Assembly (NCBI GenBank): GCA_945288535.1
Contig: CALYQQ010000001.1
Coordinates: forward strand, 62,001 to 126,000
Source of the DNA: an uncultured Enterobacterales bacterium
GTDB taxonomy: Bacteria; Pseudomonadota; Gammaproteobacteria; Enterobacterales; CALYQQ01
Direction: 5' to 3'
DNA: 64,000 nucleotides
The notes beneath the pieces were generated by a model. That model was not told the DNA's origin and searched no databases. It saw only the letters and a list, made by a program, of their open reading frames with translations. A program made the position numbers and the translations under genes. This document shows, in pieces, positions 1-64,000 of the stretch. The first letter of the stretch is position 1, and each line of letters begins with the position of its first letter.

Positions 1-1473
1 GCCTTTCATACTGGTTGCATTCCTTTTTATAAATATTTCCAAACTGCAGTTAAATCTTGCTCTCAAGGCGGAGTACGCGGTGGTGCTGCAACTATTTTTT
101 ATCCTTTATGGCATCTTGAAGTAGAAAGTTTACTCGTATTACGTAATAACCGTGGTGTTGAAGAAAATCGCGTTCGTCATTTGGATTATGGTGTGCAAAT
201 TAATCGTCTTATGTATCAACGTTTAATTAATAATCAAAATATTACACTATTTAGTCCTAGTGATGTTCCCGGTTTATATGAAGCCTTTTTTGCTGATCAA
301 GCGGAATTTGAACGGCTTTATATCCAATATGAGAACGATGAAACTATACGTCAACGCCAAATTAAGGCCGTTGAACTATTTTCATTAATGATGCAGGAAC
401 GAGCATCAACAGGACGTATTTATATCCAAAATGTTGATCATTGCAATACACATAGCGCGTTTGATCCGGCTATTGCGCCTATTCATCAATCCAATCTTTG
501 CCTTGAAATTACGTTACCTACAAAACCCTTAGATAATATAAATGATGAAAGAGGTGAAATAGCACTTTGTACCCTATCAGCATTTAACTTAGGTGCTATC
601 GATCATCTTGACGAATTAGACGAGCTAGCTAATCTTGTTGTTAGAGCATTAGATGCTTTATTAGATTATCAAGAATATCCTGTACCCGCAGCGCAACGAG
701 GAGCGATGGGGCGAAGAACACTTGGAATAGGTGTTATTAATTTTGCTTATTACTTAGCCAAAAACGGTATGCGTTATTCTGATGGTAGTGCCAATAATTT
801 CACCCACAAAACATTTGAAGCTATACAATATTATTTGCTAAAAGCCTCAAACCAATTGGCAAAAGAGTATGGCGCCTGCCCTTGGTTTGAACAGACTCGT
901 TATGCTCAAGGAATATTGCCTATTGATAGCTATAAAAAAGAGGTTGATAGCTTGCATAATGAATCGTTGCATTATGATTGGGATATGTTACGTACCGAAA
1001 TTAAGCAATATGGATTACGTAACTCAACATTGTCTGCATTAATGCCTTCTGAAACATCTTCACAAATTTCTAATGCGACTAATGGTATTGAGCCGCCTCG
1101 AGGACTTATCAGCATTAAAGCATCAAAAGACGGAATTTTACGTCAAGTCGTACCTGATTATGAGCAACTAAAGACGCAATATGAGCTATTATGGGATATG
1201 CCAGCAAATGATGGTTATTTGCATCTTGTTGCAATTATGCAGAAATTTATTGATCAGGCTATTTCTGCTAATACAAACTATGATCCAATCCGTTTCCCTA
1301 ATGCAAAAGTGCCTATGAAACAATTATTAAAAGACTTACTTACGGCATATAAATATGGCTTAAAAACACTTTACTACCAGAATACGCGAGATGGTGCTGA
1401 AGATCATCAACAAGATTTACAGCAAGTCGTACCGGAAGATGATGGTTGTGAAAGCGGTGCTTGTAAGATTTAA
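1..1473 (+). CDS. nrdA: Ribonucleoside-diphosphate reductase 1 alpha subunit, 3' part
   Basis: Class Ia ribonucleotide reductase large subunit, which reduces NDPs to dNDPs together with NrdB. The gene enters from the left edge; the open frame runs from base 1 and begins at about residue 273 of the E. coli protein (761 aa), leaving 490 codons. Visible active-site residues are the SNLCLEI motif (Asn, Cys and Glu matching E. coli N437, C439, E441) at local residues 164-170, the partner cysteine in ALCTLS (C462 equivalent), the tyrosine pair in TLYYQNT that relays the radical, and the C-terminal GCESGACKI shuttle cysteines. The TTG at 181 is internal, not a start. nrdB follows 42 bases downstream, presumably in one operon. 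The identity is certain; only the N-terminus with the ATP cone is missing. Confidence 0.98.
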   Translation, partial: AFHTGCIPFYKYFQTAVKSCSQGGVRGGAATIFYPLWHLEVESLLVLRNNRGVEENRVRHLDYGVQINRLMYQRLINNQNITLFSPSDVPGLYEAFFADQAEFERLYIQYENDETIRQRQIKAVELFSLMMQERASTGRIYIQNVDHCNTHSAFDPAIAPIHQSNLCLEITLPTKPLDNINDERGEIALCTLSAFNLGAIDHLDELDELANLVVRALDALLDYQEYPVPAAQRGAMGRRTLGIGVINFAYYLAKNGMRYSDGSANNFTHKTFEAIQYYLLKASNQLAKEYGACPWFEQTRYAQGILPIDSYKKEVDSLHNESLHYDWDMLRTEIKQYGLRNSTLSALMPSETSSQISNATNGIEPPRGLISIKASKDGILRQVVPDYEQLKTQYELLWDMPANDGYLHLVAIMQKFIDQAISANTNYDPIRFPNAKVPMKQLLKDLLTAYKYGLKTLYYQNTRDGAEDHQQDLQQVVPEDDGCESGACKI

Positions 1474-1515
1474 GTTTATGGATAGCATATGCTATCCTAC
1501 TTTTAGGAGAATACC

Positions 1516-2646
1516 ATGGGTTATACTACTTTTTCTCAACATAAGAATAATCAACTTAAAGAACCAATGTTCTTTGGTCAGCCAGTAAATGTTGCGCGTT
1601 ACGATCAACAAAAATACGAAATATTTGAAAAACTTATTGAAAAACAATTATCTTTTTTCTGGCGTCCCGAAGAGGTTGATGTATCACTTGACCGAATTGA
1701 TTATCAAGCATTACCTGATCATGAAAAACATATTTTTATTAGTAATTTAAAATATCAAACATTACTTGATTCTATTCAAGGAAGAAGTCCAAATGTTGCA
1801 TTACTTCCTTTAATTTCATTGCCAGAGCTAGAAACTTGGATAGAAACTTGGTCTTTTTCTGAAACAATCCATTCTCGTTCATATACACATATTATTCGTA
1901 ACATTGTTAATGATCCGTCAATCGTTTTTGACGATATCGTCACAAACCAAGAAATACTTGAACGCGCAAAAGATATTTCTGCTTATTATGATGATCTCAT
2001 TGAACTAACAAATTATTATCATTTATTAGGTGAAGGTCATCATACAATTAACGATAAAATAGTAACAGTAAATTTACGTGAGCTGAAAAAACGTTTATAT
2101 CTTTGCTTAATGAGTGTTAATGCATTAGAAGCCATCCGCTTTTATGTTAGCTTTGCCTGTTCATTTGCCTTTGCTGAACGTGAGCTAATGGAAGGTAATG
2201 CCAAAATTATAAAATTAATCGCACGAGATGAAGCCCTGCATTTAACAGGGACACAATATATGATCAATTTATTACGATCTGGCGATGATGATCCGGAAAT
2301 GGCAGAAATTGCAGAAGAGTGCCAACAGGAATGTTATGATTTATTTGTCCAGGCAGCCGAACAGGAAAAACAATGGGCGCATTACTTATTTCGTGATGGA
2401 TCGATGATCGGTCTGAACCAAGATATTTTATCACAATACATCGAATATATAACCAATATCCGTATGCAAGCCGTTGGACTCCCATTACCTTTTCAGTCTC
2501 GCTCTAATCCTATTCCTTGGATCAATGCTTGGCTAGTTTCAGATAATGTTCAGGTAGCACCACAAGAAGTTGAAGTCAGTTCTTATCTGGTTGGTCAAAT
2601 TGACGCTACTGTCACAGCTGATGATTTAAGTGACTTTGAATTATAA
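1516..2646 (+). CDS. nrdB: Ribonucleoside-diphosphate reductase 1 beta subunit
   Basis: Small, radical-generating subunit of class Ia ribonucleotide reductase. The 376 aa equal the E. coli length. The diiron ligands are all present (D85, E116, H119, E205, E239, H242 counting the initiator Met), as is the radical tyrosine Y123 in SRSYTHI. A TAGGAGA ribosome site lies just upstream of the ATG. It is paired with nrdA. The [2Fe-2S] ferredoxin gene yfaE, which follows nrdB in E. coli and helps maintain the cofactor, is absent here; an imperfect terminator hairpin starts right after the stop codon. Confidence 0.98.
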
Positions 2647-2669
2647 AGCCTACTTTGCTAAAGCAGGCT
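2647..2669 (+). terminator. Stem-loop after nrdB
   Basis: AGCCT and CTTT pair with AAAG and AGGCT around a GCT loop, with one A-C mismatch. It begins immediately after the nrdB stop and is followed by GTTTATC, a weak T-tract. It probably ends the nrdAB transcript. Confidence 0.6.
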
Positions 2670-2978
2670 GTTTATCAGTCTGCATTTTTATACATACTAG
2701 CTGTTAACTTAAGTTGAAAGAATATAAAAGCCTCCACTCAGGTACGTTTTAACTAATTATATTATTAACACTCCTTTCTTAATTACTACTAACTAGCCTA
2801 TTAGCTAAAAAGAGAGAAATACTTGTTTTTGTTTATACCATCCTGGCTTTTGATGATAATGATCGTATTATTATTCATTATGATAGCGTAATTAGCTATT
2901 GCCGTTTTTATAATAACAATACGCGTTATTTAATAACCATTATAAGAATAGATGTATACTATTTTTCGCGTTATCTGT
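2670..2978. other. Intergenic, no gene seen
   Basis: AT-rich spacer between convergent nrdB and the rbsK pseudogene. I find no open frame with a ribosome site and no recognisable yfaE remnant. It is rich in short A/T runs only. Confidence 0.6.
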
Positions 2979-3924
2979 TTATTTTCTTGGTTTACTAATA
3001 AAATTATCATTATGCATAATAAAATCCTCTATTTCTTCCCTAAAAGGAATAGAAGATTGTGCGGATAGGCGAGTCACTGCTATTGCCGCAGCGGTATGAG
3101 CAAATTTTATAGCATCGTCTAATGGCTTTTTATCTAATAGTGCTGTAGTTAATGCGCCATTAAATGTATCACCCGCCACAGTTGTATCAATTGCTTCAAC
3201 GCTAAATCCTGGTATTAATTTGCCTTACCCTTTCATGCTTAACCAAGCACCACGCTTACCTAGCGTAATAATGACAATTGCTATCCCTCTATCCTGCAAA
3301 ATTCTTGCTGCCTATTCTGCGCTACTGTTATCTGTGACTGTTATACCTGTTAATGCTTCAATTTCATTAGGTGTAATAATATCAATCAAAGGCATTAAGG
3401 TTTCTGGCAGCGCGGAGGCCGGTGCAGGATTAAAAATAACAGTTACATTTGCATCCTTAGCTATTTTTGCTGTTGTGAAAACAGCTTCCATGGGAATTTC
3501 TAACTGCACTAATAATATTCCTGCTGATTTAATATAGGCTTGATGTCGATTAACATAATCAGCTGTAACCAACATATTGGCTCCCGCAGCTATGCCAATG
3601 CTATTTTCACCTTCTTCATTAACAAAAATAATGGCAATTCCCGTTATCGTATTTTTTGTCTTTCTATAAGCTGAATATCTATTTTATCTGCAACTAATTT
3701 AAATAAAAGACTATTTGAAAAATGATCTTCACCAACCGATGCCATTAACAACGTATTTGCGCCACTACGTGCAGCGGCAACGGCCTGATTAGACCCCTCT
3801 TTCCACCAAAACAAATTTGGTACTCACTTCCTCTAATTGTTTCACCGGGTCGGGGAAAATGTGGAACCATTAACTGATAACCGATGTTTATACTTCCTAA
3901 GATAACAAGGCTATTCTTCTCCAT
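2979..3924 (-). pseudogene. rbsK: Ribokinase pseudogene (PfkB family)
   Basis: Remains of a full-length ribokinase. The N-terminus (ATG at 3924 behind TAGGTGAG) reads LVILGSIN, PRPGET and FGGK; the middle reads NPAPASALPE and IITPNE; the C-terminus keeps the catalytic AGDTFNGAL anion-hole/base motif and HTAAAIAVTR. At least four lesions break it: a frameshift near 3795-3806 just after FGGK, a second in a six-base homopolymer at 3652-3657, an in-frame TAG at 3312-3314 and an in-frame TAA at 3225-3227. The pieces in three frames align end to end with E. coli RbsK, with little sequence lost. No rbsDACB transport genes are present. It cannot make active ribokinase. Confidence 0.93.
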
Positions 3925-4100
3925 AAATCTCACCTAATTATTTTTAATACTAATAATTATATTTAATTTAAATCGAATAATTAATTTGTTTGCTCTCTAT
4001 ATTTAATCTATTGATAATAAAATTATATTTAGTAAAATTGGTTTTATATATAATTACTATATAATTATCTGTATATGATAATAATCAAAATTTATATAAA

Positions 4101-4556
4101 TTATAGCCAATTGAAAAAGGAACGTATTTTGCTGGCGCTTTTATTGATTGGTTGACATGTGACATCGGATAAGATCAAAGTATTATACTGCTTAAATGTA
4201 GCCGAGTATTCACTATGCAAAACGACAATCTTTTTTATAGAAAAATCTTCCATATTTAGCATATCTAGATAAGTAAGTGCATCAGGATACATAACATTAT
4301 TGGCCGGATGCGCTTTGGGCCATAGACTAAATAATACAGCATCTTGCTTAGTTAAGCTTGTTTGTTGAACCTCTTTAATAAAATCATCACATGTCGTATG
4401 AATTGATTGTAAACTGGTCGTACGAGCATAAACAATAATTTCTTCACCCGAGTTGAGCATAATATTACGTTTATTACGATTATATGCCCCTGTTAAACAA
4501 CGAATTAATGTTGACTTCCTAGTATTAGGATTTCCGATAATTACATAAGCATCCAT
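4101..4556 (-). CDS. Uncharacterised P-loop-like protein, 151 aa
   Basis: I do not recognise a named family. The N-terminus has a strand-loop pattern, AYVIIGNPNTRKSTLIRCLTG (in two overlapping parts, residues 3-23), that resembles a Walker A phosphate loop with Arg in place of the Gly before Lys-Ser. A second hydrophobic strand, DAVLFSLWP, lies near residues 73-81 where a Walker B-like strand would sit, and KKIVVLHSE near 108-116 is a third. No signal peptide or membrane segment is visible. The ATG follows GGGAGAG at suitable spacing. It stands alone between the rbsK pseudogene and about 1 kb of spacer, so context gives no function. It could be a small NTP-binding protein or a degenerate mobile-element gene. 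Confidence 0.6.
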   Translation of the reverse strand: MDAYVIIGNPNTRKSTLIRCLTGAYNRNKRNIMLNSGEEIIVYARTTSLQSIHTTCDDFIKEVQQTSLTKQDAVLFSLWPKAHPANNVMYPDALTYLDMLNMEDFSIKKIVVLHSEYSATFKQYNTLILSDVTCQPINKSASKIRSFFNWL

Positions 4557-5581
4557 TGTATTTCTCTCCCATAATCAATCAGTACTCCTAAGTTATTAGG
4601 ACCAGAACTCGTAATTAACTGATATTAAAACAACAGTTAATTAGATTGAATAATAAATCTACTAAGCTTAGCAGCAGGATACTAGACTATTGAAAATTAG
4701 GGTGTTTCACTTAATTTCATAACGTATCTTTTAATGTCACCATTCATCTGTCTTACATACATATCATTAGTATAAAAAATAATAGTATCTTTATGAGGTA
4801 TTTAGTGTGATGATAAGAAAATTTAAGAGGTTGGCAGCATATAAGACGAAAAAATATTCTTGTTTCATTTAACTGACTCAGCGGTATAGGTGTTACAACT
4901 GCATTACGTTTTCTTACGCTAATTAACGGATAATAATCTATGTATGATGAAATTATTACATTTATCTACTAATAGTACTCGTTTTTACACTTTATATTAC
5001 CATAAGCTATTTTATTGAGTTTAAAATTAACTAGTTTTGTTTTTTTTAAATTATTAAGGACTATTTATCTAGTGAAAACAGTAACGTTATTATTTAATAA
5101 AATAAGGAAATAATATTGCTATTTACTTTAAAACATATTAATACCATATACAATTATCATAATTTAAAATAAAATAAACTATAATATAAATAAATTTATA
5201 ATATTATTATTTTATTAACTTAAAACAACTAAAACATCATTTACACTCAATATTAGCAATACTAACCTTACTCATTGATAAATAATATCAATATTTGACT
5301 TCTTTATTTTAAACAGCTTAAAAAATATTATTTGTGCTATTGCTTTTAACTAAGAAATAATTAATTTTTGCCATTTACTTTATCAGGTAAAAAAATTAAA
5401 TTTATAACATAATACTATTTTAAAGTTATCAGCTTTAAGTATATTCAACGCATTAATTATATGTTAGAAAAAATATAATTAACACACAATTGATATATTA
5501 CTTTTATAACTATTAATTCTCTTTTTATATTATTAAGCCAATTTTAATTTATTCTATAAAAAATAAAAAAAGGAGGTGAAC
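4557..5581. other. 1.0-kb AT-rich intergenic region upstream of manX
   Basis: No convincing gene. It must hold the promoters for the divergent P-loop gene (minus) and manXYZ (plus). I did not find a clear CRP palindrome or a strong sigma-70 promoter by eye. The last 450 bases are extremely A/T rich. Confidence 0.6.
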
Positions 5582-6544
5582 GTGAGTATTGCTATTATTA
5601 TCAGCACTCACGGTACAGCAGCCGAGCAACTATTGAAAACGGCTGAAATGTTATTGGGTGAACAACGTAATGTAGGTTATATTGATTTTATACCCGGTGA
5701 AAACGCCGAAATACTTATTGATAAATACCAGCAATGTTTATCAAAACTCGATACAACCGATGGTGTTCTCTTTCTTGTTGATACCTGGGGAGGAAGTCCT
5801 TTTAATGCAGCCAGTCGTATCGCAACCGATAAACAGAATTATGAGGTTATTACTGGGATTAATATTCCTATGCTTGTTGAAACCTTTATGGCGCGTGATG
5901 ATAATCCCACACTTAATGAATTAGTTCATATTGCCTTAGAAACAGGTCAGGAAGGTATTCGTGCATTAAATAGAGCATTATCATCACCGCCATTAACCAT
6001 GCCAAAGCCTCAACAATCCATCCTTTCTGAAAATGCTACGAATAAAGATCATATGAATATTGTTTTAGCACGCATTGATGATCGTCTGATTCATGGCCAG
6101 GTTGCTACACGCTGGACAAAAGAAACTCGCGTTAGTCGAATCATTGTGGTAAGCGATGATGTTGCTACAGATAAAGTTCGTTCTACACTTCTCAAGCAAG
6201 TAGCGCCTCCTGGCGTAACTGCACATGTTATTGATGTTGCTAAAGCGATTAGAGTATACAACAACCCTAAATATGCCAATGAACGAGTAATGTTGCTGTT
6301 TACTCGCCCTGCTGATGTCCTCACTTTAGTTGAACATGGTGTAGAAATATCGTCAGTTAATATTGGTGGTATGGCTTTTTATCAGGGAAAAACGCAGATA
6401 ACAAATGCTGTTTCTATTGACCAAAACGATATTACCGCCTTCAAACAACTTAATGAACGAGGCATTGAACTAGAAGTGCGGAAGGTCTCTTCTGATACAC
6501 GGGTAAATTTGATGGATCTTATTCACAATATGAAAAAAATTTAA
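5582..6544 (+). CDS. manX: PTS mannose-family enzyme IIAB
   Basis: Cytoplasmic IIA and IIB domains of the mannose/glucose/glucosamine phosphotransferase system. The IIA phospho-acceptor is H10 in STHG; the IIB phospho-histidine is H171 in DDRLIHGQVATRW. The two domains are joined by a Pro/Ser-rich linker around residues 131-158. An in-frame GTG exists at 5576, but it overlaps the AGGAGG ribosome site (5571-5576). GTG at 5582 gives correct spacing and an N-terminus (MSIAII) that aligns with E. coli ManX. It is 320 aa against 323 in E. coli and is followed by manY and manZ. Substrate cannot be read beyond the mannose family. Confidence 0.96.
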   Translation: MSIAIIISTHGTAAEQLLKTAEMLLGEQRNVGYIDFIPGENAEILIDKYQQCLSKLDTTDGVLFLVDTWGGSPFNAASRIATDKQNYEVITGINIPMLVETFMARDDNPTLNELVHIALETGQEGIRALNRALSSPPLTMPKPQQSILSENATNKDHMNIVLARIDDRLIHGQVATRWTKETRVSRIIVVSDDVATDKVRSTLLKQVAPPGVTAHVIDVAKAIRVYNNPKYANERVMLLFTRPADVLTLVEHGVEISSVNIGGMAFYQGKTQITNAVSIDQNDITAFKQLNERGIELEVRKVSSDTRVNLMDLIHNMKKI

Positions 6545-6601
6545 TGGTACTTTAACTCGATCGTTATTGCATTTTAACCTCAATGAAATAGGGGAAGTTC
6601 A

Positions 6602-7417
6602 ATGGAAATGATTTCTTCAATCTCGACATTGCAAATTATACTTATATTTATCGTTGCTTGTATCACTGGCATGGGGTCCATTCTTGATGAATTCCAATTT
6701 CATCGTCCTTTAATCGCCTGTACGCTTATAGGAGCAATACTGGGTGATCTAACTACAGGAGTATTTATTGGTGGCACTCTAGAAATGATAGCTTTAGGTT
6801 GGATGAATATCGGTGCTGCTGTTGCGCCCGATGCAGCACTTGCTTCAATCATTTCAGCTATTTTAGTTATCGTTGGTCATCAACCCGTTAATACTGGGAT
6901 TGCTATGGCTATCCCCCTTGCAGCAGCAGGGCAAGTCCTAACGATTATAGTGAGAACTATTACTGTTGCTATCCAACATGCTGCAGATAAAGCCGCTGAA
7001 CGTGGAAGCCTAACCGCGATTACCTGGTTACATATCAGTGCATTGTTTCTTCAGGCTATGAGAATTGCTATTCCTGCCGTCATTATTGCCATTTCAGTTG
7101 GAACAGATACTGTTGCATCTATGTTGGCGGCTATCCCTCCCGTCGTAACTGAAGGTTTAAAAATAGCAGGCGGAATGATTGTCGTTGTTGGTTACGCGAT
7201 GGTAATCAATATGATGCGAGCCGGTTATCTAATGCCTTTTTTCTACCTAGGATTTGTTACTGCTGCATTTACAAACTTTAATCTAGTCGCATTAGGTGTG
7301 TTAGGTACTGTTATGGCTATTCTTTATTTACAACTTGCACCTACAACATTCAACAAATCATCTTCCACGACACAGCATAATTCTACTGTAAATAATCCTG
7401 ATAATGAACTAGATTAA
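6602..7417 (+). CDS. manY: PTS mannose-family enzyme IIC
   Basis: Membrane permease subunit forming the sugar channel with ManZ. It is 271 aa with several hydrophobic segments and near-identical blocks to E. coli ManY, including GSILDEFQFHRPL and LEMIALGWMNIGAAVAPDAA; the C-terminus ends in DNELD as in E. coli. The ATG has GGGGAAG upstream. It lies 57 bases after manX and 13 before manZ, so the three are one operon. Confidence 0.97.
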   Translation: MEMISSISTLQIILIFIVACITGMGSILDEFQFHRPLIACTLIGAILGDLTTGVFIGGTLEMIALGWMNIGAAVAPDAALASIISAILVIVGHQPVNTGIAMAIPLAAAGQVLTIIVRTITVAIQHAADKAAERGSLTAITWLHISALFLQAMRIAIPAVIIAISVGTDTVASMLAAIPPVVTEGLKIAGGMIVVVGYAMVINMMRAGYLMPFFYLGFVTAAFTNFNLVALGVLGTVMAILYLQLAPTTFNKSSSTTQHNSTVNNPDNELD

Positions 7418-7430
7418 GGTGAAAAACACA

Positions 7431-8276
7431 ATGAATAATTTACCTCATGAAGCAAAAATAACCAATAAAGAATTAAACCGTGTATTTCTTCGTTCTAATT
7501 TATTACAAGGTTCCTGGAATTTTGAGCGTATGCAAGCATTGGGGTTCTGTTTTGCTATGGTACCTATTATCCAACGACTTTACCCCGAAAAAAATGATGA
7601 GAGACGGAAACAAGCTATTCGTCGACATTTAGAATTTTTTAATACGCATCCTTATGTTGCTGCACCTATCTTAGGTGTCACTATCGCTATGGAGGAACAA
7701 CGAATCCATGGTGCAGCTATTGATGATGCTGCAATTAATAGTATTAAAGTAGGTTTAATGGGCCCCCTTGCCGGCGTCGGTGATCCAATATTTTGGGGAA
7801 CCGTGCGACCTGTATTTGCGGCATTAGGGGCAGGATTAGCGCTTGATGGTCAACTTCTCGGTCCTATTCTATTTTTTTTATTATTTAACTTAGCGCGGTT
7901 GCTTACACGTTATTTTGGTGTTATCTATGGTTATTATAAAGGTATTAATATTGTTAATGATATGAGTGGTGGCTTATTACAAAAACTCACTGTTGGTGCT
8001 TCAATTCTTGGCTTGTTCGTCATGGGAGCATTAGTCAATAAATGGACATCATTTAATATTCCGCTTAAAATATCTGAACTTACCAATCCTGAAACGGGTG
8101 AAATCCAAGTTAAAACTGTTCAAACAATCCTTGATAATCTCATGCCGGGTTTAGGGCCGCTATTACTCACTTTTGGATGCATGTGGTTACTTAATCATAA
8201 GATAAACGCATTGTGGATTATTATAGGATTCTTTATTCTCGGCATATTTGGTGCATGGAGTGGTCTACTCGCTTAG
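7431..8276 (+). CDS. manZ: PTS mannose-family enzyme IID
   Basis: Membrane subunit IID of the mannose PTS. Diagnostic blocks are FLRSNLLQGSWNFERMQALGF near the N-terminus (in two overlapping parts), MGPLAGVGDPIFWGT and GGLLQKLTVGASILGLFVMGA (overlapping parts), with hydrophobic segments at the C-terminus. An in-frame GTG at 7419 is possible, but AAGGTG at 7416-7421 is better used as the ribosome site for ATG 7431, giving 281 aa. A strong stem-loop follows, consistent with the end of manXYZ. Confidence 0.96.
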   Translation: MNNLPHEAKITNKELNRVFLRSNLLQGSWNFERMQALGFCFAMVPIIQRLYPEKNDERRKQAIRRHLEFFNTHPYVAAPILGVTIAMEEQRIHGAAIDDAAINSIKVGLMGPLAGVGDPIFWGTVRPVFAALGAGLALDGQLLGPILFFLLFNLARLLTRYFGVIYGYYKGINIVNDMSGGLLQKLTVGASILGLFVMGALVNKWTSFNIPLKISELTNPETGEIQVKTVQTILDNLMPGLGPLLLTFGCMWLLNHKINALWIIIGFFILGIFGAWSGLLA

Positions 8277-8317
8277 TATCTTCTTACCTATAATGATGAC
8301 CGGGATACTAAATGTAA

Positions 8318-8345
8318 AAACCACTACATGGTAGTGTAGTGGTTT
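8318..8345 (+). terminator. Terminator-like hairpin after manZ
   Basis: An 11-bp perfect stem, AAACCACTACA paired with TGTAGTGGTTT, closes a TGGTAG loop. It lies 41 bases after the manZ stop. The three Ts ending the stem are followed by ATCTATTT rather than a long T-run. It probably serves manXYZ. Confidence 0.75.
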
Positions 8346-8555
8346 ATCTATTTAGAGACAATCAATTATCTTGACATTTCGCTTTAAGTCATTTGTTACC
8401 ATTAACCAAATGCATCATCACTAGCGTAATGCGTAATAAATAACAAAACTGTTTATTGTTGGTGGTACTTTCACACAAAAAAAAAATCACTAACAATAAA
8501 ATATTTTACTTATTGTCCCATTATTATAATCAAGAACAACTCTATATTAATCAAA

Positions 8556-9962
8556 CTAGGTTGTTACTATTAACATCTTAGCTAACCACTGACTAAGGGC
8601 ATTTCTGGATACTTTGATACCACTTTGCGTTAATTCTTCAGGCATCTTATACCACGCGACAGGATATTGATAACGTGCAATTTTACCCGCCAACCATTTG
8701 TGCATTTCTTCAGGTGTAACTTCTATTTTATATTGGATCACTGCCACCGGTCTTTGTCCATATTCGACATCATGTTTAGGAAGAATAAAAGCTTGCTCAA
8801 TAAGGGGATGCGTTATTAATATACTTTCAATCTCTTCTGGTTGAATAGCTTCACCTCCACTAAAAAAGATATTATCCAACCGCCCAATAACACATAGTTC
8901 ACCATTTCGCATAACACCCCGATCGCGTGTGTGAAACCAACCCTCTGAATCCGTTAGAGGAATAATTGCGTTATTTTGCCAATATCCCATAGATAAACAA
9001 TCGCCACGTAATAAAATTTCTTCGTTTACTAAACATAGTTGACGATGTGGCAAAGGTAAACCAACGCCGGGTAGATTATCTGCGGCTTTTGCACAAACAG
9101 TTGATGCCATTTCCGTCATACCATAACCACACCAACAGCTTATTCCAACTTGTTGAGCTTGCTGTATTAATTCTACAGGAATAGCTGCCCCCCCTAATAA
9201 TACTTGTTTGAGCTTTAAGTCACTATGCGGTGAGTTAAGCAAACGCCACAATTGTGTCGGTACTAATGAAGCATGCGTGCATCCTTGTAATGCGTCTACC
9301 AATGATGATTGTGTACGTAACACAATTATTGCACCACGATATAACCAACGCCATACGATACTTTGTCCAGAAACATGAAATAATGGCAATGATAATAACC
9401 AACTATCTTGTTGTTCAAATTGCATTAATTGTAATAATCCATCAGCATTCATTAAATGATTATCAGCATTATGCACAATTGCTTTTGGTAATCCCGTAGA
9501 ACCAGAGGTTAATGTCATCGTAACAGGCTGTTGTGGCCGCCAAATAGAATCGATATATGGTGTAGAATTGATATTTAATCGTTTTTTAGACCCAACGCTA
9601 ATTGTTATAGATTTGATAGATGATGGCCAACAAAAAGGATCCTCACTCCAGCCAAAATCAATTGATAATGTAGGTAATAATTTAGCAAGTTGTACATCAG
9701 GTAATTTTGGGCTCAACAATAATACTCGACACCCTAGCTGCATCGTGGCCAAATAGTTTAATAATAATACTTCACTATTTTTACCGCGTAATGCAATACT
9801 TTGTCCTGCCTGGATTCCTTGCTGTGCCATTTGATTAGCAATACTTTGGATCACATAACTTAATTGTAACCAACTAATAGGCTGTTGTTCAATAATGATA
9901 GCTGTTGTTGATGGACAATATTTAGCCCAATGTAACCAGGGCCAATTCGTAAATCTTTTCAT
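8556..9962 (-). CDS. menE: O-succinylbenzoate-CoA ligase
   Basis: Adenylate-forming enzyme that activates o-succinylbenzoate to its CoA ester in menaquinone synthesis. The AMP-binding P-loop TLTSGSTGLPK lies at residues 150-160. Other ANL-family blocks are SLPLFHVSG, CGYGMTEMAS, TRDRG and GRLDNIFFSGGE, with the C-terminal lysine region GIKVSRNAL. Its 468 aa are slightly longer than E. coli MenE (451). It is the last gene of the men operon and starts one base after the menC stop, so translation is probably coupled. Confidence 0.97.
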   Translation of the reverse strand: MKRFTNWPWLHWAKYCPSTTAIIIEQQPISWLQLSYVIQSIANQMAQQGIQAGQSIALRGKNSEVLLLNYLATMQLGCRVLLLSPKLPDVQLAKLLPTLSIDFGWSEDPFCWPSSIKSITISVGSKKRLNINSTPYIDSIWRPQQPVTMTLTSGSTGLPKAIVHNADNHLMNADGLLQLMQFEQQDSWLLSLPLFHVSGQSIVWRWLYRGAIIVLRTQSSLVDALQGCTHASLVPTQLWRLLNSPHSDLKLKQVLLGGAAIPVELIQQAQQVGISCWCGYGMTEMASTVCAKAADNLPGVGLPLPHRQLCLVNEEILLRGDCLSMGYWQNNAIIPLTDSEGWFHTRDRGVMRNGELCVIGRLDNIFFSGGEAIQPEEIESILITHPLIEQAFILPKHDVEYGQRPVAVIQYKIEVTPEEMHKWLAGKIARYQYPVAWYKMPEELTQSGIKVSRNALSQWLAKMLIVTT

Positions 9963-9963
9963 A

Positions 9964-10935
9964 TTAAGTCCGCCAAATACGAGGTAATTCAGCTACTGGC
10001 CGTAATGGTAAATTACTGGAAGGCCAAGGACGAATAAGTTGTTCCTGCATCAAAGATAAAGTATCAAGTCCAGGAATAATTCCAGGCGTAAGCCAATTAG
10101 CTAATCTGGCTAATTGAGTTAAACCAAAACTGCTCTCAATTGAAGAACTGATTACCGCTGTGAGGCCTATCCGTTGTGCTTTAAGAATTAATTGGCGGCA
10201 ATGACTAATACTTCCCGTTAAGGTAGGTTTTATAATGATCGCTGTAACGCCAGATTGAGCTATAACATCAAACGCTGGATCTCGAACCGTTTCATCCCAG
10301 GCAATAGCAATACCACTTTCAGCTGCAAATTTTAACGAGAGTTCAGGAGTTTTACAGGGTTCTTCTAAAAAAGCAATCCTTGAACGATATTCTGGCTTCA
10401 CATATTTGGTAAAACCAGCTGCTTTCGCCTGTGTCCAGCTACGATTAGCATCCAGGCGTAATTGAAGATCAGGAATAGCGTCTAACAGCATATTTACTAC
10501 CATTCCATCACGTACGGCTTCGTATAGTCCTACCTTAACTTTAGCTATCTTTTCGCCTTGCATTTTTGCTAAGTTAATCAACAATTCATCGGGATCACCA
10601 GTACAGAGGGGAACTTTGCGGTAATCAGCATCCTCAGGTAGTTCGGAAGTTAATTCTGCTAATGCACAACTAATACCAAATGCCACTGAGGGCAAATGGC
10701 TATCAGCTAAGTTTATACCATTGCACCATGCTGTTAACCAATACTGCGTCTCTTGTAAAGCATCAGCTAAACTTTCTTGGCTAAAACCTGGCAGAGGTGC
10801 AACTTCACCCCAACCATTAGCTTGATCTTGTTGTAAATGAAGAATAAATCCTTCACGCACGTTCAAACGCCGATCGCGTAAAATCACGCCTGATTCCATT
10901 GGCAGTTGATAATGATAAATAGTTGCTTGGCGCAT
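9964..10935 (-). CDS. menC: o-Succinylbenzoate synthase
   Basis: Enolase-superfamily dehydratase converting SHCHC to o-succinylbenzoate. The catalytic set is visible: the KVK lysine K134, metal ligands D162 (RLDANRSW), E191 (FLEEP) and D214 (WDETV), and base K236 (IIIKPTL). It is 323 aa against 320 in E. coli. The start overlaps the menB stop by one base (TAATG type), indicating translational coupling within the operon. Confidence 0.97.
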
Positions 10936-11792
10936 TATGGATTTCGCTTAAATTTACTGAAATCTGGCTGACGTTTCTCATTAAATGCATTACGACCTTC
11001 TTGCCCTTCTTCGGTCATATAAAAGAGCATCGTCGCATTCCCAGCTAATTCTTGTAGGCCAGCTTGACCATCACAATCTGCATTGAGTGCGGCTTTCAGA
11101 CAACGTAATGCCATTGGGCTATTATTTAACATTTCACGGCACCAACGTACGGTTTCTTTTTCCAAGTCGGCAAGAGGGACAACCGTATTAACTAATCCCA
11201 TATCCAGTGCTTGTTGTGCATTATATTGTCGGCATAAAAACCAGATTTCCCGCGCCTTCTTTTGTCCCACAATACGAGCCATATAAGATGCACCCCATCC
11301 GCCATCAAACGAACCAACGCGTGGTCCTGTCTGACCAAAAATTGCATTATCTGCCGCTATCGTGATATCACACATCATATGTAAAACATGTCCACCGCCA
11401 ATCGAATATCCTGCAACCATGGCTACCACAGGTTTGGGACATGTCCTAATCTGACGCTGGAAGTCAAGAACATTCAAATGGTGTGTACCGCTATCATCTT
11501 GATAACCACCGTAATCACCACGGATCTTTTGATCACCACCAGAACAAAACGCTTTTTCGCCTTCACCGGTTAAAATAATAACACCAATTTTTTCATCATA
11601 ACGCGCATCTGATAATGCTCTAAGCATTTCTTTTACGGTTAATGGCCGAAACGCATTACGTACTTGAGGTCGATTGATTGTAATTTTTGCTATACCATCC
11701 GTAGATTTATGATAAAAAATATCTTGATATTCCATTGAGCAATCTTGCCAAACGACATCGGCATACAATTCTTCTTCACTTGGATAAAGCAT
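10935..11792 (-). CDS. menB: 1,4-Dihydroxy-2-naphthoyl-CoA synthase
   Basis: Crotonase-fold enzyme that closes the naphthoquinone ring of menaquinone. The 285 aa match the E. coli length, and blocks are nearly identical: [63 protein letters not shown] (the bicarbonate/oxyanion region) and the C-terminal [11 protein letters not shown]. It lies three bases after menH. It is the most conserved gene of the cluster. Confidence 0.98.
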
Positions 11793-11795
11793 AAT

Positions 11796-12575
11796 TTAAC
11801 ATTCCTTCAAAAATGAGATCAGTTGCTGAGCATAACCCAATGGATTTGCCCTATGAGCATTATGGCCTGCTGAAGCAATCGTGCGTAATGGCAAATGGTA
11901 CTCTTTTGCTATTCGCTGAAACTTAGCATCATATTCACCACATAAATAACACAAAGGTAAAGCGTTATTTTGGCAAGATGTCAGTAATCGTTCTGCCAGA
12001 TTGACTTGACGTCCTAAAGAGGTCGCATCTAGCATACTGGCTATTGCTGCCCCACTATTATTAAGACGTTCAGCTATTAAAGTAATCTTTTCTTGTACAG
12101 ATAAATCAGCAAATACAGGCTGCTGATACCATTTATCTAACACATGTTCTAGTGGATATTGTTGAAAGTACTTTGCCCATTGTTGATCATGTAATAAGCG
12201 TTGCTGTTTCAATTTGGATGAAATTAGGCCAGGGTGTCCTCCTTCAATAACCAATCCAATTAAACCTTGCCAAACAGAAAAACAACTATAATACATAGCA
12301 ATACGACCACCGAGTGAATAGCCTATTAATATATAGCGATCAATTGCATAATGATCAATTACCTCAATCAATTGATGACACACTTGATTAAAATCAGTGG
12401 CATTACAATTAATCGAATCACCATGTCCCGGCAGATCAATCGTCAAATGTGGCCATTGAGTAAGATATTGTCGACAATGATACCAATCATGGCGACAACC
12501 TAATAAACCATGTAACCAGACTAAACAGGGGTTATTCGCAGAATCATGCGTTGGAAAATAGTCAGCAGCAAGCAT
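11796..12575 (-). CDS. menH: SHCHC synthase (MenH, alpha/beta hydrolase fold)
   Basis: Converts SEPHCHC to SHCHC with loss of pyruvate. It has an alpha/beta hydrolase fold with nucleophile S87 in GYSLGG, acid D216 in CGEYDAKF and H238 in ASAGHNAH; an LHGLLG oxyanion motif lies at 21-26. It is 259 aa against 252 in E. coli. The ATG overlaps the menD stop by one base, so the pair is translationally coupled. Confidence 0.95.
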   Translation of the reverse strand: MLAADYFPTHDSANNPCLVWLHGLLGCRHDWYHCRQYLTQWPHLTIDLPGHGDSINCNATDFNQVCHQLIEVIDHYAIDRYILIGYSLGGRIAMYYSCFSVWQGLIGLVIEGGHPGLISSKLKQQRLLHDQQWAKYFQQYPLEHVLDKWYQQPVFADLSVQEKITLIAERLNNSGAAIASMLDATSLGRQVNLAERLLTSCQNNALPLCYLCGEYDAKFQRIAKEYHLPLRTIASAGHNAHRANPLGYAQQLISFLKEC

Positions 12576-14254
12576 TAATAATGTTCCATTTCGCTAATCA
12601 ATTCATTAAACATGACTGCACCACGATGTTCAGGAACATTTATTTCTATCAATTTAGTTCCGCCATTTTGCCAGCAATGTTGTACCGTTGTTACAAGTTG
12701 CTGCCAGTTATTTACTTGGCAATAATCAAGCTCAAACATCGCTGCTGCATGTTGGAAAGTCAGTTGATGTGGCATACGATAAAATTGTTCACGTTGATTT
12801 GCCGGCGTAGGCAACATAGAGAAGATAGATCCTCCGTTATTATTGATTATCAAAATAACCAAAGATGCTGAACATGACGTGCGTAATAATGACAAACTAT
12901 TTAGATCATATAATGCTGAAACATCGCCAATTACCATTAACATTGGCATATTAGTTCCACGGCTAACACCTACGGCTGTGGCAATCAAACCATCAATACC
13001 ACTGGTTCCTCTATTAGCGAAAACGGGATAACCTTTGGGTAATTGAGCCAATGCATCAGCTAAGCGTATCGATAAACTATTACCCATAAATAATTGGCCG
13101 TTATAAGGTAATAATTCTGCTAAACGTGCGGCTATTTGCGCTTCCCCAAATTCGTTACTGATTTTTTCGGTAATTACCGATTGGGCATATTGAACATAAT
13201 CTAATAAGGACCCGGCCCAATCAATGGGGGTTTGAGGGGTCGGATGCAAAGTTAACCATGCTACAATATCAGCTACAATACGACGACCATAATGATGTGC
13301 AGGATCACGCCGACCCTTTAACTGATCAATTAACCAATATTCCTTAGGCTGAATAGACTGCTGCCAGTTAAGTAAACGTTTGCCAGTAAGATAGCTACCA
13401 AACTGAATAACAATCTCGACATCAGCCAATATATTCTGTACATCTGGTATAGCAAGCCATAAATCAGCGTGGGCAAGTGGTTGCCCCGTTGAGGACTGGA
13501 TATCTGCAAGTAAAGGCCACCCCATACATTTTGCCCATTCAGCGACATATTTACCTTCCGTTGCTGATAAACGTCCTGCAACAATGACACCTCGTTTTTC
13601 GCGCCATATTGTCCAATCAGGTTGAATAACATTATATTGCTCAGTGCAATAACGTAACCAGGGTTGTTTTTCATGCCACCACGCCCCTAATTTTGCTGAC
13701 CATTCTTGACCAAATTGCGGATCTCCACCATATAATGGTTCAGCAAAAGGGCAATTAATATGAACACACCCCATTTTTGCTTGATAGATTACATCATCAA
13801 CAGCACTTGTCAGCCATTTAGCTGAAATATCTAATGAAGGTCTTGGCAAATTCAAATAGGATGTCACATGCCGGGAAAAAATACCTTGTTGTTCAATCGC
13901 TTGATTTGCACCACAGGCAATTTGATCAGGTGGACGATCGGCAGTCAATAAAATTAATTTTTCACCCGTAATATTTGCTTCAATTAATGCTGGATAAAGA
14001 TTAGCAACGGCAGTTCCTGATGTAACAATGACAGCAACAGGTTGTTTACTCGCCTTTGCTAATCCTAATGCCAGAAATCCTAAACCCCGTTCATCAAAAT
14101 GGGTATGACAGATAAATTGCCTATTGGCTGCTGCTTCAAGCGTCAATGGTGTAGAACGTGATCCAGGTGCAATACAAATATGGGTTACGTTATGACGGTT
14201 TAATGTTTGCAACAAAACAGCAGCCCAACGACGATTAAAAATGCTAGTTGACAT
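12575..14254 (-). CDS. menD: SEPHCHC synthase
   Basis: Thiamine-diphosphate enzyme that joins isochorismate and 2-oxoglutarate, the first committed step of menaquinone synthesis. Recognisable blocks are [30 protein letters not shown] with the cofactor-activating glutamate, [17 protein letters not shown], the diphosphate/Mg region [12 protein letters not shown] and NNNGGSIFS. It is 559 aa (556 in E. coli). It heads the tight menD-H-B-C-E run. menF, normally adjacent upstream, is separated from it by an unrelated small gene and spacer. Confidence 0.97.
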
Positions 14255-14712
14255 AGACGCCTAATAATAAAAGATTAACCCATTGATTATAATTCGTTTT
14301 TTAGTAACTACTTGCTTATATTTTACAACATACTTATCAATGTCTCAATGTTTGTTAGCATATGGCTCATTTTATACATGCTTATCTACTTACATCAAAA
14401 CGATATAAGAGACACTAGCCACTTTGACATAAATGACGTAGCTATTCTACACAAGAGTAAATACTTTATTGCAAAAAATTCCTAATGCTTTCGCTCATTT
14501 TAATGATAACGAAATTTATTGATAAGAATGGATTGATGTTGAAAAACTCGGTTAACTGATGCAGCCTATTAACTGCGCTAACAATATAGTTATTCTTTAT
14601 TAAACTACTAATATTCTGTGATTACTGTACATTAAGAATACCAGTTAATTTTAATCAGATTATATCTTAATATAACACTAAAAAGTAATATAATTAGTAT
14701 AGCCTTTATATA
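14255..14712. other. Spacer upstream of menD, no gene seen
   Basis: 458 bases of AT-rich sequence between the small hypothetical gene and menD, on a site where enteric menF and menD are normally nearly contiguous. It probably contains a promoter for menD-H-B-C-E because an upstream gene with its own ribosome site intervenes. I could not fix a promoter by eye. Confidence 0.5.
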
Positions 14713-14997
14713 TTATTTAATGCCGTTCCCTGTAAGGATCAGCGCAGCAATAGCCTTACAATGTCTTATATTACCAATAAGGCCCATATCAATTGTTTCG
14801 CATTTATAGAGGTAGTCAGCTATTTTATCTTCTTTTTCACCATTTATAACCATATTCATCAATGGGAAAAGATAACTGTAATATTCATCTCTAGCTGCTT
14901 GTATGCTATTTATGCCAACAGGATCCCACTTTGTCCATAAAATGTCATCGATATATTTGAATAATGCAAATTGATTAGGATTAAAGCGTTGTGCCAT
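14713..14997 (-). CDS. Small hypothetical protein, 94 aa, inside the men cluster
   Basis: Soluble, no signal or membrane segment. The middle reads ILWTKWDPVGINS followed by ARDEYYSYLFPLM, then IADYLYKCETIDMGL. The Trp-Asp-Pro-x-Gly plus Arg-Asp-Glu-Tyr pattern is like that of small acidic proteins I have seen annotated only as hypothetical in many bacteria, some next to toxin or immunity genes, but this is from memory and not checked. AGGTGA precedes the ATG. It lies on the same strand as menF and menD and between them. No link to quinone synthesis can be seen in the protein. Confidence 0.65.
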   Translation of the reverse strand: MAQRFNPNQFALFKYIDDILWTKWDPVGINSIQAARDEYYSYLFPLMNMVINGEKEDKIADYLYKCETIDMGLIGNIRHCKAIAALILTGNGIK

Positions 14998-15131
14998 ATT
15001 GTCACCTATTAAACAATTTATATACTACTTATTAACTCGCGAAGATGGATTACCCAGAAATAAACTTAAGCAATACCAATACGTTTCCTTTATGAACGCT
15101 ACAGCTCATAATAATGAAATAAATAACTATC

Positions 15132-16445
15132 TCATGTTTGTCTGATAAATACGCTTTTTAATACATCCGCTTTTGTCTCTATCTCTAACCACTCATGCTC
15201 AGCTTGGGAACCTTTAACTATGCCTGCCCCTGCGTAAAGCGACATCGTATCGGCATCAATAAATGCCGAACGTAATGTCACAACAAATTCACTCTTTTTA
15301 GTAGATAAATATCCTATTGATCCAGCATACCATTTTCGTTCAAACGGTTCATTTTCCCGAATAAATGCTAATGCATTTTCCCGAGGAAAACCTGCCACTG
15401 CTGCGGTCGGCTGTAACCAAGTTAAGCAACTTGCATCGTCAACATTAGGTAATACACCTTTTATTTTGCGACATAAATGCTGTACCTTACGTAAAGACAA
15501 TACTTCAGCCTCAGCTACATCGATCGAGTCAATTTTTCCTACCAGTCGTTGATAAATATCATTAACAACTAACATATTTTCATGCTGATTCTTTTTATCA
15601 TTTAGCAACCAATTTGCTAATTGTTGTTGTTCCTCTTGTGTCTTACCTGAACTTACTGTTCCAGCTAAGGCTTCAGTTTCTAATCTCATGCCATTTCGAT
15701 AAAACAATCGTTCTGGCGTAGAACCAATAAATCCTGTGTGTTCAGATAAGGCCAACATAAAGTGATAACAGTTATGATTTACTTTTTGGCTTTCCTTTAT
15801 GATTTCTACTGGTTTAATCGCCTGACTAAGTATTAACTGATTTTTGCAAGCCAAAACAACTTTATCGAATTGTTCTTGATCAATTGCCTTTAATGCTCGA
15901 GCCACAAGTTTTGTCCACATCGACTTCTCTGGGCTTTGGTAATTACTTAAAATTTTTATTGGCGGTAATAATTCCGAATGATATTCAGTAAGTAAACATG
16001 CTAATACGGTAAGTGTTTGTGCAATATCATCCGTATGTAATTGATGATGTAAATTGAGTGTTAATGTCAATTGATCGTCTGTCAGCGCGAACTCCAAACG
16101 AGGCAATATATAGTAATCGCCTAAAGTTGACGCTTCATCTGTTTGATCAAAACGATTTATCCCCCAAATGCGTAAATCGATATGATTCATTTTCCGCATG
16201 AACTGTTGCGCTTCTTCGATGTTATTAAATTGGCAGACTTGCCCACAAGTCACAATTGTTTCTTTTTTCTGTCGATGAGACCAATAGAGTTGCGGATAAA
16301 TAGTTTGACATCTAAGCCAATCTAATAAGCACAATGAATTATCTAAAGTAACAGAAAAAACAAGTTGCTCAAACCCATTAACCGGTCTAGGAAGCCGCTG
16401 TAATGTGGCTTGTGCTTGCGAGATTATCTCGACTAACGCCTTCAC
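15132..16445 (-). CDS. menF: Menaquinone-specific isochorismate synthase
   Basis: Converts chorismate to isochorismate. It is an anthranilate-synthase-I/MST family enzyme: the general-base lysine lies in DKVVLACKNQL, then SSPERL-like STPERLFYRNG, EALAGTVSSG, AVAGFPRENAL and the Mg-binding end EPFERKWYAGSIGYLS and YAGAGIVKGS. A TTG at 16457 would add four codons, but GTG 16445 has TGAGG six bases ahead and gives an N-terminus aligned with E. coli MenF (437 against 431 aa). It lies 134 bases upstream of the inserted 94-aa gene. Confidence 0.95.
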   Translation of the reverse strand: MKALVEIISQAQATLQRLPRPVNGFEQLVFSVTLDNSLCLLDWLRCQTIYPQLYWSHRQKKETIVTCGQVCQFNNIEEAQQFMRKMNHIDLRIWGINRFDQTDEASTLGDYYILPRLEFALTDDQLTLTLNLHHQLHTDDIAQTLTVLACLLTEYHSELLPPIKILSNYQSPEKSMWTKLVARALKAIDQEQFDKVVLACKNQLILSQAIKPVEIIKESQKVNHNCYHFMLALSEHTGFIGSTPERLFYRNGMRLETEALAGTVSSGKTQEEQQQLANWLLNDKKNQHENMLVVNDIYQRLVGKIDSIDVAEAEVLSLRKVQHLCRKIKGVLPNVDDASCLTWLQPTAAVAGFPRENALAFIRENEPFERKWYAGSIGYLSTKKSEFVVTLRSAFIDADTMSLYAGAGIVKGSQAEHEWLEIETKADVLKSVFIRQT

Positions 16446-17352
16446 ACAATACCTCAACGCACATCTTATCCTATCAATTATAATGTATTGATAGGAAATA
16501 TTAATAGCGAAAGACCAATTCTATAAATCGGTATTTCCTTTTGAACTCTTTATCATAAAAAATCTGACTATGCAGTTAGATCTTCCAATAAGACACGTTA
16601 TCTATTTTAAAATAAATAGGCTACTAGGCTAGTTTTGATAATATTATAATTAAATAACCTTATAGTATAGCGATCTATTTTAGTATAAAATAATATAATA
16701 TGCAAAAAATATTAATTATTATATTACTGTTATTAATAATTTTAGATAAATTTAATAGAAAAATAGGTTAATATATAAATATGATTTAATAACAAAAACA
16801 ATTAATATAGACATTATTGTTTAATAAAAATAATTATATAAATTGATATAGAGAAAAAAAAAGTGGCTATAATTGATTATGGTTTATTATTGATAATAAT
16901 AAGAAAGGATTATATTGAATATATTAATTAATAACTATCAATATATCATTTAATTATATTTTTCAGCTAGTAATTTATTAATCATATTATTTAATTAATA
17001 TACTAAGGTAAAAATAATATATACTTATATTGATTATTATAAAACGTTAATAATAAAATAAAATGTAATAACATCTAGATAGGAAAGAATTTGCGTCACA
17101 AGAATCTTGTTTTAATAACATAGTGATTAAACAACATAAACCACCAATAAAAACCCTATTCTTTTTATAAATTTGTCATAATAAACATATTTATATTATG
17201 ATAGATATTTTCATTACACTTTATTAACTGATTCTTATAAAGAATAAATTTATAATGTGAAATTAAGTCAAGAGATAATAGCTATCACTGTATAAACAAA
17301 TAACTAACACTGTGAGCCTCACTAATAATAGTGATAGATTATTTTCTTATAT
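16446..17352. other. 0.9-kb AT desert between menF and nuoN
   Basis: Very AT-rich sequence without a credible gene. In E. coli this interval carries elaB, elaA, rbn and others; none is recognisable. It must contain the menF promoter, which I could not place confidently. Confidence 0.6.
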
Positions 17353-17386
17353 AAAAGATATCATCAATTAATTGACGATATCTTTT
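17353..17386 (-). terminator. Terminator of the nuo operon
   Basis: On the minus strand, AAAAGATATC pairs with GATATCTTTT over 10 bp around a 14-base loop that itself holds the palindrome TCAATTAATTGA. It begins about 20 bases after the nuoN stop. The terminal T-run is short. It probably ends the nuoA-N transcript. Confidence 0.75.
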
Positions 17387-17407
17387 ACCTATTCATATTA
17401 TAGTGTT

Positions 17408-18877
17408 TTAAGAAGGGATGATCAGAGATGCCAGGTGAAATAACATGCCTGGGAAAATTCCCCACAAAATAACTAATAATGTAGCCAGGATAATAATGGC
17501 GTTTGCTAAAGGTGAAGCTTTACAACAAAAAGAAGATTCTTTTTCATCTCTTGGCTGGAATACAATTATGGCAATACGCAGATAATAATATAATCCCATA
17601 GCACTACCAACGATTAATGCGGCTAATAGCCACCATAATCCTTCTGTTGCACCTATTGCAATCACATAGAATTTACCAATAAACCCAACTGTCAATGGGA
17701 TCCCTGCTAACGATAGCATCATGATTGCTAAACAAATTCCATAAATTGGCTTTTGCCAAAATAAACCTGTATATTGCTCGATCATATCTGCATCATCATT
17801 TTTATAGGGACTTGAGACCAAACTAATAATACCAAAAGTAACAATAGTACTAAGCAAGTATCCTACCAAGTAAACCGCCAATGCTTCATTAGCATTTAAA
17901 ACATCACCAGCTTGCGCACTATGACGTAAAACAACCAGCGCGATTAACATATAACCAAGATGTGATACTGAAGAGTATCCCATTATACGCTTAACATTAT
18001 TTTGTTTTATTGCTAATAGGTTACCCATTAAAATAGAGCAAAATGCCAGTAAGCTGATAATAAAGCTTACCGAATAATTTACCGCTACTGGTGCCGTTAA
18101 GAATAACCTGCCTAATACAGCTAGAGTGGCAATTTTACCTGCCGTTGCAAGAAATCCCGATACAGGTGCTGGGGAACCTTCATAAACATCAGGCGTCCAC
18201 ATATGAAACGGTACAAGCGATAATTTAAAGCCAAAGCCAACTAGTAACAAACCTAGACCGGCAAGTTGTAGAGGTAAGCCAAACGATTTTTCCAAATCAA
18301 GACCTAAGGCTACAAAACTTAAATCACCATTAGCGGCATAAAGTAATGCCATCCCAAAAACAAGAAACGAAGAAGCCGTTGCAGACAAAACCATATATTT
18401 AATTGCTGCTTCTAATGACCGATCACGACGAAAGGCATAGCCTATTAGACCGAACATAGGTAATGAAAGCAACTCAATACCAATAAACAATGTTGCTAAA
18501 TGGCAAGCACTTGATAATAAAATGCTACCAGCGGTTGACATTAACAACATTAGATTGAATTCTTCTTTATTATCAGGATAGTTTCGCAACCACGAGTAGC
18601 TAAAAATAGTGGTTGCTATTGCAGCTAACAACACTAATACCGTATAGAAAGACGCGTAAATATCTATATTCAGCAAATGACCAACCTGGACAAGATTAGG
18701 TTGCGTTAATGATGTAAACATGGTGGCTAATAGAGATATGAGCAGCCCAGAAAGCGTTAATTGCGTACTCAACTTATAATTACGTCGCCACGCAATGGAT
18801 AGCATCACGACCACCACCGTTAATCCTACGATCAACAATGGCATGAGTGCGATCAAGGTTTCAGTTGTTATTGTCAT
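17408..18877 (-). CDS. nuoN: NADH-quinone oxidoreductase subunit N
   Basis: Membrane antiporter-like subunit of respiratory complex I, one of three proton-pumping paralogues with NuoM and NuoL. It is a polytopic protein of 489 aa (485 in E. coli). Hallmarks are the ELLSLPMFGLIGYAFRRDRS segment with the membrane glutamate, the broken-helix region LVPFHMWTPDVYEGSPAPV and KRIMGYSSVSHLGYM. It is the last gene of the nuo operon, six bases after nuoM. Confidence 0.97.
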   Translation of the reverse strand: MTITTETLIALMPLLIVGLTVVVVMLSIAWRRNYKLSTQLTLSGLLISLLATMFTSLTQPNLVQVGHLLNIDIYASFYTVLVLLAAIATTIFSYSWLRNYPDNKEEFNLMLLMSTAGSILLSSACHLATLFIGIELLSLPMFGLIGYAFRRDRSLEAAIKYMVLSATASSFLVFGMALLYAANGDLSFVALGLDLEKSFGLPLQLAGLGLLLVGFGFKLSLVPFHMWTPDVYEGSPAPVSGFLATAGKIATLAVLGRLFLTAPVAVNYSVSFIISLLAFCSILMGNLLAIKQNNVKRIMGYSSVSHLGYMLIALVVLRHSAQAGDVLNANEALAVYLVGYLLSTIVTFGIISLVSSPYKNDDADMIEQYTGLFWQKPIYGICLAIMMLSLAGIPLTVGFIGKFYVIAIGATEGLWWLLAALIVGSAMGLYYYLRIAIIVFQPRDEKESSFCCKASPLANAIIILATLLVILWGIFPGMLFHLASLIIPS

Positions 18878-18883
18878 GGCGAT

Positions 18884-20422
18884 TTAATGTCCCATAATAT
18901 TAGTTGTTGAGGCAGAAACTGCATTATTAACCCATGCCATCGCACTGTAAGATGTATCTAATACAGGTTGAGGGAAAATACCTAAAATAACCAGTAAAAT
19001 AACTAATGACAGTAAAAGAGAAAATTCACGATTACATAAATTAGATAAAGGCGTATCGGATTTCGCAGAACCATAGTAAGTTCTTTGCATCATTGCTAAC
19101 GAATAGATCGATGCAAACACCATACTAAATGCAGCAATAATGGTAAATACCGGCACAATGTTAAAGCTGCCAAATAACATCAGAAATTCACCAATAAAAT
19201 TACCTGTTCCTGGCATACCAAGAGTTGCTACTGCGAAGACTAGCGACAAAGCTGGAAGATAACGGATCCGGCCCCATAATCCGCCCATTTCCCGCATATC
19301 GCGTGTATTTAGACGTTGATAGAGTAGCCCACTTACTATAAATAATCCTGCGGCAGAAAGTCCATGCGCTATCATTTGAATAACCGCCCCTTGAAAAGCA
19401 AGTAAGCTGTTACTATAAATAGCGATCATAACTAGTCCCATATGAGAAACACTCGTATAAGCAATTAACCGTTTAATATCGGATTGCATAAATGCCAACC
19501 AAGCACCATAAAAAATACCGATTACGCCAAGCGTCATCGCAATTGGAGCAAAATGTAATGATGCCTCTGGAAACAAGGGTAAGCTAAAACGTAAAAAACC
19601 ATATGCAGATGTTTTTAATAATAATCCTGTAATATCAATAGATCCTGCAGTAGGTGCCTGAGCATGCGCATCAGGTAACCAACTATGCACAGGAATAATA
19701 GGCATTTTAACGGCAAAGGCAATAAAAAAGCCTAGCATCATCAGATATTTTGCTTCATCTGATAATATATTACTGCGCGTAAATTCTAATAACGTAGTGT
19801 AATCAAAACTCCATACTTTGGTCATGGCAAAATGGGCTGCTGCTAAACTGCAGATTGCAACCAGTAACACCAGTCCACTTGCTTGTGTATAAATAAGAAA
19901 CTTAGTCGCACCATTAAACCTAGATGTATAACTCACATCTTTATGACCCCATACCGCAATCATAAAGTACATTGGCACTAACATCATTTCCCAGAAAAAG
20001 AAAAATAGGAATAAGTCAACAGCAATGAAGACACCCATTACACCTGCAACAGTTAGCATCAAATTAAAGTGAAATAATCCCAGCTTTTTGTGCGGCTCTT
20101 TCCAAGAGGCTAGTACGGCAATAACGCCTAATAGTGCTGTCAATACTACCATCAGAATTGATAATCCATCCGCTGCCAAATGGAAATTAATACCAAGTCG
20201 TGGGATCCAAGGTAAATTAATTTCAGATTGCCATAATGGGGTCGCTGTTGTTCCAACAACAGCATAATTTCCCTGTTGCCATAACATGAGTGTCAATAGT
20301 AAGGTTACCCCGGATGTAATTAGAGCCACCCAACGAGGTGCTTGTTTGTCGTCTAAATTATCACTTAGCCAACAAAGTATACCACCAATCAAAGGTAAAA
20401 ATATTAGCCAAGGTAGTAGCAT
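18884..20422 (-). CDS. nuoM: NADH-quinone oxidoreductase subunit M
   Basis: Second antiporter-like membrane subunit of complex I. It is 512 aa (509 in E. coli) with the functional blocks FFFFWEMMLVPMYFMIAVWG (containing the conserved membrane Glu), KMPIIPVHSWLPDAHAQAPT and SDIKRLIAYTSVSHMG. All are typical of proton channels. It lies 115 bases after nuoL and six before nuoN. Confidence 0.97.
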   Translation of the reverse strand: MLLPWLIFLPLIGGILCWLSDNLDDKQAPRWVALITSGVTLLLTLMLWQQGNYAVVGTTATPLWQSEINLPWIPRLGINFHLAADGLSILMVVLTALLGVIAVLASWKEPHKKLGLFHFNLMLTVAGVMGVFIAVDLFLFFFFWEMMLVPMYFMIAVWGHKDVSYTSRFNGATKFLIYTQASGLVLLVAICSLAAAHFAMTKVWSFDYTTLLEFTRSNILSDEAKYLMMLGFFIAFAVKMPIIPVHSWLPDAHAQAPTAGSIDITGLLLKTSAYGFLRFSLPLFPEASLHFAPIAMTLGVIGIFYGAWLAFMQSDIKRLIAYTSVSHMGLVMIAIYSNSLLAFQGAVIQMIAHGLSAAGLFIVSGLLYQRLNTRDMREMGGLWGRIRYLPALSLVFAVATLGMPGTGNFIGEFLMLFGSFNIVPVFTIIAAFSMVFASIYSLAMMQRTYYGSAKSDTPLSNLCNREFSLLLSLVILLVILGIFPQPVLDTSYSAMAWVNNAVSASTTNIMGH

Positions 20423-20537
20423 GGCGTTTTGTATCCCTTTAGTAAAAATTAACGTTCAAACCTATACTTCATTCTGTTATTCCAGACAGCTTAGACAAAG
20501 CATATTAGAAACCACATTATTGCATTAAGTAAGGTGG

Positions 20538-22412
20538 TTACATATTAGCCGCCGATAACCAAATACCAACAGTACAAAGTACGACGATTACAGCTCCCAT
20601 ACATAACGATATAGCATACCAGCGTAAATGGCCTGTTTGGGTTGATACTGCAACGGTATTACCTGTTTTAGCAATGCCCGAAAATACGTTCATCAGTGAA
20701 TTTAAAGGTTCCTTATGTAATAATTTGGCAATGTACAAATAGGGTTTAACAAAAACTTTGTCGTAAAAAGCATCAAATCCCCATCCTTTATACCACCAGT
20801 AACAGCAGAATCGACCTTTTTCAGATTGCGAAATTTTATTCACCCAATGCTGCCCTTTACCCAGATAAAGATAAACAGCAACTAAAATACCCACGGTTGC
20901 AATAATGCCTGATATAAACTCAAGTGCAATTTTACCGCTATGACTATCTGGCATCGCAGGTAAGACGTAAGCTAATGGTGGTGTAATAAATGCGCCTACA
21001 GCAGTAGACAAAATGATTAATATAATTAAAGGTAAATGGTGAGTAATGCCTTCTACTGAGTGTGCATGGATTTTTTCTTCACCATGGAACACTAAGAAAA
21101 TCATACGGAATGTATATATTGAGGTTAAGAATGCACCACATAGACCGATTACCATTAATCCACTATGTCCATTAGCCATAGCTCCCCAGAGAATTTCATC
21201 TTTACTATAGAAACCTGCAGTAACTAAAGGTAATGCAGCAAGAGCAGCACCACCGACTAAAAATGCAGCGTAAGTTAACGGGATTTTTTTATATAAGCCA
21301 CCCATTTTGAAAATATCTTGTTCATGATGGCAAGCAACAATGACTGAACCTGATGCAAGGAATAATAATGCTTTAAAGAAGGCATGTGTCATGAGATGGA
21401 AAATACTCGCATCCCACGCTTGTACTCCTAATGCTAAAAACATGTAACCTAATTGACTCATTGTCGAATAGGCTAATACACGTTTAATATCGGTTTGTAC
21501 TAATGCCGCACATCCAGCAACAAGAAGTGTTATCGCACCGATACAACCGACGAAATAAAGAACACCTGGGGCAGCGATAAAGATACCATTAGTACGTGCG
21601 ATTAAATAAACACCGGCTGTAACCATCGTTGCCGCATGAATTAATGCAGATACAGGCGTTGGACCAGCCATAGCATCGGCTAACCAAGTATGGAGTGGTA
21701 ACTGTGCTGATTTACCAAATGCGCCACCAACAATCATTAATGCCGCCCAGAAAATTGCTTCACTATGTGCAGTAACCATAGCTGGATTATGTGCTATAAC
21801 ATTAAGCTCGGCAATATCTAACGTTCCAAAATGATTGAATAAGATAAATAAGCCAATGGCTAAAAATACATCACCAATGCGTGTAACAATAAATGCTTTT
21901 ATTGCTGCTGCCCCATTCTTGGGATTAGTATAGTAAAAACCTATTAACAGATAACTACATAAGCCTACCCCTTCCCAACCAAGATAAAGGAGTAAAAGAT
22001 TGTCCGCTAAGACTAAAACCAGCATAAATGCAATAAACAAATTAGTATAGGCGAAAAAGCGAGAATAGCCCTCTTCGCCACGCATATACCAAGATGCAAA
22101 CATATGGATTAAAAAGCCAATACCAACAACAACCGAAATCATTGTTAGAGATAATCCATCCAACGCTAAATTTAATGCAATGTTAAAATCAAAGTTATCG
22201 TGTAGAGGTACATTAATCCACGTCCATAATGGTGTAATAAAACTACCTTCATGAAGATAATAATGTATGATCCATAAGATAAATAACAATGATAGGCCGA
22301 TAGAGCCTACCCCTATTTTAGCTGATGTGTTTTCCGACCAACGTCCGCGAGAAAATGCTAGAAGTAAAAATCCCAACAGAGGAAATAAAATAGTTAAATA
22401 GAGTAAATTCAT
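20538..22412 (-). CDS. nuoL: NADH-quinone oxidoreductase subunit L
   Basis: Distal antiporter-like subunit of complex I carrying the long lateral helix at its C-terminus. It is 624 aa (613 in E. coli). Conserved blocks are [40 protein letters not shown] with the Lys and Pro of the broken helix, [16 protein letters not shown] and [18 protein letters not shown]. The start overlaps the nuoK stop by four bases (ATGA). Confidence 0.97.
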
Positions 22413-22711
22413 CCGCGCATCTCACTGATAGTATCGATGTTTAAAGTATGGCGACGACGGTGAAGTTGTAGCAGTAGGGCAAGTCCAATGCTTGCCTCAG
22501 CAGCCGCCACGCTAATTGCCAAAATATACATAATTTGACCATCAGCCTGTTGCCAATAGCTGCCAGCAACAATAAACGCTAATGCAGCAGCATTCATCAT
22601 GACTTCCAAACTTATTAAAATAAATAACAAATCACGACGGATCATGATACCCGTTAACCCTAAAATAAATAGGATTGAGGCCAAAATTAAGCCATGCTCC
22701 ATTGGGATCAT
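22409..22711 (-). CDS. nuoK: NADH-quinone oxidoreductase subunit K
   Basis: Small three-helix membrane subunit of complex I with the two buried glutamates in [12 protein letters not shown] and [12 protein letters not shown]. Two adjacent ATGs exist (22714 and 22711); the second gives 100 aa and the E. coli-like start [11 protein letters not shown], at better distance from the GGAGG within the end of nuoJ. It overlaps the nuoJ stop and nuoL start, so it is translationally coupled. Confidence 0.95.
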
Positions 22712-23265
22712 CATTTTTCCTCCATTTTATCGATGGTATTGTCATCTTTTTGTTCGCGACCTAAATGGAATGCAACCACTAACCCGCCTAATAGTATCAT
22801 TGATGCTAATTCGGCCATAAGGACATAAGGACCAAACAAACTTATACCAACCAACTTCGGCGTAATTGCTATACCATTAATAGCGGTATTTTTAATAACC
22901 TGTATATTGGGTGCGGTTAAATCAAGATTTACGATCGCCACAATTAACGTAATTAATAAAATACATGACAAAATAGAAGGGCCTATCCATACATCTGGCT
23001 TTAGCCACGCTTTTTCTTGCTCTACAACAGTATTTCCAAGATTTAGCATCATAACAACAAATACAAACAACACCATTATGGCACCAGCATAAACAATGAT
23101 TTCTAACGCGCCAGCAAAATAAGCCCCCAGTGAAAAGAAAACGGCAGATATTGCTAGCAACGATATAATAAAATAAAGCAGTGCTCTTACCGGATGGGTA
23201 TGACTAATCACCCGTAACGTAGCTAAAATAGCGATAGCCGCTGCAAGATAAAATACAAATCCCAT
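22711..23265 (-). CDS. nuoJ: NADH-quinone oxidoreductase subunit J
   Basis: Membrane subunit of complex I next to NuoK and NuoA. It is 184 aa, as in E. coli, with five hydrophobic segments; the block [23 protein letters not shown] (in overlapping parts) carries the pi-bulge tyrosine/glycine region in helix 3. Its last codons, MEEK, contain the ribosome site for nuoK. Confidence 0.96.
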
Positions 23266-23274
23266 ATCAGCCCC

Positions 23275-23817
23275 TTATGGCAACAGCCCTTTAACATCTA
23301 TCGGTTTATCTTCATTTTCGGCATCACCTTTCTGCTTACCAGAAACAGCCATTCCAGACATCCGATAAAAATTGTAATCATGATATTTACCTGGTCCTGA
23401 AATTAACAAATCTTCTTTTTCATAAACCAGATCCTGTCGTTTAAAATCAGCCATTTCAAAATCAGGTGTTAACTGTAATGCCGTGGTGGGGCAAGCTTCT
23501 TCACATAATCCACAAAAAATACAACGTGAAAAATTAATTCTGAAAAACTCCGGGTACCAACGACCATCTTCACGTTCAGCTTTTTGTAAAGAGATACATC
23601 CTACTGGACAGACAGCTGCACATAAATTACAGGCTACACAACGTTCATCGCCATCGGGATCACGCGTTAAAACAATACGGCCTCTATAACGAGGTGGCAA
23701 ATTAACCGGCACATCAGGGTACATCTGAGTCGAACGCTTATTAAAAGCATGTTTAAACACCATCCACAAACTTCGTACTTGAGTACCTAAACCAACAATA
23801 AGTTCTTTTAATGTCAT
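23275..23817 (-). CDS. nuoI: NADH-quinone oxidoreductase subunit I, 2[4Fe-4S] ferredoxin
   Basis: Peripheral-arm iron-sulfur subunit carrying clusters N6a and N6b. Two ferredoxin motifs are complete: [15 protein letters not shown] near residues 60-74 and [15 protein letters not shown] near 99-113. It is 180 aa, equal to E. coli. It lies 15 bases after nuoH and 9 before nuoJ. Confidence 0.98.
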
Positions 23818-23832
23818 GGTTAGATCCGCTCC

Positions 23833-24846
23833 TTATGAGGCATTAAACAAAACGACGGCAGCAGTCGCTAACAGGTTCAATAAAGTTAAAGGTAAGCAGA
23901 TACGCCAGCCAAACGCCATAACTTGGTCATAACGTGGACGTGGTAATGACGCACGGATCAAAATAAAAAAGACCATCCAAAATGCGGTTTTTAATGCAAA
24001 CCAAATAAATGTTGGAATGAATGTTGGTGTTTGCCAACCAAATAAAGTATCAGGAACAGGGCTATACCATCCACCAAAGAATAAAGTGGTTAATAATCCA
24101 GAAACAGTCACAATACCAACATATTCACCAACGAAAAATAAACCAAATTTCATCCCTGAATACTCAATATGAAATCCATCTGCAAGTTCTTGTTCAGCTT
24201 CAGGTTGATCAAAGGGATGGCGGTGACAAACGGCTATGCCTGCCATTAGGAATGTCATAAAGCCGAAAAACTGCGGTATGACATTCCATAACCCATGTTG
24301 AGCTTCAACAATATCACGCATATTAAATGATCCTGTATGCGCAACTATCCCCATTAATGATAATCCGAGAAAAACTTCATAACTTAATGTTTGTGCAGCT
24401 GCACGCATTGCTCCCATGAGTGAATATTTATTATTGCTTGACCAACCTGCAAATAATACGGCATATACAGATAAACCGGCGAGCATCAAGAAAAGTAAGA
24501 TACCAATATTGATATCTGAAATTCCCCATGTGGGTGTAATTGGTACAATTGAAAAGGCTAAAAGCATAGAACTAAAAGCAATTACAGGAGCAATTGTAAA
24601 AATCACTCGATCTGTAAACTGAGGGATCCAATCTTCTTTTGTAAACATCTTTATCATATCAGCGAGAAGCTGCATTGAGCCTCCCCATCCGACACGATTT
24701 GGCCCGTAACGATCCTGAAAGAGTCCTAGCAAACGACGCTCACCAAAACTCATTAATGCTCCGCATGTGACAACGACCAACAGTATAACAAGTGCTTTAG
24801 CGACTGCCGCAGTTATTTCAATAAATTCAGATGAAAATAGACTCAT
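23833..24846 (-). CDS. nuoH: NADH-quinone oxidoreductase subunit H
   Basis: Membrane subunit forming the quinone-binding crevice at the junction with the hydrophilic arm. Blocks [20 protein letters not shown] and [20 protein letters not shown] contain the charged quinone-channel residues. It is 337 aa against 325 in E. coli; the extra residues sit in a loop near 255-275 ([14 protein letters not shown]). The ATG overlaps the nuoG stop by four bases. Confidence 0.97.
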
Positions 24847-27623
24847 ACTGCGGTCCTCCGTAATTCGTCAATTTTCTTACCTGCCAGTACGGGTGAAATT
24901 CCAGGCAAACCAAGCGGAAGGCCAACCAAACCACACGGTAAATCTTTACTAATTTTTACCGGAAGTGTAAGCGTTATATCACAAAGCGTTATTACTAAAG
25001 TATCGCCCACTTTTACACCTAATTTATCTGCATCCATTTGATTCAACATAACATAAGCATTTGGCATACGTTTTTGAATTACCTCAGCTCGCTGTGATAA
25101 CTCATCACTACCAAATAAATGGTAATACGGTGCGACATGCCAATCTGTTACTGCTGAACGCTGTGCAGGTATAGTTGTAAAATAGGTAACTGTTGACAAT
25201 TCTGTACTTTTAAATAGCCGAATACCGGGATCACCTGCTCGTAATGGACCACCTACTTCAGCCTGAAAACGATTCCATGCTTGAGGTGAATTCCAGCCAG
25301 GCGCCCAAGCAAAAGGTATTTGTTGACGATCAACTTCCGAACCACTGTAACCTTCCATTGAGAAAGTAAAAGCACTATCTTTATCTTGAGGTTGTCCTTG
25401 TTCGTGAACAGTTAAATTTGCTCGCATAGATGTACGGCCACTATATCGGGCAGGCTGTCTTGCTAAACGCATACCTTTAATACGGAAACTGGCGTCAGGA
25501 GCTGCATCAGCAATCTCACTCAGCTGAGGTAAATCATAACAACATGCACGTATAACTGCATCTAATGTAATATCACCAGCAGGTAAATTAGTGTATTCTG
25601 CATTAATCATCTGCAGCCAACGCCAGCTTTCCAGCATAATGGATTTATTTTCATTACTATCAAGTGTATGAATAAGTTGGCCAGCATCATCACGCGGACG
25701 ATTATCATAATATGCAGGATCAAATACTTGAAAAAAACGTTGCGCACGTCCTTCATTATTGACTAAGGTACCATCACTCTCTGCAAAACTAGCACAAGAA
25801 ATAATCAATTGTGCTTTATCCATAATTGCAGTACGTTGATGATCAATAACAATAAGATGGGTTAATGCTGATAAGGCACTATCAATTTGCCTGGTTGTTG
25901 CGTGACGATAAAGATCGTTTTCCATCACAATTAAGGTATCAACCTGCCCTTGTTCGATGAGGCTAAAGGCATCGTTAATCGTACCCCCACCTATTATGGC
26001 CAAACCGAAACTGTTTGCTTCTGCACCAATACAACTTATGGCAACATCATTATTATGCTGTTTTAATGCTAATGCAACATTAGCTGCAGCTTCAATAACT
26101 GCACGATTACCCGCACCGTTACCTGTAATAATTAATGGTTTTTTGGCCTCTTTTAATGCTTGTGCAATAAGTTTAACTTTCTCTTGTAAATCAGCAGGAA
26201 CATCTGCAACTACCGGTGCATTATTATCAATAGCATGTGCAATAGCAAAACCCAATCGCGCTTGTTCTTGCGCAGTGGCTTTATATGTCCAAGCCGCTAC
26301 ATCATCTAACCGTGTAGAATCAATATGACTTATAAATAAAGGATATTTAGCATGTTGGCCAATATTTTGAATAGCGGCGATTTGCCAATCAGCAACTTTT
26401 TGTGCCGCAGCCATTTCACGAGCTTTACCTTTAACCGCTTGACGCACAGACAATGCAATACGTGCAGCGGTTTGTGTTACATCTTCGCCAAGTATTAAAA
26501 TAGCATCGTAACTTTCTATTTCACGTAAAGATGGTGTATAAATACCACTTTCTCGTAAAATAGTTAGCATCAGTGTTAAACGATTTTGCTCATCTGTATC
26601 AATACCCGTAAAGAAATTTTCACTACCGACAAGATTTCTTAGTGTATAGTTACTTTCAATACTTGCGCGACTCGAACCAATAGCGATAGTTCGTTTTGAT
26701 TGTTTTAAAATTGCGGTTGCTGATAATATGGTTTGTTCCACATCAAGTGCAACAGCGTTATCATTTTTTAATAAACGCGGTTGACGCGGGCGATCTTTTT
26801 GATTGACATAGCCATAACCAAAACGGCCCCGATCACATAAGAAGTAATGATTGACTGCACCGTTATAACGATTCTCAATTCGGCGTAACTCACCATAACG
26901 TTCACCTGGACTGATATTACAACCTACGCTACATTGGTGACAAATACTAGGCGCAAACTGCATATCCCATTTCCGATTATAACGATCAGAATGTGTTTTA
27001 TCAGTAAAAACGCCTGTGGGACAAACTTCGACTAGATTACCAGAAAATTCGTTTTCTAATACACCACTATCTTGGCGGCCAAAATAAACATTATCATGAG
27101 AGCCATAAACACCAAAATCAGTCCCCCCTGCATAATCTTTATAATAACGAACACAACGATAACAGGCGATACAACGGTTCATTTCATGATTGATAAATGG
27201 CCCAAGATCTTGATTATTATGTGTATGCTTATTAAAGCGATATTTACGATAACTGTGACCAGTCATTACTGTCATATCTTGTAAATGACAATTCCCCCCT
27301 TCCTCACAGACAGGACAATCATGAGGGTGATTGAGCATAAGAAATTCTATAACGGTTTCTCTAAATTTCTTTGCATCTTCATCATCAATTGAAATGAACG
27401 CTCCATTTGTCGCGGGCGTCATACATGACATTACAATACGACCCCGTTTATCGTCCGCATTCTGATACTGCTTAACCGCACATTGGCGGCAAGCGCCGAC
27501 GCTTCCCATCGCCGGATGCCAGCAAAAATAAGGAATATCAAGACCTAATGACAGACACGCCTCTAATAAATTGTCTGCACCATCCACTTCATATTCTTTG
27601 CCGTCTATATGAATCGTTGCCAT
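24843..27623 (-). CDS. nuoG: NADH-quinone oxidoreductase subunit G
   Basis: Large iron-sulfur subunit of the peripheral arm. The N-terminal 2Fe-2S domain ([15 protein letters not shown]), the His-Cys3 cluster ([18 protein letters not shown]), the double 4Fe-4S motif ([15 protein letters not shown]) and the extra N7 site ([12 protein letters not shown]) are all present, followed by a molybdopterin-oxidoreductase-like domain. A second ATG three codons in matches the E. coli start MATIH and has AGGAAG at 10 bases; the first ATG is too close to it. It is 926 aa against 908, with an insertion around [10 protein letters not shown]. Confidence 0.96.
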
Positions 27624-27766
27624 AGTCAGCATGCTTCCTGTTTACCGCTAATTGCGGATAAATAACATAAAAATTTGTTTAATTGATGATCATGATTGGT
27701 ACTGGGCCCACAACACCCGGTCTATTTTAGCAATCTGACGAAATATCAGATAACTATGCCATCATG

Positions 27767-29119
27767 CTACCAACGCTCATGTAATAAATTCGGTTGAATA
27801 CCTGAAATTGCTTTTAAATTGTTTATTCGTTGCTCAGAGATGCCAGCTTCGAATTCAGAACGAAAATATTTAATGGCACTTTGTAAAGGTTCAACTGCCC
27901 CTGGTGCTAACGCACAAAAGGTATTTCCTGGTCCTAACATCTTGCATAAATGCTCGAGTGTTTCAATATCACCAGGCTGACCCTCACCACGTTCAAGTGC
28001 TCTTAATAATTTTACTGACCATGGTAATCCCTGACGACAAGGTGTACACCAACCACAAGATTCTCGTGCAAAAAACTCTTCGAGATTGCGAGTTAAACTC
28101 ACCATATTGATTTTATCATCAACAGCCATAGCCAGTGCTGTACCTAAACGACTACCTGCTTTTGCGATATTCGGAAAATCCATAGGAAGATCTAGATGAC
28201 TTTCTGTTAAAAAATCTGTCCCAGCACCACCTGGCTGCCAGGCTTTTAATTTCAAACCGTCTTGCATTCCCCCAGCATAATCTTCAAGCAATTCACGTGC
28301 TGTAATACCAAAGGGTAATTCCCATAAACCAGGATTTTTTACACGGCCGGAAAACCCCATTAATTTGGTACCGGTATTAACGCTTTTACCTGCCGATAGC
28401 CCCTTATACCATTCAGAACCATGCTCCATAATTGCCGGCACATTACATAACGTTTCAACGTTATTAACACAAGTAGGTTTTCCCCATGCACCTGCCGTTG
28501 CCGGAAAAGGGGGTTTCGAGCGAGGATTTGCCCGACGCCCCTCTAATGAGTTAATAAGTGCAGTTTCTTCACCACAGATATAACGACCCGCTCCGGTATG
28601 GACAAATAATTCAAAATCAAAGCCACTACCTAAAATATTTTTTCCTAAAAACCCAGCCCGTTTTGCTTCAGCTATCGCTTTATTGAGATGAAGTGCAGCA
28701 TCATGGTATTCACCACGAATAAAGATGTACCCTCGATAGGCTTTAAGCGCATAGGCACTGATCAGCATCCCCTCAATTAAAAGATGAGGAAGTTGTTCCA
28801 TAAGTAAGCGATCTTTATAGGTACCTGGCTCCATTTCATCGGCATTACATAAAATATAACGAATATTCATGCTTTCATCTGCCGGCATTAAGCTCCATTT
28901 TAAACCAGTAGAAAAACCTGCACCTCCACGACCATTTAATCCTGATTCTTTAACTTCATTGATGATTTCTGTCGAATTAAAGTTTTTTAATGCTTTTTCT
29001 GCGCCGATATAACCATTTTTATTACGGTATTCGTCAAACCAGACAACCTGTTGATCATCACGCAAACGCCAGGTTAACGGATGCGTTTCAGCAGTTCGAT
29101 TAATTATTGCTCTGCTCAT
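27767..29119 (-). CDS. nuoF: NADH-quinone oxidoreductase subunit F
   Basis: NADH- and FMN-binding subunit, the electron entry point of complex I. The nucleotide site reads [16 protein letters not shown], the FMN site [14 protein letters not shown] and [15 protein letters not shown], and the N3 4Fe-4S site [12 protein letters not shown]. It is 450 aa (445 in E. coli). The start overlaps the nuoE stop by four bases. A 143-base gap separates it from the nuoG start. Confidence 0.97.
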
Positions 29120-29613
29120 TGATATTGCTCCAGTATTTTATCAAGCTCTTCTGGCGTTACATGTTCAAATGTATCTTGATCAACCATCATACTTGGACCT
29201 TTATCACAGTTCCCTAAGCAACATACGGGCAGCAATGTGAACCGACCATCAAATGTGGTTTCACCCGGTTTTATTTTTAATTTCGTTTCTAACGCAGCTT
29301 GCACTTTTTGGTAGCCGTTAATGTAGCAAACAACACTGTCACAGTATTTAACGACATGACGGCCGACCGGTCTCCGGTAAATTTGACTATAAAATGTCGC
29401 CACACCTTCAACATCACTGGCTGGAATACCTAAAATGTTAGCAATTGCATCAATCGCTTGATCTGGAACCCAACCTCGTTCTTTCTGAACGATTTTCAAT
29501 GCTTCTATAGATGCTGCTCTAGGATCTTCATAGTGTGATTTCTCATGCTCGATAGCATAGCGTTCAGCTTCACTAAGCGAAAAAGTTTGCGGTACTGCTG
29601 TCTGTTCAGTCAT
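29116..29613 (-). CDS. nuoE: NADH-quinone oxidoreductase subunit E
   Basis: Thioredoxin-fold 2Fe-2S subunit (cluster N1a) paired with NuoF. The ligands are in [10 protein letters not shown] and [14 protein letters not shown]. It is 165 aa (166 in E. coli). Two bases separate its start from the nuoCD stop. Confidence 0.97.
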
Positions 29614-29615
29614 TT

Positions 29616-31412
29616 TTAACGATCCACATCTGACATAACAAAATCAATGCTGCCCAGATAAACAATCAAATCTGACACTAGGCAGCCGCGAATGACGGAC
29701 GGAATCTGTTGAAGATGCGTAAAACTTGGCGTGCGTACCCGAGTACGATAGCTCATCGTTCCACCATCACTAGTCAGATAATAACTATTGATTCCTTTTG
29801 TCGCTTCCACCATTTGATAGGCTTCATTAGCAGGCATTACCGGTCCCCATGATACTTGTAAAAAATGATTAATTAAGGTATCGATATGTTGCAATGTTCG
29901 CTCTTTAGGTGGTGGAGTAGTAAGCGGATGATCAGCCTTAAAGGGACCTTCAGGCATATTATTCAGGCACTGTTCAAGAATACGCATACTTTGACGAAGC
30001 TCTTCGACTTTTACCATAACACGATCATAACAATCGCCATTTTGCGCGATAGGAATATCAAACTCAAAATTTTCATAACCTGAATATGGACGTGCTTTAC
30101 GTAGATCAAACTCCACGCCTGTAGCTCTTAAGCCTCCACCGGTTACCCCCCATGCTAATGCTTCTTCTTTAGTATAACTAGCAACACCTACAGTACGGCC
30201 TTTCAGGATAGTGTTTTTTAAAGCCGCTGTAATATAATCATTAAAGCGTGTAGGTAACCAATCAAGAAATTCTCGTAATAAACGATGCCAACCGATAGGC
30301 AAGTCATGAGCAACGCCCCCGATGCGAAACCAAGCAGGATGCATTCGAAAGCCAGTAATTGCTTCAATGACGTCGTAAACTTTTTGGCGATCAACAAACA
30401 TAAAGAAAATCGGTGTCATTGCACCAACATCTTGAATATAGGTTGCTATATATAATAAATGGCTATTTATACGAAATAATTCTGCCAGCATAACACGTAT
30501 TACTTTTACGCGATCAGGAACCTCAATACCTGCTAACTTTTCTACTGCCAATACATAAGGCAGTTCATTCATACAGCCACCCAGATATTCTATGCGGTCC
30601 GTATAAGGAATATAACTATGCCATGATTGTCGTTCAGCCATCTTTTCTGCACCACGATGGTGGTAACCGATATCAGGTACACAATCAACGATTTTTTCAC
30701 CATCGAGCTGAAGCATAATACGAAAAGCGCCATGTGAAGATGGATGATTTGGCCCCATATTAAGAAACATATAATCTTCATTTGCAGTGCCGCGTTTCAT
30801 TCCCCACGCTTCAGGTTTGAAAACGGCCATTTCCATCTCATAATCTTGCTTAGCACGCGTAAGTAAATAAGGTGCGTTATCGGTAGCTCTGGCTGGATAA
30901 TCTTTACGTAATGGATGACCTTCCCAGTAAGAAGGCATCATAATGCGGGTTAAGTGCGGATGACCACTAAAATCAATACCAAAAAGATCCCATACTTCTC
31001 TTTCATACCAATTAGCATTAGGAAAAAGAGATGTAATACTTGGAATAGTTAGATCTTTTTCATTAAGTGCCACCTTAATCATAATGTCACTATTACGATC
31101 AATGGAAAGCAACTGATAAAACACAGTAAAGTCGGCAGCAGGTAAACTATCGCGGTGCACTCGAAGACGTTCATCAATACCATGTAAGTCTAACAACATA
31201 ACATAGGGTTTTGGCAGCTTCCGTAAAAATGTCACGATGTCTACTAGTTGTTCGCGTTTAACCCAAATAACCGGCATCCCGGTCCGGGTAGGTTGAACTG
31301 TAAAAGCTTTTGGCCCAAAACGAGTGTTCAATTCATTAATCACAGGATCATTCAAATGATCTTTGGTTTGCCAGATTGGTTGGGCAAGCTCTTGCGTCGT
31401 CGGTTCTGTCAT
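29616..31412 (-). CDS. nuoC: NADH-quinone oxidoreductase fused subunit CD
   Basis: Fused 30-kDa (NuoC) and 49-kDa (NuoD) subunits, the form found in enteric bacteria. The NuoC part ends around [10 protein letters not shown]. The NuoD part contains [20 protein letters not shown], with the quinone-site histidine, and [12 protein letters not shown], and ends in [14 protein letters not shown]. It is 598 aa. The fusion itself supports an enterobacterial origin. It lies 36 bases after nuoB. Confidence 0.97.
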
Positions 31413-31448
31413 ATTATTGTCGTCGCTTAAACTTAAAAAATAAATTCA

Positions 31449-32120
31449 TTACAGCTTATCAGGTGTGCGTAGGGTTGTTATCGCAATACGTTCACCACGT
31501 TTACGCTCTTTTTCCGATCGCATATCAGCACGATAAACACCTTGATCGCCAACAACCCAGGAGAGTGGACGGCGTTCTTTTCCTACTGATTCTTGCAATA
31601 ATAACAAGGCTTGCATATACGCCTCTGGGCGAGGTGGGCAACCAGGAATATAAACATCAACGGGCAAAAATTTATCAACACCTTGCACAACTGAATAAAT
31701 ATCGTACATACCGCCAGAATTAGCGCAGGCACCCATACTAATGACCCATTTAGGTTCTAACATTTGTTCATATAGACGTTGAACAACAGGCGCCATTTTC
31801 AGAAAAACAGTACCCGCAACAACCATAAAATCAGCTTGTCGAGGTGATGCCCGCAATACTTCGGAACCGAAACGTGCTACATCGTGTTGAGCTGTAAATG
31901 AAGTTGTCATTTCAACATAGCAACAAGATAAACCAAAGTTATATGGCCATAAAGAATTTTTGCGCCCCCAATTAACGACATTATGTAAAGCTTGGTCTAG
32001 CTTTCCCATATAAATACCACGATGAGCATCTTGTTCAGCTTGCTCAACAGTAACGATTTCCTGTTGCTGTTGTGGATACGTCTCTTTATCAAGATCTACG
32101 CGAGTAAGCGTATATTTCAT
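31449..32120 (-). CDS. nuoB: NADH-quinone oxidoreductase subunit B
   Basis: Subunit carrying cluster N2, the last iron-sulfur centre before quinone. The ligands are the tandem cysteines of GLSCCYVEM, plus [13 protein letters not shown] and [10 protein letters not shown]. The open frame extends upstream to 32213 into nuoA, but ATG 32120 (MKYTLTRVD) has GAGGC ahead of it and matches the E. coli start, giving 223 aa (220 in E. coli). Confidence 0.97.
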
Positions 32121-32136
32121 TTTTAGCCTCGCTCTA

Positions 32137-32565
32137 TTACTGCTGTAGATGAGTTTGTTGAACTTTATTGAGATTGCGTTTAGAACGTTCAGGTACCCAA
32201 TCAAGGGCACCAATACGTACTAAATAATACAATCCAGCAAGTAAGGTAATAATAAAGACGGTTGCGCCAATAAAGCCTATCCAACCAACTTCTCTGACTG
32301 ATACTGCCCATGCGAATAAAAATAACGCTTCAACGTCAAAAATCACAAAGAACATAGCAACCAAATAAAATTGAGATGAGAATCGAATACGGGCCGTTCC
32401 AACTGAATCAAGCCCTGATTCATAGGGTACATGTTTTGCTCGAGCTTTAGCGCGGCCACCAAGAAAACGAGCAGCAACTAACATTAATGAACAGAGCCCT
32501 AAAGCAGCAATGACATAAATCGTAAACGCCCAATTATGGGCAAGATTTTCTATAGGCATGTGCAT
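32137..32565 (-). CDS. nuoA: NADH-quinone oxidoreductase subunit A
   Basis: Three-helix membrane subunit and first gene of the operon. Typical blocks are [20 protein letters not shown] and [14 protein letters not shown] with the conserved acidic membrane residues. It is 142 aa (147 in E. coli). ATG 32565 follows AAAGAG; a second ATG two codons on is possible. The nuo promoter must lie in the long spacer upstream. Confidence 0.96.
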
Positions 32566-33880
32566 GTTTACTCTTTAAGTATGTTAAGTATGATTAATAA
32601 TCATAATAAATAATTGAACTATTTTAATTGGTGTATCGAAAAATAATACTACTATTATTATGGAATTATGAGATTTAAATCAAAGATTATTCGATTAATA
32701 CCCTAATTATATCAAAATGATAATATGTACGATTAGTTATTATGAAAAGTCATGTTGACTATTTAACAAAATAATAAGATTTGTAATAATTTAAAAATAG
32801 AGCGTTATATTTATTTATATGTTGATGATTGTGACATTTTTTAGTGAGTTTTCACTAACCCAAAAGGGTTAAATATATAGTAGAATCGAAAAAATGGCTA
32901 TTTTTCATTAGATGGAAATAATTATCATTCTATTATAACTATGACTATGTATTATAAATTTTCTAATAATATATTTATGATCAAATAATAAAAGATTTGC
33001 ACTCTTTTCTTTTAATAATAACTATTAATTACTTCTAAAGAATAATATGCTAAATAAATAATGAAGCATTGATATTAAATTTATAACGCTAAGATCACAT
33101 AAACGATAAAAATATAAATGAATATTGTCAAGCAAGAAGATTATAGGATGGTTTATATATTTTTTGTATTATTTATCACATCTCACATATTTAATTATAA
33201 TTACGGTGTTTAAATGATGAGTCAGTTAAGCCATCTTTTTTAATAAAACCACTTATACAATAACAAGATAAATTTTGATTACTTTTCTTATAATCATCTC
33301 ACATAATGTGACGTATGTTTTTAGCATTTGAGAGGCTATCACTAAATCATATTATATTGAAATTTATTATAAAAATAGCAATAGACTCTTTCATCTATTT
33401 TATTCATGAAGATGTCAATAAAATTTTTAATATTTATTGCAAAATTCCTTTTGAAATGCCCATAAAACAGAGTAGATTATCTTCACTACTTATCATATTG
33501 ATAATAAGTAAACTAAGTTACGCATTCATAGTAGCAATTTTGCTGTGTAAAATAGTATCAATATCGTTATTGCTATTAAATTTACTCTAAATCATGCTAT
33601 GTAAAGTGGATGCTATTTATTAATTTTATATAAAACAGTAAGATAACTTTATTTCTAACAGCGTTTAGTTTAATCAGTAAATATGCGTTTTGCTATAATT
33701 ATTGTTTTAGGCTAACGAACTATACTCTGTTTAGGTTACAAAGCAGTTTATGCGATAACCTCAGGGTAATAAAGGTATTATGTACTGTATACATCGGATA
33801 ATTTACATTCAATTAATGTTATCTATCTGTAATCTCTATATCTATGAATGAACAAAATTAACTAAGATAAGGCGCCATCC
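32566..33880. other. 1.3-kb divergent spacer between nuoA and alaA
   Basis: No credible gene. E. coli carries the LysR-type regulator lrhA here; I see no LrhA motif or remnant on either strand. The 91-codon frame at 33315-33590 is a low-complexity, Ile/Leu/Ser-rich translation of AT sequence without a ribosome site. It must contain the nuo promoter (leftward) and the alaA promoter (rightward). A weak 6-bp stem (AGGTTA/TAACCT) lies at 33733-33761. Confidence 0.6.
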
Positions 33881-35110
33881 ATGATTTCATCCACAATAAA
33901 AACAGTAAATAAATCACATAAATTAGATAACGTTTGTTATGAAATCCGTGGACCTGCCTTGGCAGAAGCTAAGCGAATGGAAGAGGAAGGGCAAAAGATT
34001 TTAAAATTAAATATTGGTAATCCTGCCCCATTTGGATTTGATGCGCCCGATGAGGTTTTAGTTGACGTTATCCGTAATTTACCTCAATCTCAAGGTTACA
34101 GTGAATCAAAAGGACTTTATTCTGCACGTAAATCAATAATGCAACGTTATCAAGCCATTGGCATGCATGATGTCACTGTAGATGATATCTATATTGGTAA
34201 TGGTGTTTCAGAACTGATTGTGCAGTCAATGCAAGCATTACTAAATACGGATGATGAAGTCTTAGTTCCAGCACCGGACTATCCTTTATGGACAGCAGCT
34301 ATATCGCTTTCTGGCGGTAAAGCTGTACATTATATGTGTGATGAAGGCGCAGATTGGTTTCCTGATTTAGAAGATATTCGTAATAAAATTACCCCCCGAA
34401 CCAAAGCTATTGTTATTATTAATCCCAATAATCCAACGGGTTCAGTGTATAGTAAAGAAATATTATTAGAAATTGCTGAAGTTGCTCGTCAAAATCAACT
34501 TATTATATTCGCTGATGAAATTTATGATCGTATTCTTTACGATGATGCTGTACATCATTCTATTGCTGCGTTAGCCCAAGATATTTTTACTGTAACCTTT
34601 AATGGCTTATCCAAAACCTATCGAATTGCGGGATTTCGTCAAGGCTGGATGGTTCTTAATGGTCCAAAAAAACATGTCAAAGGATATATTGAAGGCCTGG
34701 ATATGCTTGCCTCGATGCGACTTTGTGCTAATGTTCCTATGCAACATGCCATTCAAACAGCATTAGGTGGATATCAAAGCATTAATGAACTAATTAAACC
34801 CGGTGGTAGACTTTATGAACAACGTAATTTTGCCTGGGAGTTAATCAACCAAATACCTGGTGTATCTTGTGTTAAACCAATGGGTGCTCTTTACATGTTT
34901 CCTAAACTTGATATGAAACGGTTCAATATCCATAGTGATCAAAAATTAATCCTTGATTTATTATTACAGGAAAAAGTATTAGTTGTACAAGGTACAGGGT
35001 TTAATTGGCCAACGCCTGATCATATTCGAATAGTGACCTTGCCTCATGAAGATGTATTAGGTTCGGCTATTCAAAAGATCGGACGTTTTCTAGCAAACTA
35101 TCATCAGTAA
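33881..35110 (+). CDS. alaA: Glutamate-pyruvate aminotransferase AlaA
   Basis: PLP-dependent class I aminotransferase that makes alanine from pyruvate and glutamate. The cofactor lysine is K244 in FNGLSKTYR; NPNNPTG and ADEIYDRILYDD hold the cofactor, and GFRQGWM supplies the phosphate-binding arginine. It is 409 aa (405 in E. coli). AAGG precedes the ATG by about ten bases. A terminator hairpin follows. Confidence 0.96.
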   Translation: MISSTIKTVNKSHKLDNVCYEIRGPALAEAKRMEEEGQKILKLNIGNPAPFGFDAPDEVLVDVIRNLPQSQGYSESKGLYSARKSIMQRYQAIGMHDVTVDDIYIGNGVSELIVQSMQALLNTDDEVLVPAPDYPLWTAAISLSGGKAVHYMCDEGADWFPDLEDIRNKITPRTKAIVIINPNNPTGSVYSKEILLEIAEVARQNQLIIFADEIYDRILYDDAVHHSIAALAQDIFTVTFNGLSKTYRIAGFRQGWMVLNGPKKHVKGYIEGLDMLASMRLCANVPMQHAIQTALGGYQSINELIKPGGRLYEQRNFAWELINQIPGVSCVKPMGALYMFPKLDMKRFNIHSDQKLILDLLLQEKVLVVQGTGFNWPTPDHIRIVTLPHEDVLGSAIQKIGRFLANYHQ

Positions 35111-35118
35111 TACTATAT

Positions 35119-35139
35119 AAAGGTAGCTTAGCTGCCTTT
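35119..35139 (+). terminator. Terminator hairpin after alaA
   Basis: AAAGG-T-AGC pairs with GCT-G-CCTTT around a TTA loop, starting eight bases past the alaA stop. The T-run is short (CCTTTATAAG). Confidence 0.7.
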
Positions 35140-35207
35140 ATAAGATTTATATAAATAATGGCTTATAAATTGCCATTATATGGTAATCTAAAAGAATAAG
35201 AGACGCT

Positions 35208-35807
35208 ATGAACCAAAGTCATTTTTTTGCACATCTCTCTCGCCTGAAATTAATTACTCGCTGGCCATTAATGCATAATGTTCGTTCGGAAAATGTGTCA
35301 GAACATAGCCTTCAGGTCGCTTTTATTGCTCATGCGTTGGCTATTATCAAAAATAGACTTTTTTCCGGAAATGTAAATGCTGAACGTATTGCTTTACAGG
35401 CAATGTATCATGATGCTAGTGAAGTTTTAACTGGTGATATACCAACACCAATAAAATACTATAATCCGCAAATCGCAAGTGAATATAAAAAAATTGAAAA
35501 ATGCGCACAACAAAAGTTAGTTGATATGTTACCTGCTGAATTACGCGACGACTTTCGTCCTATTATTGATGACACTTTTTATAATCAGGAAGAGCATCAT
35601 ATTGTTAAACAAGCCGACGTTATCTGTGCTTACCTTAAAAGTCTGGAAGAATTATCTGCAGGCAATCAAGAGTTTAAATTAGCTAAAAAACGTTTAGAAA
35701 AAACATTAAAAGAGCGGCATAGTCCAGAAATGGATTATTTTATGACAGTTTTTGTACCAAGCTTTACACTATCACTGGACGAAATAACGCAAGATACGGA
35801 TCTTTAA
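35208..35807 (+). CDS. yfbR: 5'-Deoxynucleotidase YfbR
   Basis: HD-domain phosphohydrolase that removes phosphate from deoxynucleoside 5'-monophosphates, part of dTMP supply and nucleotide balance. Metal ligands H33 (VSEHS), H68-D69 (YHDASE) and D137 (KQADVICAY) are all in place at the E. coli numbering. It is 199 aa, the E. coli length. AAGAG lies upstream. It sits between alaA and yfbS as in other enterics. Confidence 0.96.
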
Positions 35808-36413
35808 AAAACTACCCTATTTTCTTGAATTATTTACGCCAAAGACTGTATTTGTGATGAATTAATTCACTTAAAGCGTCTTGATATAGAAGAAAATAAT
35901 TTATAGCGTTAAGTATTGATGATAATACCTATCGTCTAATGTTAGACTTTCTAATTCCATTATTTTTGTAATAAATCATTTAGTTATACGCTTATTTATT
36001 GTTTTAATAGGTTGTCAATACGGTGATATAAGGCAAGCTAATTTATTGTCCACTTATTAGCCGACATAATCAAGTTGATTCTAGTACTTCTTAATTGAAA
36101 TAAAACACCTATAATACGTTCTTGCTATAATGCATCTGCAAATGAGTTGATGATATCGTTTAAGAGCTAATGTAATAGAATACTTATAGTCGCAATTACA
36201 TCAATAAAGAATAATAAAGGTAGATATTAATTTAAAAACAGTATGTTATCTTTGATTCAAAAGAACCCAGCCAATGCTAACATGCAAAGCTGTTCTATGA
36301 TTTAGAATGATTATTTTATCATCACTATAATTATAGCTAAAATGAAATAAACAGTGATTTCTACAAAATTATAACACTTAATAACCTTAGTTTTTTTAAA
36401 AAATAAATTATAT
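35808..36413. other. 0.6-kb convergent spacer, no gene seen
   Basis: Between the ends of yfbR and yfbS. No open frame with a ribosome site and no clear terminator hairpin was found by eye. Confidence 0.5.
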
Positions 36414-38306
36414 TTAGAATGGAAATAATAAAGGAATAAGAAAAATACAAACTAACATAACCAATAGCGTAAATGGTAAGCCTATTTTAACAAAATCACT
36501 AAAACTGTATCCACCTGGTGCTAATACCATGGTATTTACTGGCGATGACACTGGTGTCATAAATGCTGCTGAGGCTGCCATCGCAACTGTCATGACAAAA
36601 GGATAAGGCGAAACATGCATTTCATTTGCAGCAGTTATCGCAATTGGTGCCATTAATACGGCAGTAGCAGTGTTAGAAATAAATAAGCCAATAATAGCAC
36701 AAAGAATAAATAGGCTAATTAACATAACACGTGGTCCCATATCACCAACTAAAGCAAGAAGACCTTCAACAGCTAAATCAATTCCGCCCGTTTTTTGTAA
36801 TGCTATAGCAAAAGGTAACATACCCACAATTAAAATTAAACTTGGCCAGTGGATTGATTTATAAGCACTTTCCATATTAATGCAACGAAATTTTCCCATT
36901 AACAAACAGCTAATTAAAGCGGCGATAAAATTAGGCACAACTCCTGTAACCATTAAAACAATCATTAATAATAGACATATTAATGCGTGTGGTGCTTGAC
37001 TTATAGCAGGTGCAACATTATCTATTTCAGCAGGTAAAGTTAATACGACAAAATCACGATTGTTACTCTGTAATTGTCGAATTTGTTTCCAATCACCAAT
37101 AACTAATAAAATATCGCCCATTAATAAGGGCTCATCAACTTGTTGTTCTAAAATAGGCTCACCGTTACGGCGGATCCCAACCACATTTAGATTGTACTTT
37201 GAACGGAACATAATTTGGCGAAGCGATTTACCAATTAATTCTGATTCAGGGATCAAGGATACTTCTGCCATACCAACTTCCCTGGCTTGTTCTGAAAAAT
37301 ATTCGCCACGTAAAATCATAGGTTCTAGCATTTCGTCAGTACAAAATCTCCGTAAATCTGCATCTGGATTTGTCATATCAACCAATAATACGTCATGAAC
37401 TTGCAATTCCGTATTACCGAATGCACTTACCATAACTCGACGAAAACGGCGCCAACGCTCAATACCAATAACATAAGCGCCATAACGGGCTCTTAATTTA
37501 AGCTCATCAAGGGTTTTACCTATTAATGGTGAATTTGGTCGAACAGCAACACGTCTAGCTTTCCCAGCGAGTTTATAATCTCTAATTAAATCACGCATGG
37601 TACGTCGCGTCTTATTTTCTGCTTTAGTATGGGTCTCTGTACTTACCAATGCGTTGCGGATCAGTAACATATATCCAATACCCATGATTAAGACTACAAA
37701 TCCTATTGGTGTTACACTAAAAAAGCTAAATCCTTTTATACCTTCTCTGACTAATTCACTATTAACGACAAGATTAGGTGGTGTTGCAACTAATGTCATC
37801 ATACCACTAATTAAACCAGCAAAACTTAATGGCATCATTAACCGGCCCGTGGATATTTCCATTCTTGAACAAACAGTTATCACGACTGGAATAAAAATAG
37901 CAACAACACCTGTCGAGCTCATCACAGAACCTAAGCCAGCCACAGCAAGCATAAGGTAAATTAACATTTTAAATTCACTGTTACCTGCTACACGCACTAA
38001 ATAATCACCTACTTGATAAGCTATACCCGTCCTGACTAAACCCTCACCAATTACAAATAAAGTAGCAATTAAAAGTACATTAGGATCACTAAATCCACTA
38101 GTCGCTTCTTGCACAGTTAAAGTCTTACTTACGACAAAAGAAACAATAATAAGAAGTGCAACAACATCCATCCTAATTTTATTCGTCGTAAATAAAATAA
38201 TAGCGATAAATAGCAACGTTAATACCCAAATAAGACTAAAGTTAATATTTTCTGATAATGTAAAAATGGTTGTCATCCACTTGGGTAACTCAGAAATAAT
38301 ATCCAC
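36414..38306 (-). CDS. yfbS: SLC13/DASS-family transporter with two RCK_C domains
   Basis: Predicted inner-membrane anion/sodium symporter of the ArsB-NhaD superfamily. The arrangement is hydrophobic helices at residues 20-215, two TrkA-C (RCK_C) ligand-binding domains at about 254-315 and 341-411 (each with an I-G-K-[ST]-L signature), then a second helical half with [13 protein letters not shown] and [11 protein letters not shown], a substrate-binding hairpin typical of the superfamily. GTG 38306 follows GAGG at eight bases. It is 630 aa against 610 in E. coli. The substrate is unknown. The neighbours are the standard enteric ones, except that yfbT is missing. Confidence 0.92.
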
Positions 38307-39155
38307 TTACTTATCCTCATTAATTCTATTCTAATTAATGTATTACTATTTGCTAATGACAATATTATCTCATTGATAAACATCAAATTATTAATAACAA
38401 TAATAGATAATATTTAATATAGATAGTTTGTTATAATTAGCTAACGTCAAAATATATTAATAACTTCACTTATCCTATAACTATTATTTATATCAATAAG
38501 TTAATTTAATCTTACTTAATAGGCGTAATATTCTATTTTACTATATTACCATAATCTCCTGTTCTATATAATCGAAATAGCCAGATTATATATATCTATT
38601 TTTATATAATATCTTTAAAATGTTAAGAAACTATTATTTAATTCATTAAGTATAATTAATTAACAAGTATATTGTTTATCTTGAACAAATAAATGAAGGA
38701 GTTATAACGAATGGATGCCATTACCGCAACACTGAATAGTATAGATTCTTATATATAATGCAATTAAGTTATATTATTTTTATTAATGATTACTCTAATT
38801 TATATATTACTATTTCCCTTTTCATGTATAAGAGTAAATCAATATTAGGTATATTTTTTATATATAAAATCGCATTAGTTAATACTATTAAATATGAATC
38901 ACATGGCTTTTATTTAGCAATAATTAGTTCAGCTATGTACATTAAATAAATAGTGTATAGAGTACAATTGATCATTTATTACTAAGCAACGCTTTATCAG
39001 ATGAATAATCAATAATTAAAAGCTACTTTATTCTATAAAAACAATAAAACTGATATTACTAAAGTTAACAAGTAACCTTTCTCTATAGTCAGATTACTCG
39101 TTCCTATAATGATCATTTAATTGACAAATTTATTACTAAAATAGCACGACTGCTA
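38307..39155. other. 0.85-kb spacer between yfbS and yfbU
   Basis: Very AT-rich. E. coli has the sugar phosphatase gene yfbT here; nothing of it is visible. The only element of note is a 15-codon open frame with a strong ribosome site (listed separately). The 63-codon frame at 38758-38949 has no ribosome site and a low-complexity product. Confidence 0.55.
38711..38758 (+). other. 15-codon ORF with strong ribosome site: leader peptide or gene remnant
   Basis: AAGGAG at 38696-38701 is spaced nine bases from an ATG; the frame encodes MDAITATLNSIDSYI and stops. The codons are not the A/T low-complexity type of the surrounding spacer. The peptide looks like the first residues of an alanine/sodium symporter-type membrane protein, so it may be the stump of a deleted gene. 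It could also be a leader peptide or chance. No continuation is recognisable in the next 400 bases. Confidence 0.35.
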
Positions 39156-39662
39156 TCAAGCATTTAATACTTGAACAATTTCAACGGCACATAAATGATA
39201 CTGACGCGGGCAAGATTGCCAAATGGCTAGCATTCTTTGATATTTATCCCACATCGGCGTTTGTGAATTAAAGCCGTGGGAACCAGAATCAAAATGCGTA
39301 TAACGCCCTTCTATATTGACTAAAAATCTTACATAACTCAAATAACGAGACTCTGTAGCTGCATCAAAACCTAAAAAATTAAGACGACGTTCATCAATAG
39401 TAGCTTTATCTTTTAAATTATCACGTAAATTATCATTTGATATTTGTAAAGCATGATACATTTCCATGATATTAATAATAGTACGGCAAGTATCTTCTGA
39501 CAGTTCAGTAAAATCACGTTCAAGCTCATTCATTTGCAAACCAAATCCACGTTCAATAATGGTTTGATAACGACGATAACGTTCGGCATTATCTGGATCT
39601 AAAAGTGTCATTATTTTATATTGGTTTGATAGAATCAAACGTTGAACATTGCTTATTTCCAT
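39156..39662 (-). CDS. yfbU: YfbU family protein
   Basis: Conserved cytoplasmic protein of unknown biochemical role, 168 aa (164 in E. coli), with near-identical blocks [34 protein letters not shown] and the C-terminal [21 protein letters not shown] lies eight bases before the ATG. It keeps its usual place beside yfbV and ackA. The sequence adds no functional clue. Confidence 0.94.
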
Positions 39663-39838
39663 ACTTCAAATCCCCCAATAATTAATACAATCTTCAAGTT
39701 AACTGACGACACATATCTCGTTGTTGATTTACTTGCCCACCATGACGCTATTCATATTGATAGTGATAATAGTTTATGTAAATACAGAATAGTAGACGTA
39801 TATTTTGTCATCATCTACTCAGCTAATACATCAAAAAA

Positions 39839-40291
39839 TTAAATTTCATCCAAAAATGTTTTATCAAGATGCTCAAATGCACGACGTAATACATTTGCTA
39901 AATCTTGATATGTTGCAGGTGGCTCAATTTGTAACGAGTGTCTACCTGCCTCTGCCAATTTTTTATTTAATTTATCAAGCCAAGCTAATAATGGCAAAGA
40001 AAGAAGCGTTCTCGAACGACGACCTAACCAAAATAGGCCTTGCATAGGTAAACTACAAGCAAAGCATGCAGTTGCAATAGCAATCGCTATGTTTCCTCCT
40101 AATGCGATTTGCCAGCATAAAGTAAATGCAGCAATAGGCGGCATAAAGCGAATAGCAAATTGTGTTATATAAATCACTCTATTTTCAGGAAAAATTAGGG
40201 TTAACTGCTTTTTTTGTGGCCAACTTTTCATATAACGATAACCTAATGAAAACATTTTATACCATGATGTTGGTTTTATTTGGAAAGACAT
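39839..40291 (-). CDS. yfbV: YfbV, UPF0208 membrane protein
   Basis: Small inner-membrane protein with hydrophobic helices around residues 45-90 (RFMPPIAAFTLCWQIALGG and ATACFACSLPMQGLFWLGRR) and the conserved C-terminal end RAFEHLDKTFLDEI. In E. coli it is linked to insulation of the Ter macrodomain. An in-frame GTG at 40300 is possible; ATG 40291 gives 150 aa and an MS-type start like E. coli (151 aa). It is divergent from ackA. Confidence 0.9.
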   Translation of the reverse strand: MSFQIKPTSWYKMFSLGYRYMKSWPQKKQLTLIFPENRVIYITQFAIRFMPPIAAFTLCWQIALGGNIAIAIATACFACSLPMQGLFWLGRRSRTLLSLPLLAWLDKLNKKLAEAGRHSLQIEPPATYQDLANVLRRAFEHLDKTFLDEI

Positions 40292-40660
40292 CTGCTTCAC
40301 TCTTTTAAAAAAAAGTTATAAAATTTAAAAAAATTTGGTAGTACAATTTCATTAACAAATTTATAAAATTTTTAGCATTTATAGTTTGAGCATCTACTAA
40401 ATTTAGTTATAGTTGTATAATAACTGCACGTATTTAGATTTAGGTATATACATTGTCATTTAATAGTAGATAATACTTACTATCTAACTAATAATACAAA
40501 CCTACAGGCTATCTATTGCGTAGAGTGTAACCAATTGTTAACGAAATTAATACAATTTCAACTAAGTATAATGGTTATCATAAATTACACCCTTAATTTA
40601 CGCTATCCTTAACCTGTAACCATTTCTCACTTATATATGTTTAACAAATAGGTACAATTC
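40292..40660. other. Divergent promoter region of yfbV and ackA
   Basis: About 370 bases without a gene. It must contain the ackA-pta promoters (rightward) and the yfbV promoter (leftward). No single promoter could be fixed with confidence by eye. Confidence 0.5.
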
Positions 40661-41863
40661 ATGTCGAGTAATCTTGTTTTGGTTCTTAATTGCGGTAGCT
40701 CATCACTTAAATTTGCAATTATTGACTCTATAAATGGTGAAGAACATTTATCAGGTTTAGCTGAGTGCTTTCACTTACCTGAAGCCCGTATCAAATGGAA
40801 ACTTGACGGTAAAAAATTAGAAGCGGAACTCGGTGCAGGTGCAGCACACAGCCAAGCACTTCAATTTATTGTTAATACTATTCTAGCAAGTAAACCCGAA
40901 CTGTCTGCAAATATTACTGCAATTGGCCATCGTATTGTGCATGGTGGTGAGAAATATACACATTCTGTTGTCATTGATGACTCTGTTTTACAAGGCATTC
41001 AAGAATCAGCAGCCTTTGCCCCTTTACATAATCCAGCTCATTTGATCGGTATTCGTGAAGCATTTGCCTCTTTCCCTCATCTAAAAAATAAGAATGTTGC
41101 TGTATTTGATACGGCATTTCATCAAACAATGCCTCAAGAAGCCTACCTTTATGCCCTACCGTATAATATGTATACGGAACATGGTATTCGTCGTTATGGT
41201 GCACACGGTACTAGCCACTATTATGTTAGTCAGCAAGCAGCAAAAATGTTAAATAAACCTATTGATGAATTAAATGTTATTACATGCCACTTAGGTAATG
41301 GCGCATCAATTACTGCTGTACGTAATGGAAAATCTGTTGAAACATCAATGGGACTAACACCATTAGAAGGTTTAGTTATGGGAACTCGTAGTGGTGATAT
41401 TGATCCTGCTATCATGTTCTTCATGCACGATACACTTTCAATGAGTGTAGAAGAAATCAATAATGTATTAAATAAAAAATCTGGTTTGCTCGGTCTGACC
41501 GAAGTAACGAGTGATTGCCGTTATGTTGAAGATAATTACGATACAAAAGAAGATGCTAAACGTGCTATGGATATTTTCTGTCATCGCCTAGCTAAATACA
41601 TCAGCGCTTATACTTCTGTAATGGATGGACGTCTTGATGCCATTGTATTTACGGGTGGCATTGGTGAAAATGCGGCCTTAGTTAGAAAATTAACTGGCGA
41701 ACGTTTAGCGTTACTTAATATTCAGATTGATGATGAGCGTAATCTTGCAGCTCGTTTTGGCAACGCAGGTAATATATCAAAAGAGGGTTGTATTCCTGCA
41801 TTGGTAATTCCAACAAATGAAGAATTAGTTATCGCTCAGGATGCAGCACGTTTAACTGCATAA
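40661..41863 (+). CDS. ackA: Acetate kinase
   Basis: Converts acetyl phosphate and ADP to acetate and ATP. ASKHA-fold kinase, 400 aa as in E. coli. Visible blocks are [11 protein letters not shown] (phosphate 1), [68 protein letters not shown] and [13 protein letters not shown] (adenosine site). It is followed after a 15-bp hairpin by pta, which makes the acetyl phosphate. Confidence 0.98.
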
Positions 41864-41870
41864 CTATTTT

Positions 41871-41903
41871 CTCTATTGCCCATGCTAAGCATGGGCAATA
41901 GAG
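41871..41903 (+). promoter_or_regulatory. 15-bp perfect hairpin between ackA and pta
   Basis: CTCTATTGCCCATGC pairs perfectly with GCATGGGCAATAGAG around a TAA loop, seven bases after the ackA stop and 30 before the pta start. No T-run follows, so it is a poor terminator. It could stabilise the ackA end of the message, act as a processing site or lower pta expression. It is unusually GC-rich for this genome's spacers. Confidence 0.85.
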
Positions 41904-41933
41904 GTTACAGACTAATAATAAAGAGGTTTTATC

Positions 41934-44078
41934 GTGTCTCGTACTATTATGCTAATCCCTACCGGTGCGAATGTAGGACTTACCAGCGTAAGTTTAGGTG
42001 TCATCCGCGCAATGGAACGCCAAGGTGTTCGTCTTAGTGTTTTAAAACCTATCAGTCAATCACGAGTAGGAAATCAACAGGATCAAACAACGTCAATTAT
42101 TCAAGCACAAAGTAAAATTGCTGTGGCTTCACCTTTAGATAGTCAACATGTGCAAAACTTGATAAGTGCTAATCAAGAAGATGTACTTCTTGAAGAGATC
42201 GTCGCACGCTATGAAAAAATTGCCGAAAATGTCGATGTTGTTTTAGTCGAAGGAATTATACCTACTTCTCAACATCAATACGCATCAAAATTAAATGCCG
42301 AAATTGCAAAAGCATTAGACGCAGAAATTGTTTTAGTTATGTCACAAAATCATGAAAATAATGAACAACTAAATAAGCGTATTGAATTAGTCAGAGCAAG
42401 TTTAGGTGGAGTCAAAAATGATACGATCACTGGCGTGATTATTAATAAAATTAATGCACCAGACGGTGAGCAAGCGCAATCGCATCCAGATCTGTCTGAA
42501 CTTTACTATACGCCATCACAACCGTCCTCTATACAAGAAAATACCTCACCAAGCTCGTTTATCACTAATAGTTCTTTACCTATTTTAGGTGGCATCCCTT
42601 GGAATATCGAATTGATAGCAAGTCGAGCTATTGATATAGCAACACACCTTAATGCCGAAATTATCAATGAAGGTGAAATTAAAACTCGCCGTATTCGTTC
42701 AATTTCATTTTGTGCACGTAGCATACCAAATATGTTAAATCATTTCCGCCCAGGTGCTCTTTTAGTAACATCAGCTGATCGGCCTGACGTTGTGATCGCT
42801 GCCTGTCTGGCCGCTATGAATGGTGTTGAACTTGGTGCATTGCTATTAACAGGTGGTTATGAAATCGATAGTCATGTTCAAGCACTTTGTGAACGTGCTT
42901 TTGCAACGGGTTTACCTGTATTGAAAATAAATAGTAATACCTGGCAAACAGCATTACAACTGCAAAATTTTAATATCGAAGTGCCAGCTGATGATCAAGA
43001 ACGCATAGCAAAAATGCAAGATTTTGTTGCCGGTTTTATTGACACTAAATGGATTGAATCCTTATCTGCCAATATTGGTCGGGCTCGCCGCCTTTCTCCA
43101 CCAGCATTCCGTTATCAATTAACTGAACTTGCACGTCAGGCGCATAAACGTATTGTGTTACCTGAAGGTGATGAACCTCGTACAATAAAAGCAGCCGCTA
43201 TTTGTGCTGAACGTGGCATTGCTGAATGTATTTTATTAGCAGATCCTGAAGAAGTAAAACGCGTTGCCGCTGCACAAGATGTCACTTTGGGTAATGGTAT
43301 TCAGATTATTAACCCAGCGGATGTTCGCGAACAGTATGTTGCTCGTTTAGTTGAATTACGTAAAAGTAAAGGCTTAACGGAAATTGCAGCACGTGAACAG
43401 TTGGAAGACAACGTTGTGCTTGGTACGATGATGTTAGAAGCCGATGCCGTTGATGGTTTAGTTTCTGGTGCCGTTCATACAACAGCAAATACAATTCGTC
43501 CACCATTACAAATTATCAAGACAGCACCAGGAAGTTCATTAGTTTCTTCTGTCTTTTTTATGCTATTACCAGATCAAGTCCTCGTTTATGGTGATTGTGC
43601 AATTAATCCTGATCCAACTGCTGAACAATTAGCCGAAATCGCGATTCAATCAGCCGATTCAGCTATTGCATTTGGTATTCAACCTAAAGTTGCAATGATT
43701 TCTTATTCTACAGGAAATTCAGGCAGTGGCAGTGATGTTGAAAAAGTACGTGAAGCTACCCGAATTGCTAAAGAAAAACGACCGGATTTACTACTTGATG
43801 GTCCTCTACAATATGATGCAGCTGTAATGGCTGATGTTGCTAAATCAAAAGCGCCAAATTCACCTGTCGCAGGACACGCTAATGTGTTTATTTTCCCTGA
43901 CTTAAATACAGGTAACACAACTTATAAAGCCGTTCAGCGATCGGCTGATTTGGTTTCTATTGGTCCAATGTTACAAGGTATGCGTAAGCCTGTTAATGAT
44001 TTGTCACGTGGCGCATTAGTTGATGACATCGTTTATACGATAGCATTAACGGCAATTCAAGCTAAACAAAATGACTAA
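41934..44078 (+). CDS. pta: Phosphate acetyltransferase
   Basis: Interconverts acetyl-CoA and acetyl phosphate. It is the long enteric form, 714 aa: N-terminal BioD-like P-loop domain ([17 protein letters not shown]), a middle DRTGG domain near 225-340, and the catalytic C-terminal PTA_PTB domain with [42 protein letters not shown] and [17 protein letters not shown]. The GTG start at 41934 has AAGAGG seven bases ahead and matches the GTG start of E. coli pta. Confidence 0.98.
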
Positions 44079-44129
44079 TAAAATAGACTTAATTAATCAT
44101 TCACGATAATAATTAAGTTAACCTAAAAT

Positions 44130-44164
44130 AAAAACCGTAATTAAAACGATTAATTACGGTTTTT
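44130..44164. terminator. Bidirectional terminator between pta and aroG
   Basis: A 15-bp perfect stem, AAAAACCGTAATTAA with TTAATTACGGTTTTT, around an AACGA loop. The ends supply five Ts in each direction, so it can terminate both pta and the convergent aroG. It lies at the synteny junction described in the findings. Confidence 0.9.
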
Positions 44165-44282
44165 ATTACAATATAACGCTCAAATAATAATTATTGCGAA
44201 TCGACTAGCATATTCAGAAAAAAGTCAAAACACTTACTTTTGTTAATACTGAAGATCAAATACACAACATATTAAAATAGCT

Positions 44283-45347
44283 TTAACGCTTTAATAAAAT
44301 ACGCCGTTGTTTTACTGCTTCCGCCATCTGTGCTAAAAGAACTTCTGTATCTTGCCAACCAATACATGCATCAGTAATACTTTGCCCATAAGTTAACGAT
44401 TTATTTGGTTGTAAGCTCTGCGCTCCCTCAATCAGATGGCTTTCCACCATAATCCCCATTATTGCTTGCTCACCACTACTGATTTGCTCAGCAACATTTG
44501 TAGCAACATCTAATTGTCTTTTAAACTGTTTACAACTGTTTGCATGGCTAAAATCAATCATAATATTTGGTCGAAGATTGGCTTGTTCCAACTGAAGTTT
44601 AATATCTGCTACATGCTGCGCACTATAATTAGGTTCTTTCCCACCACGTAAAATAATATGGCAATCTTGATTTCCCATTGTACTTACGATCGCTGAATGA
44701 CCATATTTGGTTACCGATAAAAATGAATGTTTAGCACTAGCTGCGTTAATAGCGTCAATCGCAATCTTTATTGTTCCATCTGTTCCATTTTTGAATCCAA
44801 CTGGGCAAGATAAACCTGAAGCAAGCTCACGATGAACCTGTGATTCAGTGGTTCTAGCGCCAATTGCTCCCCAACTCATCAAATCTGCAATATATTGTGG
44901 TGAAATCATATCGAGAAATTCAGTGGCGGCCGGCATCCCCATTTCATTAATATTTATAAGTAAATTGCGACCAATCCGTAAACCATCATTGATTGAAAAA
45001 CTATTATTTAAATAAGGATCATTGATAAGTCCTTTCCAACCAACAGTTGTTCGCGGTTTTTCAAAATAGACGCGCATAATAATTTCTAATTCATTATGGT
45101 AGCGACAACGCATGGTCGATAATCGTTTTGCATAATCTAATGCAGCCTGCGTATCATGAATTGAACAAGGACCAATAATCACCAATAATCTATCGTCTTG
45201 GCCATATAAAATATCATGAATTGCCTTTCTTGAATTTGCGACTGTTGCAGCTATCTTATCAGTCGCTGGAAACTTTTCAAGCAACGCTATGGGTGGCAAT
45301 AATTCTTTAATTTCTGATATTCGCATGTCATCATTCTTATAAGCCAT
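44283..45347 (-). CDS. aroG: DAHP synthase, AroG type
   Basis: First step of the shikimate pathway: phosphoenolpyruvate plus erythrose 4-phosphate. Class I enzyme of 354 aa (350 in E. coli). Blocks are IIGPCSIHD, MRVYFEKPRTTVGWKGLIND (substrate binding), GARTTESQVHRELASGLSCP, GFKNGTDGT, ILRGGKEPNYS and MIDFSHANS. The N-terminus MAYKNDDMRISEIKELLPP resembles the Phe-sensitive AroG isoenzyme more than AroF or AroH; that choice is inferred from similarity and from its position near tol-pal, where E. coli aroG lies. Confidence 0.93.
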   Translation of the reverse strand: MAYKNDDMRISEIKELLPPIALLEKFPATDKIAATVANSRKAIHDILYGQDDRLLVIIGPCSIHDTQAALDYAKRLSTMRCRYHNELEIIMRVYFEKPRTTVGWKGLINDPYLNNSFSINDGLRIGRNLLININEMGMPAATEFLDMISPQYIADLMSWGAIGARTTESQVHRELASGLSCPVGFKNGTDGTIKIAIDAINAASAKHSFLSVTKYGHSAIVSTMGNQDCHIILRGGKEPNYSAQHVADIKLQLEQANLRPNIMIDFSHANSCKQFKRQLDVATNVAEQISSGEQAIMGIMVESHLIEGAQSLQPNKSLTYGQSITDACIGWQDTEVLLAQMAEAVKQRRILLKR

Positions 45348-45596
45348 GAGTTAAATCCATAGATATTAAATTAAATGCAATAATTAACACATGCAAAAAC
45401 GGATTAAGCGTTTTCTCTCTGTCGCTATTCACGTTAATATACATGTTAACTGTGTTAGCTTTTATTAAGCTTTATTAGGAAAACACAGGCCAATCGTTGG
45501 TTAACGAGAAACCAGTCAGATAATATCATGTTATGCAAATCTATCATACGATGATGTTAATTGATTAATTATAAAGAAAAAAAAATCAACATATCA

Positions 45597-45625
45597 ATAA
45601 GTTAATTAAATGCTAGTTAACTTAT
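45597..45625 (-). terminator. Hairpin at the end of pdxR
   Basis: ATAAGTTAA pairs with TTAACTTAT over 9 bp around an 11-base loop; the stem overlaps the pdxR stop codon. A run of eight or more Ts follows about 15 bases further on the minus strand. It is a possible terminator of pdxR. Confidence 0.45.
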
Positions 45626-47041
45626 TTTATGCTCCTTAGGTAAATCAAAATGAGCGAAGCTGAGTCGTAATGTTGAGTTGCGATCACCAAAATGACTACC
45701 TTTAGCAACAATAATATTATTTGCTAATAATCGATTAAAAAATTGATCTTCACAAGAAGATGATCGACTCTTTAATTGTGCATACAAATGAAATCCTCCT
45801 GTCACTTTATGACAATCTAGCATATCGGTCAATTGCTCATCTAGCCAATTACGCATCAAATTTAATTGCTTTTGTAAAAAATTTCTTAATAATGCTTGAT
45901 GATTTTTGTAATGATAAGCCAAATAATCCTCTGCAAGTAATTGAGGCAGAATACTGAGTCCTGAATCAATAAAATGCCTAATTTCAGCTAGTTTATTAAT
46001 GAGTTCTGTCGGCGCTACCATCCAACCAATACGAATATTTTTTCCAATGTACTTAGATAAAGATCCTAAGTAGATAACTTGATTATATTGATCAAATTTT
46101 TTTATAGGTAATCTATCAGTTGTAACCTGATCAAAATACAAAGCACTATAAGCATCATCTTCAATAATACCAATTCTATATTGTCTGCAAAATTTCAGCA
46201 CATCCAACTTACGAGCATTACTCATAATTCGCCCAGTAGGATTTTGAAATATCGGATTAAGTATTAGCCATTTTGTACGATATTGTTTGACAATATTACT
46301 TAATTCATTAAGTTTTATACCTTCATCATCCATAGGTATCCCATAAATTCGTAACCCCGCCGCTTGAAATAATGGTAAAGAATAAAAATAGGACGGAGTT
46401 TCTATAGCTATAGCATCGCCAGGTTTTAATAAACCTTGTGTAAGTAAAAATAAAGATTGCTGTGTACCCGAAGTAATGAGGATCTGCTCTAATGGCACCT
46501 TTAGGCTAAATTGCTGATACATATAATCCGCAATTAATTTTTTCAGAGAATAACGACCTAAAAGTGCAGCTTGCGGATCTTTTTCCTGAAAAATAAGTTC
46601 TTGTTTCGACATTGTAGGTAATGTTAATTGTGGGATCATAGCAACGGGCAAGTCACCATTTGATAAATCATAGAGAGGAATATTATCTCGCTTAGCACAT
46701 TGTTTAAATTGTTCTATTTTTTGTTGGTAAAGTGATGCAGGTTTTACCAAACCAGCTGGTAATTGCCAGTTAATTTTAGGATATGTTTGTACTCCCCATT
46801 TTTGCGTATGCATAAATGTGCCCTTTCCTTGATGGCGAATAATCACACCTCGTGACGCCAATTCATCAAGTGCATGAACTAATGTCGAGCGATTAACTTG
46901 TAAACTTTTGGCAAGCGTACGCTCAGCAGGTAAACGTTCCCCTGCAACCAATTTACCTTGAGTAAGATAGTCCTCAATTAAAGCAATAATTTTTTCATAC
47001 AATGCACCTGAGTATGTTGCAAGTTGTTTGGCTTCCCACAT
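45617..47041 (-). CDS. pdxR: PdxR, MocR-family PLP-sensing regulator
   Basis: Fusion of an N-terminal GntR winged-helix DNA-binding domain (residues 12-80; LPAERTLAKSLQVNRSTLVHAL is the recognition part, read in overlapping pieces) and a class I aminotransferase-like domain that binds PLP. K330 in YLGSLSKYIGK is the Schiff-base lysine; NPTG and EDDAYSALYFD hold the cofactor. It is 474 aa, usual for MocR proteins. Divergence from pdxST with a 112-base shared spacer is the classic arrangement for PdxR, which activates pdxST when PLP is scarce. The name rests on family plus context. Confidence 0.92.
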   Translation of the reverse strand: MWEAKQLATYSGALYEKIIALIEDYLTQGKLVAGERLPAERTLAKSLQVNRSTLVHALDELASRGVIIRHQGKGTFMHTQKWGVQTYPKINWQLPAGLVKPASLYQQKIEQFKQCAKRDNIPLYDLSNGDLPVAMIPQLTLPTMSKQELIFQEKDPQAALLGRYSLKKLIADYMYQQFSLKVPLEQILITSGTQQSLFLLTQGLLKPGDAIAIETPSYFYSLPLFQAAGLRIYGIPMDDEGIKLNELSNIVKQYRTKWLILNPIFQNPTGRIMSNARKLDVLKFCRQYRIGIIEDDAYSALYFDQVTTDRLPIKKFDQYNQVIYLGSLSKYIGKNIRIGWMVAPTELINKLAEIRHFIDSGLSILPQLLAEDYLAYHYKNHQALLRNFLQKQLNLMRNWLDEQLTDMLDCHKVTGGFHLYAQLKSRSSSCEDQFFNRLLANNIIVAKGSHFGDRNSTLRLSFAHFDLPKEHKIS

Positions 47042-47153
47042 AAATCAACTATTCCTAATAAAAAATTGGATGGCATAATAATAGTCCAATTGGCTGTTTT
47101 TTCATATTTGTTCTCTGCGCATAATAATGGCTTATTGATAAAGGAGAACGAAC
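47042..47153. promoter_or_regulatory. Divergent pdxR/pdxST control region
   Basis: The 112 bases hold a direct repeat, GCATAATAAT, at 47073-47082 and 47119-47128, and an inverted repeat, ATTGGA/TCCAAT, at 47065-47070 and 47085-47090. The second direct repeat could double as a -10 box for pdxS. A strong AAGGAG ribosome site precedes pdxS. MocR regulators commonly bind repeated sites in such spacers, so these are candidate PdxR operators; none is proven. Confidence 0.6.
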
Positions 47154-48041
47154 ATGAATAAAATAATCGGTTCTGAAAATGTAAAACGCGGTATGGCTCA
47201 GATGCAAAAGGGCGGCGTTATTATGGATGTTATCAATGCACAACAAGCTAAGATTGCAGAACAAGCAGGAGCCGTTGCTGTAATGGCGTTAGAACGTGTT
47301 CCATCCGATATTCGAGCCGCAGGTGGTGTTGCCAGAATGGCTGATCCTACTATTATCGAAGAAGTGATGCATGCCGTCTCTATCCCTGTTATGGCCAAAG
47401 CACGTATTGGTCATATTACTGAAGCACGCATACTCGAAGCTATGGGAGTTGATTATATTGATGAGAGTGAAGTCTTAACACCTGCCGATGATCAATACCA
47501 TTTATTAAAACATGAATTTACTGTTCCCTTTGTCTGCGGGTGTCGTGATTTAGGTGAAGCTTTTCGGAGAATTGGTGAAGGTGCGGCAATGTTACGTACT
47601 AAGGGTGAGCCAGGCACAGGAAATATAGTTGAAGCAGTTCGTCATATGCGTCACGTTAATGATCAAATTCGTCTTGTATGCGGAAAAAGTCCCGATGAAC
47701 TGATGGCTTATGCTAAAGATATTGGTGCGCCTTATGAATTATTAGTAAATCTAAAACAAACAGGAGCATTACCTGTTGTTAATTTTGCCGCAGGCGGCAT
47801 TGCCACCCCAGCAGATGCCGCATTGATGATGCAGTTAGGCGCGGACGGCGTATTTGTTGGTTCCGGTATTTTCAAATCTGATAACCCTGAAAAATTTGCT
47901 CAAGCCATCGTACAAGCAACAACCTATTATGACGACTATCCTCGTCTGGCTGAATTGTCAAAAGGATTAGGACAGGCAATGAAAGGGATCGAGATTAGCA
48001 CATTAGCCGATTCAGAAAGAATGCAAAATCGAGGTTGGTGA
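47154..48041 (+). CDS. pdxS: Pyridoxal 5'-phosphate synthase, PdxS subunit
   Basis: Synthase subunit of the DXP-independent vitamin B6 pathway. It makes PLP from ribose 5-phosphate, glyceraldehyde 3-phosphate and ammonia delivered by PdxT. A (beta/alpha)8 barrel of 295 aa. Catalytic residues are D25, K82 (MAKARIGH) and K149 ([11 protein letters not shown]), with phosphate-binding [13 protein letters not shown] and [12 protein letters not shown]. The strong ribosome site suggests high expression. Most enteric bacteria use PdxA/PdxJ instead, so the gene is unusual here. Confidence 0.98.
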
Positions 48042-48628
48042 TGAAAACAATTGGCGTTTTGGCATTACAAGGTGCAGTTAATGAACATATGGTACAATTA
48101 AAACGACTACATATTAATGTGGTTAATGTAAAAAAACCAAAGCAGTTAGAGCAGTTAGATGGTTTAATTATTCCGGGAGGTGAATCAACAGCAATAAGTC
48201 GATTATTAATTGAGAACCATTTCATTGAACCAATAAAAAAATTGGCTATTGATGGTAAAGGTGTATTAGGAACATGCGCTGGTTTGGTTTTATGTGCAAA
48301 AAAAACTACCAAGCCTAACAATGCCGATAAGCAAACGGTTCCATTAGATCTTATCGATATTATTGTTGAACGCAATGCTTTTGGCCGACAAAAAGAGAGC
48401 TTTGAAACGAAACTAGATATTATACATATCGGCCAATCTGTGCCTGCATTGTTTATTCGCGCACCATCCATTACATATACTGGAGCCAATGTAGAGGTTT
48501 TAGCCAAAGTAGATAATTGCATTGTTATGGCACAACAGCAAAACATTCTTGTGACAGCATTTCATCCTGAATTAACAAATGATTTGCGCGTGATGCGCTA
48601 TTTCTTAGATCTTTGCCCATCTAACTAA
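48041..48628 (+). CDS. pdxT: Pyridoxal 5'-phosphate synthase, PdxT glutaminase subunit
   Basis: Class I glutamine amidotransferase that supplies ammonia to PdxS. The triad is C79 in LGTCAGL with H175 and E177 in AFHPELT; IIPGGEST is the oxyanion-side motif. The ATG overlaps the pdxS stop by one base (TGATG), so the two are coupled. An upstream TTG at 48035 is in frame, but ATG 48041 gives the standard start [11 protein letters not shown]. It is 195 aa, a normal family length. Confidence 0.97.
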   Translation: MKTIGVLALQGAVNEHMVQLKRLHINVVNVKKPKQLEQLDGLIIPGGESTAISRLLIENHFIEPIKKLAIDGKGVLGTCAGLVLCAKKTTKPNNADKQTVPLDLIDIIVERNAFGRQKESFETKLDIIHIGQSVPALFIRAPSITYTGANVEVLAKVDNCIVMAQQQNILVTAFHPELTNDLRVMRYFLDLCPSN

Positions 48629-48639
48629 CATAAGCTAGA

Positions 48640-48680
48640 TTATTCCTTTTATATTATTTTAGGTAAGATAAAAGGAATAA
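48640..48680 (+). terminator. Hairpin after pdxT
   Basis: TTATTCCTTTTAT pairs with ATAAAAGGAATAA over 13 bp with a 15-base loop, 11 bases after the pdxT stop. No T-run follows on the plus strand. It is a likely 3' end of the pdxST transcript. Confidence 0.6.
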
Positions 48681-49286
48681 ATAATAATGTCACCGTTTTA
48701 TTCACATGATTAATGTGCAATTTATTTATATGCACGCTATACCGATTGCTGTATCAAATAGGATAGTATTAATATGGATTCAACAAGATTATTTAATAAA
48801 TATAGTAAAATATCTTCAAGAACCGACTATACAGCCATTAATAATGAGTAAACTTAAAATTATAACAAGCGTATTTTTAATACTTACATAACACAATATA
48901 GCTTTATTATTAATAATCAATAAGATAATTATTTAACGATCTTGAAAAATAAAAAATTTATCATGATATATGTTATGTTAGATTGAGTTCTTAATTCCTA
49001 TCCCTATAAATGTTTTTAAAAGACTTATCTCGTCTCATTATAATCAATCGATATTAGATACCAAAGTCTATTACAACAAATAATAAAATTAAAAAACATG
49101 TAATTTTCATCAAGGTTAAAGCACTACAAGGTATGATTTAGATAAATTATGATACCGTATAAATAGGCATAATTATTAAAAGCGAGTATAGATAGTCGGT
49201 TGGAATGCATTTAAAGTAGAGTTAATAAATATTTTATTAACATAATTGTATTATTCATAGAATAATGACGCTATAAGGCGTGTAAT
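48681..49286. other. 0.6-kb spacer between pdxT and the tRNA genes
   Basis: AT-rich. The 61-codon frame at 48706-48891 has no ribosome site and no family signature. E. coli carries nadA and pnuC near this position; I see no trace of either. Confidence 0.55.
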
Positions 49287-49362
49287 TGGTGGGTCGTGAA
49301 GGAATCGAACCTTCGACAAACGGATTAAAAGTCCGCTGCTCTACCGACTGAGCTAACGACCC
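49287..49362 (-). tRNA. tRNA-Lys (UUU), copy 1
   Basis: 76 bases with encoded CCA. The acceptor stem starts GGGTCGT and pairs with ACGACCC; the D arm contains AGCTCAG...GGTAGAGC; the anticodon loop is CTTTTAA with anticodon TTT; the T arm reads GGTTCGATTCC. The sequence is identical to copy 2 upstream on the same strand. A weak hairpin (ACGC/GCGT, 49268-49281) follows and looks like a decayed copy of the terminator after copy 2. Confidence 0.97.
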
Positions 49363-49478
49363 ACTTGGCATAGTGGTTTGATTGATTTATCGATACTTAA
49401 CAGTGTATAAGTTCACTTTTTGCTACTAATCAGCAATTAGCACTATTATTGGACTTATCTTTTTAAGATCATCATCAT

Positions 49479-49499
49479 AAAAAAACGCCATAAGGCGTT
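49479..49499 (-). terminator. Terminator after tRNA-Lys copy 2
   Basis: On the minus strand AACGCC pairs with GGCGTT around a TTAT loop and runs into a stretch of seven Ts. It lies five bases past the CCA end of tRNA copy 2. It is a canonical intrinsic terminator, which raises the question of how copy 1, beyond it, is transcribed. Confidence 0.85.
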
Positions 49500-49503
49500 A
49501 AGT

Positions 49504-49579
49504 TGGTGGGTCGTGAAGGAATCGAACCTTCGACAAACGGATTAAAAGTCCGCTGCTCTACCGACTGAGCTAACGACCC
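49504..49579 (-). tRNA. tRNA-Lys (UUU), copy 2
   Basis: Same 76-base sequence as copy 1: GGGTCGT acceptor, anticodon TTT in loop CTTTTAA, encoded CCA. It is the promoter-proximal gene of the pair. In E. coli a lysT-valT-lysW tRNA cluster lies at the same place downstream of cpoB, supporting the synteny. Confidence 0.97.
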
Positions 49580-49621
49580 ACTGTTTTGGTCTCGACTGCT
49601 TTCGCGTCTTAACGGGAGCTT

Positions 49622-49649
49622 ATAATACTGATTTTTTTTATAAGCGCAA
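49622..49649 (-). promoter_or_regulatory. Promoter of the tRNA-Lys genes
   Basis: On the minus strand TTGCGC (-35) is followed after 16 bases by TATTAT (-10), then by AAGCTCCCG. The G/C-rich stretch after the -10 is typical of stable-RNA promoters under stringent control. Transcription would start about 35 bases before the tRNA 5' end. Confidence 0.6.
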
Positions 49650-49711
49650 CAAAAAAATAAAACAATTCATTTAAGTGATTAGTATTTACCCTACTTCTAC
49701 TTAAATTACCC

Positions 49712-50455
49712 TTATTTAGCCATACTTTGTAATTGTTTAGCTGCCTGCTCAGCAGCTAATGTGCCAGGATATTGCTGAATTAATTGCTGATAAATTACTT
49801 TTGCATTGCTATTATTTTTTTTGTCTTGCAAGATAGCGCCGATCTTATACATAGCATCAGATGCCTTCGCCGATTTTGGATAATTTTTTACAACTATAGC
49901 AAAATAATATGATGCGTTATCTTTTTCGCCTTTATTATAAAGTAACTGACCTAACCAATAATTCGCATTTGGAGCATATTTTTCTGCATTAGGATAATGC
50001 GCTAAGAATGCTTGAAACGCATTAATAGCTTCATCATATAATTTATCCTTCATGGCTAAATTAAGCGCATAATTATAATCTTGCTCTTCATTACCGGTCA
50101 TTACATTAGTCGTCGGTACATGTGAGTTATCATTCGCAGGATTAGTTGTCGTAGCAGGGTCTTTATTTTCAGTCATTTTTTGCAATGCTTCTAATTGCAA
50201 ATAAAGTTGTTTTTGTCGATCAACTGATTGTTTTAATTGGTATTGTGTTGTTTGCAATTCTCCTCTTAACTGATCAATATCCGCCTGTAAATTAGAAAGT
50301 GACCGCTGCATCTGATTAATTACTTGGCTTTGTGCATTATCCGATCGCTCTAATAACGATAATCGTTGCTCTGTATTAGCTGCAACAACAGCATTTGATG
50401 CTGTTGTTGTCAATAATGTTATAAATAGTGTGCAATATAATGAGTTAAGCTTCAT
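49712..50455 (-). CDS. cpoB: CpoB (YbgF), Tol-associated division coordinator
   Basis: Periplasmic protein that links the Tol machine with PBP1B during septal peptidoglycan synthesis. A signal peptide occupies about residues 1-26 (cleavage near VVAANTEQ). A coiled-coil trimerisation region follows (about 30-95, with INQMQRSLSNLQADIDQL), then a Thr/Asn-rich linker and three TPR-like repeats (DYNYALNLAMKDKLYDEAIN, ANYWLGQLLYNKGE, SDAMYKIGAILQDK). It is 247 aa, close to E. coli (263). It is the last gene of the tol-pal operon. Confidence 0.95.
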   Translation of the reverse strand: MKLNSLYCTLFITLLTTTASNAVVAANTEQRLSLLERSDNAQSQVINQMQRSLSNLQADIDQLRGELQTTQYQLKQSVDRQKQLYLQLEALQKMTENKDPATTTNPANDNSHVPTTNVMTGNEEQDYNYALNLAMKDKLYDEAINAFQAFLAHYPNAEKYAPNANYWLGQLLYNKGEKDNASYYFAIVVKNYPKSAKASDAMYKIGAILQDKKNNSNAKVIYQQLIQQYPGTLAAEQAAKQLQSMAK

Positions 50456-50462
50456 ATATTCC

Positions 50463-50981
50463 TTAATAAACTAAAACGGCTCTTCTGTTCTTAGCATATG
50501 CAGCTTCATTATGCCCGAGAACAACTGGTTTTTCTTTACCAAACGATCTAATGGAAAGTTGATCAGCTGGAACACCTTTACCTTGTAAATACATTTGCAC
50601 TGCATTGGCACGGCGTTCACCTAGTGCGATATTATATTCTGGTGTACCTCGCTCATCGGCATGACCTTCAATGATTACTCGTGTTCCTGGATGAGAGCGT
50701 AGATAGTTAGCATGTGCATTGAGTAAATTTTCATATTCAACAGACACATCATATTTATCAAAAGCAAAATAAACGACGTTTTCTTGCTTTAACTGTTCAA
50801 GTTGTGCGCCAGGCATTGGGGTACTCCAACCGTCATCGCCACCACTGCTACTGTTTATTGTAGTTGAATCTACACTTTGATAATCATCTGCTGAATCTGT
50901 ATCACCTGTATTTGAACAACTACATAAAACAGATAATGATATTGCTATCAGTGTACTTTTTATGACTGTATTTAACTGCAT
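50463..50981 (-). CDS. pal: Peptidoglycan-associated lipoprotein Pal
   Basis: Outer-membrane lipoprotein that anchors to peptidoglycan and pairs with TolB. The signal sequence ends in a lipobox LCSC with lipidated Cys22; a Ser/Asp/Gly-rich tether follows to about residue 58, then the OmpA-like domain with [34 protein letters not shown] (the peptidoglycan-binding Asp and Arg, in overlapping parts) and [13 protein letters not shown]-like [13 protein letters not shown]. It is 172 aa (173 in E. coli). Confidence 0.96.
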
Positions 50982-51005
50982 GTTTAAGCCCTTATATCTA
51001 AACGG

Positions 51006-52310
51006 TTATTTTAAATAAGGAGACCAAGCTGGAAATTTTACCTGACCATCCGTAGTTGGAACGTTGGCCTTAAAACGTCCGTCCGTTGATACTAGTTTTA
51101 ATACGTTACTATAACCTTGTGAAGCACTATACAAAATCATTGTACCATTAGGTGCTAAACTTGGACTTTCATCGAGTAAAGTACTTGTCAAAATTTGTAC
51201 AGCACCTGAATCAAGATCTTGTCTAGCAATATGCTGTTTTCCGTCGATTGTTGTAACCATGACCATAAATTTGCCATCTGATGAGATGGTCACATCCTGA
51301 TTTTGTGCACCAGTCCAAGTGATTCGTTCAGGCGAACCACCATTAATATTAATTTTATATACTTGTGGACGTCCTGCCTGATCAGATGTATAGGCAATCG
51401 TTTGGCTATCAGGGAACCATGCGGGCTCAGTATCATTACTTCGGCCACTCGTTATCTTGTCAATCTTACCACTCGCTAATGTCATGACATAAAGATTAAG
51501 ATTACCATCTTTAGATAATGCAAATGCTAATTTAGTACCATCAGGTGAAAAGGCTGGTGCACCATTATGCCGCGGATATGAAGCTATACGTTTAATTGTA
51601 CCATCCGATAATGTTTGCATAACTAATTCTGAGCGACCACTTTCAAAGGTGACATAAGCAATACGTGTGCCATCCGGTGACCAGGCTGGCGACATTAATG
51701 GTTCCGGTGAGCGATGGACAACAAATTGATTATAACCATCATAATCGGCTACGCGGAGTTCATAAGGATACTTTGTCTTATTCGTTTTTACGATATAGGC
51801 AATTCGAGTACGAAAGGCACCTTTAATACCAGTCAATGCATAAAAAATTTCATCACTTGCAGCATGTACTGCATAACGTAGCCATTGCTTCTCTATGCGA
51901 TAGCGATTTGTTGCAATTACTGTCGGCTCACCCTTTGAAATATCAATCAATTGATAACTTACTTCATATTTATTAGTGCCCTCAACAGATTGAAAATCAC
52001 CTATAACGATGGCATTAACAGCAACATTGGCCCATAACGCAGGTTGTACATCAGAAAGTGAATTAATTATCTGCTGTGGCATTCCGGTTTTAGGAAGAGG
52101 ATTAAATTTACCGCTATTACGCAAATCTGATGAAATGATGTCACCAATATCTGGCGGAGCATCACCTGACCCATTCCATTTAAACGGTAGAACTGCAATT
52201 GGCGTTGCAGCATCGATGCCTTGCGTAATAACTATACGCACACCTTCCGCATGGAGGACTGATGCCCATAAGATAAAAAGAGAAATAATATAATGAAATA
52301 CTTTCTTCAT
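51006..52310 (-). CDS. tolB: Tol-Pal system protein TolB
   Basis: Periplasmic beta-propeller that shuttles between Pal and TolA. A signal peptide (ILWASVLHA, cleaved before EGVRIV) leads into an N-terminal alpha/beta domain and a six-bladed propeller with repeated [16 protein letters not shown]-type boxes ([39 protein letters not shown]). The frame opens at 52337, but ATG 52310 (MKKVFHY) has AGGA upstream and fits the signal peptide; 434 aa against 430 in E. coli. Confidence 0.96.
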
Positions 52311-52444
52311 ATGGAGTCCTTGTATTACATCTAACATAATTAATGTGATGTATTAAATCATAATAGAGAGCTAATCATCACACAAGTTAAGATCATGGGA
52401 TAATCACTATAGATAAAAATACATCGAACCATAACAATAACGAT

Positions 52445-53440
52445 TTATTCCGGTTTAAAAATTAATTCAATATCTTTTGTTCGTTGATAAATTTCATCAC
52501 TCGGTGGCCTAGGTATATTAGCTCCATTTGCCGCCATAGTTGCTACCCGACATAAAGCGGGATCCCCTTGTAATGCTATTATTTGCGCCAATTTCCCGTC
52601 TGGCATTAATTTCAAATTAAATTTACATGTTTTATTTTTGTAAAGCGCAGGATCACGGAAATTATTTTGAATCGCATTCGCTATCTGCGCAATATATTTA
52701 TCTCTTTCTAGATCGGAGCTCACTGCTTTTTGACTGGCGTTCATCGTATGATTGTCAGTAGTAGACTTAGTTACTGTCGGTTTTGAGCTCAAAATATCAT
52801 CAAGGGCATTATTAGCTTTAAGATTAATTGCATCAGCCTCTTGTTTTGCTTTAGCCCGCTGTTCTGCTTCTGTTTTAGCTTTCTGTTCTGCTTCCTGTTT
52901 AGCTCTTTGTTCAGCTAATAAGCGTGCTTTTTTTTCTGCCTCTTCTTTAGCTAACTGCGCTGCAAGGGCCTGAGCTTGTTTTTCGGCTTCAGCCTGTGCT
53001 TTTTGTGCTGCAAGCACTTGTGCTTGCTTTTCATTTTCTGCTTTAGCTAATTGAGCAGCCAGTGCTTGTGCGCGTTTTTCGGTTTCCTTTCTTATTTGTT
53101 CCTCTTGTTGTGCCTTTAATTTTTGTCGCTGAAGATCTAACATACGACGTTGATTTTCTGCTTGTCTTTCATTAAGTTCCTTTTGCTGACGTGCTGCTAA
53201 AATTTTATTGTTTTTTTCAGCTTGCTTGATTTGAGCGGTTTGTTGCGCAATACGTTGATATTGTTGTTTTACCTCAGCAGGATCAACCATAAAGGCACCT
53301 ATAGCTTCTCCATTGCTATGCTTATTAAATAAGCTCTCTGCACTTGACCAGGCTAAAAAAACGACCAAAAATATATGTAAAGCTACTGAGATAAAAATTG
53401 CCTGATTTAATTTAATATCAGACTTTTTTTCATTTTTCAC
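52445..53440 (-). CDS. tolA: Tol-Pal system protein TolA
   Basis: Inner-membrane protein that spans the periplasm and transmits force from TolQR. A single N-terminal membrane helix (about residues 12-32, FISVALHIFLVVFLAW) is followed by a long Ala/Lys/Glu/Gln helical domain to about residue 210 and a C-terminal domain III (about 245-331) with its disulfide cysteines C272 and C297. It is 331 aa, shorter than E. coli TolA (421) mainly in the helical domain. The GTG start, as in E. coli, follows TGGAAA. The helical part contains five 16-residue repeats. Confidence 0.94.
   Translation of the reverse strand: MKNEKKSDIKLNQAIFISVALHIFLVVFLAWSSAESLFNKHSNGEAIGAFMVDPAEVKQQYQRIAQQTAQIKQAEKNNKILAARQQKELNERQAENQRRMLDLQRQKLKAQQEEQIRKETEKRAQALAAQLAKAENEKQAQVLAAQKAQAEAEKQAQALAAQLAKEEAEKKARLLAEQRAKQEAEQKAKTEAEQRAKAKQEADAINLKANNALDDILSSKPTVTKSTTDNHTMNASQKAVSSDLERDKYIAQIANAIQNNFRDPALYKNKTCKFNLKLMPDGKLAQIIALQGDPALCRVATMAANGANIPRPPSDEIYQRTKDIELIFKPE
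52841..53080 (-). repeat. Five imperfect 48-bp repeats inside tolA
   Basis: They encode residues 121-200 as 16-residue units beginning with E-K or E-Q: EKRAQALAAQLAKAEN, EKQAQVLAAQKAQAEA, EKQAQALAAQLAKEEA, EKKARLLAEQRAKQEA and a diverged EQKAKTEAEQRAKAKQ. The period is strict, so slippage or unequal recombination could change the length of the periplasmic rod. Confidence 0.85.
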
Positions 53441-53477
53441 GTATGCATTTCCAGAGTTTAATAACTAATAAACAATA

Positions 53478-53912
53478 TTAAGATAGTGGCTGTACCATTA
53501 AGCCAACAGAATTAACTCCAGCAGTCTTAAGCATATTTAATGCCTTTATCACTTCATCATAAGGAACATCTTTCGCTCCACCTATCAAAAAAATTGTTTT
53601 AGGATTTTGTGCTAGCAATTCTTTAGCTTCTGCTATCACATCTTCTGTTGTCATTTGATTTTTGCGTTCATTTTTGATCAGCATTGCATATTGATTAATT
53701 CCGGCGACTTCTAATATAACTGGTGGCCTTTCTTCTGAAGGTGTGACTGTTTTAGCATCAGTGGTTTGAGGCAAATCAACTTCAACACTTTGATTTATAA
53801 TCGGTGCAACAGCCATAAAGGTAAGCAACAAAACCAATAAGACATCTAATAATGGTACAATATTAATTTCAGATTTAATTGCCCTATTATTGCGCTTTTT
53901 TGTGTATCTCAT
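53478..53912 (-). CDS. tolR: Tol-Pal system protein TolR
   Basis: Inner-membrane stator/proton-channel partner of TolQ. A single helix near residues 17-37 contains the proton-carrying aspartate in INIVPLLDVLLVLLLTFM (D23); a periplasmic domain follows with the PQTTDA segment and IFLIGGAKDVPYDEVIKAL. It is 144 aa (142 in E. coli). It lies 11 bases after tolQ. Confidence 0.96.
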   Translation of the reverse strand: MRYTKKRNNRAIKSEINIVPLLDVLLVLLLTFMAVAPIINQSVEVDLPQTTDAKTVTPSEERPPVILEVAGINQYAMLIKNERKNQMTTEDVIAEAKELLAQNPKTIFLIGGAKDVPYDEVIKALNMLKTAGVNSVGLMVQPLS

Positions 53913-53923
53913 AATCGCCTCTC

Positions 53924-54607
53924 TTACTGATCCTTCTTATTTGAAGAAGCAAAAGCTTGACGATATAAAATTGCAATAAACTCTTCCATAAAATTATCGT
54001 AATTTTGCTCTAATTTCGATACTTTAACAGTCAAACGGCTATAAGCTATAACAGCCGGAATTGCTGCAAATAAGCCGATTGCCGTAGCAATTAGGGCTTC
54101 AGCTATCCCTGGTGCAACAGTTTGTAATGTTACTTGTTTTTCACCTTGTAATGCCATGAAAGCGTTCATAATTCCCCAGACCGTACCAAACAAACCGATA
54201 TAGGGACTCACTGAACCAATAATACCTAATACAGGGATCTGATTTTCTGCATTTTCAATTTCACGATTAAACGAAATGCGCATGGCGCGGCTTGCACCTT
54301 CAATTACAGTATCAGGCTGATGATTCCCTTGTTTATATAGCCGAGTAAATTCCTTAAATCCTGAATGAAAGATTTGTTCAGCACCAGTTAAATTATCCCG
54401 GCGTGCATTACTTTCTTGGTAAAGCTGAGACAAATCTATACCTGACCAAAATTTATCTTCAAATCGTTCTGCCAGTACTTTAGCATTATTTAATAAACGA
54501 GAACGCTGAATAATGATACTCCAAGACATTATAGAAAAAATAATTAATATAATCATGATCAGTTTTACAACCAGACTAGCATGCATAAACAGACTATATA
54601 AATTCAT
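53924..54607 (-). CDS. tolQ: Tol-Pal system protein TolQ
   Basis: Three-helix inner-membrane motor subunit homologous to ExbB and MotA. The first helix is near residues 15-37 and the other two near 130-160 ([21 protein letters not shown]) and 168-192 ([21 protein letters not shown]), with the conserved Thr/Glu pore residues. It is 227 aa (230 in E. coli). ATG overlaps the ybgC stop by four bases. Confidence 0.97.
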
Positions 54608-55008
54608 ATCATAAACTCCGATATAATAGACTTAGGAAGCGGAATTGGCTTCGCTTTATAAGGATCAATACAAGCTATCAACACATCTGCCGTACTTAGG
54701 AGTTTACCATGTTGGTTAAGAATGCGTTGAGCAAACGTAAGAGATACATTTCGTACTTGAACAATTTTAGTTTGCACATCCAGTAAATCATCTAAACGAG
54801 CTGGAGCTAAATATTCTATGCTCATACGACGAACTGCAAATGCAATATGCTCGCTCAGCAATTGTACTTGATCATAATTATAATTACGCAACATCTCTGT
54901 GCGCGCTCTTTCATAAAAGGCAGCATAACGTGCATGATAAGCAACGCCTCCTGCATCAGTATCTTCAAAATAGACGCGAACGGGCCAATGAAATAATTTG
55001 CTTTTCAC
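54604..55008 (-). CDS. ybgC: Acyl-CoA thioesterase YbgC
   Basis: Hotdog-fold thioesterase at the head of the tol-pal operon, active on short-chain or malonyl acyl thioesters and associated with membrane phospholipid enzymes in E. coli. The active-site motif is [25 protein letters not shown] (read as [11 protein letters not shown] and FYERAR). GTG 55023 would give 139 aa but lacks a ribosome site; GTG 55008 gives 134 aa, exactly the E. coli length, with [11 protein letters not shown] aligned to its start. ybgE, normally just upstream, is absent. Confidence 0.92.
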
Positions 55009-55331
55009 GTTATCGATTCTCACTATTAATCAATAAATTTAAAAATAAAAATACTATACGCAACCCTAAGCTTGATTGGAATGAAAATTAACAAATGAGA
55101 ATAAAAATAATTATAAAATAATCATTCAGTGCCTAATATACCTTATTTTGAATTGGATCACCTAATATGGTTGTCACACCACATTAATTAAACTACCAGA
55201 AAATTATTTTCAATTCTGTTCAAGCGTAGATTGATATTTATGGTATAGATCTAAAAAATTAAATGATATTTAAAGATTTATATAAACCTATTCTATAAAC
55301 TAATAGCTTATTTTTCTTATAGTTTATCATA
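55009..55331. other. Spacer between ybgC and the cyd operon
   Basis: About 320 bases with no gene. E. coli has ybgE here; no remnant is recognisable. It must contain a promoter for ybgC-tolQRAB-pal-cpoB. Confidence 0.55.
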
Positions 55332-55363
55332 AAAAACAGAGCCAGTATTCTGGCTCTGTTTTT
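55332..55363 (-). terminator. Terminator of cydABX
   Basis: A 14-bp perfect stem (AAAAACAGAGCCAG with CTGGCTCTGTTTTT) around a 4-base loop, with a run of six Ts on the minus strand. It lies about 40 bases past the cydX stop and separates cyd from tol-pal. It is symmetrical enough to work in both directions. Confidence 0.92.
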
Positions 55364-55404
55364 GGTTAGTTATAACTAAATCTATTAATAATTACAATAA
55401 ATAA

Positions 55405-55524
55405 TTAATGATCCTCTAGTGATTGTTGTGTATCGTTACTTTGTTTCGCATCTAACCACATGGCAGTAACAATACCGCAGCCACACGCTAATAAAGTGGA
55501 TAAGACCCATACTATATACCACAT
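55405..55524 (-). CDS. cydX: Cytochrome bd-I small subunit CydX
   Basis: A 39-residue single-helix protein that stabilises the haems of cytochrome bd oxidase. It reads MWYIVWVLSTLLACGCGIVT, then a polar tail ending LEDH; the MWY start, LLAC and G-x-I-T-A pattern match E. coli CydX (37 aa). It starts 22 bases after cydB, the family's standard place. GGATTTGAAAT precedes the ATG, a modest ribosome site. Confidence 0.93.
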   Translation of the reverse strand: MWYIVWVLSTLLACGCGIVTAMWLDAKQSNDTQQSLEDH

Positions 55525-55546
55525 ATTTCAAATCCTTAAAATTTCA

Positions 55547-56686
55547 TTAGTAAAGCGTGTGTTGATTATCTTCAATATGTTGTGTATCAACTCGCCCAAA
55601 CATTTTTACATAACTCCATATAGTATATAGTAATACTATAGGGACAAATATTAATACAATAATCGTCATTACATGTAAGGTTAAATGACTCGATGTTGCA
55701 TCCCACATCGTCAAACTAACATTTGGATTGATGCTAGATGGCATAACGAACGGGAACATTGTAATACCTGCGGTTAAAATAACACAGGTAATAGTCAATG
55801 CAGAAAATAAAAAAGCAGCGGCATTTTTATCTGTGCGAGAACACAAAATCGTTAATATTGGTAATAGAGTTGCAAGTACTGGTAATGTCCAAAGCGCCGG
55901 ATAATTTTGAAAATTGATTAACCATGCGCCACTTTTGATCTCAACTGTTTTCTTCAGTGGATTTGAAACCGCTAAATGATCGATAGTTGATGTTAACAAA
56001 TAACCATCAATGCCATAAATTAACCACACGCCACCCAAAATAAAGGCAAGCATCATAATTAACGTCGAGACTTGTGCAATATTGCGTGCGCGAAAACGTA
56101 ATTCACCAACTGTCTTCATTTGTAGCCAACAGGCGCCATGGGTTAACAGCATAGTAAAACTAATAAGCCCTGCGAGTAAAGCAAAGGGATTTAATAGTTG
56201 GAAAAAATTACCGGAATAAGTTACACGTTGATCGATATCAATAGTCAATGGGACACCTTGTAAAAGGTTACCAAACGCAATACCTAGTACTAGTGCTGGA
56301 ACAAAACTACCAATAAAGATCCCCCAATCCCACAAACTACGCCATCTTCTATCTTCAATTTTTGAGCGAAAATCAAAACCAATTGGACGGAAAAATAATG
56401 CTGCTAAGACGAGCACCATTGCAATATAGAAGCCAGAAAATGCCGCAGCATAAACCATTGGCCATGCTGCAAATAAAGCACCTCCTGCCGTAACTAGCCA
56501 AACTTGGTTGCCATCCCAGTGTGGCGCTATTGAATTGATCATCACTCGGCGTTCATTATCACTTTTACCTGCGAAAGGTACTAATATACCCACACCCATA
56601 TCAAAACCATCGGTTACAGCAAAACCAATTAGTAATATTCCAATCAGTATCCACCAAACAAAACGTAATAATTCGTAATCAAACAT
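55547..56686 (-). CDS. cydB: Cytochrome bd-I ubiquinol oxidase subunit II
   Basis: Membrane subunit that stabilises the haems in CydA. It is polytopic with blocks IGFAVTDGFDMGVGIL, INSIAPHWDGNQVWLVTAGG, FFRPIGFDFRSKI and MFPFVMPSSINPN, all near-identical to E. coli. The frame opens at 56707, but ATG 56686 (MFDYELLRF) has CAGGAG seven bases ahead and gives 379 aa, the E. coli length. It is the middle gene of cydABX. Confidence 0.97.
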   Translation of the reverse strand: MFDYELLRFVWWILIGILLIGFAVTDGFDMGVGILVPFAGKSDNERRVMINSIAPHWDGNQVWLVTAGGALFAAWPMVYAAAFSGFYIAMVLVLAALFFRPIGFDFRSKIEDRRWRSLWDWGIFIGSFVPALVLGIAFGNLLQGVPLTIDIDQRVTYSGNFFQLLNPFALLAGLISFTMLLTHGACWLQMKTVGELRFRARNIAQVSTLIMMLAFILGGVWLIYGIDGYLLTSTIDHLAVSNPLKKTVEIKSGAWLINFQNYPALWTLPVLATLLPILTILCSRTDKNAAAFLFSALTITCVILTAGITMFPFVMPSSINPNVSLTMWDATSSHLTLHVMTIIVLIFVPIVLLYTIWSYVKMFGRVDTQHIEDNQHTLY

Positions 56687-56703
56687 GTATGGACTCCTGT
56701 TTA

Positions 56704-58269
56704 TCAAGCTTCGTGCATTGTTGTGGCAGTCTGTTCAAAATGGTAACGACCTGTTCTTAAACTGCTTGGTCCTAAACGCGCATATTTATACATAAGGAAC
56801 ATTTCAGCGATTAAAAATAGCGTATACAATCCACAAATTAAGCCAAGTGTAAACAGAATTTCACTGGCAGACAATGTAGACACACCTTCTCCCGTTGGGA
56901 GAATATCCTGAATAGCCCAAGGCTGACGACCATATTCCGCCATAAACCAACCTGCTTCACAGGCAATCCAAGGCAGCGGTATAGCAAATAAAGAAATACG
57001 ATGTAACCAACGTTTTTCACCTATTTGATTACGTATAACAACCCAGAAAGATAAACAAATCACAGCAAGTAACAAGAATCCAATACCAAACATAATTCGA
57101 GATGAAAAATAAAGCGGTGCTACTTGAGGAATACTATCTTTAGCGGCTTGTTGAATCTGTTCTTCAGAGGCATGAACAACATCTTTAGTATATCGCTTTA
57201 ATAATAATGCGTAGCCTAAATCTTTTTTATGCTGTTCAAATTTTTGACGAACATCTGCACTTGTATCACCTGCCCGAATTTCGTCAAGTGCAATGACAGC
57301 ATTTAACCCATTACGTATACGATTTTCATTTTTACTACGTAAATCTTTTAAGCCGAGAACTGGCGTATTAAATGAACGCGTTGCTATGATTCCCATAAGA
57401 TAAGGGATAGTGATTTCATAGTCGTTACTCATTTTTTGTTGATTCGGAATGCCAAATAATACAAAAGGTGCAGGTGCTGGATGAGTATCCCATTCTGCTT
57501 CAATCGCGGCCAACTTAACCGGTTGAACTTTATGTAATACGCCACCAGATTCATCGCCCGTGATGAGAACACATAGTGTAACAATAGTACCGAAACTGGA
57601 CGCTATAGCAAAAGAGCGTTTAGCAAATGCAACATCACGATTTTTTAGCAAGAAATAGGAACTAATTCCCGTAATAAACATTGCGCCCGTAATATAACCA
57701 GCTGAGACCGTATGGAAAAACTTTATTTGTGCTACAGGACTAGTAATAAGCTCAACAAAGCTCGTCATTTCCATACGCATGGTTTCATAATTAAATTCAG
57801 AAGCAATAGGATATTGCATCCAGCCATTTGCGACCAAAATCCATAAAGCAGAAAGATTTGAACCTAAAGCTACCAGCCAAGTTACGGCTAAATGTTGTTT
57901 TTTAGAAAGTCTATCCCATCCAAAAAAGAATAAACCAATAAATGTAGATTCCAGGAAGAAGGCCATTAAACCTTCTATAGCTAAAGGCGCACCAAAAATA
58001 TCGCCTACATAATGAGAATAATATGACCAGTTAGTCCCAAACTGAAACTCCATGGTTAGTCCAGTTGCCACACCTAACGCAAAATTGATACCAAAGAGTT
58101 TTCCCCAAAATTTGGTCATATCTTTATAGATTTGCTTACCTGTCAAGACATACACAGTTTCCATTGTCGCCAACAAGAACGTCATACCTAATGTAAGCGG
58201 CACAAAAAGGTAGTGGTACATGGCTGTTAAGGCGAACTGTAACCGTGATAATTCAACAATATCAAACAT
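56704..58269 (-). CDS. cydA: Cytochrome bd-I ubiquinol oxidase subunit I
   Basis: Catalytic subunit that oxidises quinol and reduces oxygen at high affinity. Haem ligands are H19 ([12 protein letters not shown]), the histidine in [10 protein letters not shown] (H186 equivalent) and a methionine in SSRIMFGIG (M393 equivalent). The quinol-binding Q-loop with [15 protein letters not shown] and the [13 protein letters not shown] motif are present. It is 521 aa (522 in E. coli). First gene of cydABX. Confidence 0.98.
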
Positions 58270-59134
58270 CTTAACCCCTTGCTAAAATAGGATGATACCA
58301 GGCAATACAATTATTAATGGTAAAATATCGCTGGCACCCTAACCTACCAATAGAATGTTTTAAATAATAATCAATAATAAAATATCTTTTAAGATAATTT
58401 TACGTACTCTTTTAAAGCTGCTTTTCTAAAGTAATTTAGTAATTATAATATATACTGAATTAGTAACTGATAATTATAACAATGAATAAAAGAATATGTT
58501 GCTTTATAAGTTAACATTTATAAACAATAATAATAAGTTATTCTTTCGATAAATTAACATTTGTGAAATGAAGAAAACCAAATAAAGTAATAAGCAATTA
58601 ATTATTCTATTGAAATTAATATAAGTCAAATATAATAAACGCTAATAATAAGGTAGAATATTAACTTTTAAAGTAGCGCGCTTTTATAGCATTTAGAAAA
58701 CATTTCTAAAATATTGCTTATTTGCAAAATATTTATTATAAAAGATGGAAAAATAAATCATAATGATTAATAGCTGATAAGAGAGTCAATATTCTAAATT
58801 AAATAATTATGTTAATTTTAATAGTATAAGTATAAGAGAGAAATAAGGGAATAACTAAAATAAATTTATTAAATTTTGGTTATTGAATAAATAAATATTA
58901 CCTATCAAACATAATAATCAGCTAATAATGCATTGATTTTCTTTATATTCAATTAAATTACCACTGTATAATTACACAATTTCCTTTTTCATTTATTCCA
59001 AACGTCAATTTGTTATTTTGGTGCTTATATTAGCATAATAACTCAATATGCGTATAATTTAGTGCGCTAGATAATCGAGATTATTATGCTAATAATCTAT
59101 AGAGAAATAGCCTGTCTTTTATCATGTTATTGTC
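58270..59134. other. 0.87-kb spacer upstream of cydA
   Basis: AT-rich, no gene; E. coli has mngR-mngA-mngB between suc and cyd, and none is recognisable. It should hold the cydA promoter. AAATGTTAA occurs twice on the minus strand (around 58511-58519 and 58555-58563), and the stretch at 58510-58526 weakly resembles an ArcA box with one base missing. This is suggestive only. Confidence 0.45.
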
Positions 59135-59165
59135 CGCATAATACCTTTAATAAAGGTATTATGCG
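59135..59165. terminator. 14-bp hairpin downstream of sucD
   Basis: CGCATAATACCTTT pairs perfectly with AAAGGTATTATGCG around a 3-base loop, 55 bases past the sucD stop on the minus strand. No T-run follows it there. It may be an RNA 3'-end stabiliser or terminator for the suc operon. Confidence 0.7.
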
Positions 59166-59219
59166 TTGTTTATTTAATCAACAAATGATGTTATAACAGC
59201 CACCTAATAATTAGAAATA

Positions 59220-60098
59220 TTAATTTTTTCTTTCGAGGGCATGTGTTACTGCTGCACCAATATCATCAAGACTTCTAACTGTATAGACACCTGCATCTTC
59301 TAATGCTTTGTATTTAGCATCAGCAGTGCCTCGCCCACCATCAATAATTGCACCGGCATGTCCCATGCGTTTACCTTTCGGTGCAGTAACACCGGCAATA
59401 TAACTAATGACAGGTTTAGTGAGATTATTTTTAATATAATCCGCAGCTAATTCCTCTGCTGTCCCGCCGATCTCACCAATCATTACAATCGCTTCTGTTT
59501 GTGGGTCTTGTTCAAACAGTGATAAAATATTAATGAAATTTGAACCTGAAATTGGATCACCCCCGATACCAACACAGGTCGATTGACCAAGACCAACATC
59601 AGTTGTTTGTTTTACAGCCTCATAAGTTAATGTGCCAGAACGAGAAACAATACCAACTTTCCCTGGTTTATGAATATGCCCAGGCATAATACCAATTTTA
59701 CATTCTCCTGGCGTAATAATACCGGGACAATTTGGGCCAATCATAATTACACCAAGTTGATCTAATTTCATTTTCACGGTCATCATATCTAGTACCGGAA
59801 TACCTTCCGTAATGCATACAATAAGTTTAATTCCGGCCTCTGCCGCTTCTAATATTGAATCTTTGCAAAATGCAGCAGGAACATAAATAACAGAGGCCGT
59901 AGCCCCTGTTACATTAACGGCTTCTTTTACTGTATTAAACACAGGCAAACCAAGATGATAACTGCCACCTTTACCCGGTGTCACACCAGCAACTAATTGC
60001 GTGCCGTAAGCTAAAGTTTGCTCAGAATGAAATGTTGCCTGCGCACCTGTAATACCTTGACAAATAACTTGAGTATTTTTATCAACCAAAATGCTCAT
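59220..60098 (-). CDS. sucD: Succinyl-CoA synthetase alpha subunit
   Basis: Alpha subunit that carries the phosphohistidine intermediate, H247 in KRMGHAGAI. CoA-binding Rossmann region with [15 protein letters not shown] and [18 protein letters not shown] and SRSGTLTYE complete the family signature. It is 292 aa (289 in E. coli). The ATG overlaps the sucC stop by four bases. Confidence 0.98.
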
Positions 60099-61264
60099 GT
60101 CTTTCCTCCTGCTGCAGCTACTGCTCGCTGAGCACCTTCAGTCAATGACTTTGCAGCAATAATATTTAAGTCACTTTTTGCAAGTATTGCTGTCGCTAAC
60201 TTGGCATTGTTACCTTCCAAACGAACAATGACCGGAATAGTTAATGCCATCTCACTTACTGCACTAACAATCCCTTCAGCAATGAGATCACATCTGACTA
60301 TGCCACCAAAAATATTAACAAAAATAGCTTTTACTTTTTTATCAGAAAGAATGATCTTAAATGCTTCACTGACCCGTTCTTTTGTTGCATTTCCGCCAAC
60401 ATCAAGAAAATTAGCCGGTGATCCACCATGTAATTTAACAATATCCATGGTACCCATAGCCAGACCCGCACCATTGACTAAACACCCAATATTACCGTCA
60501 AGTGATACATAGCTAAGACCAATTTGAGCTGCATGCGCTTCCTGTTGATCTTCTTGTGTAATGTCATACATGGCGTGCAAGTCTTTTTGCCGAAATAGTG
60601 CGTTATTATCAATACTTAACTTAGCGTCAAGACAAAGCAAATCACCTGTAGTCGTTACTGCAAGTGGGTTAATTTCTACCAACGATAAATCTTTATCAAG
60701 AAATAATTTAGCTAACCCCATAAAAATCGTAATAAATTGCGTAATTTGCTTACCTTGTAATCCAAGTTGGTAAGCTAGCTGGCGCCCTTGAAATAGCTGT
60801 GGCCCAGTTAATGGATCTAGAATTGTTTTAAATATTAATCCAGGTGTTTTTTGAGCAACTTTTTCAATATCAACACCACCTTGGGTTGAGGCAATAAAAA
60901 CAATACGCTGCGTACAGCGATCTAAAGTTGCACCAAAATAGAGCTCTTTATCAATAGGAGTAACGTTTTCAATTAATATCTTATTTACTGGTTGACCATT
61001 AGCATTTGTTTGTAAAGTAACCAACCGTTTACCCAGCCATTGAATAGAAAAATCACGTGCTTCATGTTTATTATTAATTAACTTAACACCACCTGCATTT
61101 CCTCGACCTCCCGCATGCACTTGGCATTTGATAATCCAAGGTGGAGACATCAGTTTATCTATACTTTCCTCGACATCCGTCGTGGATGAGCAAACCACGC
61201 CACTTGGTACGGGTAAACCATACTGAGCAAAAAGCTGCTTTGCCTGGTACTCATGTAAATTCAT
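60095..61264 (-). CDS. sucC: Succinyl-CoA synthetase beta subunit
   Basis: ATP-grasp nucleotide-binding subunit. Blocks are [72 protein letters not shown] (in overlapping parts) and [12 protein letters not shown]. It is 389 aa (388 in E. coli). In enterics sucC follows sucB closely; here yiiX and over 1 kb intervene, so sucCD may need its own promoter in the 204-base gap upstream. Confidence 0.98.
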
Positions 61265-61468
61265 GTTTTTGACCCATAATTATGCTAAATGTGAATAAGT
61301 TATTGTCTACTATTATCTAGCACTACCAATAATTAGTTTCCATATCAAAAATAATCTGAACTTATTAACTGTATTATTGATAGTTAATATATTTATTACA
61401 GCAGTTGTGTTTATTCTTTTTTTTATTATTAGTCAATCCTTAATCTTGATTTAATATATGCTACGTAA

Positions 61469-62119
61469 TTATTGTGCTACTGTAATAAGATGTTTTGAAG
61501 CAAATATTGCAGCAGGCGTAATAATTGCTTCATTCGTAAGCGTGATATTACCATAACGCTTGCTTATTTCTTTTTGAATATGCGGTGAAGATAAATCCAT
61601 ATCACGTAGTTTTTCTAATTCACCTAAAGAAATAGCTAACGCACCATAGTATATTTTCCATACTAATTCAGAACAATAAATTTGCTTATCTGACCAGTCA
61701 AACATAACATCATATGATTTTCCTTCATACTTTTTGGCTTCTTTTTTTAATAATTTGATATTCTCTCGAGTCAATTTTGAATTATCTTTCAAACGTTTAA
61801 CCACATACCACTGATTTTTTCCTCTAGCAATCCAATGCGTTAATTTCGTATACCGTACCGTATTAGCCGCTTCATAAACATAAGGCATGTTATTCACATA
61901 AAAAATAATACCAATATGTGTGTAAGGTGATTTGGTTACTAATTTCATTACGTTAGAATGCACTAAATTTGATTCTTGGAAGATGATATCTCCATCTTGA
62001 GGTATATAGGTATTGTCAGCTACAACTTGTTGAGTAAACAGAATTAAAATAAAAAATAATAAACAACGTTTAAATACGCGTTGCAAACTATCCAATTGAT
62101 TACCTGAATCAGATTTCAT
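61469..62119 (-). CDS. yiiX: YiiX-like permuted NlpC/P60 cysteine hydrolase
   Basis: Predicted exported cysteine amidase/peptidase of the permuted NlpC/P60 (papain-like) class. A hydrophobic N-terminal segment (residues 18-34, ending QQVVADN) is a signal peptide or anchor. The catalytic pattern matches E. coli YiiX: GDIIFQ (43-48), H68 in YTHIGII, E83 in YVYEA, and nucleophile C149 in YCSELVWKIY, with the shared tail LRDMDLSSP and KRYGNITL. It is 216 aa against about 200. AAGGA precedes the ATG. Its substrate is unknown; relatives act on lipids or peptidoglycan-type amides. Its place inside the suc operon is abnormal. Confidence 0.88.
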   Translation of the reverse strand: MKSDSGNQLDSLQRVFKRCLLFFILILFTQQVVADNTYIPQDGDIIFQESNLVHSNVMKLVTKSPYTHIGIIFYVNNMPYVYEAANTVRYTKLTHWIARGKNQWYVVKRLKDNSKLTRENIKLLKKEAKKYEGKSYDVMFDWSDKQIYCSELVWKIYYGALAISLGELEKLRDMDLSSPHIQKEISKRYGNITLTNEAIITPAAIFASKHLITVAQ

Positions 62120-62332
62120 GTTTAATCCTTATAGTAAATTGACATCTCATCGTGCAACCGATCTGATGCCAATTTTTATTATTTTATAATTTATAAACAG
62201 AACAAATAATCTAAGCATTTATTTATTAAAGGAACCATATCACTATATTACTATCAGTAATCATCATGTGGTCATTCTTTATAAATTATTCCAATGTTAT
62301 CAACAGGAATGTGTAACTGTGAATAATCGGGA

Positions 62333-63616
62333 TTAAATATCCAATAATAATCGTGTCGGATCTTCTAATATTTCTTTAATTGTTAACAAAAATCCAACAG
62401 ATTCTTTACCATCAATGATGCGATGATCATAAGATAAAGCAACATACATCATTGGTAAAATGATCACTTGTCCGTCTAAAGCAACCGGTCTATCTTGAAT
62501 AATATGCATTCCTAAAATCGCACTTTGCGGAGGGTTGATAATAGGTGTTGACATTAATGAACCAAAAACACCACCATTAGTAATAGTAAAGTTTCCTCCT
62601 GTTAACTCCTTAACAGATAATTTACCGTCTCGACCTTTTGTTGCAAGTTCTTTAATCCCTTTTTCTATTTCTGCCATGCTTAAACTATCAACATCGCGCA
62701 AAACAGGGGTAACTAATCCACGCGGAGTAGACACTGCAATGCTAATATCAAAGTAGTTATGATAAATGAGATCATCACCATCAATCGAGGCATTTATTTC
62801 AGGATAACGTTTTAATGCTTCAAGTGCAGCTTTAACATAAAATGACATAAAACCTAACCGTATTCCGTGGCGCTTTTCAAATATTTCGCCGTAACGTTTA
62901 CGTAATGCCATAATGGGTTGCATATTTATTTCATTAAATGTTGTCAACATGGCCGTTGTGTTTTTGGCCTCCAATAACCGTTCCGCAATGCGTTTGCGTA
63001 ACCGTGTCATTGGTACACGCTTTTCATTACGATAAGGATGACGCACCCATGTTTCTACTTTCGTTGCCGTAACAGGGCTAAATTCAGTGTGTTCCTGATG
63101 ATTTTTTATTTTTCCTGTTTCAGTTGAAGTCGTAGAATGCGAAATCGAAAGATAACGTTCTACATCAGCTCGACTAAAACGTCCCGTATGATTAACCGTC
63201 ATTAACTGCTCAATACTTAAATCATACTTATTCATTAGCCGACGCACTGAAGGGCTTATAGCATCCTTAAACGTTGTCACCGTTGCCATATTTATTTCTG
63301 AAACAATATCAGCGGGATTTTGCTGATGATCAGTCTTTTTTATTGTTACATCTAGAGTAGGTTTCCCTGACATATCTGCGGGACGCAAATGACCTAATAT
63401 TTGGCGTGAAACAACGGTTGCTCCTTCATTTTGTGCTATTGATTCCAGAACACCTGGTTCTATGGCAGGTACTTCGAGTACAACTTTGTCTGTTTCAATT
63501 TCGACAAGAATTTCATCGCGTTCAACGATATCACCCGGCTTCTTATGCCAAGTAGCAACTGTTGCATCTGCAACAGATTCAGGTAACTCTGGAACAAGAA
63601 TATCTATACCACTCAT
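62333..63616 (-). CDS. sucB: 2-Oxoglutarate dehydrogenase E2 (dihydrolipoyl succinyltransferase)
   Basis: Core of the 2-oxoglutarate dehydrogenase complex. A lipoyl domain with K44 in [10 protein letters not shown], a peripheral-subunit-binding domain near 113-150 ([26 protein letters not shown]), a linker, and the catalytic acyltransferase domain with H398 and D402 in [12 protein letters not shown]. It is 427 aa (405 in E. coli); the extra length is in the linkers. It begins nine bases after the sucA stop. Confidence 0.97.
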
Positions 63617-63625
63617 TATCTATCC

Positions 63626-64000
63626 TTATTTATCAATATACAGTGCGTCATTAATCAAATCTTGTTGCTGTTTTTGATGAACAGACAAGTAGCCTACGGC
63701 TGGTGAAGCAGATGCAGGCCTTCCAGCATAACGTAATACTGCCTTATCCGGGATTACTTCACGAAAATTATGCTGACTACAATACCATGCACCTTGATTC
63801 AAGGGTTCTTCCTGACACCAAACAAAATCACGTACATGATGATAGGGTTTTAATAGTTCCAGCATTACTTGATGAGGAAATGGATAGAGTTGTTCAATAC
63901 GAATAATAGCAACATTTGTTTGTTTATTTTTACGACGTTGTTCAAGAAGATCATAATAAATCTTACCCGAACATAAAATAATCCGTTTTACTTGTTTAGT
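63626..64000 (-). CDS. sucA: 2-Oxoglutarate dehydrogenase E1, 3' end
   Basis: The last 124 codons of the thiamine-dependent decarboxylase; the rest lies beyond the right edge. The frame is open to base 64000 and reads LCSGKIYYDLLEQRR, AIIRIEQLYPFP, FVWCQEEPLNQGAWY and RPASASPAVGYLSVHQKQQQ, all matching the C-terminus of E. coli SucA. The ATG at 63865 is internal. It is upstream of sucB in the same operon. Confidence 0.97.
   Translation of the reverse strand, partial: TKQVKRIILCSGKIYYDLLEQRRKNKQTNVAIIRIEQLYPFPHQVMLELLKPYHHVRDFVWCQEEPLNQGAWYCSQHNFREVIPDKAVLRYAGRPASASPAVGYLSVHQKQQQDLINDALYIDK

Follow-up and report, generated by a model that had tools for sequence, protein, structure and literature searches.

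A yiiX gene between sucB and sucC in an otherwise normal sucABCD operon of an uncultured Enterobacterales bacterium

An uncultured Enterobacterales bacterium carries, between sucB and sucC of an otherwise normal sucABCD operon, a gene for a YiiX family permuted papain-like enzyme. We read this as a patchily distributed single gene lodged in an operon junction that tolerates insertions, and assign this reading a probability of roughly two in three. The gene lies in the window, by which we mean the whole 64,000-nucleotide stretch of DNA analysed, where the order on the minus strand is sucA (which runs beyond the window end; locus L174), sucB, yiiX, sucC, sucD and then cydAB. This gene order, all on the minus strand, confirms the separation of sucB from sucC by a same-strand yiiX claimed in the initial annotation, and the flanking spacers that it put at about 200 bases each measure 213 and 204 bp. 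The interval to which it assigned the gene (61265-62332) is indeed the entire sucB-sucC gap, of which yiiX itself occupies a narrower part, and the coordinates have been trimmed as follows:

59220-60098, minus strand: sucD, succinate-CoA ligase alpha subunit (NF004230, 470.9 bits against a cut-off of 336)
60095-61264, minus strand: sucC, succinate-CoA ligase beta subunit (NF001913, 561.2 bits against a cut-off of 370)
61265-61468, minus strand: yiiX-sucC spacer, 204 bp, 23% GC
61469-62119, minus strand: yiiX, 651 bp, 216 amino acids, a permuted papain-like enzyme (C92, NlpC/P60 superfamily)
62120-62332, minus strand: sucB-yiiX spacer, 213 bp, 27% GC
62138-62173, minus strand: hairpin or imperfect palindrome ATTGGCATCAGATCGGTTGCACGATGAGATGTCAAT, close upstream of yiiX, from folding against shuffles
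62333-63616, minus strand: sucB, 2-oxoglutarate dehydrogenase E2 (NF004309, 595.9 bits against a cut-off of 449)

The surroundings of the operon have several features of their own. The sdh genes are usual upstream of sucA in enterics; here they are replaced by a NIF3 (DUF34) gene and a DUF535 gene (L174:2689-4763). Downstream, the sucD-cydA spacer (58270-59219) is 950 bp long, AT-rich (22% GC) and free of open reading frames of at least 80 amino acids, and at the equivalent place in Gilliamella loci the spacer is only ~100 bp. Three of the window's five copies of the DnaA-box-like 9-mer TTATTCACA, for which about 1.5 are expected per whole window, fall inside the 1.07-kb sucB-sucC interval (at 61290, 61890 and 62318), a clustering that was noticed post hoc. 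Elsewhere in the window (45617-48628), a GntR/MocR-type regulator adjoins divergent pdxS-like and pdxT-like genes, identified by reading the sequences only; pdxS and pdxT serve DXP-independent vitamin B6 synthesis.

The identification of the inserted gene as a yiiX-like cysteine hydrolase is borne out by profile and structure matches. Its product matches the NCBIfam equivalog model NF007458, ‘YiiX family permuted papain-like enzyme’ (227.4 bits against a 216-bit cut-off), and Pfam PF05708, Peptidase_C92 (98.3 bits against a cut-off of 27, E = 6.6e-28), and aligns with E. coli YiiX (PDB 2IF6) at E = 8.8e-46 and ~44% identity. An AlphaFold2 model of the protein (pLDDT 88.9) has 2IF6 as its best Foldseek match (TM 0.91, target-normalised; rmsd 1.6), followed by the Bacillus cereus relative 3KW0. 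The residues H68, E83, Y136 and C149 align with His49, Glu64, Tyr115 and Cys128, which Xu et al. (2011; PMC3142127) name for the E. coli protein. The four window residues do not vary across an alignment of 30 sequences and follow the permuted order of His, Glu and Tyr before Cys, so that the catalytic His, Glu and Cys are intact as previously reported, together with the Tyr. The N-terminus has a hydrophobic helix at residues 5-31 followed by VVADN, and no lipobox-like cysteine was seen before the mature part, which is consistent with a signal peptide. Given the intact catalytic residues, the 2IF6 fold and the N-terminal hydrophobic helix, the enzyme is probably exported and active. The earlier description of an exported permuted NlpC/P60 hydrolase is supported as that of an exported-looking enzyme of this type (C92).

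From its structure, YiiX has been proposed to cleave or transfer fatty-acyl groups of lipoamino acids, lipoproteins or phospholipids (PMC3142127), and a more distant permuted NlpC/P60 member, the Salmonella effector Tox-Act1, is a phospholipase (PMC12994826). By analogy with its family, the window protein would most likely act on fatty-acyl linkages in the periplasm. It departs from its relatives at several positions that are more than 90% conserved in them (such as S52 to L, Q54 to H and P194 to L) and sits on a long branch in the yiiX tree, and because of these two features its specificity or biochemical role may have shifted from that of its relatives. A reading of the locus as a defence system was dropped, as a PADLOC search returned no match.

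Evidence for a tolerated insert comes from a survey of the sucB-sucC junction across the order. We mapped both genes in 149 genomes sampled evenly across the order, some of which also belong to an initial set of 59 relatives. In 118 genomes, the organism's own among them, sucB and sucC share a contig and a strand and could be compared. From match end to match end, the gap spans 18-338 bp (median ~105) in 112 of the 118; the remaining six, the window genome among them, carry a gene-sized insert. None of the other five has yiiX at this junction, and their inserts are unrelated to YiiX:

G016 and G022, sucB-sucC junction, same strand: dihydrolipoyl dehydrogenase (TIGR01350)
G032, sucB-sucC junction, opposite strand: CytX-like transporter
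G086, sucB-sucC junction: DUF535 protein
G160, sucB-sucC junction: ArsR-like regulator (read by eye) and ArsP-type permease

The junction thus takes inserts repeatedly (6/118 genomes). Given the short gaps in 112 genomes and the other five inserts not being YiiX, the placement of yiiX between sucB and sucC is not ancestral in the order but derived, and the earlier proposal of an insertion rather than an ancestral arrangement holds at this level. A DUF535 gene, the insert of G086, is also one of the genes upstream of sucA in our organism. Among the flanking genes, the closest sequence neighbours of SucC are in f18 genomes (up to 69% identity), and CydA is closer to that of Gilliamella (82-85%) than to that of G017 (72%).

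The survey represents the organism's family by one genome, the window's own, and the order sucB-yiiX-sucC may accordingly be an old feature of that family, derived from a single ancient insertion. Host-like codon usage and an identity of only ~50% to any relative fit such an age, and mean that the insertion need not be recent, whereas yiiX is absent from the junction in the sampled genomes of the order's other families. We consider an ancient, family-wide arrangement quite possible, if somewhat short of an even chance; it concerns the age of the insertion rather than its function, and is compatible with a patchily distributed gene in a tolerant junction. As a point against a simply tolerated insert, the arrangement may be both old and maintained within the family.

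Outside the suc operon, yiiX occurs in varied company. Of 395 genomes of the order, 32 gave yiiX-like matches, among them weak or fragmentary ones, and at 70 related yiiX loci from several phyla, most with no more than 6 kb of flank, none of the suc query genes matched. By reading of the sequences, yiiX of Gilliamella is flanked by ndh and by rnhB, towards which it is convergent, and in Providencia, Wohlfahrtiimonas and f18 genomes it has other neighbours; the rnhB locus of the window genome reads rnhB-dnaE-accA, without yiiX. These differing neighbourhoods indicate that the position of yiiX is unstable across lineages, the suc site being one among several. In five loci of the Gilliamella genus (L200, L202, L204, L205 and L206) yiiX is fragmentary or interrupted by stops, suggesting repeated loss of the gene there. 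In the Gilliamella loci L135-L140, sucCD lie directly beside cydA with sucB out of reach, and SucB matches in the genus are weak only (E ~1e-40 to 1e-44), consistent with a loss of sucAB.

In the yiiX tree the window copy falls on its long branch in an open polytomy, and the copies from Enterobacterales do not group together. With this polytomy the tree is compatible with a donor as well as with a vertical origin, and with relocation within the genome as well as with lateral gain. An origin as transposon or integron cargo was rejected, since repeats, second copies and phage matches were all absent beyond chance level. The gene is single-copy in the assembly, which answers the question of another yiiX elsewhere in the genome, and only chance-level short matches to the sucB-sucC interval or its spacers were found in the rest of the genome. 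The strongest direct repeat shared by the two spacers, 13 nt with one mismatch, is within chance expectation (at least one such repeat arises in 17% of shuffles), no repeats beyond chance were found, and no transposase open reading frame lies in the interval, in keeping with the earlier remark that no transposon ends are visible.

A recent lateral transfer from another host-associated bacterium of high AT content would accommodate the patchy distribution of yiiX across phyla, the ungrouped Enterobacterales copies and an overall GC content of 31%, below the 38-40% of the suc genes. We nevertheless regard it as unlikely. The third-position GC (22%) is host-like and codon usage falls inside the range of host genes, a composition that argues against recent foreign gain, albeit one compatible with a similarly AT-rich donor. 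Furthermore, the closest relatives are ~50% identical, with no nearer donor, traces of mobile elements or repeats were not found, no phage match was obtained, and the plasmid matches are solely on records labelled non-mobilizable, several of them chromosome-sized.

The spacer upstream of yiiX contains a candidate regulatory element. The hairpin at 62138-62173, ~18 nt before the yiiX ATG, has a folding energy of -18.6 kcal/mol (71-nt stretch, z = -5.31), matched by none of 200 shuffles, and its sequence is not repeated elsewhere in the genome at E <= 1. GC-rich palindromes occur in the short sucB-sucC gaps of many relatives, their sequence being unlike that of the window hairpin. At the end of the same spacer, AAGGATTAAAC precedes the yiiX ATG, with AAGGA as a plausible ribosome-binding site. 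Terminator-like sites were found in neither spacer, promoter-like sites were no commoner than in shuffles, and no RNA family was identified in or near the spacers. The hairpin may act as an attenuator, protect an mRNA end or serve as a palindrome to which a protein binds, and could modulate read-through into yiiX-sucCD; we infer that these genes are most likely expressed by read-through that is modestly attenuated. A split of sucAB from sucCD expression, as raised in the initial annotation, is possible, and the upstream hairpin fits it.

It might be supposed that yiiX was recruited so that an envelope acyl-hydrolase is co-made with 2-oxoglutarate dehydrogenase and succinate-CoA ligase, and that the hairpin determines how much sucAB is made relative to yiiX-sucCD. 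The shared strand, the spacers devoid of terminator-like sites, the plausible ribosome-binding site and the strength of the hairpin directly before yiiX are all in line with this idea. However, the yiiX-suc pairing was found in no other genome surveyed, junction inserts in other genomes are unrelated, and yiiX of other lineages sits with unrelated genes, making such recruitment improbable in our view and leaving the earlier suggestion of a coupling between a TCA operon and an envelope or lipid hydrolase unsupported. We give very little credence to the organism's family keeping a sucAB-yiiX-sucCD operon under hairpin control, with a periplasmic acyl-hydrolase made in step with the TCA enzymes. 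Most likely the suc location of yiiX has no special regulatory meaning, a point against a neutral junction being that the hairpin is far stronger than chance, so that the junction may be regulated.

Under the preferred reading of a patchily distributed gene in a tolerant junction, yiiX would have arrived as a stand-alone gene, by relocation within the genome or by gain, and would have been tolerated as the junction downstream of sucB accepts inserts. Its transcription probably depends on read-through from the suc promoter, whereas translation probably starts from a ribosome-binding site of its own, and its product is probably a periplasmic enzyme acting on fatty-acyl groups of lipoamino acids, lipoproteins or phospholipids. 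The locus is a further clear example of an unrelated gene that interrupts an operon of central metabolism. To our knowledge YiiX has no established physiological role, and its gene neighbourhoods are for that reason a possible functional clue; our survey argues that these neighbourhoods are unstable and should not be over-read.

Comparison with known systems places the arrangement as a rare but precedented event, in which an unrelated gene of a known enzyme family occupies a tolerant operon junction. With E. coli YiiX (2IF6; NF007458; PF05708) the window protein shares its family, fold, catalytic His/Glu/Tyr/Cys, exported-looking N-terminus and ~44% identity; it differs in several near-invariant positions and in the location of its gene in the suc operon. 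Gilliamella (Orbaceae) YiiX is among the most similar proteins (~50% identity), but there yiiX lies between ndh and rnhB, sucCD adjoin cydA and SucB has no orthologue-level match. The B. cereus enzyme BcPPNE (3KW0) has the permuted papain-like fold in common with the window protein at ~20% identity, and differs in the state of its substrate site. A parallel in layout is the sucB-[lpdA-like]-sucC order of G016 and G022, likewise with one same-strand gene at the same junction. There the insert is functionally sensible, since dihydrolipoyl dehydrogenase is a subunit of the same enzyme complex.
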